NCBI GenBank assembly: GCA_947044365.1
Contig: OX345636.1
Span: forward strand, 3,244,001-3,308,000
DNA length: 64,000 nt
From: Petrosia ficiformis
Taxonomy: Eukaryota > Porifera > Demospongiae > Haplosclerida > Petrosiidae
Direction of reading: 5' to 3'
The notes under the pieces are model-generated. The model worked only from the letters and a program-made list of their open reading frames with translations. It searched no databases and had not been told where the DNA came from. Numbering within the stretch: the first letter of the stretch is position 1; each line of letters starts with the position of its first letter. This document shows positions 1 through 64,000 of the stretch, one piece after another. The position numbers and the translations under genes were made by a program.

Positions 1-425
1 GTACATATGTGTACAAGTTAAAATTTATTTACATATTTTATAAAATTGCTTAATGAATGCAATCATAGGGATATGAAAGAGGGGCTATTGCCCCACTCTG
101 TTCTTTGCAGATGGTGGGCTTAGTTATTATTTACAGCATTATTATCTTCAAACTGATAACTTATTTCAACCAAACAACATTATAAACTCACAGTGGCCAA
201 CCGTAGACATTTTCAAATGACTAACAGATTGTAATTTACAAAATTGGTGGTTGCATGAGTATCATTGTTGTTTACTACCAGCAGTGGAAGGTAGCAGACC
301 CTCGCTAATTTTCGAAATCCTCTCGTGTAGTATGGGTTAATAATACGTATCGCGTACTGTAGGGGTTTAAAATGCGGTATCTTATCTAACCGGTTCATTT
401 CTCATTTTGGGTACTTTTAATACAT

Positions 426-451
426 CGTCTGTCTGTCTGTCTGTCTGTGTG
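426..451. repeat. (CTGT)n microsatellite
   Basis: Short run of about five CTGT units ending in GTGTG. The rest of 1-900 is AT-rich sequence with no coding potential that I can recognise on either strand. Confidence 0.8.
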
Positions 452-924
452 TTACCACGTAATCTTTGCAAATACCTGATGATACTAATTTGTTGACACA
501 TGGTTGAAGACGCTATATATCCATAATGCTGACATTTAAAGGATTTGTTCTGAACTCATCTTGTTGCAGAGAAACAGCCGTGTAGATTCTCGTCGATCTG
601 TCGCCATCTTGAAATGTTTTTGTTTTTGCTGATGTCAGCAGAAAACACTGAAACACTAACTTTTGTCTCTTTGAAGCTTTGTTTCTTGAGCTTTGTCTAT
701 TGTCCTAACGAGTGTTTATACAGCTATTTGTGAAGTTTTGTCCAGAAATTCGCTAGTTCTCAAGAGATCTGATGGCCATGCCATCCCCATAATTTGCATA
801 TTCATGATGTACTACTGAATGGTGTGTTCCTGACTGTTGCGATATGTTACTTAGGCAAAGTTGTTCTAAAGCCATGCTGTTTAGCAGTAGCTAGCGAGGG
901 TTCTGCACTTTAGTGCATTCATTT

Positions 925-1795
925 ACTATTATAATTAATTACTCTGGAATGAGCTTGTTGTTTTCGCAGATGTGGGAATTGGAATACTAATAATACACTA
1001 CAGGTTGTACCTATATAATTCTATGCTACATATATATACATTGTATTAATTAACAAAAGCAATACAATGTACATGTACTTTAAACATATACATCCCAACA
1101 CATACATGTACTGGCTTTTCAAATATCTGTGGAGTACAACTCATTGTTTGCTATTATAAGTACAAATTCATGTACATGCTTATGTTAATTAATTACTCTA
1201 AAATGCTTGTTGTTTTCGCGGATGTTGGAATTGGAATACTAATAATACACAACAGGTTGTACCTATATAACACTATGCTACTTATATAGCTACATTGTAT
1301 TATTACATCTCCCTACGCACATGTGCTGACGTTTCAAATATCTGTGGAGTACATTAAATGTTATTTGCTATTCTAAGTACAAATTCATGTACATACTTAT
1401 GTTAATTAATCACTCTGGATGGAGCTTGTTGTTTTCGCAGATGTTGGAGATGGAATGCTAATAATACATTACAGGTTGTACCTATATAACACTATGCTAC
1501 GTATATAGCTACATTGTATTAATGCAATACAATGTACATGTACTTTAAACATATACATTCCCCTACATACATGTACTGACTTTTCAAATATCTGTTGAGT
1601 ACATCACATTATTTGCTATTATAAGTACAAATTCATGTACATACTTATATTAATTAATTACTCTGGAATGAGCTTGTTGTTTTCACAGATGTTGAAATTG
1701 CAATACTAATAACACACCACATTTGTACCTATTATAATACTATGCTATTTATATAGTTACATTTTATTAATATATGTGATTGTTACCATAAGCCT
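925..1795. repeat. tandem array of a ~215-256 bp unit, four copies
   Basis: Four head-to-tail units begin near 935, 1191, 1406 and 1656, each with TTAATTACTCTGGAATGAGC or a close variant. Each unit continues through a block containing CAGGTTGTACCTATATAA, then the block CAAATATCTGTGGAGTACA. The differing lengths (256, 215 and 250 bp) come from internal indels. A fifth copy in inverted orientation lies near 3957-4160. No open frame runs through the units, so this is non-coding repeat DNA, perhaps part of the large inverted-repeat structure that follows. Confidence 0.8.
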
Positions 1796-2220
1796 TGGCT
1801 TGACATGTACTTTATACTAGTTAAGATCAAGTGGTCTGTGACTTGTAAATATTACCTAGCAGGAAAAATAAATCAGCATAGAGGGAAGTATAATTGCATT
1901 GAAACTCCTGTAACTAGCTGAAGGTTAAAATAACCAATTACTTTTTACAGTGTAATTATACATTAACTACATGTTGCTGCACTTATCATGCCAATATGTT
2001 TTACAATAGTGATACTGCAAAACAAAATTCTTAAAATAACTGATTGATTGGTTATTACAGTTGCAAGGATTTAAAGTTGCATGTATGGTCATACTGTTGA
2101 TGCCATAACATTTACTAAAATCATATTTTGCTAATTTTCTGATATAATATTTCATGTTTCATGAGGCTGATAAAATTTCAAAGTATTAGATTATGAGTTT
2201 GCAGGTTTTCAGTTACTAGA

Positions 2221-5200
2221 AGTTTTATAAATGACATGAAATATCATTTATAAAAACTATGAAACTGTGAAGCTATGAAGCTAAGAAGCTGCGAAACTAT
2301 TAATCTGTAGAAGCTATGAAGCTTTGAAGTTAAGAAGCTGTGTAGCTGTGACGTTGCGAAGCTACGAAGCTGTGAAGCTGTGAAGCTGTGAACCTATGAA
2401 GCTATGCCAATGATACATTGAAGTCTTAAGCACTAATTAACAGGACAAATGAAGCAGTAAAGCATATTGTCCATAGTGAGGAGTTGTTTTTCCATATCCT
2501 AAATCTTGCCATGTATAGATATTATATACAATGTGTCAATACTAATTAGTATTGCTGTGTATAGATTGAATGTCACTGTTAAAACACATAGTCTAATATT
2601 CAGTTTATTGAATGAAGGAATTTACAGTTACTGTCAAAATACATGTAAGTTGTAAATTAAATGAAGTGTTGGTATGGAATATGAGTAGACAGTAGAGTAG
2701 TTATTTTAACCCTTTTGATTTTGCAGTGAATTTCATGGAACGAAGGAATTTACAGTTCCTTTACATAATTGTAAGTATTGTTAATATTGTTATAATCTAT
2801 GTACAATGTTGATTTATATATAGAAATACATAATTACATACAGCATAATAATGTTTTATAATCTAAATCCACTATAATCTTATATCAGACACAGTGGTAG
2901 ATATCTTTATATATCAGGTAGGCCCCTACCAACTTGAAAGAATCTCGCCATTCGCAATATTCAGGTGACACTCTGGTAATTAGATTTCATTATTCGCTAT
3001 GATTATATACATTTCTGATTTACTGTCATAATATATTTTTAGGTAACTTGTTCTAATTATCCACACACTCAATTGCTCATAAATTTTGAAAATGAGCGGT
3101 TGAAAGACTGAAATGTGATAGGCCATCCACGTTACAATGTACATTTGCAGTATATAAGCTAATTGCAATGGCTTGTTGTATTAAATGTCCAATTTATTTG
3201 CAAATGCAGTTATAATGTATATGTATTAAATTCTATATATACTGGTACTGATTAAGTATGACAATATATACAGTTTGCCTAGTTTGGTTATTTCAACCAA
3301 TCAGTTGGTTACCTCAGTTGCATTTCAAATATCTTGTTACTGCTAAGTTGAGATGTTGAAGAGTAGGCCAGCTGAACTTTTGGTGTTGGAATGTTTTTGA
3401 CAATAACATGTAAATTCAGTAAATTCAATGTCAGTACTTCCCACTATAAGTTTATAATTACTGACATTCTATCTGTCATCCTCCACTATTAATTTGATTA
3501 GTCATTGTGAACACAACATTTCAACACCATAAATTAAAATTAAAATTACAAATGGACTTACCTTCCAACAGCTGAATACTGACTGCAGTGTGGTGTGAAT
3601 AGGCATTTTATTAAATTAGCTTGCAACTGAGGTAACCAACTCAATGGTTTGAAAGGACCAAACGTATTTTGCAGTGTATAGTTATAGTTAATTATTTTGC
3701 AAATAACTGCTCTTTTACGTAAATAACTGTTCTTTGATTCATGTAAATAACTAGTAGTGTTTGTTTATGTAAACAACAGCTGATTTATGTAAATAATCAC
3801 TCCTTTATAACAACAGAGTAAAAAGTAATAGGTTATTCTAAGCTTCAGTTGGATACAAGAGTTCAGATGCAATTATATTTTCCTGTAACCTGATATATAT
3901 TTTTCCTATTTACAGGTCATGCACAGTTCATTTGATCTTGTCATATGGTAACAAATATATTAATACAATGTAGCTATATACGTAGCATAGTATTATATAG
4001 GTACAACCTGTGGTGTATTATTTGTGAAAAAAAGGGACGTTACTAGCTCATTCCAGAGTAATTAATTAATATTAATATACACATGAATTTGCACTTGTAT
4101 TAGCAACCATGTGATATACTCCACAGATATTTGAAAAGTCAGTACGTATATGTAACATTCTTTATTATGGCATGTACCATATATACTAGTCAATATAGAT
4201 CAAAATCAAAACATTACCTAGCCAGGCAAGAAAGCATTATGATTTATATAGCCTCAAGAGGAATTGAAACTCATGTAACCAGATGGTTGTTAAAATAACC
4301 ATTCATTTTTACATTGTACAGTTACTGTCAAAATACATTTAAGTTGTGGTATGGAATATGAGTAGACAGCACTGTAAAATTATACTTCCTCAACTAAGTG
4401 GTTATAAATAGTACCAAGTACTAATTGCATTAGCATGTATGTATCCATAACAATCTGAATAACTGAATAATTGTTAAATCCTTGCAACCGTACTAACCAA
4501 TAAAATAGTTATTTTAACAATTTCGTTTTTGCAGTGATATTTTCATGGAACGAAGGAATTTACAGTTACTGAAAAAAATACACATAATTTTAAGTATTGT
4601 TATAATCTATGTACAATGTTGTTTTACAGATTACCTACACCTACTTAATAGAATACTAAATTAAACAGTAATTCGCTGGATCTTGGATGTACCATACTCC
4701 AAATTCCTGTAGAGTACGAGGGTATTCTCTTGCAGGGGCCGCATGTCAATATTCTATTGCCCAAAATGCCTACACATTGTTGGATGTGGTCGGGCGGTGC
4801 TTTGAGTGTCGATGTTACTTTTAAAAAAGTAAAAGGAAATTAGAATAGTGTGTTGATTTATAATAATAGTTGTTTCTAGCTAGATCAGTGAAGAATTTGC
4901 ATTTTCATGCTTCTATGATTTATAATTGCACAAGTAATTATTTTGTAGTACCAGAAATCAAATCATGTTGTTTTTGAGATTACATTACAATATTTATTAT
5001 CTGCAGTTACAGTTACAATATACACATACATATAATATACAATGTGTTAATAGTATTGTTTTACATGGATTCAATGTCACTATCAAATTACACACAATCT
5101 AATATGCAGTGAATGAAGGAATTTACAGTTGCTGTCAAAATACACATAAGTTGTAAATTAAATAAATTATTGTTGGCATGGATTATGAGTAGAGAGCACT

Positions 5201-8200
5201 GTAAAACTATACTTCCTCAACTATAGAGTAAAGGCAAAACACAAAGAAGTGGTAGTTATGGTTGTTATGTGGGAGTAGCCTTTAATTTTGTAGCCAAGGG
5301 ACCATCGCAATCATGTTCCTGTGCATTTTCAGTTTTGATAAATATCTCTACATACTCTTACATTTAAAAAGAAAGTTTTAATAATTAATTAGTATTAGAA
5401 ACCTCAAGAATTAATTTGCTTTGTTCCAAAATGACAGATTCTTGTTACAATATACACAAAAATGATGGTCCTAGATGGTGTACTTAGCAAATGTGACAGG
5501 ATGGAAAATAGATGAATAACCATAACACTTTCTTGAAACAATTCACTCACAATAAAAATTATTATTGTAGCTACCATGCCTCGACTTGATATCAAATGTT
5601 CCACTTAAAATTTTCTGCACGTTTTGTGAGCCATTTTTTTAGTCTAACATATTCTCTTTTCCAATGTACGTCCTTGATCTTTATGTACTGTAAAAGAGAG
5701 TTTCAAACACTTGTCCATAGTATGTATAGCAGTATAGTGTATGTAACTATGTATTCCTTCAATATATAAATCAACATTGTACATAGTTTATAACCATATG
5801 AGTTGGTTACCTCAATTGCAAGCTAATTTAATAAAATGCCTATTCACACCACACTGCAGTCAGTATTCAGCTGTTGGAAGGTAAGTCCATTTGTAATTTT
5901 AATTGTAATTTATAGTGTTGAAATGTTGTGTTCACAATGACTAAGTTAATTAATAGTGGAGGATGACAGATAGAATGTCAGTAATTATATACACTTATAG
6001 TGGGAAGTACTGACATGTAAACTGTGAATCATGACTAATTTACATGTTATTATTGAAAAAATTCCAACACCAAAAGTTCAGCTGGCCTACTCTTCAACAT
6101 CTCAACTTAGCAGTAACAAGATATTTGAAATGCAACTGAGGTAACCAACTGATTGGTTGAAATAACCAAACTAGGCAAACTGTATATATTGTCATACTTA
6201 ATCAGTACCAGTATATATGGAATTTAATACATATACATTATAACTGCATTTGCAAATAAATTGGACATTTAGTACAACAAGCCATTGCAATTAGCTTATA
6301 TACTGCAAATGTACATTGTAACGTGAATGGCCTATCACATTTCAGTCTTTCAACAGCTCATTTTCAAAATTTCTGAGCATTTGTGTGTGTGGATAATTAG
6401 AACAAGTTACCTAAAAATATACTATGACAGTAAATCAGAAATGTATATAATCATAGAAAATAATGAAATCCTAATTACCTGAGTGCCCCCTTAATATTGC
6501 AATTTTTATGAATAGTGAGATTCTTTCAAGTTGGTAGGGGCTACCTCATATATAGAGATATCTACCACTGTGTCTGATATAATATTGTAGTGGATTTAGA
6601 TTATAAAACATTTTTTATGCTGTATGTAATTACGTATTCCTTCAATATTTGTTACCATATGACAAGATCAAATGAACTGTGCATGACCTGTAAATAGGAA
6701 AAATATATATCAGGTTACAGGAAAATATAATTGCATCTGAACTCTTGTATCCAACTGAAGCTTAGAATAACCTATTACTTTTTACTCTGTTGTTATAAAG
6801 GAGTGATTATTTACATAAATCAGCTGTTGTTTACATAAACAAACACTACTAGTTATTTACATGAATCAAAGAACAGTTATTTACGTAAAAGAGCAGTTAT
6901 TTGCAAAATAATTAACTATAACTATACACTGCAAAATACGTTTGGTCCTTTCAAACCATTGAGTTGGTTACCTCAGTTGCAAGCTAATTTAATAAAATGC
7001 CTATTCACACCACACTGCAGTCAGTATTCAGCTGTTGGAAGGTAAGTCCATTTGTAATTTTAATTTTAATTTATGGTGTTGAAATGTTGTGTTCACAATG
7101 ACTAATCAAATTAATAGTGGAGGATGACAGATAGAATGTCAGTAATTATAAACTTATAGTGGGAAGTACTGACATTGAATTTACTGAATTTACATGTTAT
7201 TGTCAAAAACATTCCAACACCAAAAGTTCAGCTGGCCTACTCTTCAACATCTCAACTTAGCAGTAACAAGATATTTGAAATGCAACTGAGGTAACCAACT
7301 GATTGGTTGAAATAACCAAACTAGGCAAACTGTATATATTGTCATACTTAATCAGTACCAGTATATATAGAATTTAATACATATACATTATAACTGCATT
7401 TGCAAATAAATTGGACATTTAGTACAACAAGCCATTGCAATTAGCTTATATACTGCAAATGTACATTGTAACGTGAATGGCCTATCACATTTCAGTCTTT
7501 CAACCGCTCATTTTCAAAATTTATGAGCAATTGAGTGTGTGGATAATTAGAACAAGTTACCTAAAAATATATTATGACACTAAATCAGAAATGTATATAA
7601 TCATAGCGAATAATGAAATCTAATTACCAGAGTGCCACCTGAATATTGCGAATGGTGAGATTCTTTCAAGTTGGTAGGGGCCTACCTGATATATAAAGAT
7701 ATCTACCACTGTGTCTGATATAAGATTATAGTGGATTTAGATTATAAAACATTATTATGCTGTATGTAATTATGTATCCCTCCAATATATAAATCAACAT
7801 TGTACATAGATTATAACAATATTAACAATACTTATAATTATGTAAATGAACTGTAAATTCCTTCGTTCCATGAAATTCACTGCAAAATCAAAAGGGTTAA
7901 AATAACTACTCTACTGTCTACTCATATTCCATACCAACACTTCATTTAATTTACAACTTACATGTATTTTGACAGTAACTGTAAATTCCTTCATTCAATA
8001 AACTGAATATTAGACTATGTGTTTTAACAGTGACATTCAATCCATGTACAACAATACTAATGAGTATTGCTTGACACATTGACGTAGTATAATATTTGTA
8101 CATGGCGAGATTTAGGATATGGAAATCAAATCCTCTCTATAGACAATATTCTATACTGCTTCATTGCTTCATTGCTTCATTAATGCTAAGTTAATTACTG

Positions 8201-8335
8201 CTTCAGACTTCAATGCATCATTAGCATAGCTTCATAGCTTCACAGCTTCAAAGCTTCATGGCTTCATAGCTTCTCAGATTCATAGCTTCCACTTCATAGT
8301 TTTTATAAATGATATTTCATGTCATTTATAAAACT
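2221..8335. repeat. giant inverted repeat (~1.7 kb arms, ~2.7 kb spacer)
   Basis: The left arm (about 2221-3958) is the reverse complement of the right arm (about 6644-8335) with only small differences. Both outer ends carry a small hairpin with TTTATAAATGA facing TCATTTATAAA. Just inside it is a GAAGCTATGAAGCT-type minisatellite (2265-2405), mirrored as AGCTTCATAGCTTC (8160-8295). The spacer contains a further copy (about 5799-6650) in the same orientation as the right-arm segment 6958-7787. I see no transposase. It may be a large non-autonomous foldback element or the product of an inverted duplication. Exact ends and a target duplication are unclear. Confidence 0.85.
5799..6650. repeat. 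third copy of the inverted-repeat arm segment
   Basis: This ~850 bp segment is a near copy of 6958-7787 in direct orientation, and of the left-arm segment in inverted orientation. It starts at GAGTTGGTTACCTCA and runs to the TTCCTTCAATAT block. Differences are point changes and small indels, for example the stretch before 6480. It shows that the arm has been duplicated at least three times locally. Confidence 0.75.
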
Positions 8336-8344
8336 TTCAGTTAG

Positions 8345-8870
8345 ACACTGATTATTGTGATTATTGAATGGTGTTCCTTAAATTAGAATTCGCCATTGAA
8401 CTATCATGGTAACAACTAAATCAAATTGACTTTTAAATATATATGAGTATGAAAATCACTTTAATAATGGTATCAGTCACTTACAAATATCGTGATTTAA
8501 GTTAGAGCATTAGTGTGTATCGTGATCAGTATGATCTATATACATATAGTGATTATACTGACAGGCTAGCTAATGTTGATGGTGACACCTCTGCATTAGT
8601 AATTCTATAATATCAAATTACTTATATCTGTATCCTGTATAAAGACATACCTATGTAGTATACTGTTATTATAATAATATTCTAACAATATCTTTATCTG
8701 CTCTCACATTGGTCAGCAGTACAGTGGCTATAAAAGCGTGCGTGTTATTGAGATGTTCACACGCATCATATTATTTTTACATAATTGTTTGTTTTTGATC
8801 TGTTCATTCAGTTATACAATGCATAGAAATATAAACAGGTTAACTTTCATTTTTTGTCTATTCTAGTTTT
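8345..8870. other. intergenic, nothing recognised
   Basis: About 520 bp of AT-rich sequence between the giant inverted repeat and the next MITE-like element. I see no ORF, RNA gene or repeat match in it. Confidence 0.5.
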
Positions 8871-8898
8871 TAACCCTTAGAGGACTGAGCTTGTTTTT

Positions 8899-9838
8899 CA
8901 AATGATTTGTCTGGAAAATAATATTATTAAGGTGGTACTAGGGAGTGGGCGGATGCAACTCCAATCAGTTTCAAAATAGAATATTATATAATATGACTCT
9001 AACCTGGTGTAGTAGCAACCTTCATATCTTCTAATCACCTTTATAGGGTCCTGGAATTGATAAAACATATATAAAATGTCCATTTTTGCAATCTCAATAA
9101 GTACAAAACAGAGAAAGCCACGCCCACCAATCATGGCGTGCACCAAGTACAATGCATTTAAAGAAAACAAATAGAGCCGTTTTCTGGAAATTCATTTTAC
9201 TTTTATAGTTACAAGAGGCTGAAGAAAGCTGAATTCTGTAGCTTTTCACTGAAACCATAAAATCTACCTTTCTAGGCACTATCAAACTCCGATCTTTCTC
9301 AGAGAGCAACTACAGTTACCCGCCATTGTTTCCCACCCACCGCCCCTCCACCACCCGTGGGGTGTGTTTAGCTTTGTTTCTGAAAATAAACTATCAGTCA
9401 AAACATTTAGGCCCAATAATTATACCCCCGGGTGGGTGTGGCTTCCAAAAAATACAGAATGGAACCAGATTGTATGCAGCAAGAAGCTTGCAAGACTAGA
9501 AACTGATTGGAGTAGCATCCGCCCACGGAAAAGACTACAACCTTAATAATGATAATGATGATGAAGATTTTGCCAGTTTTGCTACTTGCCGGTTCTCTAC
9601 CTTAAAGAAGATCTCCAACTGTCTAGAAGATGTTGTTAGTCATAAAAACACTAGAAATCAAAAGGATTGTGTTTATTAACACTTGTGTCTATAATTTTAG
9701 CAGAGATTTCAGCTCATCACTCAGCAATATTATTGAAATGTGTGGGCCGCCATTTTTTTTCCCTGCCATCCCTACATAGAGAGTACTACCGTACTCTCTG
9801 ATTATTAATATTATTATTTTCCAGACAAATCATTTTTT
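8899..9838. mobile_element. nested MITE-like element, outer inverted repeats
   Basis: The segment 8899-8933 (AAATGATTTGTCTGGAAAAT...) is repeated in inverted orientation at about 9803-9838, defining an outer element of ~0.94 kb that contains the smaller element at 8926-9548. Just outside the left end is TTAACCCTTAGAGGACTGA (8872), the same end-like motif found at 35,919 and 48,254. The short reading frames inside have no recognisable domain and overlap the repeats. Confidence 0.6.
8926..9548. mobile_element. MITE with ~45 bp TIRs flanked by TTAA
   Basis: The left end GGTGGTACTAGGGAGTGG through CCAATCAGTTT (to 8971) is matched in reverse complement by 9499-9545 (AAACTGATTGGAG ... CAACC). Both ends directly abut TTAA, the target typical of piggyBac-type elements. 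No transposase frame lies between, so it is a non-autonomous element. The piggyBac assignment rests only on the TTAA target. Confidence 0.6.
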
Positions 9839-10387
9839 TGTTTGTTGAAATATCACAATGATTCTAGCACCATTCCAGTCGCATTTATAGTAAAATTCTG
9901 GTCTTAAAGTATTGAGATGATATCTTCAGATACTATGAAGGAAGACAGTATCAACGACTACAAAGATTTGATCTCGAATTGGACGCCATTTTCCTAAGTG
10001 GAATTTGTGCATTTGTATACTCGGAACATAGAAGCCGAAGTGCTCAGAATCGTAATAACATTTGTGAGCAAATACATTGTTATAATAATGAATATAATAA
10101 TTATTAATATTAAAGCAATTGTATAATAATATTGTATACTATGATAAGCATTGGAATACTGAATGACACTACTTCTTGTAGGACTGCAGACAGTGCTGTA
10201 AGTGAAATAGAGAATATACATCATCTGTAAGTGAAAGAGAATGATAATCATAAATACAAAAGACTGACCTTCAATGATGAACAAATTTTAATTCATTTTT
10301 GATTGCATGATTTCATAATGATATATAGTATTTCTGCAATCTACAAAAAAATATTCACACCATTCAGAAAAAAAAAACAATGAAAAC

Positions 10388-10620
10388 AAGAGTAATAAAA
10401 AACATTTTCAATAAAAGTGAAAGAAGATGTAGGGATGTCAAAACCCTAAAAGCAGACAAACAAGTTTGGGAAGCTAACATAGGACCCAAAATTAAACAAA
10501 CCACTTCCATATAACCCTACATAAGTACAGCTCTTTGTATTTTGTTTTATAGCAGTGTAAGTACTTATGTAGGGTTATATGGAAGTGGTTTGTTTAATTT
10601 GTTTAATGTTTTTTATTATT
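10388..10620. mobile_element. MITE-like repeat with a ~38 bp inverted repeat
   Basis: A dispersed head (TTTTCAATAAAAGTGAAAGA at ~10,408) is followed by a strong hairpin: the segment at 10,493-10,530, containing CCACTTCCATATAACCCTAC, faces its reverse complement at about 10,561-10,600. Related copies lie at 44,590-44,770 and, for the head only, at 45,896-45,960. The interval 9840-10,388 shows nothing else convincing. Confidence 0.65.
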
Positions 10621-11619
10621 CTTGTTAGAATATTGATGTGTTTATTTCAACTGACCAATTGCTGATGCTAGAGCTATAAGTTATAAATCAAACATAAGTT
10701 CATCAAATACATGTTTTTATGAGATCTCCAGGTAAATATTTTGTATACCTGAGTCATTTCGTGATGATTTCTTTTGCAAAACGTTTGAGAGAAGCAGTTA
10801 TGGCAACCACTTTCAGATGCATTGACATTTGAGGTTGTATTTTGGAGACTCTAGACAATTATTGCCTAATATCTCTTTGGGATAACCTTCATTTTGGTAT
10901 TAAGAAGAGAAGTTAGGAGGTGTGATGACTTGTTGCAATACAGGTTGGGAGGTTTTTGATTTATATATAATTTCCATTTCACATTTTTGGATTTATCTCT
11001 GCTGCGAACTATGCTATTTCTTTGTTGTTGTTATATTTTGTTAATACAAATATACCCCCCCAACTGGACACACTTGTGTTTTTACATTATAATTGGACAA
11101 TTGAAAGGCGTGTAATTTGGAAACTGTTCTGAATTCTTCCTTAAAAGATTTATACAATTGTGCATAAACATTTTATTGTTGTTTATTTTTACAGGTTTAC
11201 TAATTTACCTCCTGAAACTATTGAGATGACACTACAAATAATATTTGATCACTAAGTTCATATTAAACTGTATAGTTATACTTATTTGAGTACAGTATGG
11301 AAATACAGCACTAGAGGTATGGTTGATGAAGTATGGTTGATACGAGCATACAGTATGAGTGAAGCTGGGGCTTGTTTGCATATTGAAACCACATCTTCAA
11401 TGCTGTAATTTCCAGAGTGCACGAGAGTAAATAGTGTGTTCTTTATGGTAATTTATAGAGTGATGTCTGTACTAAAACAAGGAGTGTGTTATCAAGCATC
11501 TACCGCAGAACATGACCTGAGCTTGTAAACAATAAGTCTTATGAGTAGAGCTAAAGCATGTATTAGCCTTAAGTATTGCCCCGAACCCAAACACCTAATT
11601 TACACTCTGCCTATATACT

Positions 11620-12295
11620 ACAACCACATAATGACATTCATGAGATTTTATTGGAAAGCTGGATCGGGTTAAAACAAGTCTCTTTGTCACAGTACAAGCG
11701 CGAAAATGTTTTTGCATTGCTTAGCTAAATTAGTGGATCTATAAATTATGGCCTTGGCACTGTTTACTTGTTACAATTGTGGCAGATGTTTTTATCAAAA
11801 AAATCTATAATCCATAGATCAAAGTAGTACATGTATTAATGTAGAAAAAATACATTATTACACTACCCAATTGCTGGACTGTCATGGCACCTATGTTTCG
11901 GGTGCATTCTCAAATTTCAATATTGTAGATAACAAAAGATGTTTTATACGTGTATAGATCTTTTTTTTCACGTAAAGTGAATCACAGACGTTCTCAGTGT
12001 TTGATAATAGTACATTAAAAAAGTATGATAATGGCTATACAAATATTCTTATTTGTTCAATATTTACTATATCCTAATAATATTCATTACAAGTTTATTG
12101 TTGAATTTTGCCTTTTTAGCAGCTGTTCACTGATGTGACAAAAGTTGAAAGGCGAAAACAATCAATGAGGTTGGACACAATCAGGTGTAACCTGATTTCC
12201 AACCTCATTGATTGTTTTTATCTATCATTCTTTGTCACATCAGTTAACAACTGCTAATAAAGTAAAATTCAACAATAATCATCGTAGTGAAGTTA
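11620..12295. repeat. dispersed ~0.65 kb repeat, copy A, with terminal palindromic MITE
   Basis: Copy A of a repeat also found at 17,570-18,240 (B) and 20,400-20,920 (C). Shared blocks include CATTATTACACTACCCAATT and, at the 3' side, a palindromic MITE (about 12,088-12,290). The MITE arms run from TTTATTGTTGAATTT through the GCAGCTGTTCACTGATGTGA block to AATCAATGAGGTTGGA and back. The region 10,620-11,620 before it is AT-rich without a recognised feature. Confidence 0.75.
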
Positions 12296-12692
12296 TAGTA
12301 AACATTGTAAGGCATGCGATTATGCACATGCTCAAACAAGTAATTGGACAAGTGTTTCATATCATCAGCACTGCAGGTTTGTAGTATGTACTATATACAC
12401 TGAGCTGAGTCAAGGCTGCTTCCATTAATGATGTGTAAAAGGAGGTAAACATCTGAAAAATCGCACCATCCCACATAACAAAGAAGCCTAAATTATGATG
12501 TCATCATTCTCCAATCAGATTCATTAGTAGAATATTCGAATTGTAAATTATTATTTTTATGTTTGTCAGATTTCTAGTTTAAATAAGCAATTACGCCTTA
12601 GTGACATGACCTCACAAAATCATGTTTAATAAGGTAGTCAGTTACTTGATAAAGACTGTGTGTTTCAAATCATCACTTTTTGTTTATCCTGT

Positions 12693-12693
12693 A

Positions 12694-12732
<39 letters not shown>

Positions 12733-12752
12733 TATATTTATATATATATATA

Positions 12753-12804
<52 letters not shown>
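12693..12804. repeat. (TA)n microsatellite
   Basis: A long TA run with a few interruptions. It forms the outer left arm of a larger inverted structure whose mirror is the TA run at 14,070-14,204. Reading frames across it encode only Tyr-Ile repeats and are not genes. Confidence 0.95.
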
Positions 12805-12806
<2 letters not shown>

Positions 12807-13070
12807 GATAGTGACATCATCCCTTTGATGTGGTGAGGTCCATATATTGTATATAGACCTAAGAGGAGGGTCTATATTTTGTTAATATAGACCTGTTTGA
12901 CCACTTTGCGCACACTATGCAGGAGATGTCACCATCATACAATATATTGTATATAGCATGCTAATAGGTCCTACTTGTTTTGTGTCCTCGGATCACATAT
13001 AGTCCTCGCAGGCTCAGACTATATCACATGTTTATAATGAAGTATTTATTAGTCGATGGATTCCACAATG

Positions 13071-13210
13071 TATGGATGGATGGATGGATGGATGTGTGAA
13101 TCAATTACAAAATGGATTCATGGATGGATAGACGAATTAAATGATGTATGAATGAATGGATGAGTTAATGAATGGATGGAGAAGATATGATGGATAGGTG
13201 GATGAGTTAA
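13071..13210. repeat. degenerate (GGAT)n minisatellite
   Basis: Runs of ATGGATGGATGG followed by degenerate variants (ATGAATGGATGAG and similar). Confidence 0.8.
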
Positions 13211-13439
13211 AATGTTGTGACTGAGACAACAAGTCCATACTTTCACATCTACATTTGAAAAAGTTTCAGGATGAGTCAAGAAAACAGATTGACAGATTTA
13301 CCAGGTTTTAAATAAATACATAGCTCTTTTATGGTGCGTCTGGAACCTGCATGATCAATTTAATCTAATTGGAAACTATTGCTATGAAGACTCTCTCTCT
13401 CCTGTAGTAGACACACCACTACAAGAGAGAAGAGAGCAC

Positions 13440-13790
13440 ACATTAGTGAATATAGATTATTATCTACCATTACTGTGCATACATTAGTGAATATAGATTA
13501 TTATCTACCATACATTAGTGAATATAGATTTTTATCTACCATTACTGTGCATTGATTTGGACAGTATATATCACCTATTGATAACATGACAAGTTTCTTG
13601 TTTAGTAGTGACACCACTGTCTATAATTTTATATAAATTACCACAAACAAAACACATTAGTGAATATAGATTACTGATTATCCATTAATTTGGACAGTAT
13701 ATGTCACCTATTGATAATATACCAAGTTTCTTGTTTAGTACAGACACCACTGTCAATAAAATACCATAAACAACAGACATCATTGAATAT
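13440..13790. repeat. short tandem and dispersed repeat, CATTAGTGAATATAGATT unit
   Basis: At least five occurrences of CATTAGTGAATATAGATT with variable spacers (near 13,440, 13,480, 13,510, 13,650 and 13,775). Related copies at 17,290-17,540 suggest the same local repeat family was duplicated around the two paralogous genes. Confidence 0.65.
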
Positions 13791-14069
13791 AGTCTATTGA
13801 TTGACTACCTTCACTATATATTGACTTAGACATAATTATATGTAATATATATAGTATGCTAATAGGTCCTATATACAAAAGATAGGTGCTGAGTTTGTGT
13901 CCGAGGACACAAAACAAGGGTCCTATATTCGAGTATATTAGACCTATTAACGTACTATATACAATATATTGTATGATAGTGACATCTCCTGCATAGTGAG
14001 CACATGGGAGGTCTATATACAATATATAGGACTCACTACATCAAAGGGATGATGTCACCATCATGCTAT

Positions 14070-14206
<137 letters not shown>

Positions 14207-14620
14207 TATTACTTGTTTATAATATGCCAAGTATCTGGTTTTAGTAGAGACACCACTCTCTATAAATTACCACAATGTATCTGCAATGTCAGACCTGAAC
14301 CTCGAGATAGCAGCACGAGTCGAAGCCATGAAGGGATGATACACTCTGAGAAGCCATGCTACATATAACATATACCTAACCTGTGCATCAATGTTACCTG
14401 ACATCTACAGCTCTATGCTCCTTTTCCATTTCTAAACTAATCGTCTCCAACTCTTTTCAATTTACAACTTGATTGCGCATGCACAGATTGATGCAATCTA
14501 TTATGAATATCATAATAGGTCTTATATCAGCCCAGTTGTTTCATATGGGTGTACATCGCACATATAACACTTGTTGGTAACTGTGATGTGGCTGTTAGCT
14601 ATGGTGCATACATATATTTA

Positions 14621-14652
<32 letters not shown>

Positions 14653-14659
14653 CCATAGT

Positions 14660-14810
14660 TAACAGAAACATCAAAGAGCCGACGGGGCGTATATATGGCA
14701 TATATCCCTGACCACAGGGCAGTTATATAACCGCAGGGAAGTTATACAACCACATCAAAGTTAGTTCACGAGTACAGCGGGATATATGCCATATATCATC
14801 CCTGTATGAC
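14660..14810. repeat. palindromic segment around GGCATATATCCCTG
   Basis: GTATATATGGCATATATCCC at about 14,690 is answered by GGGATATATGCCATATAT at about 14,780. It also contains ACCACATCAAAG, which recurs near 18,751. It appears related in style to the palindromes at 15,048 and 18,948. Confidence 0.5.
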
Positions 14811-15047
14811 GTCATGCACATGTGCAGTCGATCTAGTCACCAAACGTCTACAGAGAATGAAGGCTATGTCGACAAGTAAACACACAAAAGAAGCTCTCTT
14901 TGTCTCTTAAAAAAAAAGAACGAATAGATGGGCGTTTCTCCCAGGAACTATTCGCCCCATATCGCTGAAAGTGTAAGGTGTGTTAGCCTGTTACTCATGT
15001 CCATTGTCCTGTTCTTCTTTGATGTTTCTGTTAGCTATAGAATATAT

Positions 15048-15196
15048 TATATGTACCATGGCTTCTCGGTATATATGGTGAATATAAGACCCTCGCACCT
15101 CGATATTGGCCCTCGGCTTCGCCTCGGGCCAATATCTCGGTGCTCGGGTCTTATATTCGCCATATATCCCTCGAAGCCATGGTATATATATTACAT
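15048..15196. repeat. long near-perfect hairpin with CTCGGCTTCGCCTCG apex (copy 1)
   Basis: About 149 bp of near-perfect palindrome. The outer frame is ACCATGGCTTCTCGG facing CTCGAAGCCATGGT, the arms contain ATATATGGTGAATATAAGA facing TCTTATATTCGCCATATAT, and the apex is GGCCCTCGGCTTCGCCTCGG. A related hairpin with the same apex and frame but different arms lies at 18,948-19,078. It is far more GC-rich at the apex than its surroundings. Confidence 0.85.
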
Positions 15197-15430
15197 ATAT
15201 ATATGTATAATATTAGCATATACATTTCTTTCTTCAGTGTACCACATGCATATAAGATACTTCTTTTAAATGACATTTAGATGAATAAACTAACCATACA
15301 AATTGAATGGTGATAAATGGCCTAAATTATATAATGTCACTACTGAACTCTTATTCCTAAAATAACAAAAGTATTGCCTAAAAATAAATCCAGTAATAGA
15401 AGTTCCAAAACAAATGCGTTTACACTGCTT

Positions 15431-15937
15431 TTAGCAGGGAGGGTTTTGAAGTGTAAAAAGGTGATTTCTGGAATCACAAGTGCCAGTGTATTCTTGAATG
15501 ATAATAGGAGCTCCTACTTCATCTTGAGAGCATGAAAGCACTATGTTCGGGTCAGACTTCCTGCGAAAGATATATAGAGAGTCACTTTGTCCAGTTGCTT
15601 CTAAAATAAACATCATATCTTCTTTCACCCAGGATGGATATTCCGCCCCATTGACAAAATGTGGTAGAGGTGATTCTTGGTAACGAAACCCAGAGTTCAC
15701 TTCTTTTGTAAGAGATTTCTCAATAATATAGGATAAATCATAAGTGGCAAGGACACCCTCTTTCTTATTCTCTCCACGAGTGCAGAAATAAAAGTGCTGG
15801 GAATTACTCGAATCTGCATTAACTGTTATAAGTTTGGTTCCTTTAGGACATTGTGGAGTTTCACTTCCCAAATATAGCTTCTTTGGTAAAGTTGTTTGAA
15901 TACGGCCAAGGGATATGGTGTTTGTTATTGTTGCCAT
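15431..15937 (-). CDS. 168-aa protein of unrecognised family, paralogue 1 (possible beta-trefoil)
   Basis: Intronless open frame from ATG at 15,937 to TAA. It is about 80% identical to the protein at 19,742-20,251, which supports it as a real gene. The N-terminus is MATITNTISLGRIQTTLPKK with no signal peptide or membrane segment, so it is probably cytosolic. The best conserved blocks are VNADSSNSQHFYFCTRG (about residues 40-56), ESPLPHFV...AEYPSWVKEDMMF and VLSCSQDEVGAPI, with HLFTLQNPP close to the end. Alternating hydrophobic strands and the final F-T-L-Q resemble the last repeat of IL-1/FGF/lectin-type beta-trefoil folds, but this is a weak impression from pattern only. Differences between paralogues cluster around residues 66-85 and near the C-terminus. 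A TATA box lies upstream at 15,991-15,999. Function unknown. Confidence 0.8.
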   Translation of the reverse strand: MATITNTISLGRIQTTLPKKLYLGSETPQCPKGTKLITVNADSSNSQHFYFCTRGENKKEGVLATYDLSYIIEKSLTKEVNSGFRYQESPLPHFVNGAEYPSWVKEDMMFILEATGQSDSLYIFRRKSDPNIVLSCSQDEVGAPIIIQEYTGTCDSRNHLFTLQNPPC

Positions 15938-15990
15938 GATTCAGTAGGTACTATAGAATCATTCACTGACAGATTATGAGTAGTGCAACT

Positions 15991-15999
15991 CTTTTTATA
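15991..15999 (-). promoter_or_regulatory. TATA box of paralogue 1
   Basis: TATAAAAAG on the minus strand, about 55 nt before the ATG, followed after ~25-30 nt by an initiator-like GTCAGTGAATG. The arrangement is conserved upstream of paralogue 2, which argues for function. Confidence 0.6.
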
Positions 16000-16250
16000 A
16001 TCCTGGTTATACATATGAAACCTGTGTAATGTAAATGCATAATCAACTATGTTGAAACCTTTAAGTTGATGATGATAACCATGACATCAATTATTTTGTT
16101 ATTGTTAACCCTTGCTGGGTAAATAATTTATTATTCATTATTTTTGTTAAAGTAATTTACTATTTAGCTCTCTGTTTCTGTTGAAATATAATATGGTTGT
16201 TTGACTTCTGTAATTGTCAATTTCCTTGACAAAGACTCAAGTATTTAATA

Positions 16251-16614
16251 ATGACAATAATGTTTCACAGCTGGTATCAATCAGATTGGAATAATAAATT
16301 AAGTCACAAGGCACAATTTGTTGGTTATGCCACCACAGCAGGTGGAGATCATAAATATTTTTATCAGGTCAGTAAGAAATCTCCCTCCCAGAACACTTCA
16401 ATATAATATTTTGTGATACTACATAACATTGTAGAAGGATGAAGAAGTACTTAAGAGTTGTAGGGGTATTTCACTTTTTTACCACTACAAGATCAAATTG
16501 AAGATTTGGCAAGATTCAGATATGAAAACTTTACCTTATAACTCAACATATGGAAGAACCTTAACATCAAATATGGGTTATAGTGTATATGTTAATGATG
16601 TAGTCTACGTCTAA
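16251..16614 (+). CDS. candidate small two-exon gene or gene fragment (98 aa)
   Basis: Exon 1 runs 16,251-16,367 (39 codons from an ATG) and ends at CAG/gtcagt. After a 67-nt intron ending in ttgtag, exon 2 runs 16,435-16,614 (59 codons plus TAA). The frame stays open across the join. The protein starts MTIMFHSWYQSDWNN, is rich in Tyr, Lys and Asn, and ends SVYVNDVVYV. I do not recognise a domain. An alternative is that exon 1 really begins at an acceptor (ttcacag at about 16,270), making this the 3' end of a longer or truncated gene. It lies in a ~1.57 kb segment present beside paralogue 1 and absent beside paralogue 2. Confidence 0.35.
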
Positions 16615-17289
16615 AGTTTGCCTTATGTAATATCAAATGTACAATACGTTTATGATTATGAAATTTTATGTCTCATTGCATAGAACACAATTAATTATAA
16701 TAATCATACAGACCTCTGATTCTGTTTGAGCATCACTTGAATTATTCTATAATAGAATAATTTGAGGACTTGAACCAACAAAACAAGCAAACTTCAAGGA
16801 GCAGCTTAAAGAAAAGTGGACATTATTCAGAGACAAAAAGACAATGGTCATCTACTACTATATAAATGTAATAATTCTTACTGGATAGTCCAGCAGAATG
16901 AACTGAAATGATCTAATAATAAGTACTTGAATATCTAATATCTCTTGAGTCCGTAACACATTTAGGAACAATAAATCAAAGACCATCTTAAACTATGTAT
17001 TGATATAGGTTCATCTCATGCAGGTGTGTATATCAATTATATATTATAATCATAATTATGACAATGTTAAAATTGATATACTGGGAATAATTTTAACATA
17101 TTAATTTTATTACATGTATCTTGCATTGCAGCATCTTCACTATCTCGTATTGCTGATCCAGAATAATTTAGTCATGTGTATATACTACTAGTTAGTAAAT
17201 ATCGATTCATTAAAATTATACAAGATATTATTGGAATTGATGATCTTAATGATCTTAATGAAGTCTTTTGATACATGTAAAGCATTTGG

Positions 17290-17545
17290 AATTTGATACA
17301 TTAGTTTATTGATTACCTTCATTATCTATTCACTAGGATATATACCTCACCTCTTGATAATATGCCAAGTTTGTAGTTTTAATAGACTCACCACTCTCTG
17401 TAAATTACCCCAAACAACACGCATCAGTGAATATAAATTATTGATTACCTTTGCTGTCTATATATTTCCCCTTGTTGTAGAGACACCACTCTCTACAAAT
17501 TACCATAAACAACACACATCAGTGAATATATACTTTCACTATCTA
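17290..17545. repeat. local repeats related to 13,440-13,790
   Basis: Contains repeated blocks such as CACCACTCTCTGTAAATTACC, CACATCAGTGAATATA and GATTACCTTCA, like those at 13,440-13,790 and 14,235-14,275. No gene is visible between 16,615 and 17,570. Confidence 0.55.
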
Positions 17546-17569
17546 GAAGGAGGACCTGGGATTATAATT

Positions 17570-18240
17570 AGCTTGAAACAAGTCTCTTTGTTGCAGCAAA
17601 AATTGACTAGCTAACTAAGTGAGACCCCCTCCACTCTGTATGTATGAATTGTTGCCGTTAGCACTGTTTATTTGTTAAAGTTATTGCTGATGTGTTTATC
17701 AAAAATATCCATAATCTACTGATTAAAGTACTACACCATATTACTATGTATTAATGTGGAAAAATACATTATTACACTACCCAATTGCTGGACTGTCCTG
17801 GCTCGTATGCACACAAAATGATTTAAGGTACATAAATTTCCACATTATGGATAACAAAAGATGATTTATACATGTATACATCTTTTTTTTTTCGCACACC
17901 ATATCACAGAACTTCTCAGTGTTTTATAATGATACCTAAGAAAATTATGATAATGGCTATAATGATATTCTTAAAATATTTACTGTAACTTAATAATGTT
18001 CACTACAAAGTTTATTGTTGAAATTTGTCATATTAGCAGCTGTTAAGTGATGTGACAACAGATTAAAGGTGAAAACAATCAATGAGGTTGGACATCAGGT
18101 TAGCTACACCTCAGCAAAAACTGCAGACTCCACGTACTTATCAATGCTGATTGATTGTTTTCACCATTCATCTATTGTCCCATCAGTTAACAGCTGCTAA
18201 AAGGTAAAATTCAACAATAAACTTTGTAGTGAACCGTGGC
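17570..18240. repeat. dispersed ~0.65 kb repeat, copy B, with palindromic MITE
   Basis: Copy B of the repeat at 11,620-12,295. The MITE at its end is bounded by CACTACAAAGTTTATTGTTG (about 18,001) and its reverse complement ending at about 18,233, giving TIRs of about 60 bp. The loop differs from copy A. Confidence 0.75.
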
Positions 18241-18947
18241 ATTATTATGATATATTGAATACTATTCAAGCTATGAATTGCTCCTACACATCCCACGAGA
18301 CTAACATATGCTAGCAAATATTATATTTTATTAATTATTATTGAATTAAAAATCAATTAATGGCCATTTTAAATGGGAAGTAACATTTTGTGAATCGGCA
18401 GGTTGTGTAATTTCACTGGTATTGATAATGTGTCTTTTTTCAGTTTTGGAAGATTCAAAAGAAGAATACACATAATGTATCAGATAATTTATCTATCATA
18501 CTTAATTAATGCTATATAATATACTGGCTATCAAGAAGTTAGATGGATCCAGTGTTATCACATCTTATAATGATGTACAAATTTGGATTCATTTGAATCA
18601 CATATTTCATAATGACAAATAATGTCTTGGACATAATTATACTTATACAATTATACTTTGTTGACATTCTATCACTCTTTCTCATTTTTCAATTCAGAAT
18701 CTTTGATATAGTATTTAGTTTATTGTGTTAATACATAGTTACAGCCACATCAAAGGTGCCGCCAGGTGTGTTATAGGCCATATACACCTGGGAGGGAGTG
18801 TGTTATGAAATTAATAATATTCATTAGGTATGTTCCTTATAGATGCATCAGTCTGAGCATGCGCAGTCAAGTTGTAAATTGAAAAGAGGAGCGTAGAGCC
18901 AGGTAACATTGATGTACATGTTAGGTATAGAATAATATTATATATAG

Positions 18948-19078
18948 CATGGCTTCTTGGTGTGTATCAGCAATATCAGCCCTTCACCCCTCAATAGCAG
19001 CCCTCGGCTTCGCCTCGGGCTACTATTTCGGGTTCAGGTCTGATATTGCTGATACACCCCCTCGAAGCCAGTTATATG
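18948..19078. repeat. long hairpin with CTCGGCTTCGCCTCG apex (copy 2)
   Basis: Same frame (GCATGGCTTCTTGG ... CCTCGAAGCC) and apex (GCCCTCGGCTTCGCCTCGGG) as the hairpin at 15,048-15,196. The arms here contain GTGTATCAGCAATATCAG facing CTGATATTGCTGATACAC. Both arms differ from copy 1 yet remain complementary to each other. It sits in the duplicated segment upstream of paralogue 2. Confidence 0.85.
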
Positions 19079-19741
19079 TATTACATATATAATGCTTATT
19101 AGTAGTATTTTTGATTTCCAACATCACAGTACATACTACTATATCTTAATTCCCAAGTATTTCCCTGCATTGTTATTTTTCTTCTACATATAGTATAAAG
19201 ATTTGTTAAAAAAATAAATATAATTTGTCACTAGCAGTTACACTGAATAATGTAGTTTTAACCTTTATATAGATCTGATTCAGTCCTGATTAGTATGATA
19301 CATGCAGAAGTCATAAGTAATTCTGTGTATATAACACCTCCCAGTATGACATGGAGTTAATCTCTATTACATAATTATACGTTAGATACTGTATTCGTGC
19401 TTCTGTGTGCCACTGTATTCGGGTTTCTGTGTGCCATAGATCCACAGAAGCCTCTAATTACCAATCAGATTGCAGCATTTGAATGAGCTTATATATTATA
19501 TATATATTATGTATATAATTATACATTTGTTTCTTCAGTGTACCACATGCATATAAGATCATCTATTAACTTCTTTTAAATGACATTTTGAAGAATAAAC
19601 TAACAATACAAATTAAATGGTGATAAATGGCCTAAATTATAAAATGTCTCCACTGAACTCTTATTCCTAAAATAACAAAAATATTGCCTAAAAAATAAGT
19701 CCAGTAATAGAAGTTCCAAAACAAATGCATTTACACTGCCT

Positions 19742-20251
19742 TTAGGAAGGTGGGTTTTGAAGTGTAAAATGTTGCCTGCTGGTATCACCAGTGACATGGT
19801 ATTCTTCTTCCATGGTGATAGGAGCTCCTACTTCATCTTGAGAGCATGAAAGCACTATTTTCGGGTCAGATTTTGTACGAAAGATATATGGCGAATCACG
19901 TCGTCCAGTTACTTCCAAAATAAACATCATATCTTCTTTCACCCAGGATGGATATTCCGCCCCAGTGACAAAATGTGGTAGAGGTGACTCTTGGTAACGA
20001 AGCCCTGGAGGTGCTTCCAGTGTAGGTGATCTCTCAATAATATATGGCAAATCAAAAGTAGCAAGGACACCCTCTTTCTTATTGTCTCCACGGGTGCAGA
20101 AGTAAAAATGCTGGGAATTACTCGAATCTGCATTAACTGTTACAAGTCTGGTTCCCTTAGGACGTTCAGGAGTTTTGCTTCCAAAATATAGCTTCTTGGG
20201 TAAAGTTGTTTGAATACGACCAAGGGATATGATGTTTGTTATTGTTGCCAT
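19742..20251 (-). CDS. 169-aa protein of unrecognised family, paralogue 2
   Basis: Intronless frame from ATG at 20,251; about 80% identical in protein to the gene at 15,431-15,937 and in the same orientation 4.3 kb away. Upstream and downstream flanks are also duplicated, so the gene was copied as part of a segmental tandem duplication. Invariant blocks include VNADSSNSQHFYFCTRG, YQESPLPHFV, AEYPSWVKEDMMFILE and VLSCSQDEVGAPI. Variable positions cluster at about residues 66-85 and at the C-terminus, where paralogue 2 gains one residue. No signal peptide. Both copies are full length with no stops, so both may be expressed. Role unknown; a beta-trefoil-like fold is only a guess. Confidence 0.8.
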   Translation of the reverse strand: MATITNIISLGRIQTTLPKKLYFGSKTPERPKGTRLVTVNADSSNSQHFYFCTRGDNKKEGVLATFDLPYIIERSPTLEAPPGLRYQESPLPHFVTGAEYPSWVKEDMMFILEVTGRRDSPYIFRTKSDPKIVLSCSQDEVGAPITMEEEYHVTGDTSRQHFTLQNPPS

Positions 20252-20304
20252 GATTCAGTAGCTACTATAGAATCATTCACTGACAGATTATCAGTAGTGC
20301 AACT

Positions 20305-20313
20305 CTTTTTATA
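20305..20313 (-). promoter_or_regulatory. TATA box of paralogue 2
   Basis: TATAAAAAG on the minus strand about 55 nt before the ATG, with the same spacing and initiator-like GTCAGTGAATG as paralogue 1. Confidence 0.6.
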
Positions 20314-20399
20314 ATGCTGGTTATACACATGAAACCTGTCTAATGTAATCAATTATGTTGAAACCTTTAAGTTGATGATGATAACCATGACATTAATTA

Positions 20400-20920
20400 T
20401 TGTGTTCTTGTTAAGGCTCATGTATTTATCAAAAATATCCATAATTTACTGATCAAATTACTACACCCTATTACTATGTACTAATGTGGAAAAATACATT
20501 ATTATATACAAGAAATGATTTAAAGTACATAACGTTTCATATTATGGATAACCAAATATGTTTTTTACATGTATAGATCTTTTTTTTTTTTCATAAACCA
20601 TATCACAGAACGTCTCAGTGTTTGATAATGATACCTAAGAAAATCATAATAATGGCTATAATAATAATCTTAAAATATTTACTGTAACTTAATAATATTT
20701 ACTGCAAAGTTTATTGTTGAATTTGGCCTTATTAGCTGCTGTTAACTGATGTAACAAAAGATTAAAGGTGAAAACAATCAATGAGGTTGGACATCAAGTT
20801 AGCTACACCTCAGCAAAACTGCTCACTTCACGTACTTCAATGCTGATTGATTGTTTTCACCATTTATCTATAATTGTCACATGGGTTAACAGCTGCTAAA
20901 TGGGGAAATTCAACAATAAA
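20400..20920. repeat. dispersed repeat, copy C, with palindromic MITE
   Basis: Third copy of the ~0.65 kb repeat. The MITE part (about 20,697-20,920) has arms TTTATTGTTGAATTTGGCC ... GAAATTCAACAATAAA. It follows directly after the promoter side of paralogue 2. In paralogue 1 the equivalent copy B is displaced by about 1.57 kb. Confidence 0.7.
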
Positions 20921-20924
20921 GTGT

Positions 20925-22500
20925 CTGCTAGCCCTCCTTTTCACTGTATAATAAATTGGTGACAGTATGTAATAACGACAGGAAGTAAGGATCTTTGGTA
21001 GTTCAAGCTCCTTTTTGCTAGTTTCTATATTCCAATCATCCTTAACTGTCCTGTTGATCACTGTATAATAGATTGATGACAGCATTTAATAATGACAGAA
21101 AGTAAAAATCTTTGGTAGTTTATCTAAAGATCATTAACTGGTTTATAGCTATATTCCAATCATCCTTAATGTGAATTTGGTATAGTATTTAATTTTTATT
21201 GTAATACTCATTAATTTCATTTAATTGCATGTGTTTTCAACAGTTTTTTTTGCAACTATTTTTTTCACCATATCATAAACTGATGATAGTATTAACAGTC
21301 TAAGGATCATCGCTGGTGTGTTATAATTTTCTTAACTCGAAGCTCTTAGTTTTAGGTGTATTATACTTAATAATGACATGGTTGAATGTAAGGATCTTTA
21401 TTATTTCCTTTAGTTTTCCAGTTTCCAATTATCCTTAATTTCATGTTCTATTGGATTGCCTTTGTCTTCAACTGCTGCTGTTCTCCATATTCAATACCAG
21501 GATCTTTCATAGTTTCTAAATTACAGCAAATGTGTTTTCTACTTACTATGTTACATTCATCTCTGTGTTCTTGTTACTTTTTGTCTTTCCAACTTGGCAA
21601 CATCTATCTGGATTGTTGGTTAAAATGTTGCGTACAATTAAATTTTCTGAAATGATCTGTTAATGAGAGGTGTCTGAATTACCTGCTCTTTTTCTGAAAT
21701 ATGATTACTTTGATGGATTGTTATGTCATTTTATGATGGAGTATTAAAAGAAAATGAACTTTATTCATCATGAAATGGTATGATAGCCCAGCACAAAAGT
21801 GAAACATATTGATCATTAAATAAAGGGTGCATGTCTTCACATACATCATAAATGTATTCCCATCAATCATAGTATTCTTATTTTGGTATTTGAGGAGTGA
21901 CATAATTTATTCTCACATCACAATCAAAGTGGATAAAATTTGGCTAACATTACGTTTAATTACACATATAATATATTTTACAACTCCTCTTGTTCACCAT
22001 ATCACAGGATGATGACAGTATAAATAGCAAGAGAATCTAAAGATACCTTTCAGTTTTTGTAACAAAGCTATAAGGATCATTACTTGTTTCTATAATACAA
22101 TCATCCGCATTGTTATGATCTTTCACAGGTACATTATATTCAATAACTACATATAATTGTATATATTTCCGAGCCCTGTGGTTCACACTGTATCATGTAG
22201 ATGACAATATTTATTAGCAACTGAAAGTAAGGAGTTTTGCAGTGAAGCTACGGATCTTTACTCATTACTATATTGCATACATCTTTATTCTTGATATTCT
22301 TTTTAAGGTACATTATAATTCTTAATTAAATTGAACGATAATTGAGTCTCTAATGTGAAGCCAAGGATGTTTACTCGTTAGAGTGGTTTCTATATTGCTA
22401 ACATTTAGAAAACAAATACAGAAGCCCAATGATGAAATATGGGTGTAACTTGAAACTATGCATTGAATGTCAAAACTTAATAATACACCCCATCAGCAAG
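20925..22500. other. AT-rich repeat-like DNA, no gene
   Basis: Contains recurring phrases (AATAATGACAG.AAGTAA, GGATCTTT.., ATTCCAATCATCCTTAA) that suggest a degenerate local repeat. The 21,650-21,850 part resembles 35,095-35,290, sharing ATGGAGTATTAAAAG and GAAATGGTATGATAG. No coding signal stands out. Confidence 0.5.
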
Positions 22501-23042
22501 TGTAATGACTGTCAGGAGTTCAACTTTTAATTTCATATTTTTGACTAACAATGAGAAAGAAACCTTCTTCAACCATTATGTATGTTCAGCTTGCGGATGT
22601 CTACGGTTCAGTTCTCTTTGTCTATTCAATCGAATGCTACACTGCTCTTCTGTTTCATTTTATCTTCTCAATCTTTTTCTATCTCTCCTCAAGCAGTTTT
22701 GGCCTCTTTTGTGTTGGGAGGAGCTACAAGAATTGCAAAGAGGTATTTGGACAGCTGTATATGCAGGTCTCAGAGTTTGTTACAACAGTATCTTTGGACT
22801 ACAAGAACCACTTGTATGCTGCTGGACCAAACCACTCGTACTTTCTATACAATCTAAATTTTCATTTTGACATGCTTGTTTGCACGTATGGAGCACGCTT
22901 AGCTTCCTTATTCTCCATACTAGCAGTTGACATACCAGTAGTAGTAAGCTACCAGGCGTATGATCAAAGATAAACAGCTGGACGCACAAGTTTCCATTGC
23001 TACAGGATTTCGCAGACGATAGAGCACTCTTATTTAATTGGT

Positions 23043-23111
23043 AACAGAAAATTATATGCCAACGTCATAGTGGCGCTAAGGGGGTGGGGGGGTGTGTGCA
23101 TGACACTAAAC
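23043..23111. repeat. outer 69-bp inverted repeat, left copy
   Basis: Reverse complement of 29,144-29,212 with a single visible mismatch. It contains GTGGCGCTAAGGGGGTGGGG. The pair brackets the HECT transposon at a distance of ~580 bp (left) and ~215 bp (right). Confidence 0.85.
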
Positions 23112-23217
23112 TAATATTCCTATACTCGCGTAAGTGGCCACAAACATAATTATACATATAAAGAATATATTTATTATTTATATTTATATGTATTTGTATA
23201 TAATTATATATATATTA

Positions 23218-23268
23218 AACCTGTGGGAAAGCAATCATAGTGATGATCTTACAGGCCATAAAAACTAA
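23218..23268 (+). repeat. dispersed repeat with a GGCC hairpin (copy 1)
   Basis: Contains CCTGTGGGAAAGCAATCATA followed by a degenerate ATGGCC..GGCCAT hairpin and AAAAA, just after an AT tract. Copies also lie at 45,862, 52,203 (reverse), 60,512 and 62,526. Confidence 0.6.
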
Positions 23269-23686
23269 AGGATGCTATATCTGGACATCTGTCTGTGCAC
23301 TGCACACTTTTTGGAAGCATTGTGGTTGATTGTTAAATGATCTTTCAAGTTGCAGGCTGCTTTATGCTGATTAAATTATGTAAAAGGGATATTGCAAGTC
23401 TATAACCTTGTACATGAAGAAAAACTGTTCCCACTTAAATCTAATTTGGATCAAAAAGATCAAGTTTTAATTAAGATTTTGCAGCTACTGTATCCAGACG
23501 TTTTGTGTATGTTGGAGCTGTAGATACTGAGATGAGAATTTCTTAGAAGGAGCATTTCTTAACAATTGAATCAGTCTGAATCCATTATTACAGCATTTCT
23601 TTAATGCAGTAATCATATCAATGATGAATAAGCTGTAGCTGTCTGGCTGATTATATATAACTCAATACTAGTCTTACTGCAGTACT

Positions 23687-23692
23687 TGTAAT
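23687..23692. repeat. target-site duplication TGTAAT, left
   Basis: TGTAAT directly precedes the left TIR and is repeated exactly at 28,930-28,935 after the right TIR. Confidence 0.85.
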
Positions 23693-23807
23693 TATGGCGT
23701 GCCGTTTGTCATCAAAATTCATGCAAGTCGTTACTTGTGAACTATGCGGTATTTACACTTGTACGTTTGATCGATATTTGTTACTTTTGTTCGATATTTA
23801 TAAATAA
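23693..23807 (+). repeat. left terminal inverted repeat
   Basis: Begins TATGGCGTGCCG; includes AACTATGCGGTATTTACACT. Near-identical to the reverse complement of 28,816-28,929. Confidence 0.9.
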
Positions 23808-24172
23808 CTGTTACTTTTGATCGATATTTATAAATAACTGTTACTTTTGATCGATATTTATAAATAACGGTTACTTTTGATCGATATTTATCAATAACTG
23901 TTAAATAACTGTTACTTTTGATCGATATTTATAAATAGCTGTTACTTTTGATTGATATTTATAAATAACGGTTACTTTTGATCGATATTTATAAATAACT
24001 GTTACTTTTGATCATATTTGTTCCTTTTGTTCGATACACTTGTACTTTTGATCGATATTTATCGATATTTATAAATAACTGTTACTTTTGATCGATATCT
24101 TTGTAAATAACAGTTACCTTTGTTCCATATTTGTTCGATATTTATCGATATTTATAAATAACTGATCGAGCA
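23770..24172 (+). repeat. left subterminal array, ~11 copies of a 30-bp unit
   Basis: The unit is GTTACTTTTGATCGATATTT plus ATAAATAACT. About eleven copies, some partial or fused, carry the palindrome ATCGAT or the variant TTCGAT. It ends about 50 bp before the HECT gene's ATG, so it may double as promoter DNA. Iterated subterminal repeats are commonly transposase binding sites in other elements. Confidence 0.88.
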
Positions 24173-24219
24173 ATAATTATTATCCGTCTAATTTGAAGGT
24201 GGAGCTAATTGTTGCTGCA

Positions 24220-26929
24220 ATGTCGAAAAGAAGATACTCCAAATTCAGTGGGGAAGATGAAGTGGTTGCGGGCCCTAGTGGCCTTACTGCACTGCAGAAT
24301 GCCTTAGTAGGGGTTGTCTCTTCTGTTTTCTCACAGTTTGAGTCTTCTAAGTCAGAGAGCGATGAAGATTTTGAGCCAAAATCAAAGAAAACAATTGCAA
24401 AAAAGTAATAGTAACACGATTTAATAATGTATAATAATTATTAATGCAAATTATAATTGGTTCATAATTATTATATTTATTTTCAATAACAATTATTTTA
24501 ATTCTATATAATTATGTATAATTATAATTATTATAGAATTAAAATAATAGTAATAATTATTATAATAATATAATTATGTGATATACAATGCATTTACTGG
24601 TTAATCATTCTATTAGACCACTACCATCTTCATTTGGGAAAAGAGTGAGGGCCATTCAGTCTGGGTCATTGGCTACAAATAAGCCGAAACGTTGCAAGAT
24701 GTTTGAGTATGATCGTGATATAATTTGTCTCCCAAAGAATTTTATAGAAACAGATGGAAGCATCCCTATACCTAGAAGTGGAAAGGTGCGACAAATGCTT
24801 GCATCCAATGGTTTAATTGGTAAAATCCATCTTGATTCAACTATGAGTGAGGAAGAAATCTTTCAAGAGATACGAGCTCTGTTCAGGAAACCAATGAAAC
24901 AAAATCATAAGTTTAGATTCAATGTATTACAACCAGCTGGTGGAGGAAGCAAAACACTAATGATCCCATCCTTGTCAGAAAGTTTTACATGGACTGCTAG
25001 TGCAGTAGCTGGGAAGAATGCTAAGATGCCCATCTACATTTTAGCACTACAAGATTTTGAGGTAATCTGTTTATAACAGCTTTTTATACAGTTAGTACAA
25101 GTAAGCACATTGGTGGTGCTTACAACAACCTATATGTTAATTGTGGTTGAATGTATATACGTACCTGATGGCATGATGTGTATAATATTTAAACCACTAT
25201 AATAAAAATATTTTTTAACAGACCAATATTGATAGTGATACTAATGCAAGTCTTGAAGTTGCCAAACCATATTCAAAACTGCAGTCTGAGCAACCTTCCC
25301 CTACCCTATCTGTCGAAGAGTTTATGGAAGAAGAACAAATTGAATGTACGAGTAGAAATTATTACAGGTGTGGTGAATACAGTTAAGTAAGATTTTATAA
25401 ATATATTTACGTAATCATGTAGTACTTATATCAACTTGGTTGAAGACAGTGATTCAAATGAATTATCTCCATCTCCTCCACCAATATCACCTCTCACACC
25501 TCCAGCTTTAAGGTATACTAACAGGTCTGCAGTGATTATAAATAAGGTATTATAATTATTACTTAATTTGATCAGGAACCCCATAAGTATTAAAGATATT
25601 GTCCAAGATCATCAACGTAAAGTTCTGTCTGGTGATACTAGTGATATTTTTAGAATAACAGTACGCCGTCGCCATGTTTGGGATGATGCACTAGCTACTT
25701 TTAAAAGAGGGTTTCCTTTTACTTCACATATCCGAATCACATTTGTTGGAGAACCAGCAGTTGATGCTGGTGGCCCATGCAGGGAGTTTCTATGTATACT
25801 AATGCAAGAGTGGATGCGAAACAACAACCTTTTCGAAGGCCCTGATAATTGCAGGATCCCTGTACATAACATGGCAGAGCTAGAAAAGAGAACCTTCAAG
25901 TACATAGGACAGATGATAGCAGTGTCAGTTGTTCAAGGTGGTCCAGGACCACAGTGTCTATCCCCTGCTGTAGTAGACTATCTGTCATATGGTATTGAGA
26001 AAATTCTTGCCACCTCTGAAGATGTACCAGATACTGAAATAAAATATAAACTAAAAATGGTTTGTGAAATATTTTTTGCCTTTACTCGAGTGATCTATAA
26101 TATTTTATACAGTTGGAAGATGCAACTGATGACGCTACTTTACAAAGTATGCTTGGAAGTGATAATTTTGACTTTCGATTTGAATGTGGTGTAATTCAAA
26201 GTGCTGAATTGTATACCATGCTACAGAAGCCAAAGATTCTACGACTAATTGCTACACACTATGCTGTAGTAAGCAATAATATGTTTACAATAATATTGGT
26301 TTAGTACTGTGTACAATGTTGTAATTATCTTAACTATTTTTAATAATTTTGTTATAGATCCGAGTGAAAGCAGAGCTTGATGAAATAAAAGATGGTCTTC
26401 AGGCACTAGATTTTCTCAGTCTGCTGAAAAATTATCCTACAGCAACTAGACAATTGTTTGTTACTGTTAAGTGTTGCCTTACTGCAGACAGTTTGCAAGA
26501 CTTATTCATAGTTTCTTCATTTTCACCAGAAGGCTCAAATGTCAGAGAGGTTGAGGAAAAGACATACATTTACTTTATTAATTTTTTACAAGAATTGGAA
26601 GGTACTATACTTATACCGATTTTGTTTCTAACATGATTTAATTTATTCATGTAGCATCAAAGGGCACAATCCAAATTTCTGACACAGAATCAGTTTCTAT
26701 ATCACTCAGTGATCTGCTTGCCTTTGCCACAGGTGCATCATCTATTCCTCCAATAGGATTTACACCAACACCAAGTATAGATTTTCATACCGACTCTCCT
26801 TATCCAAAAGCCAATACCTGCTGCAATGTGCTAAGTCTACCAATTGTTCCGCATGTACATGAATATGAAACTTTCAAATATACCATGTGTTTTGGCCTAT
26901 CTAATGCTATTGGCTTTGGACAGATTTAA
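24220..26929 (+). CDS. transposon-borne HECT-type E3 ubiquitin ligase (665 aa, 8 exons)
   Basis: Exons by GT-AG and matching phase: 24,220-24,404; 24,617-25,061; 25,222-25,367; 25,450-25,512; 25,576-26,059; 26,113-26,268; 26,358-26,601; 26,655-26,929 (1998 nt, 666 codons). The N-terminal third has an acidic Ser-rich patch (SKSESDEDFEP), a basic segment and a conserved-looking region (DRDIICLPKNF). A proline-rich linker (SPSPPPISPLTPP) precedes the HECT domain (about residue 280 to the end). HECT hallmarks are FVGEPAVDAGGPCREFL in the N-lobe and, in the C-lobe, ANTCCNVLSLP with catalytic Cys630, then YETFKYTMCFGLSNAIGFGQ. The usual TCFN is TCCN here. It should transfer ubiquitin from E2 to substrates via a Cys thioester, as in G2E3-like ligases. 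AATAAA overlaps the stop. Exon 1 is the least certain part. Confidence 0.88.
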
Positions 26930-26933
26930 TAAA
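26928..26933 (+). terminator. polyadenylation signal AATAAA overlapping the HECT stop
   Basis: AATAAA shares bases with the TAA stop codon at 26,927-26,929, consistent with a compact element where two genes end tail to tail. Confidence 0.5.
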
Positions 26934-27077
26934 AGAGCAGGCTATATACCGCTCTAATCTGTTGAATTGATGACACTAACTACAATTATCATTTATTTAA
27001 TTCATTTATTCATGTGCTATATATGTACATTCATGATATAGAAAAGGATAATTATGATTATCAACAATTACCTATAG

Positions 27078-28298
27078 CTATTCAGTACAATTATTGCAAC
27101 CAAATTGCAAATGAGATCCAACAATGTTAACAACTTGTATATATGTACTTTTACAATTGTCTTCAACACCTGAAGTTGTTGTATTGATGACAGCATTTAA
27201 TGAAGTCATGAGTGCTCTGCATGGCTGAAATGTTCCTCCTGGAACTGTAACTGTATCTCTTACTGCAGGCAAAGTAAGATTTCGAGACTGTCCCACTATT
27301 TGGGTAAAATTTGGCTGATTTTGTTGGTGAACAATTCCTTGTACATATAGTTGATTGGGTGTTTGATTATGCTCGCTAGACAATGAGTGATTGTTCCAAC
27401 ATTCTGTGAACACCTTTAAAAAATGATTTAGTCTTGGGATGTAAGTGTAATGTAAACAAAACATATCAATTTCATTTAAAACATCTAAATGACCATTTAA
27501 TTCTAATTCTTGGAATGTAGCATAAAAGTAAGAACCAACAGACCTTGTCACATCCCTCCATAACCTTTCTATACGTTCGTTATGTGTGGATGAACCTGTA
27601 ATTACACTGGATTCAGACGAATGTTGTTCTATCATGAATCTCCACACCTCTACATTTTCGCCTCCAAGATCAGAGCGAACACGTTCAGGTAAGCCATATT
27701 CATCAACAGCTTCATTAAAGGCAACCATTACTGTATCAGCTCGATTATTCTGAGCACATTTCAGGTACACTATAGTTCGTGAGTATCCATCCACACCACC
27801 ATGAATAACCATCCTCCATCTAATTAATTTGTGGTTCCCATCGATGTGCCAAACAGCATTGGGACCACTTACATGGTAAACCCTCCTTCTAACAACTATA
27901 CTTCTCCTTAAAGCTGTATTGATAGGATCCACCCTATGAATTGAAGCACGTAATCTTGCTCTTGGTACATGTATACCAAGTGCTGACAAATGCCCATTCA
28001 TAAACCGTTCACCATCATGAGGATGATCAGTTTTAATGTGATAAATTAAACGGTCAAGGTCACTATCACTAATGTTAGTAATTCTTGAAATACCAAATTC
28101 ATCTAACCTACGATATAAAGTGGCACGACTTATCCCAAGGATACCAGCAATTCGGACCCAATTGAATTTTAAGCTTCGGAGAAATTCTATGTCTTCTATA
28201 TTTATCTCAACACGAGGTCTTCCTACTGTAGACCTAGAGCAGACAAAACTGTATCATAATTTTTTTATTGGATTGACTACTAACCTTCTTACTGCCAT
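27078..28298 (-). CDS. DDE integrase-type (rve) transposase, 389 aa, 2 exons
   Basis: Exon 1 (28,285-28,298) encodes MAVRR. A 51-nt GT-AG intron follows, and exon 2 (27,078-28,233) completes 390 codons including the stop. The N-terminus has an AT-hook-like GRPR and a helix-turn-helix (FNWVRIAGILGISRATLYRR, about residues 28-47). The RNase H-like core shows VWHIDGNHKL (Asp136), RVRSDLGGENVEVW (Asp193) and HNERIERLWRDV (Glu224 or Glu227, about 33 residues after Asp193), the D-D-E triad of IS3/retroviral-type integrases. A segment starting at an internal methionine (28,001) would lose the HTH, so the spliced start is preferred. It is convergent with the HECT gene. Its start is next to the right repeat array, which may act as promoter and binding site. 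It should cut and rejoin the element ends. Confidence 0.9.
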
Positions 28299-28369
28299 TT
28301 GTTAAAAATTTACTAAGCCTAAATTAACTAATTGTATAATTATGATCAAAGTAACTGTTTTACAAGCAT

Positions 28370-28870
28370 TATTAGCAGTTATTTATAAATATCGATCGAA
28401 AGCAACAGTTATTTATAAATATCAAACAAAGGTAACTGTTATTTACAAATATCGATCAAAAGTAACAGTTATTTACAAATATCGATCAAAAGTAACAGTT
28501 ATTTATAAATATCGATCAAAAGTAACCGTTATTTATAAATATCAATCAAAAGTAACAGCTATTTATAAATATCGATCAAAACTAACAGTTATTTATAAAT
28601 ATCGAACAAAAGTAACAAATATGATCAAAAGTAACAGTTATTGATAAATATCGATCAAAAGTAACCGTTATTTATAAATATCGATCAAAAGTAACAGTTA
28701 TTTATAAATATCGATCAAAAGTAAGTTATTTATAAATATCGATCAAAAGTAACAGTTATTTATAAATATCGATCAAAAGTAACAGTTATTTATAAATATT
28801 GATCAAAACTAACAGTTATTTATAAATATCGAACAAAAGTAACAAATATCGATCAAACGTACAAGTGTAA
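28370..28870 (-). repeat. right subterminal array, ~15 copies of the 30-bp unit
   Basis: Mirror image of the left array, with units GTTATTTATAAATATCGATC plus AAAAGTAACA. About fifteen copies; variants carry CGAACA or TGATCA. A frame open across it merely reflects the 30-bp (10-codon) periodicity. Confidence 0.88.
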
Positions 28871-28929
28871 ATACCGCATAGTTCACAAGTAACGACTTGC
28901 ATGAATTTTGAGACAAACGGCACGCCATA
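28816..28929 (-). repeat. right terminal inverted repeat
   Basis: Ends CGGCACGCCATA; reverse complement of the left TIR. Confidence 0.9.
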
Positions 28930-28935
28930 TGTAAT
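28930..28935. repeat. target-site duplication TGTAAT, right
   Basis: Exact repeat of 23,687-23,692. Confidence 0.85.
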
Positions 28936-29143
28936 AGCTGTCATCATGCAACATTTCTATTTGACATTAGTAATTTATATAGCTATGACAACATTACTAT
29001 TGATAAGAATCCATAATTGTAGCATGTGGCAAGACACTCACATGTATCTCCAAACTGACGTTTGTACGCCGTCACAGTGACACTCTGCAAGACACCACCC
29101 CCCTCCTCCTAACGTCATGAATGAATAGTAGCTGTGCTTCAAC

Positions 29144-29212
29144 GTTTAGTGTCATGCACACACCCCCCCACCCCCTTAGCGCCACTACGACGTTGGCATA
29201 TAATTTTCTGTT
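29144..29212. repeat. outer 69-bp inverted repeat, right copy
   Basis: Reverse complement of 23,043-23,111. It is immediately followed by the end of the next MITE-like element at 29,213. Confidence 0.85.
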
Positions 29213-30249
29213 TAGCCTGGAGACCACGCCCTATCCGCATGCAAAACGGCGGTTAAGCGGGAAGGGCCTGGTATCAACTGGCAAAGGTCATGTTCTTGTT
29301 AAAGATTTCATGGACAATGAATAATTCATATGCGGTCACGTTATGGAAATAAAATGATGTAATTATAATAAAAGTAAACTGATACCGGTATGTAAATTCA
29401 GGCAAATGGGCCTTATCAATAGCTACAGCAACAATCCAAATTTTAGAAACAAGCATGTCAAGCATACTCCTCCAGTTACTAGTCTGCTGCCCACTTTGCA
29501 TACGAGGAAGTGGTATGGAATCACCAGCATCATTCACTCGTACACAGTGGAATGTAGGTTTGGTTTTAGGGAGGTACTTCCGTAAGTGGTTCAAGCTCAT
29601 GTGAAGTAGTTACATAGCGATTTTGATAAAATGAGTACTGTTCCTTGCCTTGGTTGTGGCGAAAACGTGTGATGAATCCATGCTTGTAGGGGTGCGTTTT
29701 CAAGTACCACTTGAAAACTGCAATCTGATTGGGGTGGCAAAATATTTGCAGCGTGTACGAGTGAATGATGCTGGTGATTCCAGACCACTTCCTCATATGC
29801 AAAGGGGGCGGCACCGCCAGACTATCCAGCTACCTGACAATGTAGCCTTTGGATTACCATAAACTAGTGGTATGTGACCAGCACGAATTGTACTAATCAC
29901 TTGCTGGTCTTACTGCTCTTCACCAATGAAGATTGGATTGATCCCTTTCCTCTTCATCAGCACCACTTGATTCTTCATTATGGCAACAAATGGAGATATT
30001 ACAAAGACTATTGGACAAGTTCTCTGTCCAAGATACACAAATAACCAAGGCAAATAAATAAATACATCAATCATAAATACACCAGAACATTGCTATCCGA
30101 CAATACATGTAGATATAGCTTCAGTCTGTTTCTACTTTAGCGATAAACTTTTAGAAATCAGCAAATACAGCCTCCGTTTGCCCGAGTTTACTCATTTCAT
30201 TTTCGTAACGTGACCGCATGAAATAGTGGAGGGCGTGGTCTCCAGGCTA
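29213..30249. mobile_element. 1.04-kb element with TIR TAGCCTGGAGACCACGCCCT
   Basis: The left end TAGCCTGGAGACCACGCCCT is the exact reverse complement of the right end (30,230-30,249). A second matched block (ATGCGGTCACGTTA at about 29,331 and its complement near 30,205) extends the TIR with an insertion. An internal hairpin pairs about 29,505-29,548 (GGAATCACCAGCATCATTCA) with 29,750-29,790. Reading frames of 70-108 aa overlap these palindromes and look non-coding. The target duplication is probably just TA and hence ambiguous. Confidence 0.7.
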
Positions 30250-30398
30250 GGAGATCCCCTAATCATTTTCTTGACCACTCCCTACGCACAGCCTGCTGAT
30301 AGCTGTATTCTGGTGTATAATAGTGTTAGCTACTTCATTTATACCTTCCTGTCATCGTTAGTCATTGACCTAGTAGTCTATACTTTGTAGCTAGGGCT

Positions 30399-32042
30399 AT
30401 GTCTTCTACTAGTTCACCATCAATAAAATATAATCAGTATCTTGACTGTCTTTGTGGATTGGTTAGTGATAGTTCTGTAAAAGAAGATGGTGCTAACGAT
30501 CATGAAAGCAGTGAGTCGATACCACTTCACATAACCTCTGAAAATAGTCTCAATATTGGTATCATTGGAGGAGGTATGGCTGGTCTGTATTCGGCACTTT
30601 TGCTACAGAAATACATCCCTGGAGTTAAAGTAAAAATATTTGAGGCTAATAATCGAGTAGGGGGTCGTGTTTATACACATAAGTTCTCTTCAGAGCCGTA
30701 TCAATACTTTGAAGCTGGTGCCATGAGATTGCCATACACTGAAAGCCACATGCCCGTCTTTAATCTGATTGACTATCTAAATAAAGAAATCCCTAACAAT
30801 TCCATTGAATTGATGGCATTTAATACTTGTCCAACTGGTAACAGAGTGCTTTTCAGTGGTACCAAGCAGAAAGATGGTCATGTGATGTCTGCTGAGTATG
30901 CTAATAAACATGGCAGTGAGCTTGGATTTCCCGTAGAAGCTGGCATTGTTGATGGAGATAATTCAGTAACATTAATGAATGAAGCCCTGTCACCAGTTAT
31001 AGAAGCATTAGAGAAGGATTTTGAAGCTGCCTTAAAGAAGTATAGTGACATGTCCGTATATAACTATTTGTCTATGGAAATGGGTTGGAATAGCCACAAA
31101 ATTAACTCTGTTGAAATAATGGGTGGAGATTCACATTCTTTTCAATACGGAGTGATAGATCTAATATTTAATGTTGGAGTTTACTACAGAGAGTTATCAT
31201 GGAAGTCTATTTCTGGGGGCATGTCTAAACTTCCTGAATTGTGTGCAGAAGTCATTGAGATGAAAGGAGGAGAGATCTTATTGAATGCCAGTGTCGAATC
31301 AATAGTCCACCCAGAAGATAAGAGTCTTGTAAGGGTGGGATATATTGATCCAAAGCATCCAACATCCCAAAGCCTTCTTTATGAAACATTTGATGCCGTG
31401 ATTATGACCCTACCACCTCCAAACATCCATATGATACCAGAAAGACCTTGCTGGGGAGCTGATGTAGAACATGCTTTGCGCATTGCGCCCATCTGTCCTG
31501 CATCCAAGTTGTGTTTGCGATTTATTACTCGTTTTTGGGAGCGTTCAGACTTGCAGCACCCGCCTTCACATGGCGGTCAATCAGTAACAAATCTCCCATT
31601 TAGTAAGGTACTTTATCCTCACTATGGCATAGGAGATACTGGGAAAGGGGTATTAATTTTCTACAACATTTCAAATGACTCAACAATACTGTCACTGAAA
31701 TCGAAAAAGCAAAGAATTAGTTTAGCATTGAGAAATTTGCAGCTACTGTATCCCGAAGTTTCCATAGCAGAGGAGTATGCTGGAGGTTTGGATCCTGAAG
31801 ATGACAAGTTCTTAGATGAATCTTTTCTTAATGATTGGTCAGTTCTTGGAATATTATATCGTCCAGGGCAATTTCTATCTCTCTTTCCTGTGCTAGCTAA
31901 ACCCCAGAGTCAAGTATATTTTGCTGGAAGTCATCTCAGTTTTAATCGAAGTTGGATTGTTGGTGCCTTAGAATCAGCCAAGAGAGCTGTACAGCAAATA
32001 ATGAAGAACTCATTAAATCAACTTGTGGTTGATTATTTGTGA
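30399..32042 (+). CDS. FAD-dependent amine / L-amino-acid oxidase-like protein (547 aa)
   Basis: A single uninterrupted frame. The Rossmann dinucleotide fold is at residues 53-93: IGIIGGGMAGLYSA (GxGxxG = Gly57-Gly59-Gly62), an acidic residue after the second strand (FEANNR) and GGRVYT. EAGAMRLP follows, the motif in which L-amino-acid oxidases place the arginine that holds the substrate carboxylate. The C-terminal FAD motif VYFAGSHLS...WIVGALESAKRA is near 505-530. Length is normal for the flavin amine oxidase family. There is no signal peptide; the first ~48 residues are a polar extension. Expected chemistry is oxidative deamination giving imine and H2O2; the substrate cannot be told. The lack of introns differs from other genes here and allows retroposition or lateral transfer. 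Confidence 0.85.
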   Translation: MSSTSSPSIKYNQYLDCLCGLVSDSSVKEDGANDHESSESIPLHITSENSLNIGIIGGGMAGLYSALLLQKYIPGVKVKIFEANNRVGGRVYTHKFSSEPYQYFEAGAMRLPYTESHMPVFNLIDYLNKEIPNNSIELMAFNTCPTGNRVLFSGTKQKDGHVMSAEYANKHGSELGFPVEAGIVDGDNSVTLMNEALSPVIEALEKDFEAALKKYSDMSVYNYLSMEMGWNSHKINSVEIMGGDSHSFQYGVIDLIFNVGVYYRELSWKSISGGMSKLPELCAEVIEMKGGEILLNASVESIVHPEDKSLVRVGYIDPKHPTSQSLLYETFDAVIMTLPPPNIHMIPERPCWGADVEHALRIAPICPASKLCLRFITRFWERSDLQHPPSHGGQSVTNLPFSKVLYPHYGIGDTGKGVLIFYNISNDSTILSLKSKKQRISLALRNLQLLYPEVSIAEEYAGGLDPEDDKFLDESFLNDWSVLGILYRPGQFLSLFPVLAKPQSQVYFAGSHLSFNRSWIVGALESAKRAVQQIMKNSLNQLVVDYL

Positions 32043-32574
32043 CATGTTTGTGTGTGCATAATTTATATTATTTAGAAGTATAATTATAATTAGTATATAC
32101 TCCATTCAAAAGGAATGTAAATACAAATGAAATGATTTTTGTGAAACTTAAATGTATATTCCAATTCCAACCGTTACATGATCAAATCAATGCTGTGAAG
32201 AAATCAAGAGAAATTAAATATTTGATCTTTCGGAATATTGTTGTTAAACCAATCCCCCTCTTGTTGAATACAATCACCTCTGGCATATTTTCCAATCCTT
32301 GGGTGACAGAATATATGATTATTATTTTTGGATGTGTCTGAACCAAGAACAAGGGAACAAACAAATGTGCTTTCACAGCATTCCTTATACTAAGTCTATC
32401 CTGAACAAAGTATTATATATGAAGTATATACTGTAGGAGCTGCTGATATTGTCATTTCAGATTTCCAATACACTGGTAATACCAGGAAACAATGTTTTAC
32501 ACTTCATAATGCACCACATTTCTAAAGGCAGTGTAAGACTATAATAATCATTTGTATTGAAACTTCTAGGGCAG

Positions 32575-32810
32575 TCAATGCAATCATTAACAAATCTCCT
32601 ATTTAGTAAGGTACTTTCAGTGACACCGTTTTTGAGTCATTCAAACTGCTACAGATGTTTTCTACCCCTTCCTATAGTACTTCCTATGTCATAGTGAGGA
32701 CTATGGCACAGAAGATCTAGATAGTAGGAATGGGCAATAATATTCTATAGCGATTTGAATGACTTCAAAAATGGTGATCTCAGTTTTAATGATACTTGTT
32801 GGAATCTGTA
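32575..32810. pseudogene. scrambled relics of the oxidase gene
   Basis: AACAAATCTCCTATTTAGTA at about 32,590 closely matches the oxidase gene at ~31,582. Reverse-complement CCTATGTCATAGTGAGGA (about 32,681) matches ~31,616-31,634. GATCTCAGTTTTAAT (32,779) matches ~31,934. The pieces are short and rearranged, with no open frame. They suggest a decayed second copy. Confidence 0.5.
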
Positions 32811-35800
32811 AATACAAATAATATGCATATAATTAACAACTATTTGTACATATCTTTTTTCTCTCTATAATTTCTTATTACAATCCAGTTTCATTGACCT
32901 TAAGGCTCGCTTTATCACAATACCAGAACATTCCACATTCATAATTTATTATAATTTCATAGTAACAAACAACAAAATAAAAACAGTTGATTAAAAAGCA
33001 AGTAATCATACTACAACTGAATCAGCAGACAAACAAGAGTGACGTGGTAACTTGGCCAAAACATTAAACTGAACACTTTAGTACAGTTGCATATCTATTA
33101 TGTATATTATATATATAATTATATATATTATATATTAGGGTTCCATGGAAGTGGTTATAGTTTAATTCAGTTGTTTGAGTGATTTTCAAAGTTTAATAAT
33201 CCCATGCAATACACGTTTTTTGATTATTATTTATAATTATAATTTCCTTCTAATAAATAAATGATCAACTATAATAGCTGAATATACAAATTAATATTTA
33301 ATTGTAGTGATAACAATGTCTTCAGTATGCAACAAAGGAGCTGGAAATTTATTTTTTTCCATTGGATTGCCCATATAGTTTATCAGGTTAAATGCTTTAG
33401 GCTATCAAGTACGAATATGTATAGGGGAACATTTCCAAATTAAACTCTCCCCTAAACACATTACCTGCCCATGCATTTAATAGAACTAAATATACAGCTG
33501 CTTGCTTGCCTACAAACACACTATATAGACTTCTTGAAAAAAGAATAAAATTAATAATACAATTCATAAAACATTGCCATAACAATAATAATGACAGTAG
33601 CAGTGATGATATTACACAAAGAGTTCCACAAACACACTAAGATTTCTCTTCCCAAGGATTTTTACAATTACTTGATTTAGAACAATAAATTCTCCTGTTC
33701 CATCGCATTTTCTCTGGCAATCCTCATTTCCATCATCATTGTTTCAAATGCATATGACATCACCATAACATCATGGGTATACAATATATAACTACTTCTA
33801 GTTTACTATCAATAGATAAAACATGATGGAGAAGCATATGAAGGAATGAGAACATGCAGTATTAACTGAGATAGTTCCGTACATATGACTATTGTAGTCA
33901 CACGAGCACATTTTGCATGTTAATTCCCTCTAAACATCCTTTAGTTTATTGGGCAAGTCTTTCAGATCTGCATTAGCAATTACAATAAATATATACCAGA
34001 CAAGAGATTAACTATATACACTATAACAGTTGATTATTTACAGGTAGCAGCTACATGTTTGATATATGGTGTGCATATTCTTCAGTACTATAGATAGGGA
34101 AAATGCTACCTTTGAAACAAGCAAGAGAAAAACAGCCTACTTGGATATTCACCTCGTGTCATCTCATTTGTATGAAAATTATTTTTCCGATGCTGCTATG
34201 CAAAATTTAAAATTTGTTTATTCCTTGCTTTATCCAAACTGTGAATTTCCTTAAAAAACACATTATGTTTTATGACCTTGATGTTCTTGGATAGCATTTC
34301 TTATCATCTAGGTCTTGATCAGGAAAGTCTTTTGTAACAATGGCTTACTAGAATGAGATATTAGGATCAGATTGCACTTAAAAAGTTGGAATAATTGATT
34401 ATTTTGTCCTTCATGTTGTTGCTCTTTGTGGCTGTTTATCATCCACCGAAGACATTTCCAAATATTTGGTCCTAAGAATGACTGTACTTAATGCAACTAA
34501 CTGCGGAACTTTTCTGTCTTGTGGGTTGCTGAAACACATTTTGAACCGGTAGATATACATGTACAAGACATATTGGATAACAACTAGTTGATAAATTGAT
34601 TCCAACTCAAACCATTATACCTTTCTCGCCCTCTGCATCTTGTGTCTACTGTTCAAAGATTTAACTCATATATTCCAGTTAGTCTCTTGCTTTGCAGGTG
34701 TGCAGTTACTTTCAAAATGCTCTTTACATTTAAATGGTTAAGATATTGCATTGGTAATATCTCCATACTTCCTTACCAATCCAAGTTCATATTGGCATAT
34801 GTAAAGCAGTTTACATGTTTAGAGCTCATTATTGTATATGCATATATAGTGTAGTTTTGTTCTCCCCGAGCAAGATTTCCATTATTCAAACTTCACAATA
34901 AATGTTTGGTTTGTCTCTCATGAATGAAATTGTTAGGAAGATGCTCTACGTAATATATAATTATTATTGGTTAGATGCATTGGGCTGTATAACAATTGAA
35001 TATATATATAACTGAATATATATAACTGAAGTATAAATGTAAACATCCGTATAACTCTGTTATACTGGTCAGTATAACACTGTATAACAAACAGTTTTCA
35101 ATGTGGAGGTGTTTGTATGAGCTGCTCTTTTACTGAAAGATGGTTACTTTGATAGACTGTCATGTCATTTTGTGATGGAGTATTAAAAGCAAACAAGCAT
35201 TACTCATTATGAAATGGTATGATAGAAACTGTAAAATATTGATTACAGCACATCCACATTCTTTCTGTTATAAAAAGATCTTCGAAAATGGGTTTGAAAC
35301 TGATAATTATGCATGGATGGATGGATGAAACAACAAATGGAGAGAAGGATGAGCAAAATATATTGAGAAAAACAGTATCCTTATAATTGCTTTATGTGGA
35401 CTGTGTATCAATCATTGCCGAGCGCTAGTGCCTCATCTACATATAATTTAATGGGCGTGGCGTGTAAATTACTTTTTTCCTGCAGAATTTAAAGAGTCTA
35501 TCCCACAAAAATAGCGAAAGTACAGGTTGCAGTGCAAAATAATTTCCGAAAGTCGAGATATCTGCACAGCCTTTTCGGCTATTTTCGGCATAAAATCCTT
35601 CATTTTTCTAGTTTATATTCATATTATGACGTAAAAATTGCAATGAATATCATTATATTAACTATATTCATTTTTTGGTGATGACTTGTGACAAATTTTG
35701 TTTTATAAAACTGTACGGGAATTTACGGATAAAAACGTACTTTTAATTAACAGGGTTATACTCATTTTAATTTTAATAACGGTATAACTTTCCAGGCCCT

Positions 35801-35915
35801 TTATTTTAAACTAAAAAAATAGCTGATCGTATACATAGATCTACAAATGATTCAACTGGAGGACAAGGATAATAAATGATAGGTAAATAGGTGTACTTAT
35901 GGATGTACTGGTAGT
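32811..35915. other. intergenic, no convincing gene
   Basis: AT-rich DNA. The 35,095-35,290 part matches 21,650-21,850 (dispersed repeat). A GGTTCCATGGAAGTGGTTAT block at 33,139 recalls the MITE hairpins at 10,493 and 44,690. Short frames here lack recognisable domains. Confidence 0.45.
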
Positions 35916-36030
35916 TATTAACCCTTAGAGGACTGATGTCACATATATGTGACATTTCACCCCTACGTGGTTCGTCGTCTGTTCCTAGCTACACGAAGCT
36001 GTCCAAATGGTTGTAGCGTAAGTGGCCAAT
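35916..36030 (+). mobile_element. piggyBac-like element end (TTAACCCTTAGAGGACTGA)
   Basis: The segment starting TTAACCCTTAGAGGACTGAT and running through TCACATATATGTGACATTTC to ACACGAAGCTGTCCAAATG is near-identical to 48,253-48,345, the left end of the MITE there. No matching right end was found nearby, so this may be a truncated copy. Confidence 0.55.
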
Positions 36031-36481
36031 TATCGACATGTATGTTTTCCAGATTTGCAACTCACTTTAGAAACACCTCCAGACGACAATAACAAGAAGA
36101 ACAAAGGCTTGCAGGGAGTTCACAGGATCCTACAAACCTCTAGGAATTAAAAACTTCACAATGAGAGCGGCAGTTGAAATATGAAGGGTTGAAAAAATCA
36201 ATTATCGACACCTGGTACTTTATTGCGCCACTACATTCATTTCTGTACATCAATTATCGACACTGATGTAAACATTTTCCCCTAGCACAGACTGCATATT
36301 TTTCATATTTTTTTCGACTCCACCCCTATAAGCACAACCATTCCTACTAGCACAACGGCTATAAAATTTTTGAAATATTTTTGTATTTAACATAATTTGA
36401 ATTTATTTTTAACAAATGATAACAAAATTTTATAAATTTTCCAAATATTTTTGTACTTGACAATTTGACAACAATGATAAG

Positions 36482-38241
36482 CTATAAACAACAAAAGGGA
36501 CACAACAACTCTTGACCCCTGGAATTAACACTTAGATTATATTCTATACATTCTTCATGTAGCCATCGAGAGCAAGCACACTCAACCCATTCTAAACCAG
36601 ATTGTTCTCTTTCGTCATCTTCAAACGTTTGGAAGCACATACAACATTTGTTAATGCCAATATCACTGTCACTGTCATGACTCACAGGTTTCTTACGTTT
36701 GGCTCTTGGAGCAGACCCTGGTGAAGATGCATTTGGAGATTGTTTGTCCACATAAGATTTGTTAGTTGATCTGGGAGCTCGCTTCTTTGGTCTGGAGTCT
36801 CTCTTGGCTGCTTTTTTTGCCTTTTCTTCTTTTTCCTTTTTGATCAATTCTTTCTGCTCTCTCCTTTTTTCTCGTTCGATCTTTCGTTGTTCCTTTTCCT
36901 CTTCTGCTTTCTTTTTCTTTTCTTCTCTTTCTTTTAGAATCTCTACACATTCTTTACTAGTCAGTACTCTGGCTCCAGACACACGCTTTGCCGGTTTATT
37001 CTTAGGAGAGCTAGCTGCAACATACTGAATTAAATATTTTGAGATATAGTTCAGAGGTGATCCACTTGCTGGCTTGATGACTCCACCCTCTGGGGACATC
37101 GACAATTGTTTAACTCCTGACTTGATGATTTGATCGTCAGGGGACAATGACAATGCTTTAGCTCCTGATCTTGTAATTTCACCTTCTGGAGACATTGACA
37201 GTGGTTTAGATCCTGAAAATGTGACTCCACCCTCCAGTAATGATTCATCCACTGGAAATAATGTAGTTCCTATAAAGTAATGTGTGCATGTGCAGACAGA
37301 ATAGAATAATGAACCAAAATGCACACTTCATGGATTGAGCATACCATTTTCTGAAGATTCTAGCATTTTCTGAAGATTCTACTGAGGTGAAACTATCAAC
37401 CACAGAAGGAGTGGATGGTGTTGACTCCAACAGAAAACGATCAGCAGGTAAATCGGAAGGATGATTAAGTTCAAGCCATCTTGTGTATTCATCATCATAC
37501 AAATCATAGCCCTCGTCGTATCTTTTCTGAAACCTTGCCAATGTTTCAGCAGAAAATTCATCTCGATCATCAGAATTACTAGAATCATCAAAACCACAGG
37601 AAGTGTCCTTATCATTATCATCACTATGCTCATTATGACTGGCACAACCTTCAACGTCAATACCACAATCAATTGCATCAGGATTAAATGGATAAACTCC
37701 ACATGTGTGGAAGCCAGAACAAATGTTTGAAGGTGTCATGGTTTTCATCCATGCCTTGTTGAGCAAACCTGAAAACTCATACTTCGTTACCAGTTTCCCA
37801 GGGTGTTTTTGTATATACTCATGACAGACAAGTTTCCAGTTTCGCTTTAGTGGTCCGAAAACACTGGTGTCTAGTGGTTGTGATTCATGTGTTGTGTGTG
37901 GGGGAAGACAGAAGAGAATTATTTCATGCTCCCTTGAAAACTGAACTAATTCGGGCTGATAGTGTGAACTGTGACCATCTAGCAAAAGAAGGAGTGGTCT
38001 AACAGAAACTGCATTCTTTAAGAAATGATCAATTAGCCATCCACGAAAGAGTTCAGTATCAACCCAGCCTTTGTCTCTTAGCCCATATGTGGTGCCGGGA
38101 ACTTCTCCTACAGTTCATTCTACATTGAGGCTTTTAGCATCAAAAATAACAAAAGGTGTGATTGCCTGACCTGTGGCACTTATACAACCTATAGCAGTTA
38201 TTTGACATTTATTTCCAGTTGTTCTGTACCTACACTGTGCA
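36482..38241 (-). pseudogene. pogo/Tigger-type DDE transposase with coiled coil and PHD-like finger, decayed
   Basis: On the minus strand the DDE_1 core reads TTGNKCQITAIGCISATGQA, then GEVPGTTYGLRDKGWVDTEL, LLLLLDGHSSHYQPEL and LPPHTTHESQPLDTSVFGPL, hallmarks of pogo/Tigger transposases. An in-frame TGA (38,115-38,117) sits where a Trp is usual (just before TVGEVPGT). At the end of this exon a ~19-nt duplication (TAGAATCTTCAGAAAATG) shifts the frame. Without it, exon 1 would join the next exon (36,482 to about 37,263) in phase across a ~77-nt intron. That exon has SMSPEG/SLSPDD repeats, a long Lys/Glu coiled coil and a C-terminal CCMC...CAC...H..C...CPFC zinc finger of PHD type. The N-terminal DNA-binding part is missing beyond 38,241. 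A dead copy. Confidence 0.82.
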
Positions 38242-38924
38242 AATGGGTAGTTATAGCACAGTATAGCACTGTACAAACCGGCTTATTCTTACCTGTGAGT
38301 ATAAGACTAGTATAGTACTGCTTATAACAATACATGATATACTACCATCTTATATCAGTCTTATAACATAAATAACTGTTATAAGATGGATATAATACAT
38401 ATCTTATAACGGTAATCATTGTCAATTTTAATTATTGTATGATTCATTATGTAAAATAGTTTGTTGCTTGGTTTTATCAGCATTCAAAAGTAATTCCAAA
38501 GTTCAGAATGATTGTTGGCTGGATTTGGGAGCCTATAATAATTATTGTGCATATCAAACTGCTTTGGGAAACAATAATTCATCACATTATAATTATATTT
38601 GCATACGTAATTAATAAATTTTTCTTATTAATGAAGTGAATGAAGAAAATGTACAAAGTTAACAAAGAAAACATTGCTGAAGCTGAAATATCAATTTAAT
38701 GGATATGCATAATACTTTTCACAAATCCATGCTTCATTTTCAATTCACTATATGAAGTCAATAATGATTTTTTCTTGATGGAAACAAATGAATCAAATCT
38801 GACCATAGCTACATTAGGCAAAATAAATTTTATGTCAAGAAAATATAATGATTTAACTAATCACATGCATGCATACATTCATGATTGTCAAGAAAACTTA
38901 ATAATTATACTAAACTGACTAATC

Positions 38925-39508
38925 AATTTTCTTTAATAGTGGAACAGCAAAAATTATGTGGTCCTCACCATAGTCAAACATGAACTTTCTTTTCTCAACT
39001 GCTGCTCGTCCAGCAATTCTACTTACGGGAATAAAGTTTGCTTCCGAAACAGAGTCAAAATTAATATTGTTGCACAAATGATAATGGAGGGATGGATAAA
39101 ATCACAACGAGGGTGATCCATGTACCACTTTACTCGAGCGATTGCATGAAACACAGTTGAAACATCATTTTGGTTCAATGGATCTCTAGACAGAGTAATT
39201 TGATGGCGAAAGTAAGACACAGCAAGTCCAATTCTGAGAGGTGCATTACCATGTGGGTCAATTCCTGAAACATTTGGCCAATGTGCAACAATTGCTGGTG
39301 ATCTTTGTGATCTTGAGTTTGAAGAAATAAACTCTTCATTGTTTATGAGCATCTGTTTACATTCATAGTAAAAATGAGAAATACTAATAATTGATGAGTT
39401 AGAATATAGAAGTTTATACATCTGCTGAAGTTGAGAAAATTCAGAGTCATTAAAACATTTCTCCTTTAAGGGAGGTATTAGATAATGAAATGGTTTTTTC
39501 CGTGGCAT
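38925..39508 (-). pseudogene. frameshifted gene of an unrecognised repeat-like family
   Basis: Starts MPRKKPFHYLIPPLKEK at 39,508 and stays open to 39,023. Recognisable sense is SPAIVAHWPNVSGIDPHG and ARVKWYMDHPRCDFIHPSI. The frame that follows logically (SVSEANFIPVSRIAGRAAVE then FDYGEDHIIFAVPLLKK) lies one base off and continues to about 38,925, so a frameshift near 39,060-39,075 divides it. I recall similar WY..HP and PVSRIAGR phrases in multi-copy proteins of marine invertebrates but cannot name the family. The position beside the dead Tigger element suggests mobile DNA. Confidence 0.5.
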
Positions 39509-40130
39509 CTATCATTGCTACCCCACAAGTAACATGACTGATTTGATAAAAAGTGACCCTATCCATTGCTTGTGATTGATCAAAAGAACTAGTAGTCCAG
39601 TAGTAGTTTTATGTAACTGGCTCTGTTTTTTGATGATGCAGGCTGAATACATAACTCCTCATTATTTCCTCTTGCATAATCTTCAAAGTCAGTATTGTTG
39701 GTATCTTCTCTCTCCACTGTACTCATTGTGAGGCTATTGCAGTGTTTCCGATATAAAACAAAAATATATATATATATAATGCTTCTTAATTAAATGAATA
39801 TAAATTTGTGTATGTTCTTGTACAACCTTGAATTCCACAGGTAATATTAAATCCTGGATAGTGAGCATGAACAGCAGACATATGGCGAACTATCATTTTT
39901 AAAGAGGGAGCTGCAACTCTTTAGCACAACCAACAAACACATCTGTCCTCTAGTTTTACCATCTCAAAGAAAAGAAAGTGATATACTATATCTCAGGAAA
40001 ATACATATGACTTAAAGACGTTATTTCAAAACTACCCTTTCCTCAACAAGGAAGAAGATGTATTTGCATGTTTCATAATGTTTATTGTTATATATATATA
40101 TAATTGTTGTTAATGTATTCCATTTGTTAG

Positions 40131-40744
40131 GTGAGATGGAACGAATTCTTGGGAAAAGATGGTTACTCTGCTATTGCACAGCGAAAATGGAAAAACATTG
40201 TACCAAATATTTTGGAGCAGGCTTCTGGAATCCCAACATAAATCTAAAGTGCAACAAGTACTTCATGATATCTCTGATGAAGGTTATTTCAAACTGCTAA
40301 TGTGAATGTTTCGTTATGTAATGTAAGTCTGATATGTCGGGCTTTGTCGTTATGTGATGTCAGTCTGTTATGTTGGGCTTTGTCGTTATGTGATGTCAGT
40401 CTGATATGTTGGGCTTTGTCGTTATGTAATGTCAGTCTGATATGTTGGGCTTTGTCGTTATGTAACGTCAGTCTGATATGTTGGGCTTTGTTGTTATGTA
40501 ATGTCAGTCTGATATGTTGGGCTTTGTCGTTATGTAATGTCAGTCTAATATGTTGGGCTTTATCGTTATGTATTGTCAGTCTGATATGTTGAGCTTTAAT
40601 TGTCGTTATGTAGTTTCTGCAACTCTGCATATTCAATGTCTTTGAATGTAGTGGACCTTATACTTATTCATTAACAATTTTTTTTTCTTTATACAGGCAA
40701 CCTCTAATACTGATATTGAAAGCTTCGTTAAGGAAAAGGAGTAA
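40131..40744 (+). pseudogene. exon-like remnant interrupted by a minisatellite intron
   Basis: After an acceptor-like ttgttag (about 40,130) the frame reads RWNEFLGKDGYSAIAQRKW and then NIVPNILEQASG before a stop. Shifting by one base continues it as KVQQVLHDISDEGYFKLLM, so one frameshift is likely near 40,230. A GTAAGT donor lies at about 40,322. After the 36-bp minisatellite and a tttatacag acceptor, a last exon (40,697-40,744) reads ATSNTDIESFVKEKE and stops. The family is not recognised. Confidence 0.35.
40308..40612. repeat. 36-bp minisatellite, ~8 copies
   Basis: The unit contains GTCGTTATGTAATGTCAGTC followed by TGATATGTTGGGCTTT. Because 36 is a multiple of 3, frames stay open on both strands across the array; these are artefacts. 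Each unit carries GTCAGT, a cryptic donor variant of the GTAAGT at the array's start. Confidence 0.9.
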
Positions 40745-41536
40745 CTCCAGTCTTTTATAATGAATATTTTATAATCATGCCGGTATAGCTCAATGAGAAG
40801 GTTACCAACTTACCATGTATATGTATGATTATTCTATTTTTTCCTTTAGCAACGGTTGTTTGTGATATAATATTTTTAAAAGTATCGGATGATCTCAAAA
40901 GAAATGTTTTGCCTGACTGTTTCTACCGATGTTAATATTTGATATGGTTGAACTGGAGATAGTTGTTGCACTGGTATGAATATAATGTATACTGAAAGAC
41001 TGATACTATTTTTGTGTAGTCACTCCAATCTATATTGTTAATTGTGGAGCTTATCAATAATTGAGCAGGTATACAAATGGATCTCAAAGTGGAGGTATGC
41101 ATTTCCAGGATTATAATATATTGCTCTCTGTCCATGTAGGTAGCTATACTACTGTTCATTAATTTTTGTACAGCATTATAAAATAGCATATTATTTGTGC
41201 AGGTATAGATGAATCTTGAAAAAAGGTATTTTCATGTATGTGTATAATAATTATTTATTACTCTTTCCACGTATATAGCTATACTCTAATCTACTGTTCA
41301 TTATGCAGTATATGATGTTTACTAATCATGCAGGTATAAATGGAAGTTTAACCATGTATGGTTATGAAAATTGTTCAAATTCCCATTAGTTGTGCCACAA
41401 AGTTTCATTGGTGTGTATGGTAACCATAAAAACCCAATTGTTGCATTTACAATCATGCTTTTCACCTTTCCTAGGTTTAAGGTATGCTTTTCACACTCCA
41501 TTAATTATCTGTGATTTCTTTCCTTCCTATTTATCT

Positions 41537-41575
41537 CTGCCTCTCTCTCTCTCTTTCTCACTCTCTCTCTCTCTC

Positions 41576-41636
<61 letters not shown>
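41537..41636. repeat. (CT)n microsatellite
   Basis: About 100 bp of CT with a few interruptions. The TTTAAGGTATG(C/T)TTTTCACACTCCATT block just upstream (41,478) recurs at 42,252, showing local duplication. Confidence 0.92.
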
Positions 41637-41638
<2 letters not shown>

Positions 41639-42129
41639 CTGTTCATTTGATATGCAGGCTATTTGATAAATCCAATAATTCTCAAGCCTTTCCTTGAAAA
41701 GTACATGTATGTAGTTCCATTCTGCATCAAGCTATCATTATATATGTATGTGTTCATCGGTTTATTCATCTGTTCATTGATTTATTTGTCTATCTTCATC
41801 TATTTATTAATTTCGTCCATCCAATCTATTTACAAACCACTAATTTTTCTCGTTATAAATTCATTCATTCATATCTATCTAGTAAGACATCAACCCATTT
41901 GTTTCTATCCATCTTTTTATCAATCTATTCATCCATTCTCCATACATCTATCCATGAATACATGTACATGTATGTATATTTATATAATTATATATATATA
42001 TATTTATATTTATTTATTTATATACATATATATGTATCCATTCACAGAAAGTCAATTATCTATAACTTTAATGTCGGATGGAACCTTATGTCACCAAAAG
42101 AGAAAGGGTACACTACAACAATTATACAG

Positions 42130-42257
42130 TTTTAATCTCACTACCTTCTGAGTTCTTACTGTCTTTATTCAATGACAGTGTATTAGTAAGACGAAGCCCA
42201 GACCCCTTCCTCATTGCAATTGCGGGCTGTACAGACTATTCTTCTACTAGGTTTAAG
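42130..42257 (+). CDS. candidate internal exon (43 codons), unrecognised
   Basis: Acceptor-like attatacag, then an open frame VLISLPSEFLLSLFNDSVLV followed by RRSPDPFLIAIAGCTDYSS and TRFK, ending at a GTATGT donor. Composition is far less AT-biased than its surroundings. The donor-side sequence is duplicated at 41,473-41,503. No partner exon could be assigned. Confidence 0.35.
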
Positions 42258-42368
42258 GTATGTTTTTCACACTCCATTCATGTTATTGTTGTGCTAGAAG
42301 TAAATACATGTGAATCAGTAATGTGCTAATGGATATCAATATTAGTTTGTACATGATCTAAATAAGCA

Positions 42369-42411
42369 GTTTAGGGTTTAGGGTTTAGGGTTTGGGTTTA
42401 GGGTTTAGGGC
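42369..42411. repeat. interstitial telomere-like (TTTAGGG)n
   Basis: Six consecutive GTTTAGG-type units, one of them GTTTGGG. The heptamer TTTAGGG differs from the usual animal TTAGGG. Confidence 0.85.
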
Positions 42412-42839
42412 CATCATACACTGTACTAAACGATGTATTTATCATTACAGAATGCTGTTAGTAACTTACATAATTAGTTATGAATCATATACTGATGGCT
42501 GACTCACTGTAGATGACAATATGACATTTGTAAACATTATATGCAACATTTTCATTTTCTTTCTAGTTTTGATTCTAATTGGGTATTTGTTGTAGTCCTG
42601 TTTTTCTCAAATATGGATCTGGATGTACCTTAGCAACAAAAACATAGTTTTAATGTAGCTTAACAGGGTTGCTTGGAAGTGGTATTTAATTTTGTTACTA
42701 AAAAACATGTACCTCAGAGCCCTGATTGAGGAAGAGCAGGACTTCATTAAATACCCAATTTGTACTTGGTATGGAAGTAAAAATTTCCATTAGAATAACT
42801 AGCCCTTTGAGCAAAAATGTCTCAATTAAAATACTACTG

Positions 42840-43642
42840 CACTACTAAATGTAGAATCTTGGTGTTGCTTCTACACCCCCACCTCAAAGCCCATGTGGGG
42901 TCTGTAGTGAATATAGTTAGCATAACCACAACACCCTACAGGAAGCTATATTTTAGAAACCCACAACAACGATGAGAGTGTAGTTGAGCCAGAACTTTTG
43001 CTACCTATAAATCAAGCCACCACTTTTGAATATTTATGTCCTTATTCAAGGGGGCATAGGAGTGATAATTTTTGGAAGGGTTTTTTCCCTCCTTCCACTG
43101 AGGTGTTCATGCCTGCTAAGCACCTTGTTCATTGGAAGGGGTGGTTTAGAACCCGAAGTTACTCAATAATGTATAACTCCACTTATGCAAAAAAATTTGT
43201 AGGAGGAAGGGTCTGTTCTGCCTTGCCCTAATTATAGTAGTTGTGCCCTGTTATCATTCCCATTTTTATTCACTGGGGTATTTTTGTATTTTTTAGCATG
43301 CTACACTTATCATAAAGGATGCTGTACTTGAGAAGCAAACCCACAATAACCTTACACCCCCATAGAGTATAAAGGCCCTGCCAACCTGTGGTTTATGCAT
43401 CCTTAGAGTTTTTGATGAGGAATAACAAACTTTTTGAGAGAGACAACCACTTCATGCTCCTGAATTTAATTCAATAGTCAATTATTATTCTACCATTAGC
43501 TAGCTTATCCATCATTTTATCTTGTATAGTTGTTTGTACTAGCACAGGTAACCCAGTCACTGAATTTACTAATGTAAACAATGGTTGAGTCAGAATCACA
43601 TGTTACTGATTGATGTTGACAATCAAATTCAATATATATGTA

Positions 43643-43736
<94 letters not shown>

Positions 43737-44350
43737 AATTATCAACTTTTTTCTGTTAAAATTTGATATACAAGTAATCTGTCTTACAATTTTACAATTG
43801 GTCATTCTAGTACACAATAAAAAATGTACCATAAATGGTAATAGCCATATTTATGCTATAAGTGGGATGTACAAACTTAGAATGTGGTAAGCAAATTAAC
43901 CATTGCATTAGCAGTTCAAAAGCTACCACCCACTCATTATAGATATGACATCTACTTCATTTGGGACATCATGGTTCTCTGCACTACCCACAAGTGTCTA
44001 TGAATGTAATTAAAAAGCAAACCCTACCCCTACCAACCCATGGAGTATAAAGCCCCAGCTAAAGCAGTTGACTTTAGTGTTATTTCTCTCTTTTCACATA
44101 ATTTTTGGGCGGGACTGTACATATAGTCCCTAAATTTAATTATTAAATACATCAAGTAAATTGGGTGGTGCTTGATACAGGAATGTATTTGTCGGGTGGA
44201 GGGAGAATAACAAAATAGTATGTGAATGTGAATTATCTTTGGGGATGGGATGTTCTCCCATTGAAATCTAGGCTAGCATTTTGTCTGTAGCTGAAAATCA
44301 TTACAGGTGTGTAAATCAATCTCGCATTCCAATACCACACAATGATTTAA
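42840..44350. repeat. dispersed AGCAAACCCACAATAACC-type repeats and TA tract
   Basis: Related blocks such as GAAGCAAACCCACAATAACC with TATAAAGGCC occur near 43,335 and 57,905, with weaker forms near 42,870 and 44,015. A 77-codon frame at 42,998 lies in this repeat. A (TA)n run fills 43,636-43,737. No gene is supported. Confidence 0.5.
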
Positions 44351-44389
44351 CACAGTAATATGTATATAAATATGTATGTACATCAGAGA

Positions 44390-44770
44390 GTACGGTAGTA
44401 CTTTCTATTAGGGATGGCACGGAAAAAAATGGCCGCCCATAGATTTCAATGCACGACGAGATGTACAATGTATTTTTGGCCATACAGTCTTATACTGCTG
44501 CCAAATTGGTTGCACAAGTGAATTCTTCCTTGTCATAATTCCAACAAAATCTTCAGTACTAATATCATCAGTGTTATAACGATTATAATACAAGAATAAT
44601 AAAAATATTTTTAATAAAAATGGAAGATGTAGGGAAGTCAAAACACAAAAGCATGCGAACAAGGGTGTTAGGTTAATGTAGGACCCAAAATTAAACAAAG
44701 CACTTCTATATAACCCTACATAAGTACAATTTTTTGTATTTTGCTTTACAGCGGTGTAAGTACTTATGCT
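44390..44770. mobile_element. MITE-like repeat related to 9755-10,620
   Basis: CAGAGAGTACGGTAGTACTT at 44,383 is the inverse of a block near 9780. The part 44,590-44,770 matches the repeat head and hairpin at 10,388-10,600 (TAGGACCCAAAATTAAACAA, CCCTACATAAGTAC). A minus-strand frame across it is not a gene. Confidence 0.55.
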
Positions 44771-45344
44771 AATCAACCCGCAAAAGCAATCAACCCTGCA
44801 TCTCAGTACCTATTCATAAACAACTTGATAATTATTGTTTTTATTGGTAAGTATACTAAAATATGGTGTACATTTGTGTTTAGGTACCACCAAATAAAAA
44901 GTGAAAATTGAATTTTGAAAGTAAAATTAACTGTAATGAAATTTCATTACCCAACGACAAAGGTGTCCTACGTCATACATTGCAAGAGCCCCTAGAGTGG
45001 TTAAGCATACCATATTCAATACGTCATAATTCTAATATCATTGAAAAATTAACACCTTCAAATTGCAATTTACATCCACTATAACACTGTACATAATTGC
45101 ATAGTACCCTTATTGTTGTCAGACAGTGAAGTTAAATATTATGTGTATTTTGAATTTTTAGTGATAATGTGTTGTGTATAACTGCATTGGCATGAATTAT
45201 TGTATTATTATTGTTGTCAGATAACGAAGTTAAACGAGATATAATACACTAATGTTCTGAAGAATATTGGAGAATGCTCATCTTTTGCTCTAATCATGCC
45301 TTTCCCTCCACATAAATTCATCTAAGTAGCCAAGGAGTTGATCG
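44771..45344. other. intergenic, nothing recognised
   Basis: AT-rich, with a repeated ATTGTTGTCAGA.A.CGAAGTTAAA phrase near 45,115 and 45,215. No coding or RNA signal seen. Confidence 0.4.
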
Positions 45345-45885
45345 GCATGACTTACCTCACATCCTCTCGAATTTTATATGTCGTGTGCATGTGTTGCTGT
45401 TGTGGGGTTTATAAATGTAACAGAGTGGTTTACCACATACTGGCTGGAAACATTTAGTAATGTCGATACACAACGGTATGATGCCCACTCATCAAAGTGA
45501 ATGATGCTACCTGCTGCCACATTGGCATTGATAATTGGGCAGCATCTCTCCAATCAACGATTTCCATATACCCAAGGGTGGGAAAATGGGGCTTGTATCA
45601 ACTAAGCCAAAGATCCATATCTTTTGGGTTGTTGGTTGTCCCCTATGGTGCTATAAAATGAATACATAGATATCTATCACCTAAATATCAGTGATATCAC
45701 ATTTTAAACTTTATACATACCTTTGGTTTATGTCTGAAGAGGGACTCATCAATTTGTACAACAACACCAGTACCACCAAGAACTATTATTGGAGCCTGCA
45801 GCAACTTTGTTGTACAGATCTCCCTCAGCCATTGACATATATTCACTGCTGAGCGAATTATACTGTGGAAAGCAATTATAGGGAT
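45345..45885 (-). pseudogene. Merlin-type (IS1595/ISXO2-like) transposase pseudogene
   Basis: Exon 1 (about 45,721-45,880) reads SAVNICQWLREICTTKLLQA then GGTGVVVQIDESLFRHKPK, typical of the Merlin catalytic region (first Asp in QIDES). A GTATGT donor and a ~70-nt intron lead in phase to 45,650: HHRGQPTTQKIWIFGLVDTS. The frame then breaks; the expected continuation appears as GYMEIVDWRDAAQL, and after another shift as NANVAAGSIIHFDEWASYR (second Asp), VVNHSVTFINPTTATHAHD and a stop near 45,374. At least two frameshifts show it is dead. The part upstream of 45,890 belongs to a dispersed repeat. Confidence 0.75.
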
Positions 45886-45960
45886 GGCCCTATGGGCCAT
45901 AAAAACATTTTCAATAAAAATGGAAGAAGATGTAGAGACGTCAAAACTCAATAAGCATAA
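45862..45960. repeat. dispersed GGCC-hairpin repeat joined to TTTTCAATAAAAATGGAAG repeat
   Basis: GGAAAGCAATTATAGGGATG with ATGGCCCTATGGGCCAT, followed directly by the head of the 10,388 / 44,590 repeat family. It suggests that these two families are parts of one element. Confidence 0.55.
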
Positions 45961-46102
45961 CTGTATGGGTTGTCATTTTTTTCCCGTTCAGCACGTAGTG
46001 GGGTGTGGCTAGCAGCACTGCACAGTTGTACATAGTAGGGAGTACCCTTCAATTCTCTACATTTCCTGCAGTACTAAACCTTCCACTTTCATATTACTCA
46101 AG

Positions 46103-49100
46103 ATGGCTGTTGTTAGACAACATCACCTGTTACTTCTAGTTTTAGTGGTTCTACTGTGTGCATTGTCTTATATGCTGTTTTCTGGAGATAACAACAGTCC
46201 CTGTAAGTTCAGTATAATTTATAAACGAACAGTACAGTACCATAATTATGTTGCTATGGCTACTTGCTTTACGCTATATCTTGGTGAATCACTACAAATT
46301 ATTTTAATAAGTCAGTTTAATAATTTTGCAATGAATAATAACTTTATAGGATAAATAAAACACCTTTATTTCTTTGAGTAAAGCCAAATCTACATCTGGG
46401 TTTAATAAAGGTTGAGATTAGATAATACACCAGTGAAGCGAATGTATCATCTAGTCCAGACCTGTATTGGGCCACACGAGTGCCCTAGCTGTTAAAATGC
46501 TTAATGCACCATTAACAATGCCTATCAATTGAAATTTGTAGTCGGTCTACTAGTATCTTCATAGGTAGCTGTGCATTAAGTAGTTAATGCCCATGGCCTT
46601 TATGTTTTTTAAATTGTGGTCAGGTGACTGGTATGCGAAAAAGTGATTGTATAAATTATAGATATGATGTATCTAATTATTGTTTTGTACTTTCCCTTCC
46701 ACTTGGTGTTAATGAGTAACATGAGATAATTATAATCCTTCTAGTAGTATCTATGTTATCATTATGTGGTTACAAGTTAGTTGTATCTTGTTTTGTTACT
46801 GTAAACAGTGAGTGATTTGTGCATTTATGAGTAGTGGAAGTCACATGTAGAAACTGACAAGAAAATGGCTGAGTGATGATACTTTTTTAACCATCATTAT
46901 AGGATTGTGAATTAAGTGATATACATATACAACTAAATTTTCATGGGTTATAAATTTCTTTTTCGCAAAAACTTATGAAACGTCGCTTGTCATTACTATC
47001 CATATCAATGATGTAACTCAATCAAACAATGCTATATCACTGTGGTTTTATCAGTGTTGGTATAATTAAGTTTAGAAACCAGATCTATCTATTTAACAGC
47101 ACAAATCAGTTGACAAACTACAAGATTATAACATTCTCCTGGTTCGAACTCAATATAATAAATTGTTTAGAATATTGTAAATTTGGTTGTTTGATTACTT
47201 GAAGTATGACACACTATGCTGGCAAAGCAGGAAGCACATGTCAGCCAATGATGTGGAATGTAAACTTTGTGGTCAATTACCTTTTACCAAAGGTCAAGAG
47301 GTCATATAATCAAAAATGTCTCTGCAGCTACAGGCTCAAGCCTAGGAGAAGGTTCAGAATGTGACAGTTCTAGTCAAAGTGAAGTTGTCATTATCTCTTA
47401 CAAGCATCAGTTAATAATAAGTAAATGTGGTCATATTTTTTCAGAGAATTTTGAGCCTAATGAGAGTACCTAAGTGGAAGCATAATTTAGAAAAAACTGA
47501 GAATTTAAGCACAGAATAATAGGCTGTAATAAGTGCTTGTTATCATGCAACCATCAAATCAGTTTATACAGCTGCAATGAAACACGTTATGGCCGAAAAG
47601 CCATTATCTGATTGGAGGTGGGAGCTTGCTTGTGATAGTCTTGGTTTCATAATAAAATAGGGTACGTGAGCATCTTGCATGATATTCAACGGAATCATAA
47701 ATTACATTCTTTCCAACTGTACTAACAAGCAGCAGTATATTTATACCTATAGCTACAAGAGCTATATCGGACCCTTACCTATGTGGCAAAGTAATATTGC
47801 ACATGTGTCAAACAAACAATAACTATATAATACAGCAGAAAAAGCATCTAGTTATTTTTGATCATTGTATAATTTGATATCTGCCAGTAGCTTGTTTGAG
47901 CTGCCAATGTTTATAGTTTTCCCGATTTTTGCAAACACACAGACACACAATATGATTAGTCTGGCATTGCCGCACTCTTCATATACAGAGGAGTTAACTT
48001 ATGCCCTAGATCATATATGGCCAATATCTGCTAACATAAGGAGATATTCATGATATGCTAATCAAAGCTTCTATCGCGTGTAGTACAACTATGTACAGTA
48101 TATGGGAGCTATTTTCTTTCTCAACATCGCAGAACAAGAATGCATTAAATTACCTTTCGTGCAATCTTGTGGGGCTGCAAACATCGCCCACTAAGAAATT
48201 ATTTTTTGTTCAAAAAAAGGTTCATCCCTTGAATGCCTTCATTTCATTTTTTTAACCCTTAGAGCACTGATGTCACATATATGTGACATTTCACCCTTAC
48301 GTGGTTCGCCGTCTGTTCCTGGCTACACGAAGCTGTCCAAATGCTTGTAATTGGCGTAAAGCACAAGCTGATGAATGTGACTAAAAAAGTTGATGCTTTT
48401 TTGGCCGCCCTTTGGCCTAAATAACGACTACGGGGGCCCCCTCGCTGCCGACGAATTTAGCATTTTTTGACCCCGCCCACGCCCTCTGGTAGGTAGCTGA
48501 GGCATTTTCCTTTGTGTGAAACCTGAAATCGTGGGTGTAGCTGGTGCCAACATGCAGTGGGGTCATTTTGTTAGCCCCAGTTTCAGTCAAATGATGGAGA
48601 GCACTGCATTTGATTTGATCCTACGATGCATTTGGAGACTTTCGAGTCCCGGTAAGCAAGTTGGTGAAAGTAGTACTACATGTCGGAAAAGGAGCCAAGT
48701 TTGGGGTAGAGAAAGTGAACGGTGGCCAAATTATATGCAATAGAGTCACCAGTGTTGGAAATGGGAAGAATTTTGAAAAACTGGCTCAGTATTCTAAGGG
48801 TTAAGTTCACAAATGTTCATAAACTTTTCATATCATTACAATACCCTTTTGCCTATACATCACAGCTAGGGTAATAATGCATTCAAAATCTAAAATCAGA
48901 ATTAAAATTTTAGTTCAGGTTATTACATAGTTACTATGCACAATTCCTTTTAGTTACTGATCAGAATATTTGCATAGTTACACTGCAAAGTAAAATTGTT
49001 AAAATTACTAAGCTATTATTTAATTGTAGTAATACAATATTTCCCACTGTGATAATATTGGCAAGCCAAAATGATGCGATGGGATTATTGCAATGGAATA

Positions 49101-49969
49101 ATATTGCAATTGCATCCCTAACTTATGTAATACTATACTGTATACATGGTATTGGTGTTTTGTTAATATGCTTTATTATGACATGTACATATACTAGTCC
49201 TAAAACTAGTAATTGTAAAAAATAACCTTTCTTAGTACAAAGTAAATATGGTGTTACATGTATGTATCCTGAACAACCAACTAATTGGTAAATCCTTGTA
49301 ACTCCACTAACAGACACTAATTCTATTTTGCAGTGATAAAAGTGATTTTATAAAATGTTTTGGTCAATGAAATTATGTGAAACATATATATTTATAGAAG
49401 TTGTTGTGTGTGATTATCTAGCGGATAAAGTAACAGTTATTACGTCATTTCGCTTACTGCAACACTATTTTCAAAACATTCAATTGCTTACTGTATCATA
49501 TTTTCCATGACAAAGATATCATATCTCAACAAAATAATATTAATTTTGTGGTTGCCAATTTCTCTTACCAAGGTAGTGTCTGTAGTCATTAATTTGTTCA
49601 TTGATAATGTAGTTATTAAGAAACATAAGCAGTAGATTTGTCCTGTCGAAGTACATGTGCGAGTTTATTCCTTTGCATTACACTCAGAAAAACATTTATT
49701 TCGTTAACGAAACATTTTGAAAACCAAAATATCCATTTTATGTCCTTGGTTGTTAACTCTCTTTTTTTTTTACTTAACATAACATTGTTTCGGTGATTAT
49801 CAAACTAAGAATTGCTTACACTCACACATTATATCCATATATTTACAATGTAATGTATATTTCATAATAAACGATTTTTTAAATGTCATTTTTAGATACC
49901 ACTTCAGTTACACAGCAATTTGAGAACCTATCATATCAGAAAAAAGATGGTATGTCAATATGTTGATTC

Positions 49970-50025
<56 letters not shown>

Positions 50026-51830
50026 AAGAGTAAAATCCTAAGGATGCCTGGACCCATGCATTGCCACACCTTATACATGTACTTATAGAGTATCAAATAA
50101 ATGGAGGGAAGCATGCTATATGCATATTGTGTGTCCGTTATATTTCATAATCTTGTATATATGCCACTATAGAAACTGTTTCAGTTATAAAGCACTGGAA
50201 GAATATAACAAAAACACGGATAAAACCAAAGGGTAATGAGATAAAACCAAAGGGTCCTGAGAAACAAAATGTTCCTGAGATAAAACCAAATAGTCGTCAG
50301 ACAAAACCAAGTAGCTCTACAGTTTCGAAAACAATCTTAGCACAACAAGTGAGTAGTCCAGATGTACTTATCATTGGCAGTACTAGTTTCCTCGGTTCAA
50401 GAATAGCTTTAGGTCTTCATGATACTGGATATCAAGTAACACTCAGAGATGATTTGATTAACTTACCATTAGAACCTATGACTTGGTACAGACGAGATAA
50501 ACTTGTGGAAAAGGGTTTAATCCCCAAATATGTGAATTTCACTGACGATAAAATAGCAAAATCATTAATAAATGAACATAGAGAAGGCGTTATAATTTAT
50601 GTACCCTCTCTACTATTCGATGGGAAAAGTGAAGAAAATGTTTTATATAATTATCAGAAATCTTCACAATTACTAGTGAATTTTATAATTTTATTAGAGA
50701 AGGCAAAATCCTATTCTTTAAAGTTCTTATTTCTTACACTGCAAGATAATAATTTACCTTCCATTCAAAAAGCATTATTGAAAACATTTGAACTATCATT
50801 ATACTATTATGAACATAGTAATAAATTTAGTACAACAACAGTAAAATTTGATGGTATTTATGGGCCATGGCAAGAGAAAAGAAAAGATTACATGTATCAT
50901 CCATTAACTGATAAAGTATTCATTGATGACGTAATAAAAAAAATTATAGTATCAATGAAATGTAGTGAATTATATTCTACAGACCTTTTAATAAGTGATG
51001 CATTCATTGACACAATTACAACAAATCAAGATAATATCATCAAAACACAGAAATGGATTAGTGAGTATTCCACATTTCTTCAACTACCAAAAAAGAATGT
51101 TATTATGTCAACTTATTTCACAATTTCAAAGAATGTTCCTAATAAGAGCTATTACATTCTACCAAATTTATTTCAATTCTTTGAAGCATGGTTTTTAACT
51201 GGTAAACAGTTTGGAGTTCATTTTGTTATCTTTCACGATAGCCTGAATGAACAGTTTCAAAATAATTTAATAAAACTTTATCCTGGACATGTTGAATTTG
51301 TAAAAGTGAACAGTCTACATGGGAGAAGTACCAATGATGCAAGATTTTATGAAGAATATGCATACCTTCTAAGTCATCCTGAAATCAATAAAGTTCTTCT
51401 GACAGATTGTAGGGATGTCATATTTCTGAAAGATCCTTTTAAAGTTATGGATGTAATTGGTGATTACTTGTACATGGGAATTGACAAGCCATTTCAACGT
51501 TCATTACGTAGTAGCTGGGGTGACAGGGTTTTAAAACCATGTTATCCATCAGAAATCAATAGTGATGGTGCAAATCGTTATCCTTTACATAATGCAGGAG
51601 TAATGGGAGGTACTAGATATGTGATGTTAGCTTATTTAACACTGCTGATACACTACTTCGACAGAGCTCCTCACAATAGAAACTGTAACATGGGCACAAC
51701 AGGACTAGTGACTGGAAAACACTTTAGTAATGATTATTTCTCTGGTTATCCATTTCAAGCTGTAACAGAATTATCATTAGCTATTCCACAAGGACTTGCA
51801 GTTAGACACAAAAGGACTGGAGAAGTTTGA
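46103..51830 (+). CDS. Golgi-type II membrane protein: SDR/epimerase-like domain fused to a GT-A glycosyltransferase-like domain (603 aa, 3 exons)
   Basis: Exons 46,103-46,202, 49,896-49,949 and 50,173-51,830; phases match at both junctions (1812 nt). Exon 1 gives a short cytoplasmic tail and a signal anchor (LLLLVLVVLLCALSYMLF, about residues 9-26). A Lys/Pro-rich stem with IKPKG/IKPNS repeats follows to ~110. Residues ~111-330 resemble an extended SDR (DVLIIGSTSFLGSRIALGL; GIYGPW; VFIDDVIKK), but the YxxxK catalytic pair is not evident. The C-terminal part (~345-603) has a DxD-type LLTDCRDVIFLKDPF, HNAGVMGG and YPFQAV, as in GT-A sugar transferases. It is probably a lumenal glycosyltransferase acting on glycoproteins or lipids; donor and acceptor are unknown. 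Introns of 3.7 kb and 0.22 kb hold a MITE and a GA tract. Confidence 0.82.
48253..48804. mobile_element. piggyBac-like MITE in intron 1 of the glycosyltransferase gene
   Basis: Starts TTAACCCTTAGAGCACTGA and ends CAGTATTCTAAGGGTTAA: ~12-bp TIRs beginning CCCTTAGA directly inside TTAA duplications, as in piggyBac-type elements. The first ~90 bp match 35,916-36,010. It is much more GC-rich than its surroundings. A 75-codon frame inside (48,516-48,743) has no recognised domain. Confidence 0.75.
49970..50023. repeat. (GA)n microsatellite in intron 2
   Basis: About 54 bp of GA between exons 2 and 3 of the glycosyltransferase gene, on its sense strand. Confidence 0.92.
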
Positions 51831-52202
51831 CATACATTTTTTGTTTATTACTTCAATTTCGCATAACCATGCAAGCCATCGTTGAAGAAACTTGAAAATG
51901 AGCATGGTATACATATTAATTTTATTTTGTATTTGAAGGATAATTCTAATCTGTGAAAAAAAGTTGTTATAATGAAATTGGATTTCAACAGTCTATCGGG
52001 ATGCAAATGCCTGATATTAAATACTTGATAACTGCATTTACTCTCTGGGAGTTACATTAACAATAACATTCACATGACCTTTGATTCTTAAGTGTATATA
52101 CCTTCAAGAATTAAAGATCATGGTAAATAGTAATTAACACATTTGTCTTGAAAAGTGTGACAGGATGTTACCTGTATTGCTTGAGTCAAGCTCAATGTTT
52201 TT

Positions 52203-52232
52203 TTATGGCCTGTAGGCCATCCCATTTTATAT
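52203..52232 (-). repeat. partial dispersed GGCC-hairpin repeat, reverse
   Basis: TTATGGCCTGTAGGCCATCC, the reverse orientation of the ATGGCC..GGCCAT hairpin family. Confidence 0.5.
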
Positions 52233-52318
52233 TCCTAAGAGCAATGTTTGGTGCTTCTTCATGTTACAGTCATTAAAGATTCTATATTGGCAATCAAATT
52301 CTTAAAGGATTGTAAGCA

Positions 52319-52321
<3 letters not shown>

Positions 52322-52365
<44 letters not shown>
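52322..52365. repeat. (TA)n microsatellite
   Basis: Perfect TA run. The sequence 51,840-53,040 otherwise shows only the hairpin at 52,855 and no gene. Confidence 0.92.
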
Positions 52366-52366
<1 letters not shown>

Positions 52367-52854
52367 CATGCTACTTGAGAGTAAGTAAGCAGTGATGGGG
52401 TACACCAACATAGTCACACAGAACATTAATGAATGCAAGAATATTGAACTCAGCCTGATCTAAATGTTTAGCCATTCTAAAAGTAAACCTTCATTTTCAA
52501 ATCCCGCCTATGAGCCTGCGATTGCAGTGGCTATAGATATTGGCCTGTACTCGTATACTTTATGATGCCACTTCTATAGAAAATAAGTTGATCATGCTCT
52601 TCAATTCCAGTGCTAGCTATAGGCACACCCTCTTGATCGTAGGGTCTAGGTAACACACCATAGTTGTAGAGAATATGGTTCAAATCTAAACAAATGATAA
52701 TATAGTAAGCTCAACTTTCCTAAACCAACCATCCTTCGTAGTGTGTTGCATTTTAAACTCTCTGTCCATCAGGCATTATTTCAGCATATCAATCTTATTT
52801 CCTTGCATCATATGATATTTCTCATATTAATTGGCTGATAGTGTACAAGTAGTA

Positions 52855-52905
52855 TACAATGGTCTGGCAGTAGTATAAGGCTTATACTACTGCCAGACCA
52901 TTGTA
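52855..52905. repeat. perfect 25-bp hairpin with 1-nt loop
   Basis: The left arm 52,855-52,879 begins TACAATGGTCTGGCAG. The right arm 52,881-52,905 is its exact reverse complement, with a single G between. The loop is too small for a microRNA precursor, so it is a cruciform-type palindrome. Confidence 0.9.
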
Positions 52906-53040
52906 TTAATCTTGGTAGTAAATATGTGTGCGTGAACTTACTGATGAAATAGGTTTTATAACATCATCACATTAGTTTCAGGAGACCAACAATAATTAAT
53001 GAAGAATTCATAAATATTTGAACCTGGGAAAAAAGTAAAA

Positions 53041-53041
53041 T

Positions 53042-53091
<50 letters not shown>

Positions 53092-53098
53092 TAATACT
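53041..53098. repeat. (AAT)n microsatellite
   Basis: About 17 AAT units with slight degeneration at the 3' end. Confidence 0.92.
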
Positions 53099-53238
53099 AA
53101 TACTAATTTTCAACAACTGCTTGAACATTTTCAGATACAAACATAATTACAGCTTTCAGCTGGGTGAGTACATTAATAATAATTATGTGGACAAATTTAA
53201 AAAAAGGGACATCTTCTCACAAATGTGATGTGCTTGCA

Positions 53239-53515
53239 GGCTCTAATTGTTCCACCTTGGGGTCAGAAATATTATGTGGTTAATGATACATGTATTCATA
53301 TTTGTAATATGTGTTGTGTTTTTTTTACAGGACTAGATGTCCAGAAGATTACTACTTACGTATATACATGTAGAAACCAGTGCAAGACAATGCCAGGTAA
53401 CAACTGTACGTATGTATGTTGATCATTATGTGTTTATCATCCATGAAATCAATATGTATTACCACAGATGTATGCATGTGTGTTTACATGTATACAGGTT
53501 GTATGTGTATTTATG
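53239..53515 (+). repeat. duplicated block, copy 1, with exon-like segments
   Basis: About 90% identical to 58,099-58,375. It holds an acceptor-like tgcttgcag then ALIVPPWGQKYYVVND, and after a T-rich tttttttacag the phrase TRCPEDYYL followed by a Cys-containing CKTMPGNNC. These could be two small exons of a Cys-rich extracellular domain, but donor sites are uncertain and the second copy has indels. Confidence 0.4.
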
Positions 53516-53856
53516 TGCTACAGTGCACGTATGGGTGCATGTGTGTGTTTGTGCTATAGTTAGAGTGTGTGTATGTACAAGTACACATGTACTTGATAAG
53601 TTATTTGTATTAAAATAGTATTATCAAAACAATGTACATGTAATCAATTTACTATTCACTTTATTATGTTTATTATGATATACACATATACATGTTACAT
53701 GTGTACATTGTAGCATTTAATTCATGTATAGTATACTCAAAACTTACATGTACGTATGTACCTCTGCATGTACATGTACATATATACATGTGATATTTTT
53801 CCTTTTTACATCCATTAGTGATTAAAATGTTTTATCACTACATGCAAGCTCAGATC

Positions 53857-53938
53857 AGCATATGAGGGAAGTTCAGGAGATAGTGAAAGAACAAATCCAA
53901 CATTTGATGATTTTGATGGAGAACTGGCAGTGTTTCAG
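53857..53938 (+). CDS. candidate internal exon (acidic, Ser-rich)
   Basis: After an acceptor-like caagctcag the frame reads SAYEGSSGDSERTNPTFDD then FDGELAVFQ, ending at a GTATTT donor. Composition is unlike the ACATGT-rich DNA around it. No domain recognised; possibly one exon of a larger plus-strand gene with the segments at 56,073 and 57,382. Confidence 0.35.
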
Positions 53939-54493
53939 GTATTTAACACATGTACATGTACATGTACATTTAATTTCAGTACAATTAAGTTGGTACATAC
54001 TACAATTACATGTACATGTGTGATCCAGTGCAAGTATAATCATACGCACATTTCAGGTATACTGGACTGTGTTTATGTTGCTAGTGTCATACTGTACATG
54101 TACGTGTATGACCCTCAGTACTAGTAGCGTCACACATACATATACATGTACGTGTATGTTGCTAAATATAAGTATGGTCATACATATACATGTATGTGTA
54201 TGTTGCTAAATATAAGAAAAGTCCCATTAAGATTTCTATGTAAAGGTGGACAACAGCCACTATAAGTTCATCAATTTGATATTGAGTATCAGCTAGATTG
54301 CTATACCTTGTGACATGTGCTTTTTGATTACAATATACATTTTTGTACACGTAAATGTCATTTTTCAAGTGTTTAGCTCATATTTCCATGATCCATTAAC
54401 AACACTGATAGTACATAACTTAATGGCACCACAGTATTACCAGTATAACAGATATTCTACCATGCCTGAAGTAAACTGACCTATCAGATTGCT

Positions 54494-54575
54494 TAAAATG
54501 AGGTTGATAAATGTGTTATCAACCTCTTTAGGAGGTTGATAACTAGTTATCAACCTCTTATTTTAATCAATTTGA
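54494..54575. repeat. compact palindrome with four AGGTTGATAA motifs
   Basis: AAAATGAGGTTGATAA at the left and TTATCAACCTCTTATTTT at the right, with TTATCAACCTC and GAGGTTGATAA alternating between them. It can fold as one long or two short hairpins. Confidence 0.75.
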
Positions 54576-54654
54576 TTAGTCACTTTTACTGCATTTCCCG
54601 CTCATTGCTGGGAAATAGGAAATATTGTTACTACATTTTCGTGCGCGTTTCATG

Positions 54655-54775
54655 GTAGAAGACGGTTATACACCTCGGTACGGTTTCTACTGGATTTATC
54701 AAACCTCATGCCTTCGGCCCTTGGTTTGATAAATACAGTAGAAACCTTTACCTCGGTGTATAACCTATACGTACA
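54655..54775. repeat. long imperfect hairpin with CCTTCGGCC apex
   Basis: GGTTATACACCTCGGTACGG through GGATTTATCAAACC is answered by GGTTTGATAAATACAGTAGA through ACCTCGGTGTATAACC. The apex is ATGCCTTCGGCCCTT. The layout recalls the hairpins at 15,048 and 18,948 with different arm sequence. Confidence 0.8.
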
Positions 54776-54889
54776 TGTACATGTAGTTACCACTGGTTAA
54801 AACTAAATGTACATCTACACGTACATGAACATATACTTTCGTCCTAGAAATTGTAGATGATTATTATTAAACTCAAATTTATACAGGTT

Positions 54890-55105
54890 AATGACATTTA
54901 TCAAATTATGAAACAATAATTATTAAACTACATGAGAAAAGAATCGGTGTCTTATATACAAATGACATTTATCAAATTATGAAACAATAATTATTAAACT
55001 ACATGAGAAAAGAATCGGTGTCTTATACAAATGACATTTATCAAATTATGAAACAATAATTATTTATTAAACTACATGAGAAAAGAATCGGTGTCTTATA
55101 TACAA
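54890..55105. repeat. ~71-bp tandem repeat, three copies
   Basis: The unit starts AATGACATTTATCAAATTAT and includes GAGAAAAGAATCGGTGTC. The three copies differ by small indels. It lies just 3' of the minus-strand coiled-coil gene. Confidence 0.88.
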
Positions 55106-55168
55106 ATATCAAAGAATCAGTCAACAATCTCCCCTAAATGCAGTACAGTAAATAATGTTCTCTTTTGG

Positions 55169-55750
55169 TCAAACAAAGTTGAAAGGTAACAGTGTGTGTT
55201 GTCCCCCAGGAGCAGCTACAACTTGAAAAGGAGGAGGAGGAGGAGGTGCAATGGGATTTGTGCCTATTGCAGGCTGGCAATAGTGCGGGACATTACTATA
55301 TGGTGGAAATGACATCACAACTTGTCCCATACACAAAGGATGATGAGCTACCCGAGGTGGGTAAACAGACAGATTTTCCTCTTTTTTCTTTTGTATTTCT
55401 CTTTCGAGTTGCCGTCTCTTTCTCCTCAATTGTTCATTTTCGTCATGGAACTTTCTTTTCAGTCTGTTCCATTCCTGTCTCCTCCTTCTTTCTTCATTCC
55501 TTAAGTAGTTTATCCTCCTCTTCTCTTGGTTTTCACTTTTATTTTTCTCTTCCAGGTATTGTTGCTTAATTTTTTCTTCCCTTTTTCTATCTTCCCGGCA
55601 TTTTTTTTCAAGTTCTATCAGTTTCTGCTCTTCTTTTGACTTCCTTTCTTCCTCTTCCTTCAATTTCTGTTCTCTCAACTTCTCCTCTTCCTTCAATTTC
55701 TGCTCTTCTTTTTTCATCTTATCTTCCTCTTTAGTGTTACTACTTCCCAT
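55169..55750 (-). CDS. N-myristoylated coiled-coil / proline-rich protein (193 aa)
   Basis: Intronless frame starting at ATG 55,750. MGSSNTK fits an N-myristoylation signal (Gly2, Thr6, Lys7), suggesting membrane attachment of an otherwise cytosolic protein. Residues ~8-130 are an uninterrupted Glu/Lys/Arg coiled coil without helix breakers (MKKEEQKLKEEEKLREQKL, then RRKRRQLEREIQKKKEEN). From ~131 it becomes hydrophobic and Pro-rich (SVYPPRVAHHPLC, NPIAPPPPPPFQVV), ending PFNFV. A TATA box lies upstream. Low-complexity charged helices resemble many unrelated proteins, so no family is claimed. The plus-strand frame over the same bases is a shadow. Confidence 0.7.
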   Translation of the reverse strand: MGSSNTKEEDKMKKEEQKLKEEEKLREQKLKEEEERKSKEEQKLIELEKKCREDRKREEKIKQQYLEEKNKSENQEKRRINYLRNEERRRRQEWNRLKRKFHDENEQLRRKRRQLEREIQKKKEENLSVYPPRVAHHPLCMGQVVMSFPPYSNVPHYCQPAIGTNPIAPPPPPPFQVVAAPGGQHTLLPFNFV

Positions 55751-55788
55751 GTTGTCTTTGTTGTGATATTTTGTTACTGTTCCAAGGT

Positions 55789-55796
55789 TATTTATA
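55789..55796 (-). promoter_or_regulatory. TATA box of the coiled-coil gene
   Basis: TATAAATA on the minus strand about 40-45 nt before the ATG. The short implied 5' leader matches the style of the two paralogous genes at 15.4 and 19.7 kb. Confidence 0.5.
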
Positions 55797-56072
55797 CTTG
55801 CCTCTTACCCAAGGCCCTCCCCCTGTCCTTGATTTCACAAGGATTGAGCCTGCCTTTTCTGCAGTGATATGTCTTACTACTGTATAGACATACTGTGCAA
55901 CACATTAATTTTGGGATTTATTTGTAATTATATACACATGTATGGCCAATTTTATTGTAGAAGCAGTAGGGAGATCGGTGCATTGAGTGTACTAAAGCCA
56001 GACTAAAGGAATATGTAAGTTTTTGTAATATACAAATTCGTCCATTATGTAACTCTCCCATGCAGTTTACAG

Positions 56073-56122
56073 TTTCAAAAGATTACCAGTAGCACCAGGC
56101 TGCAATGTTCAGCTTCATTCAA
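56073..56122 (+). CDS. candidate small internal exon
   Basis: agtttacag acceptor, then FQKITSSTRLQCSASF in the open frame, ending at a GTAAGT donor. Only 50 nt, so support is weak. It may belong with the candidate exons at 53,857 and 57,382. Confidence 0.22.
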
Positions 56123-56377
56123 GTAAGTACATATACATGTACATGTGTAATAGCTAGTAATACAACAATTAATTACTTTAGTCTCCCAATACACATACTT
56201 TATTGTATGTGTACATACATGTACATGTATATACTGGATATGTACATGTACATTTATATACACGTAGTGTTTCTTTAATATGACTTTTATTAGGAATGTT
56301 AGAAAACTTCATTTGAAGTTTATCAAGCATAAAGGAGTAAAGGTTTTCATGAGATTTTATCAATGTGCTATAGATAC

Positions 56378-56952
56378 CTCCAGGAGCCCATGAAAAAACC
56401 ACAGGGAAGGAGCGTGCAACTCCCACGCAATTAATTAAAATAGCAAAAGCCAGACATTTAGTTGGTGTTACTATTTTTAGATGATCCATGTGGCCACGCC
56501 CACCGAATGTGTAAAGCTTCAGCTACAGCCAAAGCCTGTAGAAAGAATGAAGTAACACTCTACAGTCTCTACCAGCAAGAGAAAAGAAGCTAGTATGTTC
56601 GTGCTACTGGCAAGTATCTCTTCAGTTGATTATACAGTGTTCAAGTGAAATTTAAATTGTTCTAGACAACTTTACTCAGAACATCTACTACTGGTACTTG
56701 TAGTAAACAGCTTCTCTGTTTCTTCCAACTGAATCTTCCTTCTTACACTTGTTTTGAGTAAATTATGAACTGGAGTACTATCCATTGATACTGTAGTACT
56801 GTTAGTTGTGAAGTTCTAGCTCTACACATGTGGTGGGCATGGCCACGTAGATCATCTAAAAATAGTACCACCAACTAAATGTCTGGCTTTAGTTATTTTA
56901 ATTAATTGGGTGGGAGTTGTGCGCTCCTTCCCTGTGGGACTCCTGATACCTC
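56378..56952. mobile_element. MITE with ~130-bp TIRs
   Basis: 56,384-56,512 (blocks CACAGGGAAGGAGCGTGCAA, CCAGACATTTAGTTGGTG, GATGATCCATGTGGCCACGC) is matched in reverse complement by about 56,832-56,945. The internal ~320 bp shows no transposase. Confidence 0.8.
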
Positions 56953-57199
56953 CAAAAGTTAAATTATTTTCTATTATGACTACTAAACTTGTATCCCTTT
57001 TGTTTCTACTGAGAAAAGTACAGAAGCAGTATGCAACACAGCCTTAAGCCTTAATTTTCCTGAAACATGTCTGCAATATTAACTGCATGTACAAGTTTGA
57101 ATGTGCAAATATTAAAGTATGCATGTGTACTTTGAAGTGAAATCTCTTGAAAACATTCAAGTGAATGAAGGTGTGAACATGTCTTCACTTGATCCATCC

Positions 57200-57375
57200 A
57201 TAGTACCATATATCCAATGATCCATCGATTCATTCATTCATCCATCCATAGTACCATATATCCATTCATCCGTCCATTCATCCATCCATTCATTCACTCA
57301 TCCATTCATAGTACCATATATCAATTGATCCATTCATTCATACATCCTTTTGTCTCTCCATTTATCTATTCACTC
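57200..57375. repeat. degenerate (CATTCATCCATC)n with AGTACCATATATC blocks
   Basis: TCCATCCATAGTACCATATA occurs three times (57,195, 57,241, 57,301) separated by CATTCATCCAT runs. Confidence 0.85.
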
Positions 57376-57381
57376 ATCAAG

Positions 57382-57504
57382 TGGAGGAAACTTCGGAGAT
57401 CTTAGAGTATCTTATAGTATAAAGCCAATATACCCTCCAGCTTTAGACAGATTCTCATCACCTGTTGATAATATCTCACCACCTGGAAAATACTTGGCAT
57501 TTAC
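57382..57504 (+). CDS. candidate internal exon
   Basis: Acceptor-like ctcatcaag, then an open frame GGNFGDLRVSYSIKPIYPPA and LDRFSSPVDNISPPGKYLAF, ending at a GTATGT donor (123 nt). The phrase G.L.VSY.I is the kind seen in Calx-beta and related extracellular beta-sandwich repeats, but one short exon cannot establish that. Composition is clearly coding-like compared with both flanks. Confidence 0.4.
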
Positions 57505-57599
57505 GTATGTTATGCAACACATGAATGAATAGAACAGTACAACCATCTACATGTACATACATGTAAAAATGCTTCACACAAATTATTTATCATCATTAC

Positions 57600-57690
57600 T
57601 ATAATTATTGTTGTATGTATCTATGTATGTACATGTATGTATGTATGTATGTTTTATATGTATCTATGTGTGTATGTAACTATGTATGTA
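57600..57690. repeat. (GTAT)n / ATGT-rich microsatellite
   Basis: TATGTATGTATGTATGT and variants. 57,700-58,095 otherwise holds only a dispersed repeat (GAAGCAAACCCACAATAACC near 57,908). Confidence 0.75.
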
Positions 57691-58098
57691 AGTACATGTA
57701 TTCCATTTTCTGTAACTGCACATGCTACATGCTATACCTAATTATATTGAAGGTAGTTATTACACAATTTTGAATTGTGTAAATTAAATTTAGGGAATTA
57801 TATAGTGCCACCCAAAAATTACTGTCACAAGGGCTTTATATTGTATGGTGTGTTTGGTTAGTGGGGTTTGCTTCTTAACTACATTCATACAGGATGTTGT
57901 TACTTATGAAGCAAACCCACAATAACCCCACATAGCATTCACTATAAAAGCCTGGCTAAGCTGGCTAATATCCACCCCTTGAACACATGACTCTGACTCA
58001 AACACAATTTTTGGAAGGGGCTCACTGAGCTCCGAAATTTAATAAACATCATTAATGAATCATAATTAGGAAATGTAATTTTGATAATGCAAATAATG

Positions 58099-58375
58099 CA
58101 GGCTCTAATTGTTCCACCTTGGGGTCAGAATTATTATGTGGTTAATGATACATGTATTCATATTTGTGATATGTGTTGTTTTTTTTTGTTTTTTTTCTAC
58201 AGGACTAGATGCACAGAAGATTACTACTTATATAAAAGCAGTGCCAGACAATGCCAGGTAACAACTGTACGTATGTATGTTGATCATTATGTGTTCATCA
58301 TCCATGAAATCAATATGTATTACCACAGATGTATGCATGTGTGTTTACATGTATACAGGTTGTATGTGTATGTAT
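58099..58375 (+). repeat. duplicated block, copy 2
   Basis: Copy of 53,239-53,515 with a longer T-run and a deletion. It retains ALIVPPWGQNYYVVND and TRC.EDYYL; the Pro of copy 1 is Thr here. Confidence 0.6.
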
Positions 58376-59925
58376 GCACATGTAGTCTTGTACATGATTA
58401 CTTGTATTTACTTTAGGCTTGTATACATGTACAAATACATGTAGTCTTGTACATGATTACTTGTATACATGTACATGTAATCTTGTGTACATGTACATGT
58501 AGTCTTATACATGATTACTTGTATATATGTACTTGATTACATGTATACATGCACATGTAGTCTTGTATATGATTACTTGTATACATGTACATGATTACTT
58601 TAGTCTTGTATACATGTACATGATTACTTTAGTCTTGTATACATGTACATGATTACTTTAGTCTTGTATACATGTACATGTAGTCTTGTACATGATTACT
58701 TGTATACATGTACATGATTACTTTAGTCTTGTATACATGTACGTGTATGTGTAGTCTTGTACATGATTACTTATATATATATGTACTTGATTACTTGTAT
58801 ACATGCACATGTAGTCTTGTACATGATTACTTGTATACATGTACATGATTATGTACATGTAGTCTTGTACATGATTACTTGTATACATGTACATGATTAT
58901 TTTAGTCTTGTATACATGTACATGTATGTGTAGTCTTTTACATGGTTACTTATATATAATTATATGTACTTGATTACTTGTATACATGCACATGTAGTCT
59001 TGTACATGATTACTTGTATACATGTACATGATTACTTTAGTCTTGTATACATGCACATGTAGTCTTGTACATGATTACTTTAGTCTTGTATACATGTATG
59101 TGTAGTCTTGTACATGATTACTTATATATATGTACTTGATTACTTGTATACATGCACATGTGGTCTTGTACATGATTACTTGTATACATGTACATGATTA
59201 CTTTAGGCTTGTATACATGTACATGTATGTGTAGTCTTTTACATGATTACTTATATATATGTACTTGATTACTTGTATACATGCACATGTGGTCTTGTAC
59301 ATGATTACTTGTATACATGTACATGTATGATTACTTTAGTCTTGTATACATGCACATGTAGTCTTGTACATGATTAGTTGTATACATGTACATGATTACT
59401 TTAGTCTTGTATACATGTACATGTAGTCTTGTACATGTATGTGTAGTCTTTTACATGATTATGTACTTGATTACTTGTATACATGTACATGTAGTCTTGT
59501 ACATGATTACTTGTATACATGTACATGATTACTTTAGTCTTGTATACATGTACATGTAGTCTTGTACATGATTACTTGTATACATGTACATGATTACTTT
59601 AGTCTTGTATACATGTACATGTAGTCTTGTACATGATTACTTGTATACATGTACATGATTACTTTAGTCTTGTATACATGTACATGTATGTGTAGTCTTG
59701 TACATGATTACTTATATATATGTACTTGATTACTTGTATACATGCACATGTGGTCTTGTACATGATTACTTGTATACATGTACATGATTACTTCAGTCTT
59801 GTATACATGTACATGTAGTCTTGTACATGATTACTTGTATACGTGTACATGATTACTTAAGTCTTGTATACATGTACATGTACATGATTACTTCAGTCTT
59901 GTGTAAAAGTACATGTAGTCATTTT
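58376..59925. repeat. 1.55-kb satellite of ATGTACATG / TGATTACTT(TA)GTCTTGTA units
   Basis: Dozens of alternating modules: TAGTCTTGTACATGATTACT, TGTATACATGTACATG and ATTACTTTAGTC, with longer higher-order units (about 62 or about 90-130 bp). The modules are rich in the palindromes GTATAC, ATGTACAT and TGTACA. No frame of any use. Confidence 0.93.
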
Positions 59926-60369
59926 ATTGTTTGTATATATACAAAATAATATTTATGTTTACTAATACATACTTGGATATGAATAATTAATATTCATTAT
60001 CATTAGCTACTTTATGGATTGATAGAATGTAATGATTTATTGTTAGGAATGATTTTAAATCAAACAATTATGTGCTTATCTAAAAGGAAACCACTGAAAT
60101 TCAACACCTCAACTCCCTATCCAAAACATTCAAAATAGTGAATGTTTAACAAGTCTATATAGAGAATAAAGTATCCGTATGATTGCTTTATAGAGTCCAA
60201 AATTCAATAATCATGACTGATTTCGCTCAAGCACACAGCCTATTATAGTCTACTCTTTTTACTTTTTAAAGGATTTTGTAGAACTTTATTTCAGATAGAA
60301 ATGCTATTGGTTCCAGTTTCTATCCAAGCTATGAGCATGCAGCTTTCTTCCTGCTGGTCTGTGGACCTT

Positions 60370-60560
60370 CAGTGCGCATTCATTACACGACACGCCCAAT
60401 AATTGACCGAGCCCCCTGGAATGACGCAACTGCCTTAACCATACTTGCGTAAGGGACACAACAATATATATACATTGTGTATAATATATATATATATAAA
60501 CATACATTGAACCTGTGGAAAAGCAATCATAGGGATGGCCATAAACATTAAACACAATTG
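60370..60560. repeat. dispersed repeat with CACGCCCA..AATTGACCGAGCCC and GGCC hairpin (copy A)
   Basis: Contains ATTGACCGAGCCCCCTGGAA, CTTAACCATACTTGCGTAAG, an AT tract and GAACCTGTGGAAAAGCAATC. It matches 62,440-62,575 in order, showing that these blocks form one element. Confidence 0.7.
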
Positions 60561-60594
60561 ATAAGTGCTTCCTTCACACTAACAACTAAATTCC

Positions 60595-60780
60595 AGTAGC
60601 CTAATCCTAATTGTTTAACACAGCCTAACCCCAATGGCTTAACCCTAACCCTAATAGCCTAATCCTAATTGTTTAACACTAACCCCAATGGCTTAACCCT
60701 AACCCTAATAGCCTAATCCTAATTGTTTAACACTAACCCTAATGGCTTAATCCTAACCCTTAATACCCTAACCCTAATGT
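60595..60780. repeat. degenerate telomere-like / TAATCCTAATTG repeat
   Basis: Several CCCTAACCCTAA steps interleaved with a longer unit (AGCCTAATCCTAATTGTTTA ... CCAATGGCTTAA), about three copies of ~60 bp. Confidence 0.8.
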
Positions 60781-60997
60781 TGTTTGTTTAATTTTGTGAC
60801 TTACATTAATCTTCCAACCTTGTTCACATACTTGACGTTTCACATCTTCTTTAAAATGGTTTTTATTATTCCTGTAATATGACACATGATACATATACAT
60901 ATAATCATCTATTCCTACATGTCTATCTGCATGTATATGGTACACACTGCACATACGTATATAATGATCATACAACTGTATATATAATAATGATTGT

Positions 60998-60999
<2 letters not shown>

Positions 61000-61083
<84 letters not shown>

Positions 61084-61165
61084 TATATGTATATATATAT
61101 ATATAATTATACATATAATTAAATAAATAAATAAATATAATTATATATATATATATAATAACATA
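61000..61165. repeat. (TA)n microsatellite
   Basis: Long TA run with ATATAATTATA and AATA interruptions. Confidence 0.93.
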
Positions 61166-61169
61166 CATA

Positions 61170-61405
61170 TGTAATGATTATCCATGTACATGTACAAGTA
61201 CATGCATATATAATGATAATTATACATGTACATGTACATATATAATGACTATACATGTACATGTACATATTTAATGATTATACATGTACATGTACATATA
61301 TAATGGATTATACATGTACATGTACATGTACATATATAATGATTATACATGTACATGTACATGTATAATGATTATACATGTACATGTACATGTACATATA
61401 TAATG
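61170..61405. repeat. ~40-bp tandem repeat TACATGTACATGTACATATA..TAATGATTA
   Basis: About six copies of a unit pairing TACATGTACATGTACAT with ATATAATGATTA. Confidence 0.85.
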
Positions 61406-61439
61406 GCACTTATATAGTTGATGTTGAAAAGCTTTGTGA

Positions 61440-61614
61440 CAATGCATACGTACATATGTATGTACGTATGCATGTATGTATGTATGTGTGTATGTATATT
61501 ATATGTATATTGTACAATGCATGTATGTATGTAATTGTGTATCTATGTATGTAATACATACATACATACATACTTAAGTATATACGTACGTACGTACATA
61601 CATACATACATACA

Positions 61615-61646
<32 letters not shown>

Positions 61647-61650
61647 CACA
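61440..61650. repeat. (GTAT)n and (CATA)n facing arrays
   Basis: TATGTATG runs on the left face CATACATACATA runs on the right, a potential hairpin. Confidence 0.85.
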
Positions 61651-61699
61651 CTATTACATTACATCATAATTAGTTTATAACATGTACAATGTTATAAAT

Positions 61700-61912
61700 A
61701 TATCACTTTTTCTAAGCCATTCTGGTTTGTTGTGTTTGTTTGTAAATTATGATATGTATCCTTTGCTAGCATGCTAGGATCATAAATTTTCAATGTACAT
61801 TAGTACATATTTATTATAGGAAGATTTTATAATTATCTGTGTATAATTATAATAATAATTTACAAACTGGATATGCACACTTATAAGTAGGTGTGAACTA
61901 TTTCTGATATGT
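61700..61912 (+). repeat. 213-bp inverted repeat, left copy
   Basis: From TATCACTTTTTCTAAGCC to CTATTTCTGATATGTA; nearly identical reverse complement of 63,369-63,584. The pair encloses ~1.46 kb. Confidence 0.9.
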
Positions 61913-62135
61913 ATGCACTAAATACAGCTATCGGTATCGGTAGAAATTTACCGATAGCATAAATTTCCAGAATGATAACTTAATTTTTGGAGGAGGGTTG
62001 GCCCTAAACCACACTGACCATACCCTCCTAAACACTTATGTAAAAACTAAGTATTTGCTCATTCATTTTGCCATTTTGTATGGGAAATTTAGCATCCAGG
62101 AAGAGTTACAAGATATGAGAATTTATGCAACACAT

Positions 62136-62159
62136 CCCCCCCCCCCCCCCCCCCCCCCC
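62136..62159. repeat. poly-C tract (24 nt)
   Basis: Twenty-four consecutive C. A length error from assembly is possible. Confidence 0.9.
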
Positions 62160-62439
62160 TTCAAATTCTGAATAATTATGCCTTATAATCTTAAGTTGAC
62201 TTTCATTTGCTTGTGCAAATTTTAATGAATTTGTAGATATACCTAATTTGATAGCTTAGGGGTAATTTTGTACTTTCGTATGTACATGTACATGTATGTA
62301 TGTACATGTATGTGCATACATAGTTGACTATAACCATATCTAAAACCCCTTTTATTAATTAAGTATGGTACTATGACTTTCAGTTAACTCATCTACAGTT
62401 TAACTAAATTACTCGAGCGCACGTTCTTTTACACACCAC

Positions 62440-62575
62440 GCCCATTAATTGACCGAGCCCTGGGAATGATATAACTTCCTTAACTACGTATACACAATAG
62501 CCAAACATATATATATATATAGTTCGAACCTGTGGGAAAGCAATCATAAGGATGGCCCTACGGGCCATAAAAAAC
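62440..62575. repeat. dispersed repeat with GGCC hairpin (copy B)
   Basis: CCACGCCCATTAATTGACCG ... GAACCTGTGGGAAAGCAATC, then ATGGCCCTACGGGCCAT. Matches 60,370-60,560. Confidence 0.7.
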
Positions 62576-62601
62576 AGCAGTTAGTTTATATATTTAAACA
62601 G

Positions 62602-62602
<1 letters not shown>

Positions 62603-62628
<26 letters not shown>
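62603..62628. repeat. (GT)n microsatellite
   Basis: Thirteen GT units. Confidence 0.9.
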
Positions 62629-62632
<4 letters not shown>

Positions 62633-62689
62633 CAGGTATTTACATGTACATGTATCACAGTTTTTGATATGTTTTTTAAAGCATGGGCC

Positions 62690-62860
62690 AGATTGGCTCA
62701 ATAACGGTTTGTGGGTCCACCATTGGGAATACATCTTGAGCCAATTTACAAAAAGTTAATGCTGTTACCGACAATATAACCATAATTAACTGTGCCACTT
62801 GCCCAAAGAGAGAACTGTGCAGTGCTAAATAAGAAGCTCTATATCAAAAACACTGACATG
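62690..62860 (+). repeat. direct repeat, copy 1
   Basis: Blocks TTGAGCCAATTTACAAAAAG, GCCCAAAGAGAGAACTGTGC and ATCAAAAACACTGA recur in the same order at 63,620-63,785. Frames starting here overlap a TATG microsatellite (62,860-62,985) and are not supported. Confidence 0.75.
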
Positions 62861-63368
62861 TACACATGTATGTATGTACATGTATGTATATGTAATATGC
62901 ATGTACTTATGTATATGTATGTATGTACATGTATGTACATGTATGTTTGTATGTATGTATGTGTATGTATATACATACAGTACATATCAGATGCAATTTT
63001 CAACATTGGTCTGAACCAATTAATACAAATAATTGATTAATCGATTTAATTGCGCACCCCTAACATAATACCCAATACTAAATAAAAATGTAAAATTAGA
63101 TTATAATAACAAGCCTTTTTAAGAAGGCTCCCAAAAACCTTTTGGAGTGTAACATCTATCAAATTTGAGTAATGTTACACATGCCACATGCCCTCCCCCC
63201 CTGGACTACCTTAAGCCCATGCTGCATACTCGTGCAAATGGAATTCAGAATGATGTTTTAAACTCCGGGGGAGAGACTTGTCATATGATTTAATTTAACC
63301 ACAAGTTTAATGAATATTTCGATATACCAGTTAATTAAAAATGCTGATATATACATGTATATGTAATA

Positions 63369-63584
63369 AATATACATATCAGAAATAGTTCACACCTACT
63401 TATAAGTGTGCATATCCAGTTTGTAAATTATTATTATAATTATACACAGATAATTATAAAATCTTCCTATAATAAATATGTACTAATGTACATTGAAAAT
63501 TTATGATCCTAGCATGCTAGCAAAGGATACATATCATAATTTACAAACAAACACAACAAACCAGAATGGCTTAGAAAAAGTGAT
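63369..63584 (-). repeat. 213-bp inverted repeat, right copy
   Basis: Reverse complement of 61,700-61,912. Confidence 0.9.
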
Positions 63585-63619
63585 ACATTTACATTGTACA
63601 TGTATAGTTAGTGTGTGTG

Positions 63620-63785
63620 CCATTGAGAATACATATTGAGCCAATTCACTAAGATTTAATGCTGTTGGTGACAATATAATCATAATTAATTGTGTCACTG
63701 GCCCAAAGAGAGAACTGTGCAGTGCCAAATAAGAAGCTCCTTGGGCCAATGGTGCGCCATATGAGCTTATCAAAAACACTGATGT
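63620..63785 (+). repeat. direct repeat, copy 2
   Basis: Matches 62,690-62,860, with an extra ~27 bp (CTTGGGCCAATGGTGCGCCA...) before the last block. Confidence 0.75.
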
Positions 63786-63819
63786 GTTGTATGTATGTTG
63801 TCTACCTGCATTTACTATA

Positions 63820-63903
63820 TAGCACATTCTACTTTGATTCTGGAGGTGCTGACTGTACTAGAAATGGTAAAGTTATATCTCTTCTGACTCGTCTGAAACA
63901 TAG
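63820..63903 (+). CDS. candidate exon at the window edge
   Basis: The open frame STFYFDSGGADCTRNGKVIS then LLTRLKHR ends at a GTAAGT donor (63,904). A possible next acceptor (attaccag, about 63,960) precedes SGGTRHGTT and a stop. The gene, if real, cannot be placed. Low confidence. Confidence 0.25.
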
Positions 63904-64000
63904 AGTAAGTATTCAGTTTATCAATCCAATTCTGAAAGCTCTAGTAGTATCTATTACCAGTACCTCTGGAGGTACTAGACATGGTACTACATAGAAACTT

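Follow-up and report, generated by a model that had tools for sequence, protein, structure and literature searches.

The stretch of Petrosia ficiformis DNA analysed here (the window, 64 kb) contains, at positions 23693-28929, an intact DNA transposon with TATGG..CCATA termini in which two intact genes, one encoding a HECT E3 ubiquitin ligase and the other a transposase, lie in convergent orientation. The element is flanked by two identical copies of a 6-bp target-site duplication (TSD), TGTAAT (23687-23692 and 28930-28935), and is bounded by a left terminal inverted repeat (TIR) of 115 bases that begins with TATGGCGTGCCGTTTGTC (23693-23807) and a right TIR of 114 bases that finishes with GGCACGCCATA (28816-28929). 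The outer 115 columns of the TIR alignment are free of mismatches, comprising 114 bases and one 1-base gap, and the termini TATGGCGTGCC..GGCACGCCATA give the element a TA at either end. Over 500 columns the two ends are still 92% identical across 462 aligned bases, because both carry inverted arrays of a 30-bp unit, with 7 copies on the left (plus strand, 23780-24000) and 15 inverted copies on the right (minus strand, 28377-28843). At the threshold used for these arrays the unit is absent from the rest of the window, and the subterminal units are likely transposase-binding repeats. A sequence-only reading of this DNA had given exactly these coordinates, a perfect TGTAAT duplication and matching 115-bp TIRs, all of which our analysis reproduced.

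The ligase and transposase genes

The HECT gene is spread over eight exons on the plus strand, for which the top splice models score equally at 660 and 678 amino acids, with near-equal models at 649, 651 and 667. The intact HECT gene of the sequence-only reading therefore stands, while its length of 665 amino acids proved to be a near variant of the best models. Exon 1 (24220-24404) carries the start ATG and has an alternative donor of equal score that would move its end to 24350; it is kept in a second copy of the element (L002, described below), as are the other seven exons, which were placed by the splice model. These are exon 2 (24617-25061), which encodes a conserved N-terminal domain, exons 3 (25222-25367) and 4 (25423-25524), exon 5 (25576-26059), where the HECT domain begins, exons 6 (26113-26268) and 7 (26358-26601), and exon 8 (26655-26929), which holds the C-lobe and the stop codon; exons 5 and 8 are also supported by Pfam.

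The product, a HECT E3 of about 678 amino acids, matches positions 10-303 of the 306-position Pfam HECT profile (E 1.6e-10, 41.5 bits against a cut-off of 23.9), and Pfam returned no further domain for it. Its C-lobe cysteine is retained: the presumed catalytic Cys643, within the motif ANTCCN and encoded by TGC at 26819-26821 (plus strand), lines up with the cysteine of the TCxN motif in Rsp5, which we take to be the catalytic residue, in agreement with the catalytic cysteine proposed earlier. In an alignment of 19 rows, the cysteine is present in 15 of the 17 that cover this position. The N-terminal region is weakly predicted to form a single domain with a ubiquitin-like (beta-grasp) fold; its conservation extends to relatives from Dysidea, Amphimedon and a metagenome, and it is present in sister families of the element too. 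Two protein searches with HECT, each scoring the 8000 candidates that shared most words, gave 4 and 5 proteins among these candidates.

The transposase gene lies on the minus strand and consists of two exons, the first at 28285-28298 (beginning MAVRR) and the second at 27078-28233 (stop at 27078-27080), that together encode 389 amino acids with no internal stop. Exon 2 encodes a helix-turn-helix (HTH) and a DDE integrase core that matches Pfam rva_4 at 3.1e-77, so the undamaged 389-residue integrase-type transposase of the sequence-only reading is upheld. Pfam also places HTH_8 at positions 23-51 of the protein, and an HHCC integrase zinc domain is not listed among its matches at E values up to 1. 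NCBIfam matches to IS481 (1.6e-12) and IS3 (2.9e-10) both fall under the curated cut-offs, as would be expected of a distant relative, and point to a DDE transposase akin to those of prokaryotic IS3/IS481. Weak tblastn matches in plasmids, mostly labelled IS3, likewise bear out the initial hunch of an IS3-like transposase.

Copies of the element and pairing of the two genes

A second intact copy of the full element, L002, is found at C1:8057967-8063191 with its own 6-bp TSD, TACGTC, and perfect 6-bp TSDs flank 8 of the 11 insertions of this family for which both ends were found; the element is recently mobile. All five copies found in which the transposase core survives, whole or in part (the window element, L002, L009, L010 and fragments in L011), have HECT sequence as well. 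Shorter copies without most of the HECT gene also exist, and the ten examined (L008 and L019-L027) have all lost the transposase core too.

In a Pfam census of the genome, which counted 51 HECT loci, 26 have a transposase of this kind no more than 4 kb away, where 0.27 would be expected (binomial p ~1e-45, treating loci as independent), and in all 26 cases the two are neighbouring genes on opposite strands. Viewed from the other side, the 30 best-scoring transposase loci include 27 with a HECT-like frame no further than 1.5 kb away, each time on the opposite strand (27/27). With the profile behind this count, the 6 frames that it matches among the window's 2066 open reading frames are all inside the element. 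For distant transposase relatives (28-30% identity), the Pfam census gave no HECT match within 6 kb. The core proposal of the sequence-only reading, an intact transposon that carries a HECT ligase of its own, is supported, as we looked both for copies with the transposase but no HECT and for HECT as a single-copy host gene, and found neither.

Both genes, whole or decayed, are enclosed by their own TIRs and 6-bp TSDs in five insertions from four divergent families (L011 inner, L012, L013 and L014 from one family, and L017), and sister-family termini read TATGAGG, TATGGGG and TATGGAGG. The L011-inner family comprises 8 copies with equal transposase scores; both ends and perfect TSDs are present in 4 of these, and in the other 4 the left end was not found at the predicted distance. 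For the families of L016, L018, L033, L034, L041, L044, L045 and L052, complete TIRs were not found in the DNA examined. In Amphimedon, the HECT protein P0001 and the transposase P0017 are both listed with a longest contig of 4516, and it is probable that they share one contig and that the pairing exists there too. The HECT gene is probably no chance passenger of the transposon.

Classification and related systems

From its ends, duplication and transposase, we assign the element to the IS3EU/GingerRoot type, as a putative autonomous DNA transposon that moves by cut and paste. IS3EU/GingerRoot elements are described as having TA..TA termini, 6-bp TSDs and an IS3/IS481-related DDE transposase that lacks the N-terminal HHCC domain (PMC10045372), all of which are shared by the element. 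They differ in that the terms "HECT" and "ubiquitin" do not occur in the main text of that paper, whereas our element has a HECT gene. Ginger1 and Ginger2 were rejected as identities, as their TSDs are given there as 4 or 5 bp, compared to 6 bp here. Fungal IS3EU elements have been described with TAYGG..CCRTA ends and with genes for a TET/JBP dioxygenase, for which an anti-silencing role was proposed, and an alpha-kinase, the latter opposite in orientation to the transposase (PMC12730594). They thus resemble the element in type, in ends and in carrying accessory enzyme genes, one of them opposite-oriented, but these accessories are a dioxygenase and a kinase, and "HECT" and "ubiquitin" are absent from that paper's main text. 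MULE and CACTA elements are reported to carry ULP1-type protease domains, in KI-MULEs in reverse orientation to the transposase gene (PMC2528002). These are also cut-and-paste transposons with an enzyme of a ubiquitin-family pathway aboard, but the enzyme described is a ubiquitin-like-protein-specific protease rather than a ligase, and they belong to other superfamilies and to plants. No HECT-bearing DNA transposon was found in searches of published papers.

Amphimedon P0001 and one of the two Dysidea relatives (P0004) carry the source label G2E3 (G2/M phase-specific E3 ubiquitin-protein ligase), a protein that shares a C-terminal HECT domain with that of the element. In G2E3, a zinc-binding PHD/RING-type part precedes the HECT domain, and Pfam gave no PHD/RING-type match in the element's protein, with its weakly predicted ubiquitin-like N-terminus. 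As the origin of G2E3 has been placed after the chordate/echinoderm split (PMC2837046), the label on the sponge relatives is probably a default name.

Possible roles of the ligase

We consider it nearly certain that the element is an IS3EU/GingerRoot-type transposon with a HECT gene and that this pairing recurs. Between families, pN for HECT is 0.32-0.45 against a pS of 0.70-0.78 (10 family pairs), and this comparison indicates that the gene is constrained. Joint inheritance of the pair under constraint makes service to the element the most likely function of the ligase, and we hold such a benefit to be quite probable. By analogy with its family, the transposase would bind the terminal repeats, and probably also the 30-bp arrays, and would excise the element and insert it with a 6-bp staggered cut. 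The ligase would accept ubiquitin from an E2 of the host and transfer it to a substrate, and its most plausible role would be to tag host silencing or repair factors so that they are degraded, although that it acts on a host target is itself a tentative proposal, at somewhat under even odds. The sequence-only reading had likewise suggested, speculatively, either an effect on such host factors or control of transposase turnover. Our best explanation overall, with a probability of roughly 0.6, is an IS3EU/GingerRoot-type lineage that has long carried a HECT gene serving the element, most plausibly against host silencing or repair factors.

It is also conceivable, if rather unlikely, that the ligase controls the transposase of its own element, or the transposition complex, where ubiquitination after strand transfer would limit copy number or free the post-transfer complex for repair. 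The tight opposite-strand pairing would fit a dedicated substrate, and the two proteins diverge in step (r=0.84 over 9 well-covered rows), but this correlation is weak with all 11 rows (r=0.40) and HECT diverges faster than the transposase, with a higher pN in 10 of 10 family pairs. Selection on the element alone would hardly keep a self-limiting gene, and one family with a dead HECT still multiplied, which also counts against a benefit of HECT to the element. The conserved N-terminal region, with its single predicted domain, would suit a structural partner in transposition that tethers DNA or chromatin, for example, with ligase activity secondary; the retained cysteine would be needless in a purely structural role, and we judge this improbable.

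Transposons do pick up fragments of host genes (PMC2528002) and dead HECT copies exist, so that chance capture of a HECT gene from the host, of no benefit, might be imagined. This is disfavoured as very unlikely by the invariable opposite-strand arrangement, its recurrence in several divergent families and probably in Amphimedon, the constraint between families and the mostly conserved cysteine. A host gene merely lying between unrelated repeats found no support and is refuted, as two intact copies, inserted at unrelated sites, each have both genes enclosed by TIRs and a TSD.

Many cut-and-paste transposons carry little beyond a transposase. The preferred reading of a ligase that serves its element could be extended, speculatively and with the odds against it, to a deep animal IS3EU sublineage with two genes as a rule, one for the transposase and the other for a HECT ligase that has a ubiquitin-like N-terminal domain and disables host silencing or repair at the protein level; many invertebrate genes named "G2/M phase-specific E3 ubiquitin-protein ligase-like" would then be transposon genes, and such elements would be a main source of HECT genes in genomes of this kind. 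That this lineage has kept a complete ubiquitin ligase through long divergence implies that it persists partly by way of protein ubiquitination, which is open to test on small intact elements. With roughly half of this genome's HECT loci being mobile-element genes, transposons may inflate counts of ligase gene family expansions in animals.

Structure and mobility of the element

The element spans window 23693-28929, with termini TATGGCGTGCC and GGCACGCCATA, and TGTAAT flanks it on either side, as the sequence-only reading had described. The matching 115-bp inverted repeats proposed there are also borne out, with 0 mismatches across 115 alignment columns and one single-base gap. The ends stay 92% identical at 462 aligned bases over 500 columns because both carry arrays of a 30-bp unit, facing opposite ways (7 copies left, 15 right); at the same threshold, none was found outside the element in the 64-kb window. 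As described in PMC10045372, IS3EU/GingerRoot elements have TA..TA ends, 6-bp duplications, and an IS3/IS481-like transposase without an HHCC domain, and the element has all of these.

The HECT gene lies on the plus strand in eight exons, with GT..AG introns of 212 or 266, 160, 55, 51, 53, 89, and 53 bases. Two splice models with equal scores give 660 or 678 codons and near-equal ones give 649, 651, and 667, so the HECT ligase and its cysteine stand, and the earlier length of 665 residues is a near variant of these models. The HECT domain occupies residues 374-675 (Pfam, 1.6e-10). Comparison with solved structures matched it to Rsp5, AREL1, TOM1, HUWE1, and Itchy, and its TC motif aligns on the TCxN cysteine of Rsp5, which we take to be catalytic. 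The two-exon transposase, on the minus strand, has the predicted 389 codons, with an rva_4 integrase core (3.1e-77) and an HTH_8 domain (4.5e-5).

Several other frames were observed in the window. An unbroken 547-aa flavin amine oxidase frame (PF01593, 3.3e-41) lies 1.5 kb past the element at 30399-32042 (+). Two frames overlap at 36485-37985 (-), one a fragment of a DDE_1 (pogo-like) transposase (PF03184, 1.3e-10), the other ending in a Cys-rich, PHD/RING-looking stretch with no Pfam match. Two single-exon frames paralogous to each other, 168 and 169 aa long, lie at 15434-15937 (-) and 19742-20251 (-); one of them was run against Pfam, without a match.

The earlier reading had proposed looking for further copies with the same gene pair, and a search of the genome (191 Mb, 29 contigs) found a full-length one on contig C1 (C1:8057967-8063191). 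Across 5117 aligned bases it is 99.55% identical to the window element, and the alignment has 228 gap columns. A 9-base in-frame deletion leaves its HECT frame intact, the transposase gene has an open frame, and the copy carries its own target-site duplication, TACGTC. Parts of both genes are kept in three further copies (L009, L010, and fragments in L011), and the ten short copies fetched (L008, L019-L027) retain the ends and no more than remnants of HECT exons 1-2 and the transposase N-terminus. Perfect 6-bp duplications flank 8 of the 11 insertions with both ends found (L001, L002, L009, L019, L020, L023, L025, L026) and are lacking in L010, L022, and L027.

Pairing of HECT and transposase genes

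Whole-genome searches, both of which scored the best candidates only, returned 112 transposase rows and 95 Pfam HECT rows; these clustered into 78 transposase loci (5 of the 112 rows left out) and 51 HECT loci. Among these, 26 of the 51 HECT loci lie within 3.9 kb of a transposase, and in every case the two genes are on opposite strands (tail to tail in 20, head to head in 6). Each of the remaining 25 is separated from these transposase loci by 551,879 bp or more, or sits on a contig without any; for one of them, a later Pfam search placed short transposase fragments about 35 kb away on C7. As 0.52% of the genome is within 6 kb of a transposase locus, 0.27 of the 51 would be expected there. 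Conversely, Pfam-level HECT lies within 6 kb of 29 of the 78 transposase loci, many of which are fragments. A profile built from the element's own HECT family matched within 1.5 kb at 27 of the 30 best transposase loci; these loci are not 30 independent events, as some are near-identical copies and one copy is split in two. All 27 matches lie on the strand opposite to the transposase, with 25 pairs tail to tail and 2 head to head. No match within 1.5 kb was found at L036 (a HECT C-lobe lies 3.8 kb off), at L039 (only a 14-residue match, E 0.65, in L015), or at L055, which is part of the split L010 copy. Run on the 2066 ORFs of the window, the profile matched six frames, all inside the element. 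Separately, 33 of the 58 C1 transposase loci fall in a 9.3-Mb stretch (C1 24.0-33.3 Mb), where an even spread would give 8.5; the elements are regionally concentrated on this contig.

Five insertions of four divergent families also enclose both genes, whole or decayed, between inverted repeats of their own with perfect 6-bp duplications: L012 (CACTAC), L013 (TCTGTC), and L014 (ATTATA), which belong to one family, L017 (ATTATG), and an inner element of L011 (TCAAAG). Where aligned, their transposases share 51-58% identity with that of the window element. The L011-inner family, with its genes head to head, has eight copies of equal transposase score (L011:1746-6846; C1:7.65M, 9.60M, 29.0M, and 61.28M; C3:7.10M; C5:4.66M; C13:1.96M), six with a Pfam HECT within 6 kb. 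Four have both ends at the expected distance and perfect duplications (TCAAAG, CTAGGC, GCTTTA, AATAAC), and the other four only the right end at that distance. One copy sits inside a broken copy of the window's family, and the L011-inner family was probably active more recently. A Cys/His motif between its N-terminal part and HECT domain, at L011:3814-4119 (-), matched Pfam families below threshold only (XAF1_C, zf_C2HC_14).

A HECT protein (P0001) and a transposase (P0017) of Amphimedon queenslandica are 44% and 59% identical to those of the element; the longest contig listed for each is 4516 bases long, and their genes are therefore probably on one contig. Most branching in our trees is unresolved. 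The Amphimedon transposase falls among the families of this genome with moderate support (86/90 with L013; the tree's root serves display only), so the two genes may have been paired before the two hosts diverged. These matches suggest a sponge as the source of the element.

Constraint and the probable role of the ligase

Across 10 pairs of families, pN was 0.32-0.45 for HECT against a saturated pS of 0.70-0.78, and 0.27-0.44 against 0.75-0.79 for the transposase. Both genes are constrained between families, HECT less so in all 10 pairs. Within families, the HECT ratio was 0.38-0.90 in seven of eight pairs (the eighth has 61 codons and one silent change), as would be seen if copies decay once inserted. 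Identities of the two proteins are correlated over 18 rows (r=0.915, 0 of 5000 shuffles), a value inflated by near-identical pairs; with one row per family, r was 0.40 over 11 rows (638 of 10,000 shuffles) and 0.84 over 9 (0 of 10,000) after the poorly covered L018 and L041 were dropped.

Of the 17 rows covering its position (19 in total, near-identical copies included), 15 keep the cysteine. The two lacking it, L017:4060-4250 and L037:1040-1230, are copies of one family and share a stop codon as well as the loss; therefore, an element with a dead HECT was nonetheless duplicated, perhaps by moving in trans, or perhaps because its ligase is dispensable.

Accessory enzymes are already known in IS3EU, namely TET/JBP and an alpha-kinase (PMC12730594), and plant MULE and CACTA elements carry ubiquitin-family proteases (PMC2528002). 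In the open-licence PMC literature, we came across no description of a DNA transposon with a HECT ligase; Repbase entries may already note one.

Beyond the structure, mobility, pairing, and constraint observed for the element, its transposase would, judging by its family, bind the element ends and make 6-bp staggered insertions, and the HECT protein is probably a working E3 that helps the element. As its target we favor a host silencing or repair factor over the main rival, control of the transposase level, since divergence is faster in the ligase than in the transposase, and since fungal IS3EU members carry TET/JBP genes proposed to aid escape from silencing (PMC12730594).
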